Source: Anthopleura xanthogrammica (Eukaryota > Cnidaria > Anthozoa > Actiniaria > Actiniidae). From it: DNA of 64,000 nucleotides. Every line of letters starts with the position of its first letter. Position 1 is the stretch's first letter. This document shows positions 1 to 64,000 of the stretch, piece after piece. The stretch spans positions 15,828,332-15,892,331 of the forward strand of contig OZ025210.1 of assembly GCA_964019055.1 (NCBI GenBank), read 5' to 3'. The position numbers and the translations under genes were made by a program. Below the pieces are notes generated by a model. The model did not search any database, was not told the DNA's origin, and was given only the letters and a program-made list of their open reading frames with translations.

Positions 1-409
1 TCTTCCTGGCATTATTTACAAGAAAGAAACCTCAATTACAGAATATCCACATATGACAACAAGCCATGAGGGTTATCAATGTTGAGTAAATGACGTCATA
101 AAAAGACACATTTGAATAATAACGAAAAGCGAAATCAAAACTTGTTTTGATGACGTTCCCTTTATCGTACCACAAAATCGTTTTTATATATTAGTGTGAA
201 TGCTATGAAGATGTCAAAAATGCAAAAATATCAATTTCTTTCATTTTATCGTCTACCCACTTTAATTTAACTCTTTATTTTACTTTCTCGTATCCTATTA
301 TTGAAATAAGAGAAAGTTCGTTAAACCAAACAGCAGACTGCGCGCTTGTTGGTGTATCTATTGCCTGACCGCCAGTTTTGCTATTGAGTAGTGGTCATCA
401 AATACAAAC

Positions 410-2005
410 CATATATGACGAGTGTTGTGCATTTCTTGTATAATAAACCATCACAATTAACCTCACAGCAATACGATCCATGTTTGTCTTTATCAACAGC
501 AGGGATGATAATTGTCACATTCCATCCACCAATAACAGAGAAATGAGCATTCACATTTTTCACTTGGGAAAAATTTTTGTCATATCCGTATCGATAGAAC
601 ATCCGTGCACAGTTGTAATAAATGTTTGAGTAACCAAATCTCTGGCTACATATGTAATGCCACGTGATGTGAGCAGTAGAACCAACATGTGCTAACGTCT
701 CATGCGAAGGTCGTGAAATCCACTTGAACCCATCTGTTGGACACAATGTTTCAACATTAAATAACTGAATTCACTATATATTATATTATATGATATCATA
801 TCATATCATATCATATCATATCATATCATATCATATCATATCATATCATATCATATCATATCATATCATATCATATCATATCATATCATATCATATCATA
901 TCATATCATATCATATCATATCATATCATATCATATCATATCATATCATATCATATCATATCATATCATATCATATCATATCATATCATATCATATCATA
1001 TCATATCATATCATATCATATCATATCATATCATATCATATCATATCATATCATATCATATCATATCATATCATATCATATCATATCATATCATATCATA
1101 TCATATCATATCATATCATATCATATCATATCATATCATATCATATCATATCATATCATATCATATCATATCATATCATATCATATCATATCATATCATA
1201 TCATATCATATCATATCATATCATATCATATCATATCATATCATATCATATCATATCATATCATATCATATCATATCATATCATATCATATCATATCATA
1301 TCATATCATATCATATCATATCATATCATATCATATCATATCATATCATATCATATCATATCATATCATATCATATCATATCATATCATATCATATCATA
1401 TCATATCATATCATATCATATCATATCATATCATATCATATCATATCATATCATATCATATCATATCATATCATATCATATCATATCATATCATATCATA
1501 TCATATCATATCATATCATATCATATCATATCATATCATATCATATCATATCATATCATATCATATCATATCATATCATATCATATCATATCATATCATA
1601 TCATATCATATCATATCATATCATATCATATCATATCATATCATATCATATCATATTATATTATATCGAGATTAATATAATGCTGATTTAATGAATTGTT
1701 ACCGTGGATAAACTTTAAACAATTATTTCATAGAAGCCGATTAAAAACATAAATATGGCGTAAGAATAAAATGTCCATGCAACCCTACATCACGCGCTTT
1801 GCATATTTGTTTTTCTGATTTATTTTAATTGTTTGTTATTTTTCTTTAAATTGTTTTGTTTATTTTTTCCACTCCTAATGTGATGTGAAATGGAAGCAAA
1901 AATGAAATATGTTGTAATTTTCTTACTCGTACCTGACAAGTTAATAAAGAATTGAAGGTTGATCCAAGTAAAAAGAAGGCGGAAGCTCATCAGAATACAG
2001 TTCAT
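410..2005 (-). CDS. IgSF receptor gene A, 5' part (signal exon and V-like exon)
   Basis: Two exons on the minus strand are visible. Exon 1 (1933-2005) starts at ATG 2005 and encodes a hydrophobic signal peptide beginning MNCILMSF, ending in phase 1 at a GTACGA donor. Exon 2 (410-733, 324 bp, phase 1 to 1) encodes a V-like Ig domain beginning DGFKWISRPSHE, with an F-strand D-K-H-G-S-Y-C-C motif and W in place of the B-strand cysteine (HITWHY). The remaining exons would lie left of the window. It is the paralogue of gene B at 19778-26057. The exon 2 donor is GTTTGT, where gene B has GTAAGT, so splicing may be weakened or the copy may be decaying. Intron 1 carries the 860-bp pentanucleotide repeat. 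By homology to gene B it should encode a membrane receptor. Confidence 0.7.
793..1656. repeat. Pentanucleotide microsatellite (ATATC)n
   Basis: About 172 near-perfect tandem copies of ATATC cover roughly 860 bp in intron 1 of receptor gene A. The five-base period gives an open frame of repeated ISYHI, which is an artefact. The paralogous intron at 25690-25730 has only a short AT-rich stretch at this place, so the array expanded after the duplication. Confidence 0.97.
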
Positions 2006-2065
2006 CTTCTTTAACCTATGCGAAAAAGATAAAGTTGCTGTCCATAAAGTATATATTTATGAATT

Positions 2066-2111
2066 ATCCTCCTCCTCCTCCTTCTCCTCCTCCTCCTCCT
2101 CCTTCTCCTCC

Positions 2112-2144
<33 letters not shown>

Positions 2145-2155
2145 CTTACATTATC
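2066..2155. repeat. Trinucleotide repeat (TCC)n/(ATC)n upstream of gene A
   Basis: CTCCTC-type repeats pass into ATC repeats about 60 bp upstream of the signal exon of gene A, probably in its promoter or 5' UTR. The homologous position in copy B (26117-26207) is a pure ATC array. Open frames of Pro, His or Ser runs here are artefacts. Confidence 0.9.
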
Positions 2156-2935
2156 ATCAGTTGACCTCAACATCAAAATCATTACTGATCAAAATCGAGC
2201 TCATCGTCAACACCATCATAATCATCATCATCGTCGTCATCAAGCTATAGTTATTTTTTTAATTATATAGATATCGATGAATTACCAGGATTTATCCGGT
2301 GTCTAAAACTTCGTACATTCTACACAGTCAGGATATGATATCCTTCACATGTGAAGATATCACCGTTGCCATGACTACTTTGCTATCAACCAATCACACA
2401 TTAAGGTGTTCGTGCGCCGTTTCTCAGATCAAAATGGCAGCTCCCACATTGTCGACGAACAAGAAATTTGATGATATTTTTGACCTTTTTTCTGCCTTTA
2501 TCATCAAAAATAGTAGAAAAAGAGAGGAAAGAAAGTGAAGAACGTTTATCACACTCACTCATAGTGTAGGTGATGAGTTGAGCTTACTTGAGCGAGAAAA
2601 TACTGAAGAAAACACCAAAACGAAAAATCTATTACGACTTAAAATTCTGCAAGAAATGACTAGAAATTAATTCAGGAAGAGCGTAAAGAAGACAGAGAAA
2701 TTGAAAACATTACTTCAAGTTAACTTAACCTTTATCTAAGCCAATTACTGGTACCAACCGGTACTGAGTTTGAGACGCTACTCCAGAAACGGCGATAAGT
2801 AAGCTTATATTATGGAAAGTGATATTACAGTGAGCCAAAAATCCACCTGATTTATATATTTTTATATATTAACTTATATATAAGTTTATATATTTATCTT
2901 GGATATTTCATCGCTATCTATATAATAAACAGAAC

Positions 2936-3068
2936 ATTACACAGGCGCTTGGGCATGCGAATTTTATCTTCTCGTGTTGCTGATCTCTCACTCGTTCGCT
3001 ACGCTCACTCGTGATAGAGATCATCAACACTCAAAGATAAAATTCGTATCTCCACGCATCCATGTAAT
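2936..3068. repeat. Palindromic foldback element (MITE-like)
   Basis: The sequence folds into one long imperfect hairpin. The left part (ATTACACAGGCGCTTGGG...) is mirrored by the right part ending in CATCCATGTAAT, with a centre made of CACTCGTTCGCTACGCTCACTC. The homologous copy is at 28318-28452. No coding capacity. Confidence 0.7.
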
Positions 3069-3149
3069 ATTCTCTATATCTTCACTTTAATAACAGTTTT
3101 ATAGAATTTTAAACTGAGCTATTGCTTTATTAATTTTTTTTTACGATAA

Positions 3150-5105
3150 AAGATATTACAAATCACACTCCCGCTACGCGGTTGTGTGATTTTGTTTTCG
3201 CGCGTTTGATATCAGACCAAATTGCACTCCACTTAGTTCAATTACCATTATTTATCTTGAAATATACTGATATCAAAAAAAATAATAAATGATAAATTAA
3301 AAAAAAACCCTGATGCGTGGATAAAGTAAAATACATTTCTTATACCGCACATATTTATTGCTTCTAATGACGTTACTGCATTAGCTAGAACTTTGTCGGC
3401 TTCTGAAACTGAAATATTTTGTCCGCTGGCTGTAAATTTTTGAATGAGAAAAGTTTACTGAAGACAAAAAATGATGAATATTCCACTAACTTAATTCATT
3501 ATTTTTATATATGGCAAGCTTTTGGCCACGTTTATCTTTTTCAGGGCTTTTTAACATGTAACAAATAGGTTAAGTAATTTGTTTTTCTTTCATTATATCT
3601 AAGCTGCCCACCACTGAGAATTCTATTAGGAAGTCCAACAAAGCAAAGTGTCAGAACCTCAGCATTTTTAAAATAGTCGGCACATGGCTAACGTGGCAAC
3701 AATGGCAAGGTCTATTAATGTAAAGTCCATCTAACTATCACAAATCGCCAAGCTATTTATTTCTGTAAATATAATTTTTATTTTTTCAATGCCTACAGCT
3801 AGAGAAACGACAAGAGTGATTTTACTTAACCGATCGGAAACAAAAATTGCTTTTTCTAATTATGGCTTCGAAACTAAACAAAAGTTCGAAACAACCCTTT
3901 TTGTGTGCGGGTTTGTTGATATAACTATATTTTAATTTTCTAGTGTTGCACATGAAAGCGCATGCATGTAAGTGACCACCTTGGACGTTTACCTCACTGA
4001 GCAACACCAAACCTAGAACCCAGAACACCAAACCTACGCAGGCTATTATAATGGGGTCTGAATATGATCCTTAGCGTTAAGAATATTGTTATAAAGAAAT
4101 ATGGCAATTCTTTACTTTCGCATATCTCACAATTTATAGCAGTTTGGGGGTAACCGGTCAAAAAAGTCAAAAAACCGGTCAAAAAATAGAAAGTTCTTCA
4201 ATCAAATGTAAACTATACCTGCTTTTATTTGTGAAATACTGATTATCATTTTCCCACATGCAGAACATCAAGAAGTTTAGTGTTACAGAAAATGTATTGA
4301 CTCATTAATCAATATTCCAAATTTACTTTACAGACTCTTTCTTTCTCTCTGATTCTTTCTTTTTTCATTGGTTTCTGGCTGTTTCTTGTACATCTTCATA
4401 TTATTTACGATCCATTTGTAACATCTTCTGATCAGTCTTCAGCATAATATATGCGGTTTTTACCCTGATTACCCCTCAACCGCAATGTCTTATAATAACA
4501 AATGAAATTAAGAGCGACTGTCTGTGAATAACTCAAAAAATCGATTCGCTCATATTCTGTTTATTGATAGCCTTTAGTATGAAATACATTGAGGTGTTTT
4601 TAGTTTTGAAAAAAAAACACCTTAATTCCCAAGAATGAGGACAGTTCGAGCCGATAATTTTGCTTAGCGCTTGTGTAGTTGATTTTTCATGGCAAATATC
4701 ATCTCTTACCTCATACCTGTGAATTCCGGTACGCTCTGTGAGCCAGTCAATATGCCCTAAGGCTTGTAAACTTCACTGTTGGTAATTTTCAGTTAGAAGA
4801 GATCACTTGGGGGATCTAAACATTCATCCGTAGAAATAGTCAAAAGTCTCTCATCCGTTTGTTTACATGTTCAACTGGTTATATCACTCGTCCCAGTCCA
4901 CCGATACTTTTGTACCAAGGCAGGGGTGGTAGAGGGGAGCTTTAGCAAAAACATTTACGATGTTCTATAGAAAAGAATGGATAAACGATAAAACTGTTGT
5001 AATGTCAGTATATTATTAAAAGACTTAATAATGTTTATTATTGAAAGACGTATTGTAATGTTTATCTATGATTTAAAAAAGTCATTTACTTTTATGAAAT
5101 TTGCA
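3150..5105. other. Intergenic, no gene recognised
   Basis: AT-rich sequence with many stop codons in all frames. I see no conserved coding segment, RNA gene or long repeat. Open frames at 3822-4182 are short and resemble nothing I know. Confidence 0.5.
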
Positions 5106-5312
5106 ATAGGGTCCTCAAGTCTGACGTCACGAAAAAATAAATTTTGGCTTTAGCAATTTTCGATTTTCAAATACGATAGACAATCAAAAAAGACATTTAC
5201 ACGTCAAATTTGATGAGAATCAGTCAAATAACAGCTGAGACATGGCCATTTGAATGTATAATTTCCCCATACAAATCACTGTATTTTCGGCTCGGTTTAT
5301 AAAGTTATTTAT

Positions 5313-5493
5313 TGTGCTAATTTAGAGTATAGTCTCGTCTCTTCTAGAACGTTTTAATCAAATAAACTCTGGATAAATCTTACAACTCAGTGTTCTTGTA
5401 CGACTCACTTCTCTCCTCCTCTACAAACATGTGTTCTTTTTCTCAACTCCACTCCCCTCTCCACAGGGAGCCCATATTATACATTCTCTCACA
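5313..5493 (-). repeat. BEL 3' LTR
   Basis: 181 bp, TG...CA ends, indistinguishable by eye from the LTR at 11186-11366. It is flanked on its outer side by the target duplication TTTAT. Confidence 0.95.
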
Positions 5494-5516
5494 CTCCCCC
5501 TTGACCAACGCAGTAA

Positions 5517-7340
5517 CTAAACTGCTTGGTCACTAATAAGTTCCTTGATTCGCACTCTTGCTTGATCCTTTGCTCTTCTTTGGGGTCTTCCATCCTTCAC
5601 ATCATGATCAGTTTCATCTGGTTTCTTGGTAAGTTCACTCTTGGTGCCTTTTAACTTTGTCGGTTTCTCTTGCGTGCATGTAATTTCTAATGGGTAAATC
5701 TTCTGGACCGGTCTCCTCAGGTGGGTCGTCTTACCACCTTTCTTTAGAGTTCTGACTTTTACTCCTCTAACCTCTTGATCCTCTCCGACGATCAGCTCCT
5801 CTACAACTCCCGTCTTCCACTTGATGCGACTCGGTTTATCATCATGAATGATTACAACGTCTCCTACCTCTGCAACCTTATTTCTGGTAGACTTCTTTCT
5901 TTGGAACTCTCGAAGGTTCATCAAGTACTCTGTACTCCATCGTTTCCAAAAATGGTTCAGTAACAAGTTCAGATACATCTGTCTTCTAGTTATATCTGTC
6001 AAATCGCAATCTTCTGCATCTTCTGATGGGTGTGGTAGCGTTGCTAAGCGTCTTCCCGTTATAAGGTGTGAGGGTGTCAGCGGCTGCTCACTGGTCTCAG
6101 GTTCAATGTGTGTTAATGGTCTAGAGTTCAAAGTGCCTTCAACCTCTGTTAGCACTGTCATAAGCTCTTCGTAGTTGAGTCTTGCATTACCAAGTACTTT
6201 CCTAAGGGATCTTTTGACTAACTGTACCATTCGCTCGTAAAACCCACCCCACCATGGAGCCTTCTCTAAAATAAAGTTCCATTTGATTCCTTTCGCTGAC
6301 ACGTAACGTTGAACATCTTCATTAGCAAACAGTTTCCTGATTTCTTTATCTGCAAGTTTAAACGTTGTAGCATTGTCTGAAGTAATAGTAGAGGGAATTC
6401 CTCTTCTTGAAACGAATCGTCTTAAACATCTCATGAACGACTCGGTAGATAAGTCTGGAGCCAGTTCCAAATGTAAAGCTCTAGAAGAAGTACATGTAAA
6501 CAAACATATGTAAGTCTTTGGACCTTGTTCCGGTATCAGCTCTGAGGGCTTTATGTACAATGGACCTGCATAGTCCACTCCAACATGTGTAAATGCTAGT
6601 GTCTCTACAACCCTATAAGGTGGTAGATCTGAGTGTCCTGGTGAAGCATATACTGTTCCTTGCAATCTCTTGCACAATACACAATGAAACAAAATCTTCC
6701 TCACTAGTTGACGTCCTCTAGGGATCCAAAACTGACTTCTAACTTGGGTCAATGTCTCTTTAACTCCTCCGTGCTGAACTTCTCTGTGACAATGTTCCAC
6801 AATCAATCTTGTTAAGTAATGTTCTCGTGGTAATAAAATGGGAAACTTAGCTTCAACAGGTAGTAACGAATGAGCTAACCTTCCTCTGCTCCTTATGATT
6901 CCTTCTTCATCTTTGAACAGACCAAGCTGTTTTTGCAGATCCTTCCAATTCTTCTGCTGCTCCATCTCTCTTTGGGCATCACGAATCCACAGTTTCTCTG
7001 CTGTTATCACTTCTTCTTGTGATACCTCAGTGTTCCTTAGTAGTTTCTGTTTACTGTCATCTGATCTAGTCTTCAGAATGGCAATGAATCTTAACACAGT
7101 TGCTGTAACTCTGAATAACTTCATAGGTTTACTATATCTTGTACAATCAATGACCTCTGACACGTTCATGGGCTTGACTGCATTATGTGTCTCAAGAGCG
7201 TACGTCAGAAATGAAGTTGTACTCCCTGGTTCATTCTGCTTTGCATTTTTCACACGAAATTCCTTTAAGCAATCTTCAGATACATCTGTTTCCTCAATGA
7301 ATCCATCTAGCTTGGGGTAACAGTCTGGTGGTCCTTTCAA
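5517..7340 (-). CDS. BEL integrase and C-terminal region
   Basis: This continues the reading frame of the upstream polyprotein and is separated from it only by the TAG at 7341-7343; it has no ATG of its own at the boundary. Visible parts are an HHCC zinc domain (HCHREVQHGG ... HCVLCKR), the integrase core with D in FTHVGVDYAGP, D in TSDNATTFK and E in APWWGGFYERMVQ, then the DUF5641-type C-terminal region typical of BEL/Pao elements (LNHFWKRWSTEYL ... VGDVVIIHDD). A basic, low-complexity tail ends just inside the 3' LTR. It would insert the cDNA into the genome. Its expression as part of the polyprotein now needs readthrough of the stop. Confidence 0.93.
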   Translation of the reverse strand: MKGPPDCYPKLDGFIEETDVSEDCLKEFRVKNAKQNEPGSTTSFLTYALETHNAVKPMNVSEVIDCTRYSKPMKLFRVTATVLRFIAILKTRSDDSKQKLLRNTEVSQEEVITAEKLWIRDAQREMEQQKNWKDLQKQLGLFKDEEGIIRSRGRLAHSLLPVEAKFPILLPREHYLTRLIVEHCHREVQHGGVKETLTQVRSQFWIPRGRQLVRKILFHCVLCKRLQGTVYASPGHSDLPPYRVVETLAFTHVGVDYAGPLYIKPSELIPEQGPKTYICLFTCTSSRALHLELAPDLSTESFMRCLRRFVSRRGIPSTITSDNATTFKLADKEIRKLFANEDVQRYVSAKGIKWNFILEKAPWWGGFYERMVQLVKRSLRKVLGNARLNYEELMTVLTEVEGTLNSRPLTHIEPETSEQPLTPSHLITGRRLATLPHPSEDAEDCDLTDITRRQMYLNLLLNHFWKRWSTEYLMNLREFQRKKSTRNKVAEVGDVVIIHDDKPSRIKWKTGVVEELIVGEDQEVRGVKVRTLKKGGKTTHLRRPVQKIYPLEITCTQEKPTKLKGTKSELTKKPDETDHDVKDGRPQRRAKDQARVRIKELISDQAV

Positions 7341-10300
7341 CTAACTAGGACCCTCCCACCATGTGCTGTTGCTTTCAATCTCTGAAGGGAAACAACCTCT
7401 TGATCCAACATCTGCAGGGTTCTGGGTCCCTGGGCAATGACCCCACATATCAACAGTTGTCAATTCTAATATTGTACTCACTCTGTTGTCTACAAACTGT
7501 TTCAGTTCCTTAGTTCGTGTTATCCAGTACAGGACTGCCTTGCTATCAGTCCAGCAGTAGTATCTGTCAATGTTCATAATGGACTCTAGTGCCTTCTTCA
7601 CTGTGGTAATCAGGCGTGAGGTGATCACTGCTGCAATAAGCTCCAACCTCGGTATGGTTAGCTCTGACAAGGGTGCAAGTCTTGACTTGGAAGTAACTAA
7701 TGTTGTGTGTCTAAATCCCATCTCTGTCTCTATGCACAAGTATACAACAGAACAATAACCCTTTTTAGAGGCATCTCCAAATGCATGTAGGCTTGTTGAT
7801 TTCAAGGGATCAGTTATCTGAGAGTTCAAGTAATATCTTGGCACGACAATTTCCTTAGCCTTGTCAGCATCTGATAACCATCTTCTAACGAATCTCTGTT
7901 TACCCTCTGGTAGGGGACAGTCCCAGTCATATTTCTGAACACAAAGTTCCTGAAACAACATCTTGATTGGCATCATGGCAGGTGAAATCAGTCCCAGTGG
8001 ATCAAATAATTTCACTGACAAACGTAAAACATTCCTCTTGTTGAGCTCTAGGCTTCTAGCAAACTCTGTTACCTTGTCTAGCTTTATTACAAGGGTGTCT
8101 GAGTTTAAGTTCCAGTTGATACCAAGAACCTTATGTTCCCCTTGTGTAGGATCAATCTCATGTAATCCTCCTACAGAAATCTTAGCATAAGATTCAGTGT
8201 CTCTCTCGACTGTGGTTTGATGTGTCTGCGGTGGATTCTCTTCTCTTACCTCAGCAGGCTTTGTATTATCTATCCTGCCCTCTGCAATCCTCTTCATTAC
8301 ATCCTTGCTGTTTGAAGCCCACTTTTTGAGATTAAAGCCACCGGCTGACATACATGACTTTGCTGTGTTGCATAACATTAAGGCTTCGTCCTCATCATTC
8401 CCCCCAGAGGTCCAGTCATCAACATAGAACCCGTCCAGTACTCTATCTGCAAGGGCATGATTATCACCATAATAAGACTTGATGTGATAATTCAAAGTAG
8501 CATTAAGTAAGAAGGGGGAACAGTTCATTCCAAAGAGTACCCTGTTAAATCTGTAAACTTCAACTTCTGGATCTTCTGCATTCATATCATTCACCCATAG
8601 GAACCTCATCAAATCTCTTTGACTGTCCTCAACACAAATGTTCAAAAAGGCCTTCTCAATGTCAGCAACCAATCCTACTCTGTGTGCTCTGAAGCGTACC
8701 AAAATGTCCAGTAATGCACTTGACAAGGGTGGTCCAGTATAAATACAGTCATTGAGTGATGGGTACTGTGGGCTAATCTTAGCACTGGCATCATATACCA
8801 CTCTTAACTTAGTAGACAATGCATCTCTTCTGATCACAGCTTGATGTGGTAAATAATGGACCTCCTCTGAAGTCTCTCTCTCATTAGGTTTCAACTTTTC
8901 CAGTATTCCACTTTGCTCTTGTTCTGTTATTATCTGGTCATATTCCTTGTAGATGTCTTGGTTCCTCCTCAGCCGCTTTACTAGTGAATCCAGTCGAGAC
9001 AAGGCCAACTCATAATTATCTGGTAGAGGCTTGTGTTTATCCTTAACTGGTAATCTGACAACATATCTACCTTCCTGGAAGGAGATATTCTTCAAGAAAG
9101 ACTCATGAATAGTTTCAGTGTCAACAATGCCAATTGCATCTAAGTCCCATAACTTGTTTACTAGTTCCTTTGAACACTCTGATCCAGAGTCACTGTAGTC
9201 GACTAGGGGTTGCACCGTTGACTGAATCTTCAGAACATGGGTAGATACAAGATTGACACTTGATAATGGGTTGCTCCTTGAGGATGGCATCGGTCCTGAT
9301 AACACCCAGCCTAACCTTGTCTCACTTGCAACTGGTCCACCAATCTCCCCCTGTTTGACATTCCCAGTGAAGAACTTCCAATAGAAATCTGCTCCAATCA
9401 ACATGTCAATTTCAATTCCAGATTCTCCATTGTTACTATCAGCTAGGTCAATATCACTCAGGTATACAAAGTTCCTTTTTGCCTTGTCAATCTCTTGACT
9501 TCCCAATGGTGGACAGATTGTTGGCACAACAAACAAATTCACAGAAGTAGATGACTGTTCATTCACATCTTTAACAATCAATTCCACATTTTCACACATT
9601 CTCAGCTCAGATGACTTGTTATTTCCAAATGTTTGTATCATCAATGACTCTCTCTTTCCAGGTTTTAAGTTCAATTGTTCCTTGACATGTTGAGTAACAT
9701 AACTCCTTTGACTTCCTGAATCAAATATGACTCTGATTCTCATGTTAGCATTAGAATTTGGTGACTTTATGATGGCTTGTGCAGTCTGAAGTAGAATGCT
9801 ATCATATGAACTCACATGAAGTGTGTTGGTGGCATTATTGCTTGCGCCCGCCCCTCTGGTCTGTTGATGTGGGACTGTGCTAGATGTCTGTGATACTGAG
9901 TTGGATGCTGGAGTGTTCTCACTTGATTGTCTGACTTGGCTCTCCTCACACAGACTAACATGATGTCTTCCAGAACATTTAGGACATACCTTTGCTGATG
10001 TACAATTCCTGGCAATATGATCTTTCTTGAGGCATCTGTAGCAGCGGCCTTGTTTACGTAATTCTTGTCTCCTCTTGGCTCTATCAGTAACTACATGGCA
10101 ATTAGCTGATGTATGTTCTCCTCTACAGTAAGAACATGTTATTGATCTTGTTGGTTCGCTTGTAAACAGTGTTGCTGCTGTTGTGGGACTACTTTTCTTC
10201 CAGGTAAATGAAGGTCTCCTTACGTTTGATTCACTCTGTTGTCCTCCGGAAGCCTGAACTCCAGCGCACCGTTTCCGATTTTCCACTTCTTCTCTCAATA

Positions 10301-11144
10301 AATCCAGCAATGGATCCAACTCCCAGGTTCCTTTAATTTGTCGACTGATACTGAGTTTTGCATCCTCTGGTAGTTTTTTCACGATAACAGGGACAAGCAG
10401 TGCTCCATAAGATGATGTGGGTACGTCTAGCGCCTTCAAGCCACGCACGTGCGTTTCGATCTGTTCGTAGGTTTGCCTGAGCTTGTTTACGTCGGTCGAT
10501 GAATTAAGTGGAGGAATTTTCAACAAAAAATCCATATGGCTGCTTATAATGGTCTGTTTGTCTCCAAAACGTCGCTGTAGTAGATCTATGGCTGTTCCAT
10601 AATTTCCTTCAGTCAGTTGAAGGCCAGAAATCGTCGATTCAGCTTTCCCTTCCACCAAACCTCTCAAGTAGTTGAATTTGTCGATGTCTGACAACCCACT
10701 ATTCTCGTGTACGGCGCTCTTGAAACTATCCCAAAATGACTGCCATTCCGTTGGTTCTCCTCTAAATTTCTTCAGAACTAGCTTGGGAAGTTTAGTTGCT
10801 GTTGAAGTTGTCGGTGTAGAGTTGTTACCTCCGCTCGTTGTTGTTTTTTCTTTCACCAAAAGTGCTGCATCTATTTTGGCTTGTAGCTCATGAATTAACT
10901 CGGTGAATTTTCCCGCCTCTTCTATTTCAGTAAATATTTCGCTTTCATCCTCGAATTTATCCAAAATTTCTTCGTCTAATTCGTTTAGCTTTGTAAGCTT
11001 ATCTTCTAGGGTTCTCTTCAGTTGATTTAGCTTGATGCTTCTATCATAATTTTGGCTATGTTCCACGATAGTCGTCTCTACTGCTTCCTTCATATTTCTC
11101 ACCACCAGACGGTGCCCTTGTCTCACCTTTTCTTTCTTCGACAT
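7341..11144 (-). CDS. BEL gag-protease-reverse transcriptase-RNase H polyprotein
   Basis: 1,267 codons starting at ATG 11144, about 40 bp after the primer site. In order: an N-terminal coiled region; a DUF1759-type gag domain from about residue 120 (FRGEPTEWQSFWDSF); CCHC-type zinc knuckles at about 338-400 (CSYCRGEHTSANC, CYRCLKKDHIARNC); an aspartic protease with DSGS near 475; reverse transcriptase from about 790, with the metal-binding D in VADIEKAFLN near 828 and YVDD near 907; and an A17/RNase H region near 1120 (HAFGDAS). It ends WWEGPS followed by TAG, with integrase coding in the same frame beyond. I infer a single nonsense change in an otherwise open element. Domain order matches BEL/Pao. 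Confidence 0.95.
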   Translation of the reverse strand: MSKKEKVRQGHRLVVRNMKEAVETTIVEHSQNYDRSIKLNQLKRTLEDKLTKLNELDEEILDKFEDESEIFTEIEEAGKFTELIHELQAKIDAALLVKEKTTTSGGNNSTPTTSTATKLPKLVLKKFRGEPTEWQSFWDSFKSAVHENSGLSDIDKFNYLRGLVEGKAESTISGLQLTEGNYGTAIDLLQRRFGDKQTIISSHMDFLLKIPPLNSSTDVNKLRQTYEQIETHVRGLKALDVPTSSYGALLVPVIVKKLPEDAKLSISRQIKGTWELDPLLDLLREEVENRKRCAGVQASGGQQSESNVRRPSFTWKKSSPTTAATLFTSEPTRSITCSYCRGEHTSANCHVVTDRAKRRQELRKQGRCYRCLKKDHIARNCTSAKVCPKCSGRHHVSLCEESQVRQSSENTPASNSVSQTSSTVPHQQTRGAGASNNATNTLHVSSYDSILLQTAQAIIKSPNSNANMRIRVIFDSGSQRSYVTQHVKEQLNLKPGKRESLMIQTFGNNKSSELRMCENVELIVKDVNEQSSTSVNLFVVPTICPPLGSQEIDKAKRNFVYLSDIDLADSNNGESGIEIDMLIGADFYWKFFTGNVKQGEIGGPVASETRLGWVLSGPMPSSRSNPLSSVNLVSTHVLKIQSTVQPLVDYSDSGSECSKELVNKLWDLDAIGIVDTETIHESFLKNISFQEGRYVVRLPVKDKHKPLPDNYELALSRLDSLVKRLRRNQDIYKEYDQIITEQEQSGILEKLKPNERETSEEVHYLPHQAVIRRDALSTKLRVVYDASAKISPQYPSLNDCIYTGPPLSSALLDILVRFRAHRVGLVADIEKAFLNICVEDSQRDLMRFLWVNDMNAEDPEVEVYRFNRVLFGMNCSPFLLNATLNYHIKSYYGDNHALADRVLDGFYVDDWTSGGNDEDEALMLCNTAKSCMSAGGFNLKKWASNSKDVMKRIAEGRIDNTKPAEVREENPPQTHQTTVERDTESYAKISVGGLHEIDPTQGEHKVLGINWNLNSDTLVIKLDKVTEFARSLELNKRNVLRLSVKLFDPLGLISPAMMPIKMLFQELCVQKYDWDCPLPEGKQRFVRRWLSDADKAKEIVVPRYYLNSQITDPLKSTSLHAFGDASKKGYCSVVYLCIETEMGFRHTTLVTSKSRLAPLSELTIPRLELIAAVITSRLITTVKKALESIMNIDRYYCWTDSKAVLYWITRTKELKQFVDNRVSTILELTTVDMWGHCPGTQNPADVGSRGCFPSEIESNSTWWEGPS

Positions 11145-11168
11145 GATTTAATCCGCTTTAACAAACCA

Positions 11169-11185
11169 TCCGGCTCGAAGGACCA
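11169..11185 (-). other. BEL primer binding site, tRNA-Tyr type
   Basis: The plus strand reads TCCGGCTCGAAGGACCA, directly next to the 5' LTR. This matches the 3' end of metazoan tRNA-Tyr (…CCGGCTCGAAGGA plus CCA), so the minus-strand transcript would be primed by that tRNA. Confidence 0.85.
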
Positions 11186-11366
11186 TGTGCTAATTTAGAG
11201 TATAGTCTCGTCTCTTCTAGAACGTTTTAATCAAATAAACTCTGGATAAATCTTACAACTCAGTGTTCTTGTACGACTCACTTCTCTCCTCCTCTACAAA
11301 CATGTGTTCTTTTTCTCAACTCCACTCCCCTCTCCACAGGGAGCCCATATTATACATTCTCTCACA
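11186..11366 (-). repeat. BEL 5' LTR
   Basis: 181 bp, the partner of 5313-5493. Target duplication TTTAT follows at 11367-11371. Confidence 0.95.
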
Positions 11367-11375
11367 TTTATTAAG

Positions 11376-11508
11376 CATTTAGGGTCGATATCCGTGAAAT
11401 AAAGCCGTGAATAAAAACCATATCAGTGAAGTGATACGATATCACTTCACGGCAAACTGTCCAATAAAATCTCGCGATATATAAAAATATATAATCGACC
11501 CTAAATGT
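11376..11508. repeat. Hairpin within the palindromic element
   Basis: CATTTAGGGTCGATAT at the left is mirrored by ATAATCGACCCTAAATG at the right, with further pairing inward (GTGAAGTGATACGATATCACTTCAC at the centre is itself palindromic). Non-coding. Confidence 0.75.
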
Positions 11509-11520
11509 GTAATAAACAAA

Positions 11521-11662
11521 TTATTACATGTTAAGAGCCTGATATCATTTTTATTCACTCGTTTTCCGTATCATATCGCTCACTCGCTTGCGGACTCGCT
11601 TGTTCGCGATATGACGGGAAACTCGTGAATAAAAACGATATCAGGCTCTTAACATGTGATAA
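11521..11662. repeat. Second hairpin within the palindromic element
   Basis: Left arm TTACATGTTAAGAGCCTGAT pairs with right arm ATCAGGCTCTTAACATGTGA. The inner sequence (TTTTATTCACTCG ... CTCGTGAATAAAAA) also pairs. Non-coding. Confidence 0.75.
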
Positions 11663-12200
11663 TCTCTATGAACCCAACCGAAAATACCGTGATTTGTATG
11701 GGGAAATTATATATTCAAATGGCCATATCTCTCTCAAATTTGGTGTGTAAACGTCTTTTTTGATTGTCTATCGAAATTGGGAACCAAGAATATGATACAG
11801 CGAGAATTAGGTCTTGTGACGTCATCACTTGAGGACTCTATTTGATCATCTTTATGGAAAGTGCGCTATATAAGTTAATAAATTATTATCAATTATTATT
11901 ATCATAAAAGTCATGACATTTCTTAGTAAGTCCATACATTGTCTGTGATACCAAACGTTTCATTCTCACATGCGTGTAGGATTAGCAGTGATAAAAACTG
12001 ATTAAAGATTTTTTAATGATAATAACACATGTATATTTTCTTTCTAGTTGCCCTCAAAACGCTAATCATGATGTGATGTGAATTGAATAAATGTGGTGAA
12101 TGTTTTAATTTTCGAGTAAAAGTCATGGTTTGAAAAGGCTACTTATCTTACTCAAAGTGTTTTACATTTGGGAGCTGGAACATTCGCATTTAGAAATAAT

Positions 12201-14392
12201 TTATTTAAGTTTTGCTAGTAGGATGCTTTTCCTGTCTTTTGACTTAAATGAAACTTTGAGTTGAGAGCAAATACTTTTCATCATGGTAACGTTAAAGGCG
12301 GAAAGTTTATCGTGGTGGTACAAATCACAAATATCGTACACATCATAAGTTATCGGAAGTTTTAAACTGATTTCGTCAGTGATTGCTTCAATGAGGCCCT
12401 CTCGGGTTCTGAACAATCTACGTCTTCTTGTTGTTTGATCGAAAGTCCAACTATGTTTTTCCTGCGGGATGCAGCAAGACGAGAGAAAAAGATCTTGATC
12501 TGGTTTTTGGTTAACCATTCTTCATCACAGGTGAATCGACGTTCGTTGGATGTACCTCTCGCGTTTCACATATCGTTTTCAACTTGGGCTGGATCTGCCT
12601 TACGCCCTGCTTTTTTCACCTAGCATAAATTCTGAGGTAAGGTGTTCTTTTACCTTGGGCGAAAATCGTGCTAAGCCAGAGTGTTTTTTTCGTGCCCAGC
12701 CCATCTCAAAGGTGGAGGAGGTCTCGGTCTCGACGAGCGGTGAAGATGTTGTTGTACTGGTAGTGCTTTTCGAGATATCAACAGACTGAAACTTAGCAGC
12801 CCAGTCCTTCCTGATTCGGTAATAAACGCTTTCACTAGCAACTAATTTGTGCTGGCCCACATCGAGATGTAACTCCATATCTGCAACTGAATTAAAGACT
12901 TGGGTACATCCAGGGACATTGTATTCAAATAGAGGTGTTTCTTCTGTTTTCGTAGTTGGCAAAGATTGCTTATTCTTCACATTCTCTCTCTCTCTTTCCG
13001 AGCGGGTTCAAATAAACTCTCTTTTTATTGAAGCAGAGTAGGTCCCTGGTGTTTGACATATATAGCACTATGCGGGAACGATTTACCTTGACCAATACCA
13101 TAAGCTTTTCATGCTCTAATACGATAATCTTCGAAGTGAAAATTATGAAAGCTGCTGAAATGTTCAAGTTTCTTCATCGATAAGCTTTGTTGTGATTAAT
13201 CAACGATATTCACTGAAGCGATTGTTCTTTAATTTTAACTGGATGTTTCTGTAGCGTCCTTCTTATCACAATCATTTAGTATGTCATGGCCTTCAGAACA
13301 GTATGTGCGAATTGAATTTTTCAAAGGGCAAAGAATCCTATCACACATGTCTTTTCCACTTTGGGGCTCTGAGTAATCATAATTTTCAATAGTAATGCCA
13401 ACTCTTTCTCCAATGTCCTTTACAGCGGCAATCAAGTCGTTGCTATGGTAACATCCTGCCTCGTCGGAACGCAGGTAGGCCTTACAGAGCATGGGGTTTT
13501 TATTCTTCAAGTACTGGAGTAGACTCTCAATTATCGATGCTACCGCATACCAATCATGGATGCATTTGTCAAAAAAGATGAGCGTAGGAAGTAACTTTGA
13601 GTTGTCCTGATTCCTGATCACGTGATACCACACTGCTAATATGCCAGCTGAAGCCTCTTTTTCCACAGCACTCGCTCTGTTTTTCGAGATATCTCAACTG
13701 AAGGAACTTCATAGCCCACTCCATCAAGATTAAAATTGAACTACTCTCTAACGTTTCCATGTCTTGTTTGGCACGTTCTTGATTTACTGATCTCATGATA
13801 TGCGATTTCCATTCATTAATTGATTTCAAAGCTTTGTTGAAATCATAAAGGACATCCTCTTTTTTTTTTCTCACTGTAGAAGCTCGTGCAAACCTTAACA
13901 TCATCATGCACATTGAGGACATGTCACTTTGTGTTCATGTGCGCATTTTTCCTGGATATGTGGATCTGCAGGATCACTTAATGCAAACTTACGGCAATGA
14001 TCACCACATTCGCTCTCATCTTGCTGACAGTGACAACGGTATGATGATTTCAAATATCGTTTCCCATCTTGTAAAGACTTCTTCATATTGTCAGACCAAG
14101 TTTTCTCTTTACCAAGTGGATGAAGGTTGTCGACTATTTGAGATACTTTGGCAAAAACAGATGATCCGTCAGCGGCAGTGTCTTCTACACCGCACAACGA
14201 TTTTTGTTGTGAAGCTTCTCGAACCACTAGAATACGAAACAATGTGGCGCGGCTAAGGGGTTGGAATTCCTCCTCTTCACACAACTGAATATATTGGCTT
14301 ATCATTGTTGAACGTGTAACAGTTCGAATGACGTTAGGCATTGTGACTTTTTCACCGTTATCAAGTTTTAGTTGTCTTGTTCCAAATGCCAC
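12201..14392 (-). pseudogene. Degenerate copy of the transposase-like family found intact-looking at 35904-40355
   Basis: Pieces of one protein lie in order in shifting frames. 13904-14392 starts near the VPNVIR-like box and runs through KRYLKSSYR to CPQCA. 13569-13922 holds MEWAMKFL, where the sister copy has LDWAMKFL. 13235-13666 holds RSDEAGCYHS. About 13070-13150 reads SFHNFHFEDYRIRA then TGA. 12600-12980 has a C2H2-like finger that lost its first Cys (FEYNVPGCTQVF). 12201-12518 is the C-terminal domain. Frameshifts and stops make it non-functional. The intron present at 37934-38289 in the sister copy is absent here. The N-terminal exons were not found, and I saw no terminal inverted repeats. 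Confidence 0.75.
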
Positions 14393-16050
14393 ATCTTAAT
14401 GAAAGTAGGGTCGATTTACGAAGTCAATGAAATGATTGAGCAGTGCTTTTGGTCACCGCGACGTTAGCAAGCTTTAATGTAAAAAGCTCGGAAAACCAAG
14501 TCCTCGAAGATGTTGAATTTCATCAAAATTCAGGAGCGAAAAACTCCGTTGCTGCGCGCGATGAACGACGTATGAAGTATCAGCAATTGCATCTACCCCT
14601 TAACCGTCATGTCAAAAAAAAAATCTTGACGTGACGGAAACGTCAGAAAAATTTCAATGCAATGCAATAGCTATTATTTTGTTTAATGCAAACTCTTCAT
14701 TTGGTAGATTAGTTGCAAATTCACGATATACATTTTATTTCAATACAGGTAGGGTAGGGGAGTCAGTAGGTCCGTAAGAAAATTAAAACAGAATACTATA
14801 ACTTTTACTTATTTCGTAGTTTTCTTGTTGTTTATTCATCGGCATCAGTCATATATGATACCAGACCAGATATATGACCTGGGTCAAATTACAAGGTGGT
14901 GGTTGACGACAAATTCTAAATTAACTCATGGTATCTATTTTTCCTATATCCTGAACATTATCCAACCTATATATTCCTTCCCTCGACTTCATGCCCTCGA
15001 CCCTCGACATGCTACCCTCGACATGCTACCCTCGACACTCGACAAATAGGGAAACTCGATACGAAGTTAGCTTTAATCCTATTATGTTTTCAGTCTGCCT
15101 AAATCCGTACTAGGTTTACGTCACTGCTATGGACAGTGATGACATATTTCCCAGTTCGGCGAGATCTCGTAGGTCAACAACCTATTCAATGACTGAGTTA
15201 TGTTGGCTTCTTGTCCTTCTTCGAATCTGTTTATTTACTGAAAGTAAGATTTGTTGGGTACTGAATGATTTTATATTGATTTTGAAGTTCTGCAATTTGT
15301 GACAATTGATTTTTTTATGCCCACTTTAGTAAATTATTGTCAAAGATCTGACAGATTAGTGCGTTACCGATTAATTCCGAGTGACACACGATCGGTTCTT
15401 AATATTAAACAGACAAACATCACGAGAAGGTCAGCCGTACCAGAGCTGCTTTATTAGACAGTTGAAAACAAAATAAAGCGTTGGTTTTAATCCAAACGTG
15501 GAGGCAAATCTGGCGCTCGTGATTTGTTTGCGATTTAAAGAGTGAATTGTAGCGCGCCGACATTATCCTATTGTGCCATCTTATTAAAGGTTGAAATAAA
15601 TTCACATAATAAATTGCCTCCACTACTTCGTCTATTCTGTCTGACTCGATTTTCTATCATCTGACACCTTTCAACAGCTAATCTAGTTTGCATATTTGTT
15701 CAGTTGTTTGTACACATGATCTGTTTAATAAAGCTTTTATTTTATTAGCACGATCTGTTGTCTTTATAGAATATAAAAAAGGACACAAATTCTGGTGATT
15801 TTGTAAAGATATAACGCATGAACGAGCTGAGGATAGAGTATACAAAATAGCATTGAAATATATACAACGATTCTTACCATAATGTTCTACCAGATGAACC
15901 ATGATAGTTCCATAGTGGCTAAGAGTCGTTAGTAATTTGTTTGCTTGATTTCTACTTTCAACTAGGCTTTCAATTTTACCATTCAAGCATATATAAGAAC
16001 AAGAGAAACAAATACGTATATTCCATGGCTCAGTACCAGTGAGGGCGGGT
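14393..16050. other. Intergenic, no gene recognised
   Basis: No coding segment is supported. A small cluster of CCTCGACATGCTA-type tandem units lies at 14990-15048. The open frames at 15420-15623 and 15678-15986 have no recognisable domain. Confidence 0.45.
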
Positions 16051-16054
16051 ATTC

Positions 16055-16190
16055 TTCGAGTTATGCGCTTCGAGTTACGCGCATCGAATTACGCGCATTG
16101 AGTTACGCGCATTGAGTTACGCGCTTTTCGAGTTACGCGCTCGATCACACCCACATTTGTCTTTGCCCCGCCCTGCGCGTAACTCGAAGA
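16055..16190. repeat. GAGTTACGCGC short tandem array
   Basis: Five to six degenerate units of CGAGTTACGCGCAT occupy 16055-16142. One inverted copy (GCGCGTAACTCG) follows at 16173-16186, and further TCGAGTT/AACTCGAA pieces extend to 16250. CpG-rich compared with its AT-rich surroundings. Confidence 0.7.
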
Positions 16191-16269
16191 CACTAAAAGG
16201 ATGTTTGTGAGTTCGAGTTTTCCGCACATCTCGTAACTCGAACACGGTAAGAAGTTTTAATGAATTCGA

Positions 16270-16681
16270 GTTAAGGTAGCTCTCATTACCTGCAAAGCCT
16301 TGAACGATTTAGCACCATGTTATATTAGAAATCTTATCTCGCCATATTAGCCTGCTCGTTCTCTTCGCTCTTCCACAAAGAATTTACTAAAAACTCGCAG
16401 TTATAATCTTAAGACGTATGGCTATAGAGCCTTCTCAGTTAATGCTCCACTGACAAATTTGGAATTCACTTCCTATTAACATTAGGAATAGTCAGTCTGT
16501 TGATATTTTTAAGAAATAGTTTAAGACGTACTTATTTAGGTTAGCTTATCTTAATTAAGTATAGATCTTACTAGAGAAAGTAGTATAATATATATTTTAG
16601 TATAATAGGTTTTAGTTGTTTGATCATAATTTTGTAATTCAGCGTTTTGAGCACCAGGAAAGGCGCTTTATAAATAATAAA

Positions 16682-16726
<45 letters not shown>

Positions 16727-16730
16727 GTGT
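16270..16730 (+). mobile_element. LINE 3' fragment
   Basis: The plus strand decays from a LINE reverse transcriptase C-terminus (TCKALNDLAPCYI, then a TYGYRAFSVNAP-like stretch) with stops. It ends in AGGCGCTTTATAAATAATAA followed by an ATT repeat (16680-16724), the usual 3' tail of L2/CR1-type elements in this window. Confidence 0.7.
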
Positions 16731-17120
16731 AATATGTGAACACTGCCATTCTGTAAGACTTGAAGGCGAACCAAGCAGGACTAAAAAAATTGCAGCAAAT
16801 TTCTTTTCTTTGGTACAACCATATGTTGATATAAAAAAAGATTATTGGCAGTGAGCAGTTTCGATCCTAAATAAATACAGTTATTTCCTCATTCATGCTA
16901 GTCTTTAAGATCAGTCTAGGTTAACAAGTAACTTAATACTCGTTAAAACGCGTTAGTAACGCAATCAAACCTGACGTCCTACTAGAAAAGTAGGATAAAG
17001 GTTGTTCAGTCCACAGGACTGCAGGATTAGCTTGGAGATTTGGCGAGTCTTGGAATGTTCATCATCGAGCTCTAGAATACTTGCAAAGGCAACCCAGTGA
17101 ACGCTCCAAGAGCGTCTAGT

Positions 17121-17641
17121 TTAGGGTAAACCTTGGGTTGAGTGTTTTGGTTTGTCATACTCTTAGACTTTGTTTTCACTTTATAAATTACAAGACAGTT
17201 TTTAATATGCCTTTTAATGGACTCTTGTAGTTCTAGTCGTATAGCCAACCTCACCAGTAAGTCTTAACTTTTCATTTCAGTAGAGTTATGTTCCTCTCGA
17301 AACCGCGATGGCGTTACGGAGTCGAGTTGAGTTTAGCAGTCAACTACTGTGGCTTGTGCTTTATTTGTGTGCAGATCGCTTTATGAATTGTTGTGAAATT
17401 TATGTGATATCTTGAAAACTCAGTTTAAGATCTTCATAATTGCAAATGACTAGATATTATAGTGGAATTGTTTTTCTTGTCAAATACAACACAAGTCTTA
17501 CTTTATATAGTTAAAAGGTTGATCGCGAAGTTTCCCACTGAAACCGCTACTTTGAACAGCAATGTATTCTACCATAAAGCTTGTCACACACGATTTAAAC
17601 ATCCTAATGGTACAATGGCAACACTCATTTTCTAAAAGTGT
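17121..17641. repeat. Dispersed repeat, copy 1
   Basis: About 520 bp matches 42488-43008 in the same orientation with only scattered substitutions and small indels. Both contain GGGTTGAGTGTTTTGGTTTG and GTTTCCCACTGAAACCGC. No open frame or clear terminal repeat; family unknown. Confidence 0.8.
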
Positions 17642-17651
17642 AGAAAGTAAC

Positions 17652-17750
17652 GTTTATAAAACGAGAGTCGTGTTTTATCGGCGTATAAAGATACGAGCCG
17701 AAGGCGAGTATCTATATAGCCGATAAAACACGGGCTCGAGTTTTATAAAT
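17652..17750. repeat. Foldback hairpin
   Basis: GTTTATAAAACGAGAGTCGTGTTTTATCGGC at the left is mirrored by GCCGATAAAACACGGGCTCGAGTTTTATAAA at the right, closing on GATACGAGCCGAAGGCGAGTATC. Probably a miniature inverted-repeat element. Confidence 0.75.
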
Positions 17751-18003
17751 GGCTTACGAAACTCATACTTATTTTCATATGGTGTAAATAATGCCAGTTG
17801 CTTGAAAATTTCGTTAATTTTGAGCAAAGATGATATTTTTAGTACACAATATTGAACAAGTTGCAGTTTAGTGAATCTCAAGGGACGTGCGAGATTGATG
17901 ATCCATGAAAGCTGACTTAGTAACAAATTCCGTGGGGAGCTACTTTGTACTTGAAAAGTTTGTATTTCAAAGTAAATTTGCATTTTGCCTTGCATTCGAG
18001 AAG

Positions 18004-18294
18004 ATGAGTAGATTCAAGTTGCCTAAAACTAGAAACCAAGAGGCCTCGTGTCTTGATGGAGCAGTACCAGCGAAGACTAGCTATGCTACGAAATGGGCAA
18101 CTAAAATATTTCGAGAATGGCAGAGTTCCCGTAAAAATATCATTGCGGCTAAAGAAGATTCAAGTTTAAAATTCCCGGGTAAAGATTTCATTCAAGATTT
18201 AAGTACAAGTCTAGAGGAGATGAATGCGGAGTCCTTAAACTTTTGGTTCGTAAAATTCATTGAAGAAGTGGGGAAAAAGGATGGAAAAAATTAA
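18004..18294 (+). pseudogene. DUF3504/ZMYM-like N-terminal fragment
   Basis: A 96-residue frame from ATG 18004 reads MSRFKLPKTRNQEAS, then TSYATKWATKIFREWQSSR and LNFWFVKFIEEVGKKDGK before a stop. The pattern of tKwA..iF.eWq..R followed by L..wl.kFv.EV..kDGk is what I associate with the N-terminal segment of DUF3504 (Crypton tyrosine-recombinase-derived, ZMYM/KIAA1958-like) proteins, common in invertebrate genomes. The catalytic part is missing. A second frame at 18260-18553 (EFYQYEVSDVLLP...) overlaps its end and could be an unrelated exon. Whether it is a truncated transposon remnant or a short host gene cannot be decided here. Confidence 0.5.
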
Positions 18295-18769
18295 CCAGAG
18301 GAAAGAGGTATCAGAATTTTACCAATATGAAGTAAGTGATGTATTATTGCCCAAAGCTCATATTCCAGATTTTGCGAGTGAATTTAACAATCTGTGGGAG
18401 TTAGATCGTGATATTAGTGATGATATCTTGGGTGCAATCCAAATTCCAGATATTCCGGGTGATTTCAAAAATGTAATTCCTAGCTCTAATGAGTTGACAA
18501 CTGTGCTTCGCAATCCCGTTTTATTAAAAATTGTACCATTAACTTTAACATAAATAAGTAGTTTCTGCTTGTAAGTAGTTCTGAGTAGTATGTAATAAGT
18601 TCTTGAAAAGGCAATGTATTTCATGATGAATGTCAATTAAAGATACAACGGTTATAGTTGTATTTCTGAACAGTTTCACGTTTTTTTTAATTTTATGTTT
18701 GTTATTTGTTGGTGTAGTTTTCAGGGGATATCGTACGGTGGCCCATAACGGCAATACACATAAATAAAT

Positions 18770-19083
18770 CCCATACAAAAATATATGTCCAAATACAAAA
18801 ATATTTGTTAGATTACAGAAATATTTATTCCAGTACAAAACTATTTGTTCAAATGAAAAACAAATGTAATCCAGTACAAAAATATTTCATCCAGTACCAA
18901 AAATAATGTTCCAGTACAAAAAATAATGTTCCAGTACAAAAATATATTAGTCCCAGTACAAAAATATATTAGTCCCAGTACAAAAATATATTAGTCCCAG
19001 TACAAAAATATATTAGTCCCAGTACAAAATATATTAGTCCCAGTACAAAAATATATTAGTACAGAACAGTACAAAAATATATA
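18770..19083. repeat. 22-bp minisatellite built on CCAGTACAAAAATAT
   Basis: Six nearly identical 22-bp units (CCCAGTACAAAAATATATTAGT) occupy 18940-19068. More diverged units built on the same core (TCCAGTACAAAAATATTT, CAAATACAAAAATATTTG) extend back to 18770. Non-coding. Confidence 0.85.
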
Positions 19084-19311
19084 AAATTTAATGTGGGTAA
19101 CAAATACAGCAAAGTATACTGAGCTGGTTTCCAATTTGGCCCACAAGAGGAATATATATGAGTAGGAATTCCTTAGTATACTATATTGTTTCTATCATTG
19201 CAAGGTTCCTACCTCAATCTATTCGTATTCATATACTTTTCAAAAAGTTATAAAAAATCCAAAATCTAATTGTTATAAAAAGATGTCAAGCTACAATTGG
19301 CACACTGCCTT

Positions 19312-19331
19312 ATATATATATATATATATAT
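19312..19331. repeat. (TA)n microsatellite
   Basis: About ten TA units in an AT-rich intergenic stretch between the minisatellite and the 3' end of receptor gene B. Confidence 0.9.
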
Positions 19332-19777
19332 TACTCTGTATCTAAACCAACTTCACTGAAATGTTTTTCCTTGTAGATTGCTACCAAGGCTATCTGAATG
19401 AAATATCAGCGACGCTATTCCACAATAATACAAATAATCGTCTTTGTTTAGAGAGGGTGATATTCGCAAATGATAAACGTGTGGCCCTCTATGTTTAATG
19501 TCTCTGTATCAGACGGGACCGCCATTTTATGTGGTCATCGAACACGAACCAAGCCACGGCTAAAATATAACCTTTGGGCTACTGGTTACACTATTTGTAT
19601 AATTTCATATTACGGTTCGTTTTTTAAAGCTATTTTTTTTAATGTTGAAGGGGCGCATTGTGATCGGTAATTGGCGATTGACGATCTATTTTTGCCTGAT
19701 TCATGTCTCCGTGATAGTGTGACCATAGTTATTTCCGGCCGTGCAATTGCAATCATCAACCTTTTTGAAACGGTTGT

Positions 19778-22700
19778 TTATACCGTGATTTCAATAGACC
19801 CAAGGAACCAAGATCCCTGACCACTGTCCACTTCATCTTCTTCTTCGTTACTGATTTTGTTGTTAGCGGAGGTTTTTGGACTTGGCTGGGTTACTAAAAG
19901 GGTTGGTGGATGCTTTGAATTGGGCATGTTGTCCGGTATTCCATCAAATAAAGGCTTCATTGGTACATCAGCCGATTTATCCTAAGGTGAGGGAAAAAAG
20001 ATAAACTTATAATCTTTTGACAACGTAACGTACGTCCCAAGCATTACACAGGTAAAAACCAACCTTTTTGTGTTTCTTCTTGACTTTAGCATACACGGGC
20101 TCCATATAAGGTTTTTCTTTCTCAAGGCTTGATGCCTCATCAGGTTGTGGTTCTGGCAAATGGTTAGTGATAACCCGTTTGTAGCCAGTCTCTTCCACTG
20201 TAGCATAGTCAGCATTGCTTGCAGAAGCGTTCGTTCTCATTTTTATTGCATCAACTGGCTCTCCATATGGACTCTCCTCGACCCTTGTTAAAAAAGTAGT
20301 GTGTTTCAAATAAACCGTCATTATCCAAAAAGTCCCACGCTACTAGCAATTAATGACCCCACCCCATGGCCAACCCAATCCCCCTGCAATCCAAACCAAT
20401 TCGATCCAATTAATAGACCTAATCACCTTGTATGTAAATTGCACAATTCAAACCTCGTGATTTTTCCATGATGTTCCCTGGATAATCGCTTCTTTATAAT
20501 ATTTACATATCATCATGAATATGAACGAATACATTTCAGAAAGATAAAGGAATAATTCTCAAGGAAACATCATATAAACTCACATCGTATAAAGAATAGG
20601 TGATTAGGTCTATCCAATCCAGTCCAATCAAATACAATCAATCCAACAAACTAGCCAACCAACCAAGCAATTGAATAACCAAATAATGAATAACAGGACT
20701 CAAGAGGCTTATGTTATGTTTCATAGAAGTTTTAGAAATGCGGCTGGAGTCGCACGCATGCGCATTACGTGTCACTTGCCACGGTTCGCTCACATCACGC
20801 CGACCTTAATACATTTACACTGACTTCCAGTTCGATTCCGAATCCACTTTAAGATATCGCACTCCTGGTCTACAAGGTTATTCAAGGCCTGGCTCCATCT
20901 TATCCGATTGACCTTGTGCATGTCAAGACTCCGGGTCGTTACGCCCTACGCAACAACAATCAGCTCCTTCTCGTGGTCCTTCGAACGTAGTGCAAGACTT
21001 TCGGGGATCGGGCCTTCGCCTCCGCTGCACCAAAGATCTGGAATGCCCTTCCGCTCGCTGTCCGCAAGAGTGAGACTGTGGACTCTTTTAAGTCTGGACC
21101 CAAAACTTTCTTGATAATTAAGCTTTTAAGTACTGTTTATTAGTTTTCTATGTGACCTACATATATATAAATGCAATGAATATTACAAACAGTGTTTATC
21201 TCAGAACCTTTGCATTAACGTTGGAACTCTTCCTAATCTATTTTACATTTTTATGTATTATTTCTATTTTATTATGTGGTGAGTTTCCATATATGTATGT
21301 ATGTATGTATATATGCCGGACCGGAGGGATTCTGCCGCTTTAGATGTATATATGTCCTTTGTTCTCGAGAGCCGGAACTTTTTAGAGACGGAGGACATGT
21401 GTGTATCTGGGGTTGTGGGGTTTTTTGGTTGGGTGTATGTATGGATGTATGTAAATGTATGTATGTATATTATATATATAAATATTTATTTTTATCTATA
21501 TTTTCTCACGATTGTAAAGCGCTTTAGAATATTTTATAATTTAGGCGCTATATAAATTATTAAATTATTATTATTTTTAATAATAAGAACAAGCTGCGCG
21601 CAGTCTTCCATATATCGAGCATCGTGATGTAGTTCAAAAAAGGATGACTTAGTAGATCTTACCTACAATCTAGATCTAGATCTAGATCTTGCTCTTGTGC
21701 ACCTGGAAACGAAAAAAAAGTAAAATTATAGTATGACGAGTATGATATTTACACTGGCAGGTCATGTGACCTTATCTTCTTATAACGAAAAATGAACAGA
21801 AATGAAAAGAGCTTCTCGTTATTAGTAGGATTTTATAATTTAAATAATAATATAATAATATAATAATATAATAATATAATAATATAATATATAATAATAC
21901 ATTTATATAGCACCATTTCCAGCGGTTCAATGGCGCTGTATGCAATACAAAATGGTTCATATTTTCAAAACTTTTCAAATGCACCACGAAAAAGTAAGGT
22001 TTTGATGATTATTTGAAATGTTTCAATGTTTTTGAGTCTTTTAATGTCTACTCTGATCTTGTTCCAAAGTTCAGGACCCATAAAAGAGAAGGGTCGTACA
22101 CCATATGTCTTCAGCTTGTAACGGGGTACGCTGGTGGAGCAGGAACTTCTTGTCGAATCTTAGAGGTATTTTAAGGATTTGTACGGCAAAACTGACTGTA
22201 CAGCTCTTCATTCTGTTTAATTGTCACCCTGCACATTCTTCCTATGATTTTACACTGTTTTATGTAGAAGCATACCTCGTTCACACCAAGTTTCAAAATT
22301 TATGTTAGAACAACCATTACTTAGATTTAACTGAAATAACCTGACGTAAAGACATACATTATTTTCTCATTTACCGGCTCTGATGTCACGTTTTGAGTGC
22401 GTCCGTCGTCGTTTAAAAATAATGAAAACCAGTGTCAAAGCAACAATAACTACTAGAGTGCAAACGATGACCACTATGATTATTTGTAGCCGCCGATTGT
22501 CGCCTGAAATAGCAATATGAAATATCATCAGTATATAACCTTACAATTCATCCATTTATGTAGTTTCCATCCATCCATCCATTCATCAGTTTATAGTTTT
22601 TCAATTCAACACATATGGTGTTCCTTATGTTGATGACGTAGTAAACATACCATTTCGTTTGGTTTCTTCCTTCTCGCAAAATGACACGACTTTGTTACAT

Positions 22701-25700
22701 TGAAAAGAAAATGGAAGAATAGCAATTATTAATATGATACAATCAATCTACATGCAGGCAAGTAGTGAAGCCGTGACCAAATAAAATGTATGGAAATGCA
22801 TACCTTTTACTGTTATGTTTGGACTTTCAACGTTTCCAGCAACATTCGATGCATTACAGTAGTATAGTAATGTTTTGTTTTTACAATCATCATTTTTGAC
22901 GTGAAACGTTCCATTTGCTACGACTTCGTTACTTGTTGCATCATACCAGGTGATAACTGGTGTCGGGGTACCTTTGGCTTTGCATTTTAGTGTAATGTTA
23001 TTGGTCTTCAATGTAATAGAAGTGTTCGGATGAGTCACTATAGTTGGTGGTTCTGTGAATATCGTATATATAGATAACATATTTAGATAATGCACTTTTC
23101 TACTTTTCATTTGATCAGAGTGATATTGATTGAACCTACGAATAAAAGTGGGGGTGGGGGTGAACGTGCCTACTCCTTCCTACGCACTTGGCATTGATAT
23201 CATCATTGCAAAAAAGCCTTTATCCCAAAATTTTAGGGGGGGGGGGGGGTGATCGATAACCCCCTTGGTACGTCACTGAAGTTCACTCAGGGTTAAAGTA
23301 GGCATTTATATTCTTTTTTTTATTGGTTGGTTTGTTGTTTTCATTAGTTCGTTGGTTCGTCGATTTCTTTTTTCAGTGTAACTTTGTGGCTCAAAATGCT
23401 GATGGTAAGAAATCAATAAGATACAATTTTTTGTGGTAAACATTCACTACTATAAAAGTCGCACATTACCTGTCACTTCAAGTGTCGTACAATTAGTTCC
23501 ATTCCCAAAACCGTTTGACACGTGACAGCAATACTTTCCTCCTGATGCTTTACCAGTGATGTTGAATGACGTCATAGAGGAATATGCAATAGTTGTGCTC
23601 GTATCTTTGTGTATCCATCTAACACGAGGTGCTGGATATCCAGAGGCATTACATTTTAATGTTATTGAGTCTCCTTGTTTGCCATAAAGGTTTGAGGTCA
23701 GATAGTTGATACGAGGAAGAGCTACAGAAAAAAAAAATAGAAAGATATTAAACGTTATAAGATTTTGCTCTTGCTGGTGGAGCATAATTCATTTCAAAGT
23801 TGGTTGCAAATTGTCATGTAGGTTCCGAATCCGAATCCTGGATTATACATTCCATCTGTTATGAGTTTGCGCTGTCTCAGAAGTGTTTTTTACTTTAATG
23901 CTGCTGATGTCAAATTTTTGCTTAATTTCCTTTGACTATTATGACACTACATGATTTTGTTTTTGTGATTTGATGTCTGTTATGTTTCGTTGCGGAAATA
24001 CCTAACAAATCGCAAACTAAAATGTTATTGTAAGTGGGAATAACTATACAAACGTAAACAAAATCGCAAACTAGTTAAAGACTTATTTTGACTAAATAAT
24101 TAATTGTTTTAAAACTCAAACGCGTCTTCGATATAACCCTTTGATTTCGACAATTTAAAAACTGCGTCGGATTAGACATGGAGTCACAACAGCTAAAGAT
24201 GAACGATGTTGGAGAATTGAATTTATGGTCAAGTCTGTCCGTTTATCAGGTTGAAAATGAAAATCATATTTTTTCACTCTTTGATAAATTTCTAGTAATC
24301 CTTCAACCACTTTAAAAGGAAAGAACAACATTAGGCGCCTGGTATAGACACTGAAAGCCAAGTAAATGCCTCGGGAGCGTTTAGGGATCTTAGTTTCCCG
24401 ACTTTGGATTTTCTTTAATTTTGTTCTTTCTTATGTCCTTCTTAGTAAACCTACGCTTTAGAAATTTTCACTTTCTGAAGAGACTGGCACCATTACGCAG
24501 CCAAGATATTATAAAATATTATGTGAAAGAAAAAAGAATATATCTCAAAAATATGAATGACACCCAAGTTAGCATTATCTGAGTTGTTTCTTTTTTTATT
24601 TTAAGGAAAACCAACCTGCAAATTGTAATGTGAATGCTATGTTTAAAGTGAGCCGACGATGGAATTTGAACCTTTTCCAAACGAGATTATTTCCATGATA
24701 AATCACAAAAATAGTTAAGAGAAAGAGAAACCCAATGTTGAAAAAGAGAGAAGCAAAAATATAATAGCTAAGATTCTTAGTAGAATTGTCTAAGACTATC
24801 TTCTGCCATTAACCAATCTGGTTCCTACCCGTGTTAGTACTCAAATTAGTACTCAACGCTTTCCTTTTGGCGTCCAGGTTTAGGACTTATTGCTACATCC
24901 TTGCTCCACAATGCGTCTTCCTGGCATTATTTTCAAGAAAGAAACCTCAATTACAGAACCTCCACTTGTGACAACAAGCCATGAGGGTTATCAATGTTGA
25001 GTAACTGACCTCACAGAGACACATTTGAATAATAACGAAAAGCGAAATCAAAACTTGTTTTGATGACGTTTCCTTTATCGTACCACAAAATCGCTTTAAT
25101 ATATTAGTCGGAATGCTATGAAGATGTCAAAAATGTAAAAAAATATTAATTTCGTTCATTTTATCGTCTACCCACTTTAATTTAACTCTTTATTTTACTT
25201 TCTCGTATGCTATTATTGGAATAGGAGAAAGTTCGTTAAACCAAACATCATACTGCGCGCTTTTTGGTGTATCTATTGCCTGACCGCCAGTTTTGCTATT
25301 GAGTAGTTGTTGTTTATGTGTTATCAAATACTTACCATATATGACGAGTGTTGTGCATTTCTTGTATAATACACCATCACAATTAACCTCACAGCAATAC
25401 GATCCATGTTTGTCTTTATCAACAACAGGGATGATAATTGTCACATTCGATCCACCAATAACAAAGAAATGAGCATCCACAATTTTCGATTTGGAATAAT
25501 TTTGTTCATTTCTGAATCGATCGAACATCTTTGTACCGTTGTAATAAATGTTTGATAAACCATATCTATTCCTACAATCGTAATGCCACGTGATGTGAAC
25601 AGTAGAACCAACATGTGCTAACGTCTCATGCGAAGGTCGTGATATCCACTTGAACCCATCTGTTGAACACAATATTTAAACATTAAATAACTGAATTAAC

Positions 25701-26057
25701 TATATAAGACATAGAATATTATATCAAGATTAAAATAATGCTGATTTAATGAATTGTTAGCGTGGATAAACTTAAAACAATTATTTTATAGAAGCATTTA
25801 AAACATAAATATGGCGTAGGAATAAAATATCCATGTAACCCTACATCACGCGCTTTGCATATTTTCTTCTGGGGTTTTTTTATTTGCTTGTTATTTGTTC
25901 TTTAAATTGTTTATTTTGTCACTCCTAATTGTGATGTGAAATGGAAGCAAAATTGAAATATGTTGTATATTTTCTTACTCGTACCTGACAGGTTAATAAA
26001 GAATTGAAGGTGGATCCAAGTAAAAATAAGGCGGAAGCTCATCAGAATACAGTTCAT
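19778..26057 (-). CDS. IgSF membrane receptor gene B with multi-tyrosine tail
   Basis: Eight minus-strand exons join in frame (1,491 nt, 496 aa): 25985-26057 signal peptide (MNCILMSFRLIF); 25336-25659 V-like domain (W at the B-strand Cys position, F strand GSYCCEV); 23470-23721 Ig (ITLKCNASG ... GGKYCCHVSNG); 22804-23052 Ig (ITLKCKAKG ... LLYYCNASN); 22375-22503 membrane helix (IIIVVIVCTLVVIVALTLVF) then KRRR; 21663-21702, a 40-nt exon; 20064-20283 with most tail tyrosines; 19778-19981 the end (…GSIEITV). Introns are phase 1 in the ectodomain, then 1, 2, 0, and every junction matches. The last donor (GTTGGT) is weak. The tail contains SPYGEP, DYATV, GYKRV, PYMEP and VYAKV, suggesting phosphotyrosine signalling. 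Type I surface receptor; ligand unknown. Architecture recalls Hydractinia Alr allorecognition proteins, but orthology is not claimed. Confidence 0.85.
20735..21578 (+). mobile_element. LINE 3' end (L2/CR1 type) in an intron of gene B
   Basis: Decayed reverse-transcriptase C-terminal coding (ITCHLPRFAHITPTLIHL, then GLAPSYPIDLVHV-like, SFSWSFERSARLSGIGPSPP) is followed by a TATG-rich 3' region and the tail GCGCTATATAAATTATTA. It is highly similar to 48066-48890 in the same orientation. It lies between the 40-nt exon (21663-21702) and the tyrosine exon (20064-20283) of gene B, antisense to it. Confidence 0.85.
21840..22180 (-). mobile_element. LINE 3' fragment, minus strand
   Basis: The minus strand reads KTYGVRPFSFMGPELWNKI then IETFQIIIKTLLFRGAFEKF, a typical LINE reverse-transcriptase C-terminus. 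It is followed by AATGGTGCTATATAAATG and an ATT-rich tail (21840-21900). It sits in the intron between the membrane exon and the 40-nt exon of gene B. Confidence 0.75.
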
Positions 26058-26114
26058 CCTCTTTAACCTATGCGAAAAAAGATAAAGTTGTTGTCCATAA
26101 AGTATATATTTATG

Positions 26115-26116
<2 letters not shown>

Positions 26117-26206
<90 letters not shown>

Positions 26207-26207
26207 C
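26117..26207. repeat. (ATC)n microsatellite upstream of gene B
   Basis: Thirty perfect trinucleotide units lie about 60 bp upstream of the signal exon. Poly-His and poly-Met frames across it are artefacts. Confidence 0.97.
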
Positions 26208-26912
26208 TTACATTATCATCAGTTGACCACAACATCAAAATCATTACTGATCAAAATCGAGATCATCGTCAACACCATCATAATCATCATCATCGTCGTC
26301 ATCAAGCTAGATAATTTTTTTAGTTATATAGATATCGATGAAATACCAGGATTTATCCGGTGTCTAAAACATTGTACATTCTACACAGTGAAGATATGAT
26401 ATCCTTCACATGTGAAGATATCACCGTTACCATGACTACTTTGCTATCATTCAATCACACATTAAGGTGTCCGAGCGCCGTTTCTCAGATCAAAATGGCA
26501 GCTCCCACATTATCGACGAACGAGAAATTTGATGATATTTTTGACCTTTTTCCTGCTTTTAGGTTAATTGTTTATCATCAAAAATAGTAGAAAAAGAGAG
26601 GAAAGAAAGTGAAGAAGGTTTATCACACTCACTGTGTAGGTGATGAGTTAAGCTTACTTGAAGGAGAAAATACTGAAGAAAACACCAAAACGAAAAACCT
26701 ATTACGACCTAAAATTCTTCAAGAAATGGTTAGAAATTAATTCTGGAAGAGCGTAAAGAAGTCAGAGAAATTGAAAACATTACCCCAAGTGAATTTAACC
26801 TTTATCTAAGCCAATTCATAGTGGCTGCAAGAACAAAGACGGGGAAAGACTACAACTGGTACTGATTGTGAGACGCTACGCAAGAAACGGCGAGAAGTAA
26901 GCTTATATTAAA

Positions 26913-26928
26913 AATAATAATAATAATG

Positions 26929-26965
<37 letters not shown>

Positions 26966-28260
26966 TATGTTTAATTCAACCACAATTGTAGACTGACGAC
27001 TGAATTACAGTGGAGGTCAGCTAAATAATTACAATTAATATATATTAGGTTACATAGATGTTATTGAATATTAAATAAATAAAATAATTAAGGATTTGTC
27101 AATGACTTCATAACCCCAGCCAAGCAAGAGTAATTAGAGAGACGGCCAAAAACTAATGTAAACTATTCTCTAATTAGGTCCTGCAGGCGAAAGGTTATCA
27201 AGTCACTGAACCTCTTGGTGTTGGCCAGTAGCCTCACCTCCCTGCTACTCCCAGATCTAAGGCTGTAACTATGACTATGTGTAATATTGGGAAAGATAAA
27301 AAGTTAAATTTTACACCGTAAAAAATAAGAGAGATCACTTCCGACGAAGGACTAGCGTCCGAAACTTCAGTAAGTGATCTCTCTTATTTTTTACGGTGTA
27401 AAATTTAACATTTTATCCACACTGTTTCATTAGAAACACCGACGCAGCCCACACTAGCTTACCGCTAGTTATCATCCCCATATTGGGAAAGAGACTACTA
27501 AAGGGGAATGAACCACGGATTTTTTTCATGAACTTGATACAAGTGTCCTCCCGCCTAGCCCTAAGGGTGAGTAATCCAGATGATTGGAGAGCTTCTTCAT
27601 AGCTTAGCCATGGATGGATTATTCGAAGAGCTCTTTTCTGAACAGATTCTACGTAATCAGAAAGAAAAATGGGGAGGGCCGCCCAAACAGGTGAAGCATA
27701 TTCTAGTATGATCTTATGATCGAACAATACACCTGTGGGAGAGGCTGATCAGTGCTAGAAAGACCACATCTTTAAAGGACCCTGATGGCATATAGCCTTT
27801 TGTTGGCTTTTTTGACAATGTATGTACAATGGGCATCCTATGATAGATTATTTGAAATGTAAACGCCCAATAATTTATAACTAACAACCTGTTCTAAACA
27901 GGAAGGTCCTATCCATAAGGGACTAGGATTACAAGGTTTATAATGTAGAAAATCAATGATCATGTCCTTACATTTCTTACTGGGTTTAATTTCATACCCC
28001 TTAAGGTAGCATATCTGTTAATGTCATTAACTAGAAACTGTAAATATGATGGAGAACATCTGGGAATGAATTCCACCACAGCGGTGTCATCTACATACTT
28101 AATTCTATCATGTTAACTGTGTTCATATTTTTCTTGTTATTATTTAGCGAGGTAAATTCAATAATTATGAATCACTTTAATATTCATCCTTTTTCTATTC
28201 ATCACTGACAAGATATTGGCGATCTTTGATAAATAATAAAAATTTTAAGTTTATATATAT
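26913..28260 (-). mobile_element. LINE insertion in duplication copy B
   Basis: The insertion is delimited by comparison with copy A. On the minus strand it has a reverse-transcriptase C-terminal half: YVDDTAVVEF near 28090-28110; KLLGVYISNNL near 27860; then 27413-27727 with LEYASPVWAALP and QKRALRIIHPW. A 3' region follows, and an ATT-repeat tail sits at the left end (26913-26962 on the plus strand). Stops and frameshifts make it a 5'-truncated dead copy. Confidence 0.8.
27303..27409. repeat. Perfect 38-bp-arm hairpin
   Basis: Arms 27303-27340 and 27372-27409 are perfect inverted repeats, separated by a 31-nt loop containing CGACGAAGGACTAGCGTCCG. It lies just 3' of the reverse-transcriptase end within the LINE insertion. 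Perfect arms in an otherwise decayed element suggest a recent insertion or repair-driven homogenisation. Confidence 0.9.
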
Positions 28261-28317
28261 TTTGTATCTTGTATATATGTATCTTGGATATTTCATCGCT
28301 ATCTATATAATAAACAG

Positions 28318-28452
28318 AACATCAAATAGGCGCTTGGAGTTACTATTTTTATCTTCTCGTGTTGATGATCTCTCGCTCGTTCGCTGTGCTCACTCGTGAT
28401 AGATATCATCAACACTCAAAGATTAAATTCGTATCTCCGCGCGCCCACGTAA
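28318..28452. repeat. Palindromic foldback element, copy B
   Basis: Homologue of 2936-3068 within the duplicated block. It has the same central CTCGTTCGCT/CACTCGTGA palindrome with a few substitutions. Confidence 0.7.
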
Positions 28453-29050
28453 TATTCTCTATATCTTCACTTTAATAACAGTTTTATAGAATTTTAAACT
28501 GAGCTATTGCTTTATTAATTTTTTTTTACGATTGAAGATAAAAGCCGAATAATGTCAAATAATACGATTGTTCCAAAAATGTATACAGTGGATGACGGAT
28601 ACTTATTTTTCAATTGTCGAAATTTTCGTAATCTTTTCATTTAGATTCTTGAGAAAAAGTGACCCTGGCGGGATAGGAAAAGGACCTGGGTACAAGGAGG
28701 TTTCCAGTTAGCGGTGGCTATTCTAGAAAACCACGAAAACAAGAAAGCATGGTGGAGAGACCACAGCTATCAAACAAATTTTCAAATGGAAAGACAATGA
28801 TTTTTCTTGCTATGTTGTGTCGTAAACTATGTTTCATAATCGTGAAATTTGAACCTTGAACAGGTTCTTTGATGGCCTTCAGGTACCATTACCTGCTAAG
28901 AAAAACTAGGTTATATTTCTTCACTTAATTGTCTTCTCTACTGAGTTAATATTTTCATGCTGAAGCCCAAAGAAAAAATTTTTTTTGCCAGACTAGGGCT
29001 GCTTTCATATATATGGAAGAGAGCTACTGCAATATATATATATTTACCCT

Positions 29051-30092
29051 TTAAGGTGGCTTCCTATAGTATTTTTCAAACCATACCTTTCACTTTCATT
29101 TGGCTTATACATAATCTTAACTTATACCTATATACTTGATTTCTGGACCAGTTATAGAGCTAGGATGAAATTTTAAAATGATGTTAATTTTAGCTTGATT
29201 GACGTTACCTTGGCAACGATAAACAAATATTGTTGAAATTGGTTTTTATCGAATAACTCTAAAACTCGATGAGACCTAGACCAGCGGCAAACGACATCAT
29301 CAACTTCAAGCTATTGCAAAACGATTCCAACTATTTTAAAGAAAATCAATCTGTTAGATTTCAAGTAATTCGCCGAAATATTCTAAAGCCGTGATTTTCG
29401 CACATTGAAGGTTACGGCGGCCCGAGAGATACTCAGAAAAACCGAATTACTCCAAAACAAACCCTTCCTAATACACTACCTACTGGCTAAATACTAAAAG
29501 TTAATTCTCTTTCAAACCAGAGATATATATTTTTTCCTTGCGTGAATATTTTGATAAATACACTCCTACCATATCGAGCAAAAATATGCATTCGTTTGAA
29601 AGTTATTCTGGCAGCAATTTGAACATATTAGCCAGGTAAAATTTATTAAAAGGTAAAGTATTAGGAAGGGTTTGTTTTGGAGTATTATAATAGTAATTCG
29701 GTTTTTCTGAGTATCTCTCGGGCCGCCGTAACTTACAATGTGCGAAAATCACGGCTTTAGAATATTTCGGCAAATTACTTGAAATCTAACAGATTGATTT
29801 TCTTTAAAATAATCGGAATCGTTTTGCAATAGCTTAAAGTTGATGATGTCGTTTGCCGCTTGTCTAGGTCTTATCGAGTTTTAGAGTTATTCGATAAAAA
29901 CCAATTTCAACAATATTTGTTTATCGTTGCCAAGGTAACGTCAATCAAGCTAAAATTAACATCATTTTAAAATTTCATCTTAGCTCTATAACTGGTCCAA
30001 AAATCAAGTATATAGGTATAAGTTAAGACTATGAATAAGCCAAATGAAAATGAAAGGTATGGTCTGAAAAATACTATAGGAAACCACCTTAA
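29051..30092. mobile_element. Large foldback element with TTAA ends
   Basis: Two inverted arms of about 435 bp (29051-29484 and 29654-30092) differ at only scattered positions and are separated by about 170 bp. Both outer ends read TTAA followed by GGTGG inward. TTAA at both ends is compatible with a piggyBac-type target duplication, but the GGTGG start is not the classical piggyBac terminus. No coding capacity. Confidence 0.8.
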
Positions 30093-30484
30093 ATATTTTC
30101 CATATACCTAACAAGTATACCATGTACCAACCAAAATAAAAATATATATTATAATAACAAAACAATGAAGGGATTGGAATCCAAGAAAGCTTGAATGGTA
30201 GTGATTCTGAGTTCTTATTCAATTGAATCCCAATCCATTCTTGTCACAGTTAAATATTTCTTAGTAACTGTTAAAAAACAATCGTAATTAAACGCTTCAT
30301 TTGTAGCTAGCGTATTGCAGTATGTATACCACACGAGTTTTGTATACCATCTTAAAATGAATGAGCGATTCCTGTATTTAGGAAAACTGAAATATATGCG
30401 AAGACGCTATTTTAGTTTACGGGATTCCGATACAACAAAACAATTAATTGGGATTTAGAAAATTATAATTTCAATCATTGCATG

Positions 30485-30583
30485 TGTAATGATATGGGCT
30501 CCCTGTGGCTACATCCGGGATCACTATGTTAAGCCTCGTGGCTTGTTATGTTATGATGGTAGAATAAAGCATAGATCTTTACA
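30485..30583 (+). repeat. Ty3 element 5' LTR
   Basis: 99 bp, TG...CA ends. Very short for this group. One substitution (GGCT against GGTT) separates it from the 3' LTR. Confidence 0.95.
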
Positions 30584-30618
30584 TGGTACCAGGAGTAAAC
30601 TAGAGAAAATAACTGATA

Positions 30619-31479
30619 ATGACGGAGGAGTTCGAAAAGCCGGCGTACCTGGAGTTGAATGGATGTCTACAAGAAAATTGGGTCAAGTTTAAACGAGCAT
30701 TTGAGTGGTATTTGGAAGCAAAAGATCTTGGAAAGGCAAGCGACTCTCGCAAGATCGCCATCTTGTTGACAGTAGCAGGATCTGATGCAAGAGAGTTGTT
30801 CTCCACTTTTGCTTTCGAGGAGGGAGAAGAAAAGAAGTATACTTCAGTTTTGCAGAAATTTGAGGAGCATGGTCAAGAGGAGCGAAATGAAACTGTAGAA
30901 AGGTATAAACTTCGCTGCACGGTTCAACAGGAAGGTCAGTCGTTCGAGCAATTTTTAACTGAACTGAGAAAGAAGTCAAAGTTTTGTGGGTTCGGTGATC
31001 TAGAGGATTCTATGATAAGGGATCAAATTGTTATCGGAGTTAAAGACGGGAAGGTGAGAGAGAGACTGTTGAAGACTGAGAAGTTGGATTTAAAGAAGGC
31101 CATTACTATTTGCAAGGCGAGTGATTTGGTCAAAACCCAGACCAAACAGATGGCTCAGAATGAAGGAATGGTGAATTTGGTGAGAGATCAAAGAAAGAAA
31201 GTTGTGGAAAAGAAGAATTCGAGCATGCCCAGTGGTTATGTGCCTAGGAATCAAGTGAAGGGGATGGTGAATGACTGTGGGTACTGTGGGGGTACTCATC
31301 CCAAGATGAAATGTCTTGCATATGGTAGGGTTTGCGCTCGCTGTGGTAGGTTAAATTACTATGCCCAAAAGTGTAAGGCAGGTGAAGCCAGTGGGGGTAA
31401 TTTGAAGCATGTAAGAGTAGTTGAAGATGTCAGTAGTGAAGAGGATGACTTGTTTGTGGGACATGTGTCAAATCAGTGA
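30619..31479 (+). CDS. Ty3 element Gag
   Basis: 286 residues from ATG 30619, 36 bp after the 5' LTR. The N-terminal part (LQENWVKFKRAFEWYLEA ... ILLTVAGSDARELF) is a retrotransposon Gag-type helical domain. Two zinc-knuckle-like motifs lie near the C-terminus (CGYCGGTHPKMKC and CARCGRLNYYAQKC, the second with Y where a His is usual). It would form the nucleocapsid and bind element RNA. It ends at TGA 31477, after which the pol frame continues without a shift. Either stop suppression joins Gag to Pol, or the TGA is a mutation; the sequence alone does not decide. Confidence 0.88.
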   Translation: MTEEFEKPAYLELNGCLQENWVKFKRAFEWYLEAKDLGKASDSRKIAILLTVAGSDARELFSTFAFEEGEEKKYTSVLQKFEEHGQEERNETVERYKLRCTVQQEGQSFEQFLTELRKKSKFCGFGDLEDSMIRDQIVIGVKDGKVRERLLKTEKLDLKKAITICKASDLVKTQTKQMAQNEGMVNLVRDQRKKVVEKKNSSMPSGYVPRNQVKGMVNDCGYCGGTHPKMKCLAYGRVCARCGRLNYYAQKCKAGEASGGNLKHVRVVEDVSSEEDDLFVGHVSNQ

Positions 31480-34400
31480 AGTTCAGCTGACAATGACCCT
31501 CGGAAAGAAGTACTGAGTGTTAATGGAGCTCCATTAACATTTCTGATTGACACTGGTTCAAAGGCAAACTTGTTGTTCCTTCAGGACTATGAAAAGCTGA
31601 AGCAGAAGCCTGTTGTTAGAGACACTCATTTGAGACTTAAAACGTATGATAACAGCCCCATCCCTGTGGTGGGTGTTTGCATGGTTAATGCTGAATGGAA
31701 AGGGGTGGAATCTAAACTGGAAGTGATCGTAGTGAGAGAGGGGATCAGCATCCTGGGGGCCGCGGATTCAGAAAGGGTTGGTCTTGTTTCAAGAGTGCAT
31801 CAGGTAGCACCTGATGTTAAGGAACAGATCGCAGCCAAATATCCGGAGCTGTTTACTGGGGTTGGCTGTCTCCCGGGAAAGCATCGGATACAGCTGGAAG
31901 AGCAAGCTGCGCCCGTAATCAAGCCTGCGCGAAGGGTTCCAGCACACCTGAGGGAAGAGCTGCAAAATGAGCTTGACAGACTTGAAAAGAAGGGTATTAT
32001 TACAAGGGTTGAGGAGCCTACCGACTGGGTTAACCAAATGGTATGGGAGAGGAACAAGTCTGGGTCCCTTAGAATTTGCATAGACCCCTGGGATTTGAAC
32101 AGGGCAGTGAAAAGGGAGCACTACCAGCTTCCCACTCGTGAAGAAATTGAGGCCGAGATGTCAGGGGCCAAGTACTTCAGTAAGTTGGATGCCGCAGACG
32201 GGTTCTTCCAAATTGAGTTGGCAGAGGAATCTGCCAAGCTGACGGCATTTGGGACTCCCTTTGGCAGGGTTTATTTCAACCGATTACCAATGGGTTTGAC
32301 CTCGGCTCCTGAAGTCTTCCACCGAACAGTCACCCAGGTGATAGAAGGACTTGATGCATCGAGAAACTTCATTGATGACGTCATTGTGTGGGGCAGTACG
32401 CTGGAGGAGCACGACCGCCATCTAGAAGCGGTGCTTCACCGTCTCAGGGAAGCCAACATGCGCCTGAATCTGGAAAAGTGTATGTTTCAGCAGACAGAGC
32501 TCACATACTTGGGAGAGCTGCTCTCAGAGAAGGGCATTCGCCCTTCCCCCGACAAGGTTAGAGCCATTACAGAAATACCAAAACCTCAAGATAAGGAAGG
32601 GGTACGAAGGGCCCTGGGATTAGTTAACTATCTGGGTAAATTTGTACCCAACTTGTCAGAAGCCACTAAGGAACTGAGATCTCTTGTCAGAGATGGCAAG
32701 AGCTTCTGCTGGAACCAAAAGGCTGAGAATGAATGGGATGAGATAGTACACTACCTTACTGCAGAGCCTGTACTGAAGTTCTATGATGCCTTGAAGGAAA
32801 CTAAAGTGTCAACGGATGCCAGTAAAAGTGGTCTTGGGGCAGTTCTGTTGCAGAAGCATGACGGTGAATGGCAGCCGGTGATGTATGCCTCCCGAGCCAT
32901 GACGCAGACGGAAACTAAGTATGCTCAGATAGAGAAGGAGACTCTAGGCATGCTTTTCGGTTTGACGCGCTTTCATCACTACATTTATGAGAGGCAGGTC
33001 ATAGCCGAAACTGACCACAAGCCGCTGATTGCCATTGCTAATAAGGACTTTGAAGCAATGTCTCCACGTATACAGAGGATGATGATGAGGATGCAGCGCT
33101 ATGACCTGAAGTAGGAATACATACCAGGTGAGAAGCTAGTCTTGGCTGATGCTCTATCCAGGTCCTACCTTCCAACTAGTGAAAGAGGGGAGCTAGAGGA
33201 AGAAATAGAGACTCATGTTCGAATGATAATGCAGTCCAGAGTGTCAGATCTCAAGAAGAAGGAGATGGCTCAAGCTACAGAGAGCGATGTGATCCTGCTC
33301 AATGTCATCAGCGAGTTAGTAGATGGCATAAGCGTTTCAGTAAAGCCTTATTAAGACTTCGCAGACGAACTGACAGTCGTTGATGGGCTGCTCCTCAGGG
33401 GTACCAGGGTGGTGGTACCCGAGACTATGAGGCCACAGGTTCTCGAGACAATACATGAGGGGCATCTGGGCATTGAGAAGTGTAAAAGAAGAGCCAGGAA
33501 GGCAGTGTACTTGCCAGGAATGAATGAGGCCATCAAGCAGAAGGTTGCAAGGTGTGCCACTTGCCAAATTCATCAGTATCAGCAGAAGAAAGAGCCACCC
33601 ATGCCAACTACTGAATCAGCTGCAAAGATACCGTGGGGAATGGTAGGAGTAGATTTGTTTGCACTGAACGGCAGGGATTACCTGTTGATAAACGATTATT
33701 GCAGTAACTTCCCTGAAACAAGTTTCCTCATTAGCACAACAAGTACCTCAGTTATACTGCAGATGAAGAGTATATTTGCTCGTCATGGAATCCCACTAGT
33801 GGTTAGGACTGACAACGGACCTCAGTTCTCGAGCGTAGAGTTCGCAGAGTTTGCAAGAGGGTATGGATTCGAACACCAAACGTCCAGCCCTTACTACCCA
33901 AGATCGAATGGCATGGCAGAGTGTGGGATGAAGACGGTTAAGAGCTTGTTAAAGAAGGCCATAGAAGCGAAACAAGATCCCTATCTTGCTCTGTTGAATT
34001 GCAGGACGACACCCATGCAGTCAGGGAAGTCGCCATCTGACATACTGTACAATGGAAGGGAGGTCAACACAAGGCTGAGCGCTGTCACTAAGAGTATCGT
34101 ACCCCCGCTTGTCACTCATTCTAAGAGTCAGCAGCAGCGTACTCAGGCTGCCTACTATGATCGAGGGACAGTTGAGCACCCCCCTCTCAACACAGGTGAT
34201 GTAGTTCGTCTGAGGAAGGAAGGAGTATGGGGAAAAAGAGCCACAGTGGTAAAGGGACTAGTTTCACCAAGATCTTATGAGGTAAAGACGGAGCAAGGAC
34301 AGACCTATCGAAGAAATCGACAGCAGCTTTTGCCAATCGGCGAAACTGCCCAAGATGCTCCAGATCAACTGGACTTAGATGACATAGAACTGGATGAGGA

Positions 34401-34494
34401 CCTCAACGTAGCTGAGCAACCTGATGTACCTTTACGAAGAAGTGGAAGAGACAAGAAAGAGCCATTTTGGATGAACGATTATGTTAAGCATTAA
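31480..34494 (+). pseudogene. Ty3 element Pol (protease, RT, RNase H, integrase), interrupted
   Basis: Same frame as Gag. The protease has IDTGSKANLL (about 31546). Reverse transcriptase contains SKLDAADGFFQIEL and the catalytic FIDDVIVWG near 32370. RNase H has STDASKSGLGAVLLQ. A TAG at 33112-33114 and a TAA at 33352-33354 interrupt the region between RNase H and integrase. Integrase follows with an HHCC domain (EGHLGIEKCK ... CATCQIH), D in MVGVDLF, D in RTDNGPQFSS and E in GMAECGMKTVK. An acidic C-terminus ends at TAA 34492-34494. All catalytic residues are visible but the stops would prevent a full Pol, so this copy is probably dead despite near-identical LTRs. Confidence 0.92.
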
Positions 34495-34594
34495 GTGAAC
34501 TTGTTGACTGAACAATTTGAGAACGTTAACCAATCATTGCGTTGTTGTTACCATGCTGTTGTCGCTTGTACGATAAGCTTTAGAAAAGGGGGGA

Positions 34595-34693
34595 TGTAAT
34601 GATATGGGCTCCCTGTGGTTACATCCGGGATCACTATGTTAAGCCTCGTGGCTTGTTATGTTATGATGGTAGAATAAAGCATAGATCTTTACA
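34595..34693 (+). repeat. Ty3 element 3' LTR
   Basis: 99 bp, preceded by a purine tract at 34582-34594 and followed by the target duplication GCATG. Confidence 0.95.
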
Positions 34694-34840
34694 GCATGAA
34701 TTTAAACTTGATGCTTACTTACAGAAAGCTGTGTCCAATAATAAGAAAAAAGAAAATTGCTTCTCTTCATTCTGGTCGGCTATAGTTCAATCCAAAACAG
34801 TTTATTATTTGTAATCAATAATGAATAGTACCTGCATTAT

Positions 34841-35541
34841 TTTTTTAGAGAATATATACTTTTCGATTTGCCAAGAGACTGCTACAGAAAAAATATATTT
34901 TCACTATGTGCGAAACCTTCAAACTGTCCAAAAATGATTCTTAGATAGATATTCTTTTTATTTCTGCAAATAATTCTTTGGGCAAATAAAAGAGTACATT
35001 TTTAGAGCCCTTCAAAAACTGCTCAAAATGTCTAAAATCTTGACTTTAGGAGGTCAATGTTATTTATAGTCGGAACCCATTCATTATATACGAACATCTT
35101 TATATACACGTTTTAAGCCTTGTAATATGAAATGACAATACATGTTTAGAAGATCTAACCTTTTCTTTTATAGAATTCCAGTAAAATGCCCAATTCATCT
35201 GTGAATATGATCCACTTTTCTATTCAAAGTTCACGATACATCCCGAGCCGTTCCACAGTCTCAACACATGCCAACAGGCTAACACTGAAATTGTTTGATT
35301 TTTCAACCAATGTAAATTGTCTAACTCTTACTAGATCAATTCTTCTTTATTTCATCCTAGATTGGTTGAAATTTTCTTGTTATTCTACGCGATTCCCGAA
35401 CTTTAAAGGTTAAAAAACCAGTTGATCGACTGCCAAGACTTTCCCGTGCTTGAATAAACAAAACGAATATGCAAATTCGCATGGCCGTGATATTTTGGAC
35501 GTACAAAACATTTCATAAAGGGAGGGGAGGGACAATTTAGT
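34841..35541. repeat. Left terminal inverted repeat
   Basis: Pairs with 40587-41290. Its inner end is the GGGAGGGGAGGGACAATTTA block. No genuine coding sequence. Confidence 0.88.
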
Positions 35542-35903
35542 AACTTGCAAGTTAGAAAAAAGAAATGTTTGATACCGAGAACGACAATTGCAAAAAAACA
35601 CACGTAGAAAAGATATAGGTCAAATGCATGCATTTCAACTCTCAAGCGCACGAGATAATGTGTTAGATTTTAAACTTACGAAAATTTTTTTTGTTCAGTT
35701 ACTGATACAGAGGCTGGGTCCTTTGCCGAGGATAATTTACATTGCGTTCAGGTATATACGATGGTAGTACGGAACCACCTACCGTCCAGCTGAATGTTTC
35801 TGGTAATAACCGTAAATGTGATCTAATAATAGAATAATAGTTAGACAATTTACCGTCCATTTTCACTAAAACCTGGTCTATTGTTAGATACTATGAAATT
35901 ACT

Positions 35904-38900
35904 TCATGTTTTGCTTTGGCAGCTGCATGTTTCAACAAGGCTGTTTAACAAACTGATGTATGGCTGCTTCCTTCTTGACTTTATCGTGGAAATGTCTAGC
36001 TCGTGAAATTGACAAATATCCTGTAGCATCTGTATGGAGAACTTTTGAAGTTTAGAGTTAGCGGCCATCTCACAAATGTTATATGCATCGAACATGATGG
36101 GATGACGAGTAGCTAATTCATCTATGACTTCATCAGTTAATTCTTCGATTTCTCTTTCAATGTCCGCATCGTCCTCGTCCTCGTCCTCGTCCTCGTCGTC
36201 TTCTCCCTCCTCGTACTCCTCTCCCTCCTTTCCACCCACATCTTGCAGGTCTTTGTCGGTTGGAAGAGCCTTCTTTTTCGCCAAGCGCGAGAAAAAGCTA
36301 CTGATCTGTCGGGGAGTTAAATAGTCTGAGTTAAATAGTCTTAAAAAGCATAGCACCATCTAAGTTTCTTGCTTTTCTCATTGCCTGGGATACATTGTTT
36401 GGATCCGCTTTGATTCCTGTTTGCTCCCCAACTAAAAAGATGTTAGTTAAATACTTTCTCTGCGCATCACTGAATCGTTTCCTTTTGGTGCCAGAGGATT
36501 TCAATGCCCAGCCCATTGGTAACGACGAGACATAGGATGCAGTCTGAGGGATCTTGTCATCATTGGATGTATTTCCTGCCAGTGCGTCACTCCCATGTTC
36601 GAGCTTTGTAGCATAAGACAGCATGGCTTTGTCAAAGAGTGTTTCGTGTTCCAAAACGTATTTATGTTTTCCAAAATCAAGATGACGCTGTAGAGATGAG
36701 AATCTTTGAAAGGTTTTAATGGATCCCTCTTCAAGACACGAAAACAGGTTTACATGGCATGACTCCGTGTCATCGCTGGTCTCATCATCAGATTCAGGAG
36801 GTTCTGGTACTCCTTCTTTTATCTGTGTTTCTGCTAGATGGGGTTTAGACGCAGTCTTCTTCCTTGCAGTGATATTAATAAACTCAGGTTGTGGAGAGGC
36901 TGCGTCCTCAATCATTTTGAGCTTTGGTGTTGTATAACTTTTTGGTAAACCAAATTTAGACCACTTGATTGATTTTCCATCTCCGATCCCATATTCTCTC
37001 CATACTTTGATGGACTTGCTGCTGTATTCGATGTTATTGATAAAACTTACACCCTCCCATTTTGCTGGCGGCGAGGAAGTTGGGATACATGGCGGTCCAC
37101 AGAGCATGACCCTTACTCCAGGGAGACTTGAAGCTTCAATAGCAACTTTCATTTGATTTGCTGTTTGAACATCGTGACCAGTATTGACATATATTCTTAT
37201 GCTGTTCTTGATTGTAGCTGCTTTACGGTCACAGGCCCCTTTGCCACCCTGGGGATCTGAGAAGTCAATTCTCACCTTCACTTTATGAGTGGTAGCTATT
37301 TGCTGAATTGCTAATAACGTGACTGCACTGTGGTAGCAACCAGCGTTATCCTGCCAGGTATACTTGATTCAATTCTGGTAAAGTGGTCTTGAGTTGTTTT
37401 ACGACATCATCAATTACAGCCAGGACAGCCAGACCATTTTGGATGCATTTTTGGAAAATGTGCACAAACTTTAACACCTGTAGTTGGCCTTGATGTCTTC
37501 TGGTGGCAACAGAAATGTGCCATGAAATTCCTCGTTTGCCAAACCAATCAGATTGGCTTTCACGGTATTTTCTTGGGAGGAATTTCATGGCCCAGTCTAA
37601 GACAACAAGGACAGAGTTGGGCTCCAAGCTTTTCAGGACATCAAGTCGTGCTTCATCTTGGTTAATTGAGCGGAGTGCGTGAGCTTTCCAGGCTTCTACG
37701 TTCTTCTTAGACTGAGAAACTGTATATCTCATCTCATCCTTCTCTTCATCAGGCATCTGAATGGATTCCAACACTGATTCAATCTCTTTAATTACATCTG
37801 GGAAAAGATTACATCTATTACAACCAAGATCATGCTGATGATCGCAGGTTGTAGAATGTTTCTTTTCAGCCTCAAAGCTAAGGGCGTAGGCCCTACAGTG
37901 GTTAGGAACTCGGGAGTTTGAAGACACATGAACCTAAACGAGATAAAAATGAGTGATAGAGTACTCGTACTAAACCCATGAAACAAATAGCACTAATTAA
38001 ACAATAGAAAACAATAGAATTAGCGTAATTTAGCACAAATTAGTACTATCACTAGCGTAGGGAGGGGGTCACCCCATGAATTTTTGGTAATAATTTTTTC
38101 TAAATTTTTGTTTTGTTTTGCTTTTTTTTTTTACTTTTTTATCTTTTTTTATTCTATGAATTCCGTCCCCTCCTCCAATTCTGGGTCCTCGCTGCGCCGC
38201 TGATCATGATTGTTATGAACTACATTTAACTTGGTATTTCTTGCGCTTGCTTTTTTCCGACTATCATGAATTATGATGATAATACCTGCCTTGTAATCGC
38301 CTTTAAGGTAACGTTTAGCAAGTTTCAACTTGTTGGTTTGCTCCTTCTCCCAGGAGAGCCCCTTTTCATAAGTGTCTCCAAGCTTTTCGATAATGACTTG
38401 AATGTCATCGAAGGCCTTCGCTCCATCCGCGGAGAAGTAGTCGAGCCCGTGTAAAGACTTGCGAACAGACTCTGAGCAAACTTTGAGGACTCTGCATAGG
38501 GTACTTCGGCTCACTGGCTCAAAGTCGGTCTCACGGCAATAGCTTTGATATTGCTGGACAGTATGCTCGGGAATTGATGACCTAACAACGTTGGGTACCC
38601 TTATTTCTGTGTTGGAGGAAAGCTTCAATGTTTTCTCACCAAACGGCAAATCTTGCATGACGTGTGTACTAGTTATAAATGATATGAAATGGTCCAGTTT
38701 TTCCCGCGAAATAAACATTCTTGTAGTTTTTACAACAGGAACAACAGATCCTCTGCCATGAAGTAACAAGTGATGGCGAGCTATGTTATATCGATATCTT
38801 GACAAGTCTGGGATCCAGGTTTGGAGTGCTTTAAATGAAACTTTATCTGCCATAATTGACAACATTTGCCTGCGCGTACTCCAGTTGCTCGCATTATTAT

Positions 38901-40355
38901 AACACTCAACGAGTGCTTCTAACAGTGTGGAATCACTATCACTTCTTTCGTCGTCATATTCTGTTTTTAAAGCCGTCAACAACATCTCGGAACTTTCAGG
39001 GGCAATCTCTTCCAGCGCTGCAGAAACAACCTGCCTTGCTTTACGCGTATAATAACGCTTTGTACGTTCTGCTGCCTGATCCCATGGAATGGTCAGAGAA
39101 TTACGTATTGGACTTATGTCCCTTGACGCCAAGAACAGGTTAAGCTTTTCTCTGGAGTTTCTTTTACCTCCACATTCCTCCCCTGACAGATCTAGACTCA
39201 TTGAAATCTCAGGCTGATAGACACTTGCTTGAGAGTCGTCTAATGTCATGGTACTATGCGGTGTACCCGGAATGGAAGTTTCCCGCTGGAAATTGAAAGT
39301 TATCTCATCGTCATCCTTGTGAAAAACAAAAAGATAGTAGTATTAAATAAATATTTTGAGTACATAAAGGTATATGAAAGCCGTGACTGAGGTATATGGG
39401 AAACTAGTCTAACAATTTATTTGATTGACGGAAGTCTATATTGGCCGATTTCCATATCGCGACAGTTACCCAGTCGATCAGCGCGTAGTAATGAAAATAG
39501 TGGTAACATAATGACACTACACTCATTTTAACAAATTGTTTTTGCCAAGAAAGATTAAATGGAAAAGAAAAAGAAATGTGATCACCGTAGTGAATAAGTT
39601 TTTTGGGCTAATGGATTTTTTTAAGGCAGTGCTACATCCGGCGCGCAAGTAGAAAATAGTAACGAAAAGAAACAGGGAAAATATATATCTTACCAGTTTT
39701 ACGTCATTCATTTGTTCTGTCATGGCATCAATTTTAATTTTGGATGCTGAAGGATTGGCATAATGCTCTTCACTCTCTGCCACATATCTCAGAAATTCTC
39801 TACATTTCCTGCAGATACCTTGAAGTATAGATAAGCAAAACACTTATTAGAACTATAATAGTTCTGCATCATTTCAGACAATACTTTTCAGTATATTAAT
39901 CTTATGAACTATGACGTACCTGATCCAACTGGAACTAACAAGCCCGTGCGTCGAAAAATAACTGCTGATTCTTGTTTCCCTATACCTCGGTCGCCTTTTG
40001 ACCAACCTCCTTTGCTTTTCACATGGTTGGAGATACCTTCAGGGACTCTACATCTTGTGCTTGAGCCTCTGCTCCAGCTCAAACCAAGTGTCGAGCGATG
40101 ACGCGGGCATATTGTCATTGAAGTTAATCGTCCAGGCTCAGAAAACAGCGCTGCGCGACATAGAATAGGGTCAATCTCATTTTCAATCACAGAAAAGTTG
40201 TAAGAAGTCTTGTGTTTCGAGATGTCTTTTCCACAGGTAAGCAAAGGGATAATCTGCGTGTTTTGTTTTCGGTCTCTCAAGTCAAAGCCGCAAATTCCAC
40301 CTACGATCGATTTAAATGAGCAGCAAGCTTCCATGGTTTTCTTTACTCCTCGCAA
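35904..40355 (-). pseudogene. Transposase-like multi-exon gene of an unnamed family, two lesions
   Basis: Exon A 39920-40334 or -40355 (Cys-rich; PGRLTSMTICPRHR); exon B 39694-39818 (ICRKCREFLRYV); exon C 38290-39315 (VRVPNVVRSSIPEHTV-like box, KLAKRYLKGDYK); exon D from 37933 (VHVSSNSRVPNH). Phases 1, 0, 0 match, and the C/D intron is GC-AG. Exon D carries LDWAMKFLPRKYRESQ and GKRGISWH, then DNAGCYHSA and DFSDPQGGKGACDRKAA, which look like acidic boxes of an RNase-H-fold transposase. A C2H2-like finger that lost one Cys and a C-terminal domain with an acidic run follow. A frameshift near 37350 and a 14-bp tandem duplication at 36314-36341 break the frame. Related degenerate copy at 12201-14392. 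Transposase is inferred from boxes and inverted repeats; a domesticated protein is possible. Confidence 0.65.
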
Positions 40356-40586
40356 ACTAATTTACAAGGGAATAGCTGATCATGCAATTTTAAGTGTTTA
40401 CTCAACTCCTTCCCCGGGTCCAGTGGGACGTTGTATTGATGACGCGCCGCTAATAGAAAATTATAATATCAAGAGCAACAACAACATGATTAGGACGTTT
40501 TTCCAAATAGCCAAATCCATAATCATCAATTTTATTTATTTAAAAAAATTCCTTTATATTCGAAATAACTGATTCAAAGTTGTTAA

Positions 40587-41290
40587 ATTGTCCCTCCCCT
40601 CCCTTTATGAAATGTTTTGTACGTCCAAAATATCACGGCCATGCGAATTTGCATATTCGTTTTGTTTATTCAAGCACGGGAAAGTCTTGGCAGTCGATCA
40701 ACTGGTTTTTTAACCTTTAAAGTTCGGGAATCGCGTAGAATAACAAGAAAATTTCAACCAATCTAGGATGAAATAAAGAAGAATTGATCTAGTAAGAGTT
40801 AGACAATTTACATTGGTTGAAAAATCAAACAATTTCAGTGTTAGCCTGTTGGCATGTGTTGAGACTGTGGAACGGCTCGGGATGTATCGTGAACTTTGAA
40901 TAGAAAAGTGGATCATATTCACAGATGAATTGGGCATTTTACTGGAATTCTATAAAAGAAAAGGTTAGATCTTCTAAACATGTATTGTCATTTCATATTA
41001 CAAGGCTTAAAACGTGTATATAAAGATGTTCGTATATAATGAATGGGTTCCGACTATAAATAACATTGACCTCCTAAAGTCAAGATTTTAGACATTTTGA
41101 GCAGTTTTTGAAGGGCTCTAAAAATGTACTCTTTTATTTGCCCAAAGAATTATTTGCAGAAATAGAAAGAATATCTATCTAAGAATCATTGACCAATTTT
41201 TTGGACAGTTTGAAGGTTTCGCACATAGTGAAAATATTTTTTTTCTGTAGCAGTCTCTTGGCAAATCGAAAAGTATATATTCTCTAAAAA
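40587..41290. repeat. Right terminal inverted repeat
   Basis: Inverted partner of 34841-35541, with a few indels (for example an extra TTGACCAA-like insertion near 41190). Confidence 0.88.
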
Positions 41291-41659
41291 AAAATTTTAT
41301 TCATTACAAAATGCTTCAATTTTGCTCAAAATCAAATAAAGTAATGTTTGAATATCTATCTTCAATATTTTAGGCATTAGAAGTCTGTAGGATTTCTGGT
41401 GTTGGTAAACAGGAGCTTCAAACTTGAGTTAAATTTTGGCGTGTCAAACGGCCAATTTTAGGGAATATTTTCAAAAAATTATTTCTCGAAAACTATACAA
41501 TATTTTTTGAAAAAAACTAGACAATTCTCTTTGTTTCATTATTGTCTCTCTAACTTCAAAATATGAAAACATTCGAATTTTTTAACCTTGCCGCGATATG
41601 TCTGATATTCTCTGACATCCACTCTTAATACTTTATTTTCAATCTTTTGAACATTTTTT

Positions 41660-41870
41660 GAGATGTTTGTTTGTAGCGGAGCTCCCGCGCGGGCCGAAGG
41701 CCCGCGCGAGCGGAGCACCATACTTAAGAAAAAATGGTAACCCATCGAGTTGATTTTTCATGGCTTGATTTGTCCATACATACATACACACACACACACA
41801 CACATACATACGTCCATGTACCACTTTGCACAGGGTTCCCGCGCGCTTTGCTAACTCACAAATGCATAGA
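41660..41870. repeat. GC-rich dispersed repeat, copy 1
   Basis: Starts with GCGGAGCTCCCGCGCGGGCC and an inverted GGCCCGCGCGAGCGGAGC. It continues to CATACATACACAC repeats and TGTACCACTTTGCACAGGGTTCCCGCGCGCTTTGC. Related pieces are at 47015-47080 and 47830-48000. Spurious frames read APLARA-like peptides. Confidence 0.7.
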
Positions 41871-42487
41871 AAAATTGCAATAATGTAGTCAAAGATGGAT
41901 GAAGAAGTAATTTTTCTTATTTTTGCAATGATAGCGATGAAATATCCAAGATATATATATAAACTTCAACTTCTTATTATTTATCAAAGATCGCCAACAT
42001 CTTGTCAGTGAGGAATAGAAAAACAGTACGGATTATAGTAACATATGGCGAGATTTGTGACGTCACGGCCTATTGTCTTCGTACTGAAACCAAAAAGTAA
42101 TTCAAAAATATTCTGCTTTCTATTAAATCTACTGTCTGGGCTCTCACGGACACTACACTCGGGATATTTTTACTCAGACAGCAACACGTGGATTTCAAGA
42201 TACCAGATATAGTAAATAATGCTGGATTTGTCAAGTTTTTCCTATAGATTTCATGAATTTTCTGCAGTCAGTTGGCCGCGATATTGTCAAAGCGAGTAGG
42301 AGAAACTCGATAAATCAACATATTTTACATTATTCCAATTTCTTTCTAAGATCATCGTATTTTTTTATGTGTTCTAAGATAAATTATCTTGGTTTGTGCG
42401 AAGTTTCAACATGGTACCACCTTAAACAAACCGGTACCACTCTTCGAAAGATTGAGTTTCCAACGGCCATACTGAAGCTCTTGTTTA

Positions 42488-43008
42488 CGGTAAACCTCGG
42501 GTTGAGTGTTTTGGTTTGTCATGCTCTTAGACTTTGTTTTCACTTTATAAATTACAAGATAGTTTTTAATATGCCTTTTAATAGACTCTTCTAGTTCTAA
42601 TCGTATAGCCAACTTTACCAGTAAGTCTTAACTTTTCAATTCAGTAGAGTTATGTTCCTCTCTATACGGCGATGGCGTTACTGAGTCGAGTTGAGTTTAG
42701 CAGTCAACTACTGTGGCTTGTGTATTTATTTGTGCGCAGATCGCTTTATGAATTATTGTGAAATTTATGTGATATCTTGAAAACTCAGTATTAGATCTTC
42801 ATAATTGGAAATGACTAGATATAACAGCGGAATTGTTCTTCTTGTCAAATACAACATAAGTCTTACTTTATATAGTTAAAAGGTTGATCGCGAAGTTTCC
42901 CACTGAAACCGCTACTTTGAACAGCAATGTACTCTACCATAAAGCTTGTCACACACGATTTATACATCCTTATGGTACAATGGCAACACTCACTTTCTAA
43001 AAGTGTAG
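42488..43008. repeat. Dispersed repeat, copy 2
   Basis: Direct-orientation partner of 17121-17641. The flanks on both sides differ between the two copies, so only this ~520 bp was duplicated or transposed. Confidence 0.8.
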
Positions 43009-43009
43009 T

Positions 43010-46000
43010 AATAAAAAGTCCAGTTCAATATTTCACTTGCGATTCAGTTTTATCTAAACCTCGCAAAGTCCTTTAGGATCTCGACCGCCACATTCAATGT
43101 TTTGATTCTGCTTGAGTTTGTGACGTTTTGCAGCCGAACTCATCAAACAATTTATACTGTTCTTTGATGCAGGCTTGTTGAGAAGCTTGAGGTCGTACAA
43201 GAATCACTGCTCTCCTTCGCAGGGCTCCATTTAATATCAGTGTTCGTATCAATCTCCCTCCCCATTGACGACTGTGGAGCAAGATTCGATTACGGTTCGA
43301 CTATAAAACACGCAAACACGTGTCTTCTCCATTCGGCCGCTCGATCGTCGATCATTTAGAACGAATTCACCAGCGAATTACAGTAGGTTTGTCTGCCGCT
43401 GCGATCAGTATTCGCTCTGCTGGAAAACAATCCTCTGACATAAGTTTCGGTTTTCAAGAAAGATTTGAATTTAAAAACCCGGCGGCTCGAAACAGCGATG
43501 CTTATACTAGTAATCAGGTGGATCTGGAGTATAGCTTTCCACCTTGACAGCTCGTTGACAGATGGATAATTGTCAACCAATGGGAATTTTGCGTTGTGTG
43601 GGCAACGCGTAATTCATTTCTCTGTGTGTTGTCCACAGTCCCTACTTTTCCTCTCCCCGCGTGCCGCTTCAAACTCACCCTCACTCCCCGCGCGTCCAAG
43701 GCAGGAAAAAGCCTGACTCGACTGAGTTAGGAGGGAAAAAAGGGACTGTTCACAGTCTATTTATGGTAGGTAATTTCAACTGTACTAGTCCAAATATTAA
43801 AAGGAGAATAAGCCTTTATTCTACTTTATTTAAGCCATTATTCATCTGTTATTCTATTATAGCTCTTTTTAACTTTTAACCAACGCTCTAATTGTGCATT
43901 TCCCGTCTCAATATAGGTGATTCAATCAAGTTAAGGATTAGCAAAATACCGTCCACATTTTCGGGTTTTTACGAGCTAAGAACATATTTTTTACACAGTC
44001 ATTACTGAAGATTAGACTGTCAAGAAAAAATATTTTTCGGCTCAAATAACACATATCATGGGTGTTTTCTGCTTTTGAAAACTGTTTTTTTTTTAGCTGA
44101 AAACTGTTTTTTTTTTTAGTTTTTAAACCTGAATTTTTAGTATTTTTAGTGTTTTGAAAAACAATGATTGGTCGTCAAATCAGTCGCATGAAATTGAATG
44201 ATTTGATAAGTTCAAGTTAAGAAAAGCCATAGCATTTTTTGTCAGACGCATGAAGATTAAAGTATCCAAGTATAAGTCGATGATCAGGATCCGTAATACA
44301 CTCCTCCAGTTGAACCTATCTCATAAAATTCAGAAGCAAGGTCAACTAGACCTTTCCCGAATTCGCTTGGATGATCACGAAACAATGGTTCCAAGTATGA
44401 ACTGAACTTGATTCTCATATTTATCAAGGTTAACCTCGACTTGAAGCCATTGTTTCGTAATCATCCAAGCGCATTCGGGTAAGGTATATTGCTGATTCCC
44501 TAATCTTTGCGTCCCCAAAATATTTTTCAACGCCTCCCTTCAATTTTAGGCTCATTGTTATCAAGAACAGCCAAAACCAGCTACACTAATCATTCATACG
44601 AGGGTATAAGCTATTTATATATCATCATTGAGTCAGTTTCTTTTGTTCACTGGCGGTCTTTATCCTTCATATTCACCCAACGGCAGCTTATCCAGGTTGA
44701 TATCTAGTTATCAACCCCGTGCTTAAGAAACTTTCCCAATGATGATATAAGGCGCTCATATACCTTAAACATCGGTGGATATAAGATATATCAACCCTCG
44801 GCTTCGATTCGGGTTGATATATCTCATATCCACGTCGGTAACGGTTTATAACATTTACATTAGAGTGAAGCTATTGCTTTTTTCGATCGACGGTGTGCTT
44901 CGCATATGATAAGATTGTGCTATTTTGACGTGTAAGAACGTCCATATTTGCCATAAAATGTTAAATTATGTTTTTTAACTTATTGATCTATTTTACTGAT
45001 TTAGGTTTGGGGTACGGGGATTCGATTCGTTTAACTGTAGGATCAAGACATCCATGTTTTCTACTAATTCATGGCTCCTAGTTTTTGGTTTTAACAGCCG
45101 ACGGCTCTTAATTGATAAAGTGACCAGAAATAGAAAAGAGAATAAAAAAATGAAAAAAATTAAGGCACTAACTTGTCTAACCTTCGCAAAAGTCTTTATC
45201 TTTTCTCGTTTCTTTCGTTGTTGATTCAGAAAACCTCAGTAAAACCGAAAGAGGTATATTATAAAGCGAAAATATCAGATTGAATAGCATTAAATTAAAA
45301 TTCCCTAAGCTAATTAATGTCACGCTATTAGCCTTAACAAAGCAATTGAACATTCTTGTTTTGAACAAAAATGAGTGCGAATCACAAGAGAAGAGAAAGA
45401 AAGAAACCTTAATTAAGCATCAAGAGGATAAAAAAAAGAAGATTATTGAGGAAATTCTAACTTCGGAATCACTGGAAGATTGAAATATGTTAAACTTTTC
45501 TCACACGATAGAATTCAGCCCGGAAAAAATCAAAGCTTGGTCCCAGCCCCTCTCGACTTGAAATCCGGCAGTTGTTAAAAAAGGTTGCAGATGGCTAACA
45601 ACCCAATGGTAATATCTATAAACGTTAAATTCACCTAAAACAAAACGTAGCGTTTTTATTTCTGTACATTACAAAATTTGATGTTGTTAAAACTTAATTC
45701 TATAGTAACGACTAACGGTTAATATCTGAAGTCAATATAAATGTATACTCTGAATAACGCTAAAGTTTCTATTTATGGTTATGAAACTACAAGAAACTAC
45801 AGCTACTTGAAGAAAGCACAGAGAAAAAAAATATTCTTACATAAAAGAAACTACAAGTTTGAAGCCACAGTTCGAAACCGTTTTAGCTCTTTCTGTACGG
45901 GTTTCCTAATGTTTCGTTTTCTAACCGTTGCACGTGTAAGCAACCAACTTGGTTTAGAAGTAAGTCTATGTTGCTTACACGGTATAGTCGCTTTCGAGAT

Positions 46001-46990
46001 AGTTCACCACAAGAAAATCAAACCTATCAAATGTTATAAGAGTGTGACTTTTTAAACAAAGTAATTGAAAAAAATGGGTTTTCAAATATGGACGCTCCTT
46101 ATTTTTCATATATAGACAGGTTTTTTTTTACTAAAATTAAACTTCGTAGGAAGTAGTAATCCAAACTGTATGTTTACGAATTCAAGAAGACACAACAATT
46201 TGTTTTACTTTATGATAAATTTGTATCTTCAGTATTATTGAGCAAATATTTATATAATCTCAACGTATGATTTGTAGTATACCGTGGGAAATTCCGAAAA
46301 TAGATCTAAATAGATTAATAATCTTAAGCTTGTGAGTTAAAAATATCAATATAGGGAAGAACAGAAACAACTTAAGAACTAGAAAGTGACAAAGCCGCTT
46401 TCGAAGGTGAACGTAAATAAATAAAAAGTATAGAAGAAGGACTTCCTATACTTGCATATTCATGTGCCACTTATTAGCCTACTTTCGACTATCCCGAACG
46501 GGAGTATTTGTAAAAATCACTGAAGCGGTTGAATTATTCACTGATTGAATTATTCACTGATTGAATTATTCACTGACTGAATATGCGCCGGGCTTACCGT
46601 ACGAAAAATCGCTAGCGAAATAGTATTTTAATGGCTTAGCAGTTTCAAAATTGGGAACATCTTTGACTGAATATTAGTCATGTCGACTTATGTCTTCCTT
46701 AATTTCGCAAAACCTGAATATATACATTTAAAGGGTTGCTGCTTCTATTACTTATTAGTAAGCAAAAACAACTACTTCATAATTAAGCGCTTCAGCCGCG
46801 GAGCCGAACGACGACAACGTTTTGTCATATGACTGTATAATGTAACTGATACCTCTCCAACGGCTACAAAATTGTGTCCCGATCGACGGTGGTTGTGAGT
46901 CGCAGTAAAAAGAGGAAACTGAAACGTTGGAACGCGGAAAGCGGAAATTCGATACATTTCATTATACTCCAATTTTTCTACAAGAATCAA
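43010..46990. other. Intergenic with hairpins, no gene recognised
   Basis: No supported coding sequence. Two long imperfect hairpins occur: arms 44351-44388 and 44447-44484 (38 bp, 3-4 mismatches), and 44770-44838, where a GATATATCAACCC arm is mirrored. A 20-bp GAATTATTCACTGATT tandem repeat lies at 46525-46577. Open frames at 43320-43547, 45280-45483 and 45741-46055 show no domain I recognise. Confidence 0.5.
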
Positions 46991-47014
46991 CATGAATTGA
47001 AATTCAATACATTT

Positions 47015-48005
47015 TATAATAGCGGACCTCCCGCGCGGGCCCAGGACGCGTGCGAGCGGAGCATCATATTTCAGGTAATTCCGTAGTAATATATCCGAAC
47101 ATAGAATTTTAATAAAACTTCGCACAGTTATTAGGTTAATGTTACTCATTCCAAAAATAAAATAAAAAAGTGGGGTCACCATGCTCGTTTAGGCGCTAGA
47201 TGACAGTAGTTTATGGCATTTTTGGGGTCTTGCGAAAGAAATTTTCGAATCATGAAAATCGAAACAAAGGCCCCACTACTTTCAGGAAGTCATTGCTATC
47301 GTTGAAATATTAGCCTTATTCTATATTTTGTTAAGCAAAGCAACAGTTGGATGCCTAAATTTTTTCAGAAAATATAGTTGTAAAAAAGAGGGACTTTTCA
47401 ACTTCGATGGGCTTCCTATTATCGATCTGGAAATAGTTTTCCGCAGTATGTTTTTGAGAATATCTCGAAAACTGGACATGGAATTTTGTTTAAATTAAGA
47501 TATTTTATGGTAAACCTATTCCGTATTGATTTACTGAAATAAAAAAGATAGGTCACCGCGCTCGTTTTCGCGCTACAGCTCGCTAAGGTATGAATTTTGT
47601 CCTCAAAATGTAGTGACCGAGAGGGGACTAGGGAGAGATTACACACCAAAAAATATTGAAAAGGCTGTGATCTCTTTCTACATTTATACGAAACTCTCAT
47701 AACAATGCCTGATAACCTTGGTTTGATGATTTGCTGGTTGTTTTGGTTTGTTTTCTGTATTTTGAGTATTTTTAACAAACCTTTTTTACCAGCCGGCCGC
47801 CATTTTGTAATCGTAGTAATAGCCAATGTGCGCGAGCTCGCGCTGGAATTACCTTAAGAAAAAGTGGTATTCCACCACCTTTTTTTTTTCATACGTCTGT
47901 CCGTGTACCACTATGCACAGGGTTCCCGCGCGCTTTGCTTAATCACAAATGCACGGAAAAAATCGCAATAATGTAGTCAAAGATGGATCAAGAAGTTTTT
48001 ATTTT
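47015..48005. repeat. GC-rich dispersed repeat, further pieces
   Basis: 47015-47080 contains GCGGACCTCCCGCGCGGGCC and GTGCGAGCGGAGCATCATA. 47830-48000 contains GCGCGAGCTCGCGC then CACTATGCACAGGGTTCCCGCGCGC. These are diverged relatives of 41660-41870. Confidence 0.6.
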
Positions 48006-48065
48006 ATTTTTGCAATGCGAAAATAAGTTCAATTGAAGTCATGTAAACATTGATCGACTGCAGAA

Positions 48066-48890
48066 AGTATTGAATGCAGCCGCGCGCATTACTTGTCACT
48101 TGCCACGGTTCGCTCACATCACGCCGACCTTAATACATTTACACTGGCTTCCAGTTCGATTCCGAATCCACTTTAAGATCGCCCTCCTGGTCTACAAGGT
48201 TCTTCAAGGCCTGGCTCCATCTTATCTGATTGACCTTGTGCATGTCAAGACTCAGGGTCATTACCCCTACGCAACAACAATCAGCTTCTTCTCGTGGTCC
48301 CTCAAACGAAGTGCAAGACTTTCGGGGATCGGGCCTTCGCCTCCGCTGCACCAAATATCTGGAATGCCCTTCCGCTCGCTGTCCGCGAGAGTGACACTGT
48401 GGACTGTTTTAAGTCTAGACTCAAAACTTTCTTGTTTAATTTTAGCTTTTAAGTAGTGTTTATTAGTTTTCTATATAATCTACATATATATAAATGCAAC
48501 GAATATTACAAACAGTTTCTATCTCAGAACCATTGCATTAACGTTGGAACTCTTCCTAATCTATTTTACATTTTTATGTATTATTTCTATTTTATTATGT
48601 TGTGAGTTTTCATATATGTATGTATATATGTATATATGCCGGACCGGAGGGATTCTGCCACTTTAGATATGTCCTTTGTTCTCAAGAGCTGGAACTTTTT
48701 AGAGACGGGGAACATGTGTGTATCTGGGGTTGCGGGGTTTTTTGGTTGGGTGTATGTATGGATGTATGTATATGTATGTATGTATATCATATATATAAAT
48801 ATTTATTTTTATCTATATTTTCTCACAATTGTAAAGCGCTTTAGAATATTTTAAAATTTAGGCGCTATATAAATTATTATTATGTCTGTC
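48066..48890 (+). mobile_element. LINE 3' end (L2/CR1 type)
   Basis: An open stretch at 48070-48456 encodes the reverse-transcriptase C-terminal tail (HLPRFAHITPTLIHLHWLPV, KIALLVYKVLQGLAPSYLID, LKRSARLSGIGPSPPLHQ). A 3' region rich in TATG repeats and the tail GGCGCTATATAAATTATTATT follow. Close relative of 20735-21578. 5'-truncated. Confidence 0.87.
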
Positions 48891-48899
48891 TTAAATGGA

Positions 48900-50400
48900 A
48901 CAAAAACAATTTTTCGACTTTAGCGACTTGCTAAAGAAGATTTAGCGAGGGAAGATTCTTAATTTTACGATGAAGTTTCGTGACTGAAACTTCAGTGAGA
49001 GAAAAAGTGGCCTATAGACCAGAAAAACCTGATTATACTACAATAATAGTATTTCAGTTCCGTTGAAAACACTTCATAGAAGGTAAATTCATTAATGTTA
49101 ACTAATATTTCGTAAAAAATCGACAAGAAATGTGTAAATTAGCTGGAGAAACTCTCAGACAAGCCAAGGACGTTGCTTCGGAAAACATTGTCAGAAAAAC
49201 TTGGATAGTTTGTCGTTTTTTTTCTGCATTTTAGATTTTTATCATCTTTTTCTTCAATACTTGTGAACCAAAAAAGCGATATTTGAAGCTTTGAATTTTT
49301 GTTTTTGATTCCATTTCAAGAAAAAAGGCTAAGACTTAGTAAAAAGACTTAGTTCGTTGAAAAAATATATTTGACGGCCAGCGAGCCTCACGCAAGAAAT
49401 TCTGATGTCAAAACAAGATTCCATATTTCATAATAATATGGAAATTTTGACATTTTTATAGATAATTTATATTAATGTTGAATTAAATATGAAAAAGGAA
49501 TACATATCACACCAAATATTTGCTATTTATCGGGCTTTTTCAGCTATTATTGTTACACAATCTCAAAAATTATGAGCTTGTTTTTTTTATGGATAGGCTT
49601 ATGTTTTTGTAAAATATTTCGCCAACTTACTAACTTGCATTAATGAATATGTCTCTTGTTAAATGTGAAGTTCAAGTGATTGTAATCTTAAACTTATAAT
49701 ATTTTTCGACAATTTTCAGCGTAGTTCACTTTCCACCTAAAAAAAACTTATAACTTAAGATTTGCTGAATAAAATCCTTTGTTCTATACATGTATTCATA
49801 TGTTCTACAATCTATAATTATTCTTGGAAAGTTTTCTAATGCTTTTGAAGGCTTAAACTGAATGGTTTTTATTTTAGTTTTTCCTTCTGGGTTCTGGTTA
49901 AAATCAAACGAAGTGGTAACGCTGTAACCGGCGTTATGCCGCGTCACACAATTGTCACGTTTTTAGCACTATATATACTATTTATGGGAGCTCCGCTTTT
50001 AGGCAGTGCCTAAATCTATATATTACACTAACAAGAACTCCATAAAAATCAGAATATCTTGTTTTACTTTCTTAGAAAAACCGGATAGGACCCATCCCCC
50101 AGTAAAAAATTCATTGACTTTAATAGCCATAGCTATCGGCTATTTCCCATACATAGCATGTAAATAAATTTGATAAAATGATATCGAAGAAAATTTTTTT
50201 CTCCCCAAAAAGTGAAAAAAATTGTAAAAAAAAAAAAAAAGACAGTGTACCACTAGCTTCGTCTCCTTCATCTAGCTTCTCCTAACCTTCACCTCCAAAA
50301 AAAGTTTTGGTTTTTGGTTCCGGTTTCGATTCCAAGAATTTACGCACTAAAAAAATACTAATTGTTTGACATAAAAGGTATTACAGAAACACATCGGTAC
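48900..50400. other. Intergenic, no gene recognised
   Basis: AT-rich and stop-dense in all frames. The minus frame at 49726-49947 lacks any domain I know. The region abuts the first exon of receptor gene C. Confidence 0.5.
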
Positions 50401-50429
50401 ATTTCTGGAAGTGATTTACTGAGCCAAAC

Positions 50430-53400
50430 ATGGTTACAGGGCTAGACAGTGGTAGCTACATTTTTACAGCCATTCTGTTGATGCTACTCGACACGAGAAC
50501 AGTTGGTGAGTTTGTATGCAGGACAACTAAATCTACACAACTAGATAAGGTCAGATGACATATGCGCGTTTCAGTAGACAAACGACAGCAACGAATATTA
50601 ATCACTTATTGCTGCACCGGAAACCACATTTGTAACATGCAAACTATATGTGCTGTGGACATGTGACCGTGTTCCTTTCTACATTACGTCTGTTACTACT
50701 ACTGATGGTATAGGGAGATTATAATAATCGATTAGAAGAGCAGCGAGCAAGAAAGCTAAATATAATGTCAACATGGATCGAAAGTTGATCTCAGTGTTTC
50801 ACTTTTAGAATAATACGCTCACAAACAAGTAGATTAGTTGTAACAATTTTGAATAAAGTCTCTACAAATGTTGTTTGATAGTTGAAGAACACTTTTGTGA
50901 TGAAATATTGGCATAAAATTGTGTTTTTGAGGGGTCAGTTTTGAGCGGTTTGAAAATTTGCTTTGCTCTCCCTATGTGTATATTATGGGAAGGTATGAAA
51001 CAGCGCCTCAAAATTTTTACACCGACCCTTACTTTGAGCTCCATATCTCCACAACAACAAACGAATAGGAAAATGTAGCCCTAAAAATCAATATTCCAAT
51101 ACATTTCCTTTAATTTGAAGTTCTAGATTATTTTTTTTGTCCACACGATGCCGAGAAATAATTTTTTGAAATTTGAAAAGCAAGCCGTGGATATGCGCGG
51201 GAATTCAATACAGCCAAAAATCACGAAAAATATTCGGCGAAAAATACAAAACATACACGTAGTAGGGAGGGGACAGGCGAATGTTACCGGAAATAAGACC
51301 GGACTTTCGGTCGCATTACGCATTCAAAAGCATTAAATAATTTGAGTCTTTCTGAAAGCATGTTTTCAAACCATATGAAATTTGAATAGATCACTCACTG
51401 AAGCTAATGACGTCAAAACCCACTAATTCTACGCTTGGGCTACGAGTGGTTAATCATGGATGTATTTGAAAATATTTTAACGTTCCAAAATAAGTTCCAA
51501 ATGGTATTCAAACAAAAGACTTTCCGTGTTCTCTCAGATTCTTAAACTATAACTAATTAGTCAGTACTCTATGGCAATCTAGTACGTAGGTTATTCATTT
51601 GTACTGCAATCCAAATTGATTGTTTTAATGTATCAATTAAGCAAAAATTAGAAAACGTTGCTTTGCTGCAGAACTGGCTAACATGATAAAAGGGAAAGTC
51701 ACAGAATGAAAGAATGTTTCTCTTTCCTTTATATCTGTATAAAATTTGGAGGTGGGATTGTTTTGCTTTGGCGAGGGGTTGTCACTGTTCATTTCCGAAT
51801 ATACGGATTTGTCTGTCAATAAATTTTGATGACACCATGGATTGTTCTTAGGGACGGACCATTAAATAATTGATGGGAAGTTGCAAGAACGTTATTTTTT
51901 TTCATCATGACCTTGTACGATATTTTTTGAACTAGTATGGAATCAGTAATATTGTTAATCACACAGAGGGCAAAATTACTGATTGATCAATCAAGGACGG
52001 CTTTTAGGCAAAATGTGAATTGACGACTGATCATGTAAAAGAAAACAATATGTAAAATTTTAATTTATTTAACTGCCTTCTTGGAACCCGCACTGACTAT
52101 TTCTACTGAAAGAGATGATAACTTTTACTATTTTAGTCATTGAAAACTGAACATTAGAGTCCGAATTCTGTTCTAATTTATTCTATAGGTCTGATGTTGA
52201 ATCTAAGTATGCATTATCAGGGACCGTAGATCGTAATTGTTTATTGGGAAGAAGGCTAACGATCGCAACCCCCACCTTTCTCCCCCCCCCCCCCCTCCCC
52301 GCCCCCCATCAATTATCTAATGGTCCGCCCCTTAGCAAAGGTAATGACTATACCATAACCATGACTTGTGTCTTCTTGTAAATTTCATCGAATGAAAGAG
52401 TTAATGTGTTAGACGCAAGAGATTTTGGGATTGCGAGGGGGCAGTAGTAGAGAAATGAGAGTTGACCAACAATGGATCTATTGTTCATTCGGCGCCGGTC
52501 TAATTTTCGGGGGGAGGGGAGGGGTGGTTCAGGTCCAGCTATCACGAAAAGATGGACCGACCGCCTGTACAAAAATTCCGATCGAAATCAGGGGGTATTA
52601 AGACAGGGTGTGTGTTTTTAAGACAAAATTGAAATTCCTTTGTTTGAGCAACAGGTAGTTTGAAGGATAAAGTTATGAATTTGTCATCTACAATGATGTG
52701 ACGGTAAACGTATACTCCGTAGAAGAGAAAGAGTCCGAAAGATGTTCTTGCCCGATGAAATTTATGTACTCTACGAAAAATTAAGAATATGATGATTATT
52801 GTATTTATTTTATTATGGTCTTTTGTTTAAACAGCTGGCGATTTGAAGAAAGTCGTGTTTTGAATAAATTAAAGTCGATAAACCTTCGTTTTCGTTCTGG
52901 AAATTTCTGTTACACTGACAAATGTTTTATTACTTAAACAGTAAAGTGAACATTATCGTTTCACACGGAAAAATCTTTTGTTCCAGAGCGTTTATTCAAG
53001 ATAATAACTACACAGACAAGTCTTGAAAACATGTTTTATTGTTCATCGTATACTGTGTAAACATATTGTCAAAGTAGGCTGGATACAGCAAACATGAACG
53101 GCGGTAAATGTTTTTGATTTGCATAGTTCATTCCAGTAAAAATCATCACGAACTAAAGCTTTTCCCACTTGGGTATTGACTTTGCGATCGCTCTCAACCG
53201 TCATAGCCACTTAAAAAAAAATGTTTCATACAAGCATAGGAGGAATATGAGAGTTTTATTCTTCGTCTATCTCTTCAGGTTTTTGAGTTATAACAAGAGG
53301 TTTTAACGTATTCGATTTTAAAGAAAGGGTATGCATTGAATCACAGTCTTTGCAACGATAAAACATTTGTTTTGTATTTTTGGCATTAATAGCAAATGCG

Positions 53401-56400
53401 TTTGAGCAAACGTCACAAACGACTAATTCGTTTTGAGGACTGTGATACGCTTCATGCCAACAGCAATTCGGACATTGTGCCACTAATATCTTTGAAAACG
53501 ATTTCGGTTCTTGACAAACGTAACACCCTCTTTCTTCTTCTTCTTCGTCCTCACTCTCCGATTCTGAGTCCTCTTGCTCCTTACTGTCATTTTCCTCTTG
53601 GGATTCCTCAGTTTCGTTGTTACTTTCAGTTTCACTATCACTAGCATCCGTATCATAGTCATCCTCTGGCTGCCTAGTAACCAGATCTGCCAATAGCATT
53701 TTGTTACGAATAAGATTCTTCTCCAAATCAAGCTCAGCCAATCCATTGGTAAAAGTTTTGAGCCCTCTTGGGGCCCTAACATCTGGGTTGTAAGGCAGTA
53801 AAGCATATTCAATCAACTCTTTCATGTTGGTTGGAATTCTCCGCTGGTGATGAGTCATTTCTCCATGGGAATTCCAATACAAGATATCTTTCGATGCTAC
53901 CATACTATGAAGTAGATCCTGTGCTTTTTGTCGCGGTATGCTTTTAGGAAGTTGTCGTACCATTCGATTGATCTCATTCTCATCCGATTTTGAAAACTGC
54001 TCCTCCTCATCAGAGGAATCTTCGCTCAGCTCGGGTTCTGTAGATTCGTCTACTGAAACTCTTCTTCTCTTCATGATGAAATGAAGTGAAATGAAGTGAA
54101 ATGAAGGTCTTGGAGGTCTTGGAGGTTTGGCCGTGCTCTTTATAGCAGAAAAAGACTGAGAGCGCTCATTAGAGGAGGTAAGACCTCTCCCACGAAGCCT
54201 TCACCTTTTTGGACCAGAATTTTTTTCTTGGTTTTGAATGGTACTGATGCATGAGCTAACGCTCTTATATTATCCTTGTGTGGCCTCAATCTTTCCTTTT
54301 GTCCTAGTGATATCGGAATTGTTCCTTGTAACAAATTATGGCATACTTCACTCATTACATGAACTTGTTCGGGAGTGGCAGTTGCAAGTAGATTCTTCCT
54401 TTGAGGTTCGGGACAGTGGGCTAAAAGATGCAAATAGCCAAAATTATCACGAAGCAATTGACTCATGTTTACTCCACTAAAGATGCATTGAAATGAGCGT
54501 TCCAAAGTTATACTTATGTACTTATAGTCACGCTACTAACAGCCGGATACCATTGCTATCGATAGTCAGGTAGCCCAGCTATTGATAGCCTAGCTATCGA
54601 TAGCCAGATACCATGGCTATCGATAGCCAGATACTATAGCTATCGATAGCCAGATAGCCCAGCTATTGTTGGCCAGCTATCGATAGCCAGATGCCATGGC
54701 TATCGATAGCCAGATACTATAGCTATCGATAACCAGATACCATTGCTATCGATAGCCAGATAGCCCAGCTATCGATAGCCAGATACCATGGCTATCGATA
54801 GCCGGATACTATAGCTATCGATAGCCAGATACCATAGCTATCGATAGCCAGATATCCTCGCTATCGATAGCCAGAAAGCCCAGCTATCGATAGCCAGAAT
54901 GCCAGATACCCTAGCTATCGATAGCCAGATAGCTTGATAGTCAAGCTATTGATAGCCTGTTGATAGCCTATTTATCGATAGCCAGATACCAAGATACCCT
55001 AGCTATTGATAGCCTAGCTATCGATAGCCAGATAGCTTGAAAGCCAAGCTATTGATAGCCGGATAGCTTCCTGATAGCCTAGCGTGATAGCTACGTTCTT
55101 ATCAGTCTGCTTAACTCATGCTTAAATAGGCTTGCAACCTTCCACTTATTTTCATTACTGAGTAGACTCGAGATGGCTCGGACGTGTTCTTTATGTCAGA
55201 AATCAGTTCAAAATTTATCATCCCACTTGAGTAGGGTCCACAGAATGAATGGTCCAGAACGCACATTTTGGTTTCAGCAAGGGAAAATATTCAAAGACGG
55301 TAACCATCTTTCTCAAAACACTGCCTCTCAGATAGGAAGCGGTCAAACAGTTCAATGTGCTAGATTTCAACTGCTGCATCCATTTACTGCTTTAGTAGCT
55401 GGAATGACTGGATCTGGTAAAACGGTTTGGGTTCAGAATCTGCTTAAGCACGCAACACAAGTTATAAGTCCGCCACCGCAGCGTATTGTATGGAGTTACT
55501 CACAATGGCAGCCAACTTACGACTACATGATGAAAACCATTCCCAGGATCGAGTTTGTGAAAGGCATACCCCATGATATTGACGAAGATGGCTTCTTCGA
55601 CCCTAGGATCAATAATGTGATTGTGATTGACGATCAAATGACAGAGACGTCCAACGACAAAAGAATCATGAATTTATTTACCAAGGGCTCTCATCATCGG
55701 AACCTCAGTGTCATTTTCCTGATGCAGAATCTTTACTTTCAAGGAAAAATCATGCGCACTCTGAGTCTAAATGCGGCATATCTTGTTCTATTCAAAAACC
55801 CAAGAGACAAGCTACAAATGATGACGCTGGGAAAACAAATGTATCCAGGCAAGTCAGAACAGTTCATTCAAAAGTACGAAGCGGCTGTACAACGACCTTA
55901 TGGATATCTTTTCGTGGACCTTAAACCCAACACACCAGAAGAATGCAGACTTCGAACTAACGTTCTCCCCGATGATCAACCTGTTTCTAAGACGAACCCA
56001 CCCACAACAATATCACAGTATGGTGGACAATCAGATGTCACGCAATCTATTGCTAACTATTTCGAGCGTCAAAGCTATTTGCAACTACCTATATTAAAAA
56101 CAATACAGAATTTAGAGGAGCAGATGACTAACATTCTAAGCGAACCCAATCTCCCCACAGAACTAAGAATGAAAGAATATTCGCCACTCTACAATCGATA
56201 TCTCGCTTTACAACAACAGATTCAAAGTGGTTCGCCCCACAGTTCAAGGCTAGGAACGGTGCAAACCCCACAAGCACCACCATCAGCTAATCCCAGTCTT
56301 CCCACCAGTCTGAAATCTCCAGAAAATGTTTCTTCAACGAGACTCACCAGTGATAGTGGCTACGTAACCCCCAAAACTAAAACGCCTTCTTTCCTACAAC

Positions 56401-59400
56401 GACTAACATCGAAAATAAGAACTCCTACTCTTGAACTCAGCAGAGCGGGAGCTTCAGCTTCAACGGGGGTACCTTCTACACCATTAAGAACCATAACTAG
56501 TCTTGATCAACCCTCTTCTACCACCTCGTTCAGCACCCCCAAAACACAATTCCCACCACCTCCGCCTGATTTTCTACCCACTCCCCCTACAAGTAAAGGA
56601 AACCCCGTGAAGTGGATTAGCTATCAAGATTCAGACAAATATCATAATAAAATCTTAAAACCTGCGCGACGTTCAGAACGATTGAGAGCGATCGCAAAGT
56701 CAATACCCAAGTGGGAAAAGCTTTAGTTCGTGATGATTTTTACTGGAATGAACTATGCAAATCAAAAACATTTACCGCCGTTCATGTTTGCTGTATCCAG
56801 CCTACTTTGACAATATGTTTACACAGTATACGATGAACAATAAAACATGTTTTCAAGACTTGTCTGTGTAGTTATTATCTTGAATAAACGCTCTGGAACA
56901 AAAGATTTTTCCGTGTGAAACGATAATGTTCACTTTACTGTTTAAGTAATAAAACATTTGTCAGTGTAACAGAAATTTCCAGAACGAAAACGAAGGTTTA
57001 TCGACTTTAATTTATTCAAAACACGACTTTCTTCAAATCGCCAGCTGTTTAAACAAAAGACCATAATAAAATAAATACAATAATCATCATATTCTTAATT
57101 TTTCGTAGAGTACATAAATTTCATCGGGCAAGAACATCTTTCGGACTCTTTCTCTTCTACGGAGTATACGTTTACCGTCACATCATTGTAGATGACAAAT
57201 TCATAACTTTATCCTTCAAACCACCTGTTGCTCAAACAAAGGAATTTCAATTTTGTCTTAAAAACACACACCCTGTCTCAACACCTCCTGATTTCGATCG
57301 GAATTTTTGTACAGGCGGTCGATCCATCTTTTCGTGATAGCTGGACCTGAACCACCCCTCCCCTCCCCCCGAAAATTAGACCGGCGCCGAAAGAACAATA
57401 GATCCATTGTTGGTCAACTCTCATTTCTCTACTACTGGGGGCAAACAGTGCAAGTAGCTAGAAAGGAATGTAGCTCGGTTAATTAACAATTAAATTGATT
57501 GATAACAAATTAAATTATCCAATTTTGTGAGACAGTAAGAAAATAAACCGCTTACGTTGGGTAACGTAAGGAGCAACTGTTTATTTTCACATTTTATGGT
57601 AATCTTGTAGCTATTCTACTCTCATTCTCGCTCTCATTTTTGCTTGTATTCCATATTTCACTTTTCCTATAATGGTCTAGTATTTATGATGATTACAGTG
57701 TCACTCTCATAAATATATTTTCCATTATACAGAGGGAAAAGTTGTGTTAACTAACTTCCCATCAAGAAGAATTGATGCATTCGCCGGAGAAACAGTGAAA
57801 TTCAACTGGAACTACACTGTTGGCGACAAGAACATGGACTTTGGATATTATGCCTCGTCACCAGTGTGGTATTATCATAACGCTGATGGTACAAGGGCGG
57901 CCATAGTAGTTGATGATGGGCTGCATGATTGGAAGTGGACCATAAGTAGAAGTACATGTCCGCCAAGGCTGCTCTACCCTACCGTTCGCGTTAGTAAAGA
58001 GTCAGTCGCTACTTTAGTCATTTCTAACGTTACCAAGAGTGACAGTGGATGGTATGAAATATATCTGGCGCTAAGAATAGCCCCGGCAATCACTGACAGA
58101 GTGGAACTTGTCGTTACAGGTAATTTGCGACAGATTGAAACGATTCTTTCTTGAATCAACAGGTTGAATAAAACTTTGGATCGATTTGGAGCTTGTTTGA
58201 ATGATTTACTGATTGGATCAAATGAATGTTTATATAGGAAGGTAGACTGAATAAGTGAATGAGTGAATCGATGGATACATGGTTATATGGAAGATAAATT
58301 ACAAGCTTAATGCTTATACATTACACTTATTTGCTGTCAGATAAAATGGTTCGTTTTACGAAAGTGCCCCCGAGTAAGTTGTTTGTTGCAAAAGGTAAAG
58401 CAGTGCGTTTTGAATGGGAATACACCTACGATAACCGTAATATCGAGTTCCATCCAGAATCTCATGTGTGGGCCTATATCAACCAAAACAACCAATGGGT
58501 TACCATAGCAACCGAAAAGAGGGATCAGTCTTGGCCAGCGGTCATAAATACGACAACATGTCCTGCAAGGTTGCTAAATCCTATTCGAGTCAGTATCGAG
58601 CAGCCAGCTACTCTGGTTATTTCAAATGTAACTGAAGCTGATAATGGGAAGTATGGATGCAGATTGAGGTTACAAAGAGAATTTCCAATAAACAGTACAT
58701 CTATACTGATTGTGACAGGTGAGTATTTGCCTTTTGATTGTGTAATACAGACCACTCGTGGTATGCACATTGCTTGGTTTCACTGGACGTCTTTACTTTG
58801 CCTTCTCATGCAAGATATTCCAGTTAGCATGAATCACAAGTTTTCAAATTAATTATTCTCCAAATCTAACAGAACAAATAACATGATGATCGATTTTTGA
58901 CTACGGTCTGGAGAAGATACTTAGACTTAAACACTATTTAATTAGCTGATTGATGTGCAACAATTGTAAGAGTACTAGTGTATTTATATTATTTCTAGAT
59001 TATCCAAAGCTTTTCTTATGGACATTGAAGACGTCAAAGATAGTGCAAGAAGGATCTGATGTAACCATTAATTGCAGCGCAAATGGTTCTCCAGTACCTA
59101 TTGTAACCTGGACGAAAATTGCACGAAAAAAAATGCTAATGATCTCTAGAAATATAGGTTGGAGTTTGATGAAAATCAAGGAAATGAAGAGAAACGAAGG
59201 TGGGACTTATGAGTGCCAGGCAAATAACAACCCAAATGAGCCTCCTGTGACTGCAAGAATTAACATCGCGGTGATGTGTAAGTACAACGGCATTGTCATT
59301 GTCATTATCATTGTTGTTCTCATTGTCATCGTATTTTTGAGTTTGAGATATTTCATTATCTTTTAAGATTTCAAGAACTCTTCGATTCTTCTGGACAAAA

Positions 59401-61758
59401 ATGACGAGGCAAAGATAGTTGAAGGAAAAGACTTGTATATCACTTGTGCAATAAGTCCAATATGCCTAGCCAATATTACATGGGTTCGTGTGCTTCTGCA
59501 TGAGACCTACAAATTGGAAAATGATAAAGTAAACAGTGGTACACTGGTTATTCGAAATATTTCTCCAAGTCAGCAAGGGGAGTATCAGTGCCAGGCTTAT
59601 GACAAGAGAGATGGCATTTTGGGAATGGCTCATGTTTATATTACGGTTATGTGTAAGTATAAACGCAGCGCTTCAGTTATAGACACGCTGGACAAGCTCG
59701 ACAAGCATTTTGCTTTGCATATAGTCTATGATTCCTATCTGCGTTTTTTTATTTTTTTGTGCGTTTATTGTTATAAGCACTGCGGTTGTTGTAAGCAAAA
59801 AACCGCATTTTCCTCATTCCCTGTGAAGCAAACACGTGTATCACTTCCCTCTTGTAATGGTCAATGGTAATTACTAAACTGGGCACAATCGAAACTGTTA
59901 TATTTCTTAACTTTTAATGAAGAAAAGATCAAGTACAAATGACGGAGCATGAACACCTAAAAATATGAACGATACTTTTTTATATTTTTAGACAAGCCAG
60001 AAATAGATCAAATGCTGTCAACACAACACAATATTTCATGGTTGGGTGATACCATCTACTTACGCTGCGTCGCCAGAGGTGTGCCAGTGCCCAATGTCAC
60101 GTGGTATGGGTTAGATGGCAGGATTATTGTGAATGGAACCTCCTCTTATCCGGGAAATAGCACGCTAAAATTACTAAAACTAAATAGTTTGGACTTTGGG
60201 ATATACATTTGTCGGGCTAAGAACAGATATGGAATCGCGTGGCACAATGTTACAGTGACACGATACTGTGAGTAATTGAAAATATTGAAAATATTAAATA
60301 TATTCCACAAATTATTATGACAAATACATCATGGAGCCAATGTGCGTTGGGTGCTTACAATTCCACCTAAAATACAAAAACGTATTTCATATACAGTGCG
60401 CGTTGGCTTAGGCGGCGGAGCTGGGGATGCCTTATCAACTCCACTTTTTGGGGCCTAAATTCACATTTTGTGACGAATGTGATGTAAAGATATACATGGA
60501 CAACGTAGAAAAGAAAAATACTTACAAAAATTTGATCAAAATCAAATTATTTTGGGTCTTTCAAATGAAAATTGTGAGTATATTGTTAAATAGAGGGAAG
60601 AAGAATGTTATCAGGTAGATCCGATGATTTTTGATCATTCGTGTTGGAGAACTGGGTCAGTCAAATATGACAGAAACCTATGAAATATTTGACATTATTT
60701 TTGACAGCTTTCGCTGCACTTTACTCAGTGTAGAAATCAAATGTTTTGCCAGGTCCTTGCAGGCAGAGACAACCGAAGAAGAAGAATGAGAACAAGAATG
60801 TGAAAAAGAATAACAAGCCAACAAATTCCTTTGGTGAGTTTCACGATAAAACATTGCAATCTTAAGGAAGTAACGAGAGTACTTATAGAGGCTTTGCACC
60901 ATCACCGCCATAACAGGATGCACAACAATAGAGTCCTTTTCCCTGGGATACTGCATTATTTCTCATGTAAATCATGAATAATTTTGGTTCTCTTTGATAT
61001 TTTAGCAGATTCAACTGCCAGTATTGTATTGCTATCATTATCCGTGGTATCAATTTTGATCAATGTCTTTCTTTCGTTAATCCTCCTCTGCAAAACTCTT
61101 AAAAGTGAGTAAGTCATTATCAAACCAGGTTTAATATTGTAAATAATAGTATAGTTAAGTGAAACTTAAGATCAACAAAAGTAGGCCTTCTATTTGAAAT
61201 GGGCTGCGTTTTCGGTTTGAATGAATCAGACATTAAACTAACTGAATGACTGACTGACTGACTGACTGAATGAATGACTGAATGACTGTCTGACTGTCTG
61301 ACTGTCTGACTGAATGACTGACTGACTCTCTGACTGACTGACTGACTGACTGACTGTCTGACTGACTCACTGTCAGACTGACTCACTGACTGACTGACTG
61401 ACTGACTGTCTGTCTGTCTGACTGACTGACTGTTAGACTAACTCACTGACTGACTGACTGACTGACTGACGTGGCGGCCTGCCTGCCTGGCTGCATAGCT
61501 GCATCGACTTTTTCGTCAATTAAGGATGACTTAGCAAATTAATATTTTTGTATCGCTGCTTGTACCAAACTAGGTAAAAATTTTCCACAGACTAAAGGAT
61601 CAAAAGAAACATCCAATTCTGCTGAAATTCTATATAACAGTGACAGTACAGGTGCAACTGGGCAACTCGTCCTTGGTAACATCAATTCTGAACCACCAAC
61701 GGCAGTCCAATCAGAATCAACGACGAATACAAACGTGGCAGTCCAAGGGCATTACTGA
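50430..61758 (+). CDS. IgSF membrane receptor gene C, five Ig-type domains
   Basis: Eight plus-strand exons join in frame (1,965 nt, about 654 aa), all introns phase 1. 50430-50505 signal peptide (MVTGLDSGSYIFTAILLMLL), donor GTGAGT. 57733-58119 and 58341-58718 are V-like domains sharing F-x-W-x-Y, an STCPPRLL/TTCPARLL block and a TLVISNVT-to-Y F strand; the B-strand Cys is absent. 58999-59277 Ig (VTINCSANG ... TYECQANN). 59368-59652 Ig (YITCAIS ... EYQCQAYD). 59992-60267 Ig (IYLRCVARG ... IYICRAKN). 61006- or 61009-61104 membrane helix (IVLLSLSVVSILINVFLSLI), with a NAGNAG acceptor. 61574-61758 tail with one membrane-proximal tyrosine (EILYNSD), ending QGHY. An 81-nt basic exon at 60753-60833 would also keep frame. 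Intron 1 is 7.2 kb, of which 5 kb is the inserted viral-like element. Surface receptor; ligand unknown. Confidence 0.85.
52443..53201. repeat. Left terminal inverted repeat of the Polinton-like element
   Basis: About 759 bp, near-identical to the inverse of 56679-57436. Its inner end is complementary to the last codons of the ATPase gene of the right arm. Confidence 0.95.
53256..54074 (-). CDS. Acidic zinc-ribbon protein of the Polinton-like element
   Basis: 272 residues from ATG 54074 (MKRRRVSVDE). An acidic, serine-rich N-terminus is followed by a conserved-looking globular stretch at about residues 55-130 (ILYWNSHGEMTHHQRRIPTN ... RAPRGLKTFTNGLAELDLEK). I associate that pattern with unnamed proteins in viral-like elements of invertebrates. 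A long Glu/Asp-rich linker leads to a C-terminal segment with four CxxC pairs (CYVC, CPNCC, CDVC, CKDC), which could bind two zinc ions. It lies 65 bp downstream of the small gene on the same strand, suggesting one transcription unit starting at the palindrome array. A DNA-binding, replication or transcription role is plausible but not shown. Confidence 0.8.
   Translation of the reverse strand: MKRRRVSVDESTEPELSEDSSDEEEQFSKSDENEINRMVRQLPKSIPRQKAQDLLHSMVASKDILYWNSHGEMTHHQRRIPTNMKELIEYALLPYNPDVRAPRGLKTFTNGLAELDLEKNLIRNKMLLADLVTRQPEDDYDTDASDSETESNNETEESQEENDSKEQEDSESESEDEEEEERGCYVCQEPKSFSKILVAQCPNCCWHEAYHSPQNELVVCDVCSNAFAINAKNTKQMFYRCKDCDSMHTLSLKSNTLKPLVITQKPEEIDEE
54140..54466 (-). CDS. Small basic protein of the Polinton-like element
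   Basis: 108 residues starting at ATG 54466 (MSQLLRDNFGYLHLL); upstream codons to 54505 are in frame but lack an ATG. The core reads LAHCPEPQRKNLLATATPE, an EVCHNLLQGTIPIS stretch, QKERLRPHKDNIRALA, then a basic KTKKKILVQKG patch followed by a hydrophobic C-terminus (EVLPPLMSALSLFLL). I recall short proteins of this pattern (a helical domain, K-rich patch, QKG, hydrophobic end) next to packaging-ATPase genes in invertebrate viral-like elements. The function is not established. The pattern might suit a DNA-condensing or minor virion protein. It is the first gene of the left arm, nearest the array. Confidence 0.7.
   Translation of the reverse strand: MSQLLRDNFGYLHLLAHCPEPQRKNLLATATPEQVHVMSEVCHNLLQGTIPISLGQKERLRPHKDNIRALAHASVPFKTKKKILVQKGEGFVGEVLPPLMSALSLFLL
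54506..55172. promoter_or_regulatory. Divergent control region with TATCGATA palindrome array
   Basis: Between the two divergent genes, 54541-55090 holds 16 exact TATCGATAG sites, mostly within the 12-bp palindrome GCTATCGATAGC, plus several one-base variants (CTATTGATAG). Much of the array has an exact 23-bp period (for example six sites from 54769 to 54884). Units are joined by CAGATACCA/CAGATAGCC linkers. TTAAATAG (55124-55131) and, on the other strand, CTATAAGTAC (about 54525) could be TATA-like elements at the two sides. The octamer TATCGATA equals the Drosophila DREF-binding element. A bidirectional promoter, a replication origin, or both are inferred. Confidence 0.8.
55173..56726 (+). 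CDS. A32/FtsK-HerA-like DNA packaging ATPase
   Basis: 517 residues from ATG 55173. An N-terminal C2H2 finger (Cys5, Cys8, His18, His23) precedes the ATPase domain: Walker A GMTGSGKT at 77-84, Walker B VIVIDD at 149-154, then a GSHHRNLSVIFLMQNLY block at 172-188 carrying the expected polar sensor, and YLVLFKNPRDKLQ. This order is that of the A32-like genome-packaging ATPases of Polintons, adintoviruses and related viruses, which pump DNA into capsids. The C-terminal 200 residues are Pro/Ser/Thr-rich and probably disordered. The last ~15 codons lie inside the terminal inverted repeat. It is longer than typical Polinton ATPases (about 250 residues) because of the finger and the tail. The frame is fully open. 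Confidence 0.9.
   Translation: MARTCSLCQKSVQNLSSHLSRVHRMNGPERTFWFQQGKIFKDGNHLSQNTASQIGSGQTVQCARFQLLHPFTALVAGMTGSGKTVWVQNLLKHATQVISPPPQRIVWSYSQWQPTYDYMMKTIPRIEFVKGIPHDIDEDGFFDPRINNVIVIDDQMTETSNDKRIMNLFTKGSHHRNLSVIFLMQNLYFQGKIMRTLSLNAAYLVLFKNPRDKLQMMTLGKQMYPGKSEQFIQKYEAAVQRPYGYLFVDLKPNTPEECRLRTNVLPDDQPVSKTNPPTTISQYGGQSDVTQSIANYFERQSYLQLPILKTIQNLEEQMTNILSEPNLPTELRMKEYSPLYNRYLALQQQIQSGSPHSSRLGTVQTPQAPPSANPSLPTSLKSPENVSSTRLTSDSGYVTPKTKTPSFLQRLTSKIRTPTLELSRAGASASTGVPSTPLRTITSLDQPSSTTSFSTPKTQFPPPPPDFLPTPPTSKGNPVKWISYQDSDKYHNKILKPARRSERLRAIAKSIPKWEKL
56679..57436. repeat. Right terminal inverted repeat of the Polinton-like element
   Basis: About 758 bp, the partner of 52443-53201. It includes the ATPase stop codon (56724-56726) and ends at CTACTACT before the target duplication GGGGGC. 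Confidence 0.95.
61243..61472. repeat. (GACT)n-type microsatellite in gene C
   Basis: Interrupted ACTG/TCTG tetranucleotide repeats in the last intron of receptor gene C, between the membrane exon and the tail exon. The minus-strand SQSVSQ-rich frame across it is an artefact. Confidence 0.95.
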
Positions 61759-62019
61759 CACTGCACTGACAAGTAACTGCACAAGCACTGACAAGTAATT
61801 CTGTAAAGATGTCATCCCTGCGGAATTACGAGCACCTTAATCCTACAACCCATCAACACAATCACCAAAGAGGCTTCCAAACGTTCGGAAATCACCACCA
61901 AAGCAGCTACGAACAGCTTCAGCAAGTCCCTTCTTTCTCAGTTTACCAAAAACCGCACAAACCTAACGACATAGAAAGCTCTCTTTAGAGGAAGGAAAGG
62001 TTAAATATATATTCTGATA

Positions 62020-62054
62020 TAGCAATAGCAATAGCAATAGCAATAGCAATAGCA
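62020..62054. repeat. (AGCAAT)n microsatellite
   Basis: Six hexanucleotide units about 260 bp downstream of the gene C stop codon, possibly in its 3' UTR. Confidence 0.9.
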
Positions 62055-62619
62055 TCGGGAGAGATGGTGGGCTCTGAAAATATATAAACACAAGAAAAAA
62101 GAAATGCTTGGTTTTTAATGAAAACAAGTTTACATACGTATTGCTTGAAATTCTTAGTTTAACAAATACGAACATATATGGACGGTAGAGCTTGTGCTTT
62201 ATAAGGTTCCATATTTGTTCAAAAAATGGTCGCAAGCCTCAAATTACAAAAAAAAAATTATATAGCATTTAAAAAAAAATGGATGAGCCCCTTTTTAATC
62301 TTAGTTTTCTACTCTTGTACTCAAAAGCTGTATTTTTGTCAATCTTAAAGAAATGTCATGGCGTAGTAATTGCACTGTCGTATATCACCTTAAACTGACA
62401 TGTTTGCAGAGAGTTATTTGGTGGCATGGGCCTGTATTCAGTTAGCTAACCAGCTAGACATATAATTGTGAAGAGAACTAGAGAACTGTCTTGTCTGCTA
62501 TTGTTGTGTGTTGAATTAGTACTTTGATGTTTGAATTGCTTTTTCTATGCGTTGTATTTGATAGAAAGTTCTACTAAGTACTTGTTAAAGGAGCTAGGCC
62601 GGCTATTAAAACGTTTAGA

Positions 62620-62860
62620 CTTTCAAGTGGCTCGGCTGACCACTTTAAATGGCGGTCCCGTCTCTCCACACTTCATCACTAACCAATATCGGAGGGGACG
62701 TAAAAGAACCACTGAGGACGTAAAGAAACGGTTACCCTGGCAGTGACCACCCTCAGTGTCTACACCTTATACTAACCACCTCTCATGATTGTAAAGCGCC
62801 TTTGATTATATCCATATAGAAAGGGCGCTATATAAATAATAAATCATTAAAATCATTAAT
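62620..62860 (+). mobile_element. LINE/SINE 3' tail
   Basis: A non-coding stretch ends in GATTGTAAAGCGCCTTTGAT then AAGGGCGCTATATAAATAAT. This is the same kind of 3' tail as the LINE copies at 21578 and 48890, though the sequence upstream differs. The AATAAA inside this tail could serve as a polyadenylation signal for gene C. Confidence 0.6.
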
Positions 62861-62985
62861 TGGAAGCACGACACAAATATTCATTTGGAGCAATTAAAAA
62901 TTATGATTCCATGCAAGGGTGGTCAAAAATATACGTGTGGAAAACAAAGAACTTCTTTAAGGCCTGTACTTTGCCTTTAAAATAA

Positions 62986-63254
62986 TTCTTATTCTTATTC
63001 TTATTCTTATTCTTATTCTTATTCTTATTCTTATTCTTATTCTTATTCTTATTCTTATTCTTATTCTTATTCTTATTCTTATTCTTATTCTTATTCTTAT
63101 TCTTATTCTTATTCTTATTCTTATTCTTATTCTTATTCTTATTCTTATTCTTATTCTTATTCTTATTCTTATTCTTATTCTTATTCTTATTCTTATTCTT
63201 ATTCTTATTCTTATTCTTATTCTTATTTATCTATCTATCTATCTATCTATCTAT
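62986..63254. repeat. (CTTATT)n then (ATCT)n microsatellite
   Basis: About 40 perfect hexanucleotide units (62986-63226) are followed by seven tetranucleotide units. Confidence 0.97.
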
Positions 63255-64000
63255 ACATGTATCCCTCGATGCTCACTAAACGATCTCCCTTCTATTTAAT
63301 TTTGCTACGATAACTAATGAACCTACTGGTAAGTTTGATCGCATATCAGGCCACGTGCCCTGTCGTTGACAATACCTTCCTTGAGAACCAGCAAAACTCA
63401 GAAAGGGATATGATATGTATTCGGGGGGGGGGGGGGGGGGGGAAGAACTACAATATGACTAAAAATATAATAATGAATGAATTTCGGTTCTGATACTTGA
63501 ATTCTACATTGAATATGATGCTAAAGGAGCTGATGGCAATTTGGACCACGTGCCCAGTCCTAGTTGCCCGGCAACACAAAGAAGTACATATGTGGTAATA
63601 AAAAGAGAAGAAACAGTTATCAAAGTAAATATGGTGAAGCAAAGAATATTACGAAGACCATCGTTAGTTTGGTCGGAAATCAAAATCCCTCCTTTTTTAA
63701 TTCTTTCACGAAAAATATACAGGCGACTAAGAACTAATAAATGTTAACATGAATAATCAGCCGCCTCACAACGAAAAAAAATTTTTCGAATTGGAAGTAT
63801 AGAAGAAAGCCAGTGGTGATTGTGGAAGATTCAGTCTTCATAGATATAATTATTAGGTTGCTGCTAAGATTCTTCTCATCTACACGTTGGATTCGAATTC
63901 GATAGAAAGCTTTTCGGCCTTGTAATTGGAGTAAGAGAGAAATGAACAAATGCGCATTCGGTATAAGGAGATGAATTAACATGATCAAAGGCGTGATGCG
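63255..64000. other. Intergenic end of window
   Basis: A run of about 20 G lies at 63423-63442. No coding segment is supported. Confidence 0.5.

What the first reader, a model, noticed from the sequence alone, without database searches (positions are those of the whole stretch)
52443..57436. A 5-kb Polinton-like element reduced to a packaging ATPase and two small proteins
The sequence shows AG-starting inverted repeats of about 758 bp and a perfect 6-bp target duplication (GGGGGC), which match Polinton/Maverick integration. It also has three fully open genes and no polymerase, integrase, protease or capsid gene. A quarter-size element that keeps an intact A32-type ATPase is unexpected for a random deletion derivative, since packaging should be useless without capsid genes. 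It could be a satellite packaged by a helper Polinton or adintovirus, or a distinct lineage. The open frames suggest recent activity or selection.
Basis: partly seen in the sequence, partly recalled or inferred. Interest (0 to 1): 0.9.

Follow-up and report, generated by a model that had tools for sequence, protein, structure and literature searches.

The report
Polinton satellite carrying its own motor
A 5-kb mobile DNA element in an anemone-like animal genome lacks the genes to copy, insert or coat itself, yet keeps a DNA-packaging motor gene beside a possible private landing site; its relatives in the same genome have ends that match larger virus-like elements, so it may be a satellite riding in other elements' particles.

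Summary
Window 52443-57436 is a 4,994-bp element with 758-bp inverted repeats (7 mismatches), AGTAGTAG ends, a perfect 6-bp duplication (GGGGGC), three open genes, and no polymerase, integrase, protease or capsid relative. It is not a lone deletion product: an intact 4,971-bp copy exists, and the 17-kb copy with the same ends is the same element with two nested insertions. Three more divergent families (5.7-6.1 kb) keep the three genes in the same layout. Their ATPases split from large-element ATPases (support 0.999) and are under purifying selection between families. In 4 of 4 families the outer 171-431 bp match a larger element holding the putative capsid gene, while the families' own outer ends do not match each other. 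All 22 small loci read have a tandem array upstream of the ATPase; the ATPase's zinc finger follows array type rather than the rest of the protein. Best reading: satellites moved in trans, with a self-specific packaging motor. Movement in trans is well supported; packaging is inferred and untested.

The parts
52437..52442 (.). left target-site duplication GGGGGC
57437..57442 (.). right target-site duplication GGGGGC
52443..53200 (+). left terminal inverted repeat, starts AGTAGTAG; its outer 240 bp (52443-52682) match the ends of the large elements at C18 and C3
56679..57436 (-). right terminal inverted repeat, 7 mismatches to the left one over 758 bp; overlaps the last codons of the ATPase
53256..54074 (-). 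P2, 272 aa: alpha/beta domain (about 29-134), acidic linker, zinc-ribbon-like Cys pairs; domain weakly related to the C-terminal part of ORF261/268 of large elements
54140..54466 (-). P3, 108 aa, modelled as all-helical; 39% identical to the P3 protein next to the ATPase in the 11.3-kb element
54546..55090 (.). tandem array of palindromic units (GCTAT[C/T]GATAGC, mostly 23-bp period) between the divergent P3 and ATPase genes
55173..56726 (+). ATPase, 517 aa, Pox_A32/FtsK-like packaging ATPase with a fused C-terminal extension
55173..55298 (+). codons 1-42 of the ATPase: C2H2-type zinc finger (by eye; Pfam zf-C2H2 is listed for some relatives) whose type follows the array type across families
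56088..56237 (+). ATPase residues about 306-355: segment related to the N-terminal part of ORF261/268 of large elements

Best explanation
It is a member of a lineage of satellite elements of Polintons/adintovirus-like elements. Shown: a recurrent three-gene unit of 5.0-6.1 kb with AGTAG termini, mostly with 6-bp duplications, whose termini match those of larger elements; no recognisable gene in it could copy or insert it. Inferred with good support: a protein-primed PolB and an rve integrase of larger elements act on it in trans through the shared termini. Inferred, untested: its own ATPase, with P3 and P2 as partners, loads its DNA into capsids made by the larger element, and the ATPase's zinc finger recognises the array next to its gene as a private packaging site, so that the satellite competes with the helper's own ATPase for particles.
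For: Recurrence: intact 4,971-bp copy, 93.4% identical over the whole length, with another duplication, ATTTTA; type C copies of 5,675, 5,675 and 5,677 bp, each with its own perfect duplication; type B copy of 6,051 bp with TTCTTT on both sides; type A2 copy of 5,682 bp. Termini shared with larger elements holding the putative capsid gene in 4 of 4 families: 240 bp at 79-89% with the C18 and C3 elements; 431 bp at 100% with three 11.3-kb elements; 171 bp at 87% with C9:11085354-11099193; 248 bp at 91% with C4:11276168-11288308; capsid-gene positions. Genes and termini have different histories: small-element ATPases split from large-element ones with support 0.999, whereas the outer 220 bp of the four small families do not match each other (one 19-bp match among 6 pairs) and do match the partners read. 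Selection: ATPase dN/dS 0.13-0.16 between three families. Motor specificity: 22 of 22 loci read have an array upstream of the ATPase; the array motifs are absent from the large-element loci read; zinc-finger type follows array type in two discordant cases.
Against: No particle, extrachromosomal DNA or expression was tested. Two scans of viral contigs found no relative. Array and zinc-finger codons are adjacent, so one recombination tract can carry both without any binding; the second discordant case is mild (core 86% and 83% to L039 and window against 78% to L040). Large elements are not free of repeats near the ATPase: the 11.3-kb one has 2.5 copies of an 84-bp unit at its ATPase start, C18 short repeats. 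The putative capsid protein has no match in Pfam, PDB sequences or PHROGs; its identity rests on gene position and recall. The 11.3-kb partner itself shows no PolB, so the polymerase source for type C is unknown. Window-versus-C2 dN/dS is 0.46 (ATPase), 0.48 (P2) and 1.4 (P3, 6 changes). P2 and P3 have no PDB match at E 0.001. Database relatives inside the small-element branch may lie in elements of any size.
Confidence: 0.55

Rival explanations
1. Regulatory or interference satellite: the ATPase zinc finger, P2 and the array control transcription or replication, for example as an autorepressor or as a block on the larger elements, and the ATPase no longer packages DNA.
For: The array sits in the divergent promoter region between P3 and ATPase; P2 is acidic with conserved cysteine pairs. 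Co-variation of finger and array fits an operator as well as a packaging site.
Against: The ATPase core, not the finger, is the most conserved part (90-94% within the three closer families), and the element keeps P3, the neighbour of the packaging ATPase in large elements.
Confidence: 0.22
2. One segment of a divided (multipartite) virus-like element: polymerase, capsid and small modules are spread over elements with common ends and cooperate.
For: Small and 11.3-kb elements share 431 identical terminal bp, and neither shows PolB.
Against: Each of the three large partners whose ORFs I listed (C3b, C9, C18) has its own ATPase, P3 and ORF261/268, so the small genes are duplicates, not complements; C18 carries the whole gene set by itself.
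Confidence: 0.13
3. Ordinary internal-deletion derivative of a full Polinton, moved in trans, with genes kept by chance.
For: The genes are related to one contiguous block of the large elements; short derivatives without the three full genes exist here too (C21 2.75 kb; C21 3.9 kb).
Against: No larger element was found with these genes in this arrangement; ATPase 38% identical to the partner's; purifying selection between families; four families with the same layout.
Confidence: 0.05
4. Host-domesticated ATPase gene that happens to lie between repeats.
For: Open frame with purifying selection between families.
Against: Several insertion sites with fresh 6-bp duplications and near-identical copies.
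Confidence: 0.02

Closest known systems
Polinton/Maverick, adintovirus-like elements (C18 and C9 elements of the same genome as yardstick)
   Same: AG-starting inverted repeats, 6-bp duplication, homologous ATPase, P3 and parts of ORF261/268
   Different: no PolB, integrase, protease or capsid gene found; about a third to a half of the size; rearranged genes; ATPase on a separate branch; palindromic array
Polintons that lost their capsid genes (PMC4028283, passages seen)
   Same: element without capsid gene in a host genome
   Different: there, nine elements without capsid gene had also lost protease and ATPase; here the ATPase is kept while PolB and integrase are lost
Phage satellites such as PICIs (passages in PMC6431247; search listing; packaging redirection by a small terminase recalled)
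   Same: small element, own packaging-related gene beside a possible own site, apparent dependence on a larger element
   Different: animal genome; carries a whole packaging ATPase; helper dependence not demonstrated
Virophages and transpovirons (recalled)
   Same: small linear elements depending on larger viruses
   Different: virophages have their own capsid gene; transpovirons depend on giant viruses and are not known to me to carry this module

Membership tests
Polinton/Maverick (autonomous; defining list recalled and from PMC4028283 passages) | AG-starting inverted repeats and 6-bp duplication | tested here: met
Polinton/Maverick (autonomous) | packaging ATPase | tested here: met
   Pox_A32 just above cut-off; 38% to the 11.3-kb element's ATPase
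Polinton/Maverick (autonomous) | protein-primed PolB | tested here: not met
   tblastn with C18 PolB: no match in the element
Polinton/Maverick (autonomous) | rve integrase | tested here: not met
   tblastn with C9 integrase (rve + chromo): no match
Polinton/Maverick (autonomous) | capsid, penton and protease genes | tested here: not met
   no match with the putative proteins of the C9 element; the capsid and penton names are recalled
Simple deletion derivative of a Polinton | internal DNA contiguous with that of a longer element with the same ends | tested here: not met
   only the terminal 240 bp align to C18, C3b and C3c; the 17-kb C3 copy is a nested-insertion copy
Satellite of a larger element | cis-acting ends shared with a helper | tested here: met
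   shared termini in 4 of 4 families; enzyme action itself not tested
Capsid-hijacking satellite (PICI-like) | its DNA is found in the helper's particles | not testable with these tools
   two scans of viral contigs empty, weak evidence either way
Capsid-hijacking satellite (PICI-like) | own packaging-specificity protein with own recognition site | tested here: inconclusive
   zinc finger follows array type in two discordant cases, but the two are adjacent

The most novel reading that the evidence does not exclude
Animal genomes harbour a lineage of satellites that pirate capsids of Polintons/adintoviruses with a complete, self-specific packaging motor, whose zinc finger and cognate DNA array are exchanged between lineages as a specificity module, and which repeatedly adopt the termini of whichever larger element currently replicates.
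Probability: 0.4. Interest if true: 0.93.

Novelty: new variant of a known kind. Interest (0 to 1): 0.85.

Why it matters
Whether Polintons of animals make particles is a long-standing question (recalled). A lineage that keeps only a packaging module under selection would be hard to explain unless particles are made, and it gives simple tests: look for 5-6 kb protected DNA, and ask whether each zinc finger binds its own array. It would also extend packaging-redirecting satellites, known from phages, to virus-like elements of animals, and offer a natural set of matched ATPase/site pairs for studying how this ATPase class recognises DNA.

Tried and rejected
Rejected: the 17.1-kb element with 95% identical ends (C3:5261007-5278121) as the parent; it is the same 5-kb element broken by a Ty3/gypsy-type insertion and a second insertion with repetitive frames but no recognised gene. 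Rejected: the 6.9-kb copy C5:13871997-13878868 as a longer form; it too has inserts at two places. Led nowhere: PHROGs search of the three proteins; PDB sequence search of the ATPase alone and as an alignment; Foldseek of the P2 and P3 models against the PDB, no hit at E 0.001; two scans of viral contigs; the Pfam PolB model over the genome, which did not list the C18 polymerase, so the C18 protein itself was used. Considered but not claimed: that the small elements are half the size of the 11.3-kb ones because of headful packaging; that PolB and capsid genes lie on separate elements genome-wide (one search scored only 38 of 178 candidates). The ends of the L039 (C21) copy were not resolved; its sister copy on C1 was used. 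The L041 element's flanks are AGGTTT/GGTTTT, not a perfect duplication. C11 copy: no duplication; C5:13871997 copy: one mismatch in six. C12 11.2-kb and the right end of one C7 copy: end motif not found in the pieces fetched. The integrase search of the genome did not complete.

Literature: no paper describing packaging-ATPase-only Polinton satellites surfaced in searches (listings; long lists were cut to 15-25). Passages were seen of PMC11071296, PMC11071308, PMC6431247 and PMC4028283. Two founding papers, PMC1450207 and PMC8502044, are not held, so nothing can be said beyond this open library.
Full report
1. The observation. The element lies at 52443-57436, as described: 758-bp inverted repeats with 7 mismatches, ends AGTAGTAG, GGGGGC on both sides. 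It holds three open frames: P2 (272 aa, -), P3 (108 aa from its first ATG, -) and the ATPase (517 aa, +). The ATPase reaches Pox_A32 just above the curated cut-off. With proteins of larger elements from the same genome as queries, PolB, integrase, penton-like, pVI-like, putative capsid and protease-like proteins have no match in the element. Between P3 and the ATPase lies a palindromic array, 18 forward copies of GCTAT[C/T]GATAGC, 32 strand matches against 0 in 100 shuffles.

2. Host. The window is part of a 290-Mb genome in 125 contigs. The named protein relatives listed are from sea anemones (Actinostola, Exaiptasia, Actinia) and the coral Oculina, plus one contig filed under a bacterial MAG. 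The species was not identified.

3. Copies with the same ends. Searching the genome with the 758-bp repeat gave 30 matches. The C2 copy (14036586-14041556, 4,971 bp) aligns end to end at 93.4%, has open frames and the duplication ATTTTA. The 17.1-kb copy on C3 looks at first like a parent, but the whole window element is present in it in three blocks, split by two inserts: one holds gag- and pol-like frames of a Ty3/gypsy-type retroelement (recognised by eye), the other repetitive frames. The C5:13871997 copy also has inserts at two places. C11 (4.0 kb), C21 (2.75 kb), C7 and C19 copies are deleted or interrupted forms. So the 5-kb form is the unit, not the remainder of a longer form.

4. The larger partners. 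The C18 element (712427-728056, duplication TTCAAC) shares only the outer 240 bp with the window repeat: 89% on its right end, 79% on its left. It carries integrase, penton-like, pVI-like, putative capsid, protease-like, ORF268, P3, ATPase and a 1,209-aa PolB frame, all open, and a retroelement insertion. The two C3 elements of 17.6 kb have the same ends (87-89%); the 15-bp flanks read are identical, so I count them as one insertion. PolB is named because relatives 69% identical to it pass the PF03175 cut-off, although C18 itself did not appear in that list and hits only endonuclease VII families by hmmscan. The integrase of the C9 partner has rve and chromo domains, as described for adintoviruses in PMC11071296 (passages). 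The protease match is just under its cut-off. The capsid, penton and pVI names are recalled from Polinton gene order; Pfam was empty for the capsid and penton proteins, PHROGs for penton and pVI and without significant hit for the capsid, and PDB sequences were empty for the capsid.

5. Other families of the small element. Protein searches gave 84, 55 and 58 matching stretches for ATPase, P2 and P3 (lower bounds). Three more families were read. Type C (L040, C8): 5,675 bp, repeats about 1.17 kb at 99.8%; two further copies of 5,675 and 5,677 bp; duplications GTCGAC, CAGGGA, AACGGA. Type B: C1 copy of 6,051 bp, duplication TTCTTT. Type A2 (L041, C2:11195374-11201055): 5,682 bp, with two extra ORFs, one weakly like an ORF of the 11.3-kb element; its flanks are not a perfect duplication. 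L039, L040 and L041 all have P2 and P3 on one strand and the ATPase on the other, in the same order.

6. Termini follow larger elements. The outer 431 bp of type C are 100% identical (rounded) at both ends of 11.3-kb elements on C9, C5 and C100, each with its own duplication. The C9 one was read in two pieces: integrase, penton-like, pVI-like, putative capsid, protease-like, ORF261, P3, ATPase, no PolB. Outside repeat-derived pieces, the small type C element and the 11.3-kb element share no DNA match at E 1e-5. Type B ends match C9:11085354-11099193 at 87% over 171 bp. Type A2 ends match C4:11276168-11288308 at 91% over 248 bp. Both intervals contain a relative of the putative capsid protein. 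So 4 of 4 families have such a partner; the C4 and C9:11085354 elements were not read, only located. Compared directly, the outer 220 bp of the four small families give one 19-bp match in 6 pairs, while window-C18/C3b and L040-C9 align over their whole length. Deeper in, repeats of types C and B do share a stretch (L040 bp 200-342 of the element, 92-96%). The ATPase cores of window, L039, L040 and L041 are 67-94% identical.

7. A separate branch under selection. In a tree of ATPase cores (38 sequences: 16 of this genome, 22 database relatives picked by me from the 120 listed of 323), the 7 small-element ATPases and the 22 database relatives split from the 9 large or unclassified ones with support 0.999 (FastTree). 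The element size of the database relatives is unknown, and L041 groups with some of them (0.96) rather than with window, L039 and L040, so it is not shown that every member of this branch is a small element. NG86 dN/dS between families is 0.13-0.16 for the ATPase, 0.23 for P2 (the one between-family pair with measurable dS) and 0.07-0.27 for P3; the other pairs, L041's included, are saturated. Between window and C2 it is 0.46, 0.48 and 1.4, on 31, 15 and 6 changes, so recent selection is not shown.

8. What was kept. P3 is 39% identical to the P3 of the 11.3-kb element. ATPase residues 306-402 match the N-terminal part of ORF261 (33%, E 2e-11). P2 weakly matches the C-terminal part of ORF261 (22%, E 1e-4; 25%, E 0.004 to ORF268). 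The small element thus holds relatives of one block, ATPase-P3-ORF261/268, recut and reordered. This is the opposite of the pattern in PMC4028283, where nine elements without capsid gene had also lost ATPase and protease (passages).

9. Array and zinc finger. In 22 of 22 small loci read (not all of the 84 ATPase stretches were read), a tandem array lies in the 750 bp upstream of the ATPase start; many of these are close copies, so the independent families number four or five. Array and finger types go together: A (GCTATYGATAGC), B (GTAGATTCTAC), C (GAGCC-rich). The motifs are absent, or at background (0-1 of a loose hexamer), in the eight large-element pieces counted; but the 11.3-kb element has 2.5 copies of an 84-bp unit at its ATPase start and C18 has short repeats there. 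Two cases go against the core. Window and L041 share the A array (68-70% over about 500 bp) and 83% of the first 42 residues, though their cores are only 67% identical; window and L039 have cores 94% identical, but fingers 38% and arrays without a match. L060 has a C-type array and a finger 83% identical to L040 over 30 residues (60% to window, 50% to L039), though its core residues 1-130 are 86% to L039, 83% to window and only 78% to L040; the rest does not separate them. P3, on the other side of the array, follows the core, not the finger (47% window-L041 against 70% window-L039). A recombination tract covering array and finger codons explains this; that the pair moves together fits recognition of the array by the finger, but adjacency alone could do it.

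10. Mechanism. Trinucleotide-repeat ends (AGTAGT) suit protein-primed initiation with sliding back, as in adenovirus (recalled). A PolB and an integrase of larger elements then account for copying and insertion in trans. The only recognisable functions that the element brings itself are those of a packaging module with its own putative site. The main rival is a regulatory or interfering role.

Noticed in passing
G000 C9:12118825-12130088 (L042, L043), C5:10889200-10900492, C100:9626-20921: A young family of 11.3-kb elements; the C9 copy has integrase, putative capsid, protease-like and ATPase genes but no PolB, and repeats of about 2.1 kb. All three have their own 6-bp duplication; the polymerase source is unknown.
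   Followed up: partly
G000 C9:11085354-11099193: A 13.8-kb element whose matches to the putative capsid protein, P3 and the ATPase C-terminal segment occur twice in opposite orientation, as if head to head.
   Followed up: no
L041:437-979 and L041:4811-5596: Two extra ORFs (180 and 261 aa) in the type A2 small element, the first 22% identical to a 187-aa ORF of the 11.3-kb element; function unknown.
   Followed up: partly
window 51847-52335: A 31-nt inverted repeat (90%) with 427 nt between the arms, CTTAGGGACGGACCATTA-like ends: looks like a separate MITE next to the element.
   Followed up: no
window 57744-59366: Consecutive ORFs with immunoglobulin-like domains by eye, just beyond the right end of the element.
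   Followed up: no
G000 C3:5668578-5686219 and C3:5511962-5529607: Two 17.6-kb Polintons with identical flanks in the 15 bp read, so probably a segmental duplication rather than two insertions.
   Followed up: no
G000 C5:12987778-12992960 and C5:13053977-13059159: Two 5,183-bp elements with type A2 ends that contain a fragment of the putative capsid gene: another kind of short element.
   Followed up: no
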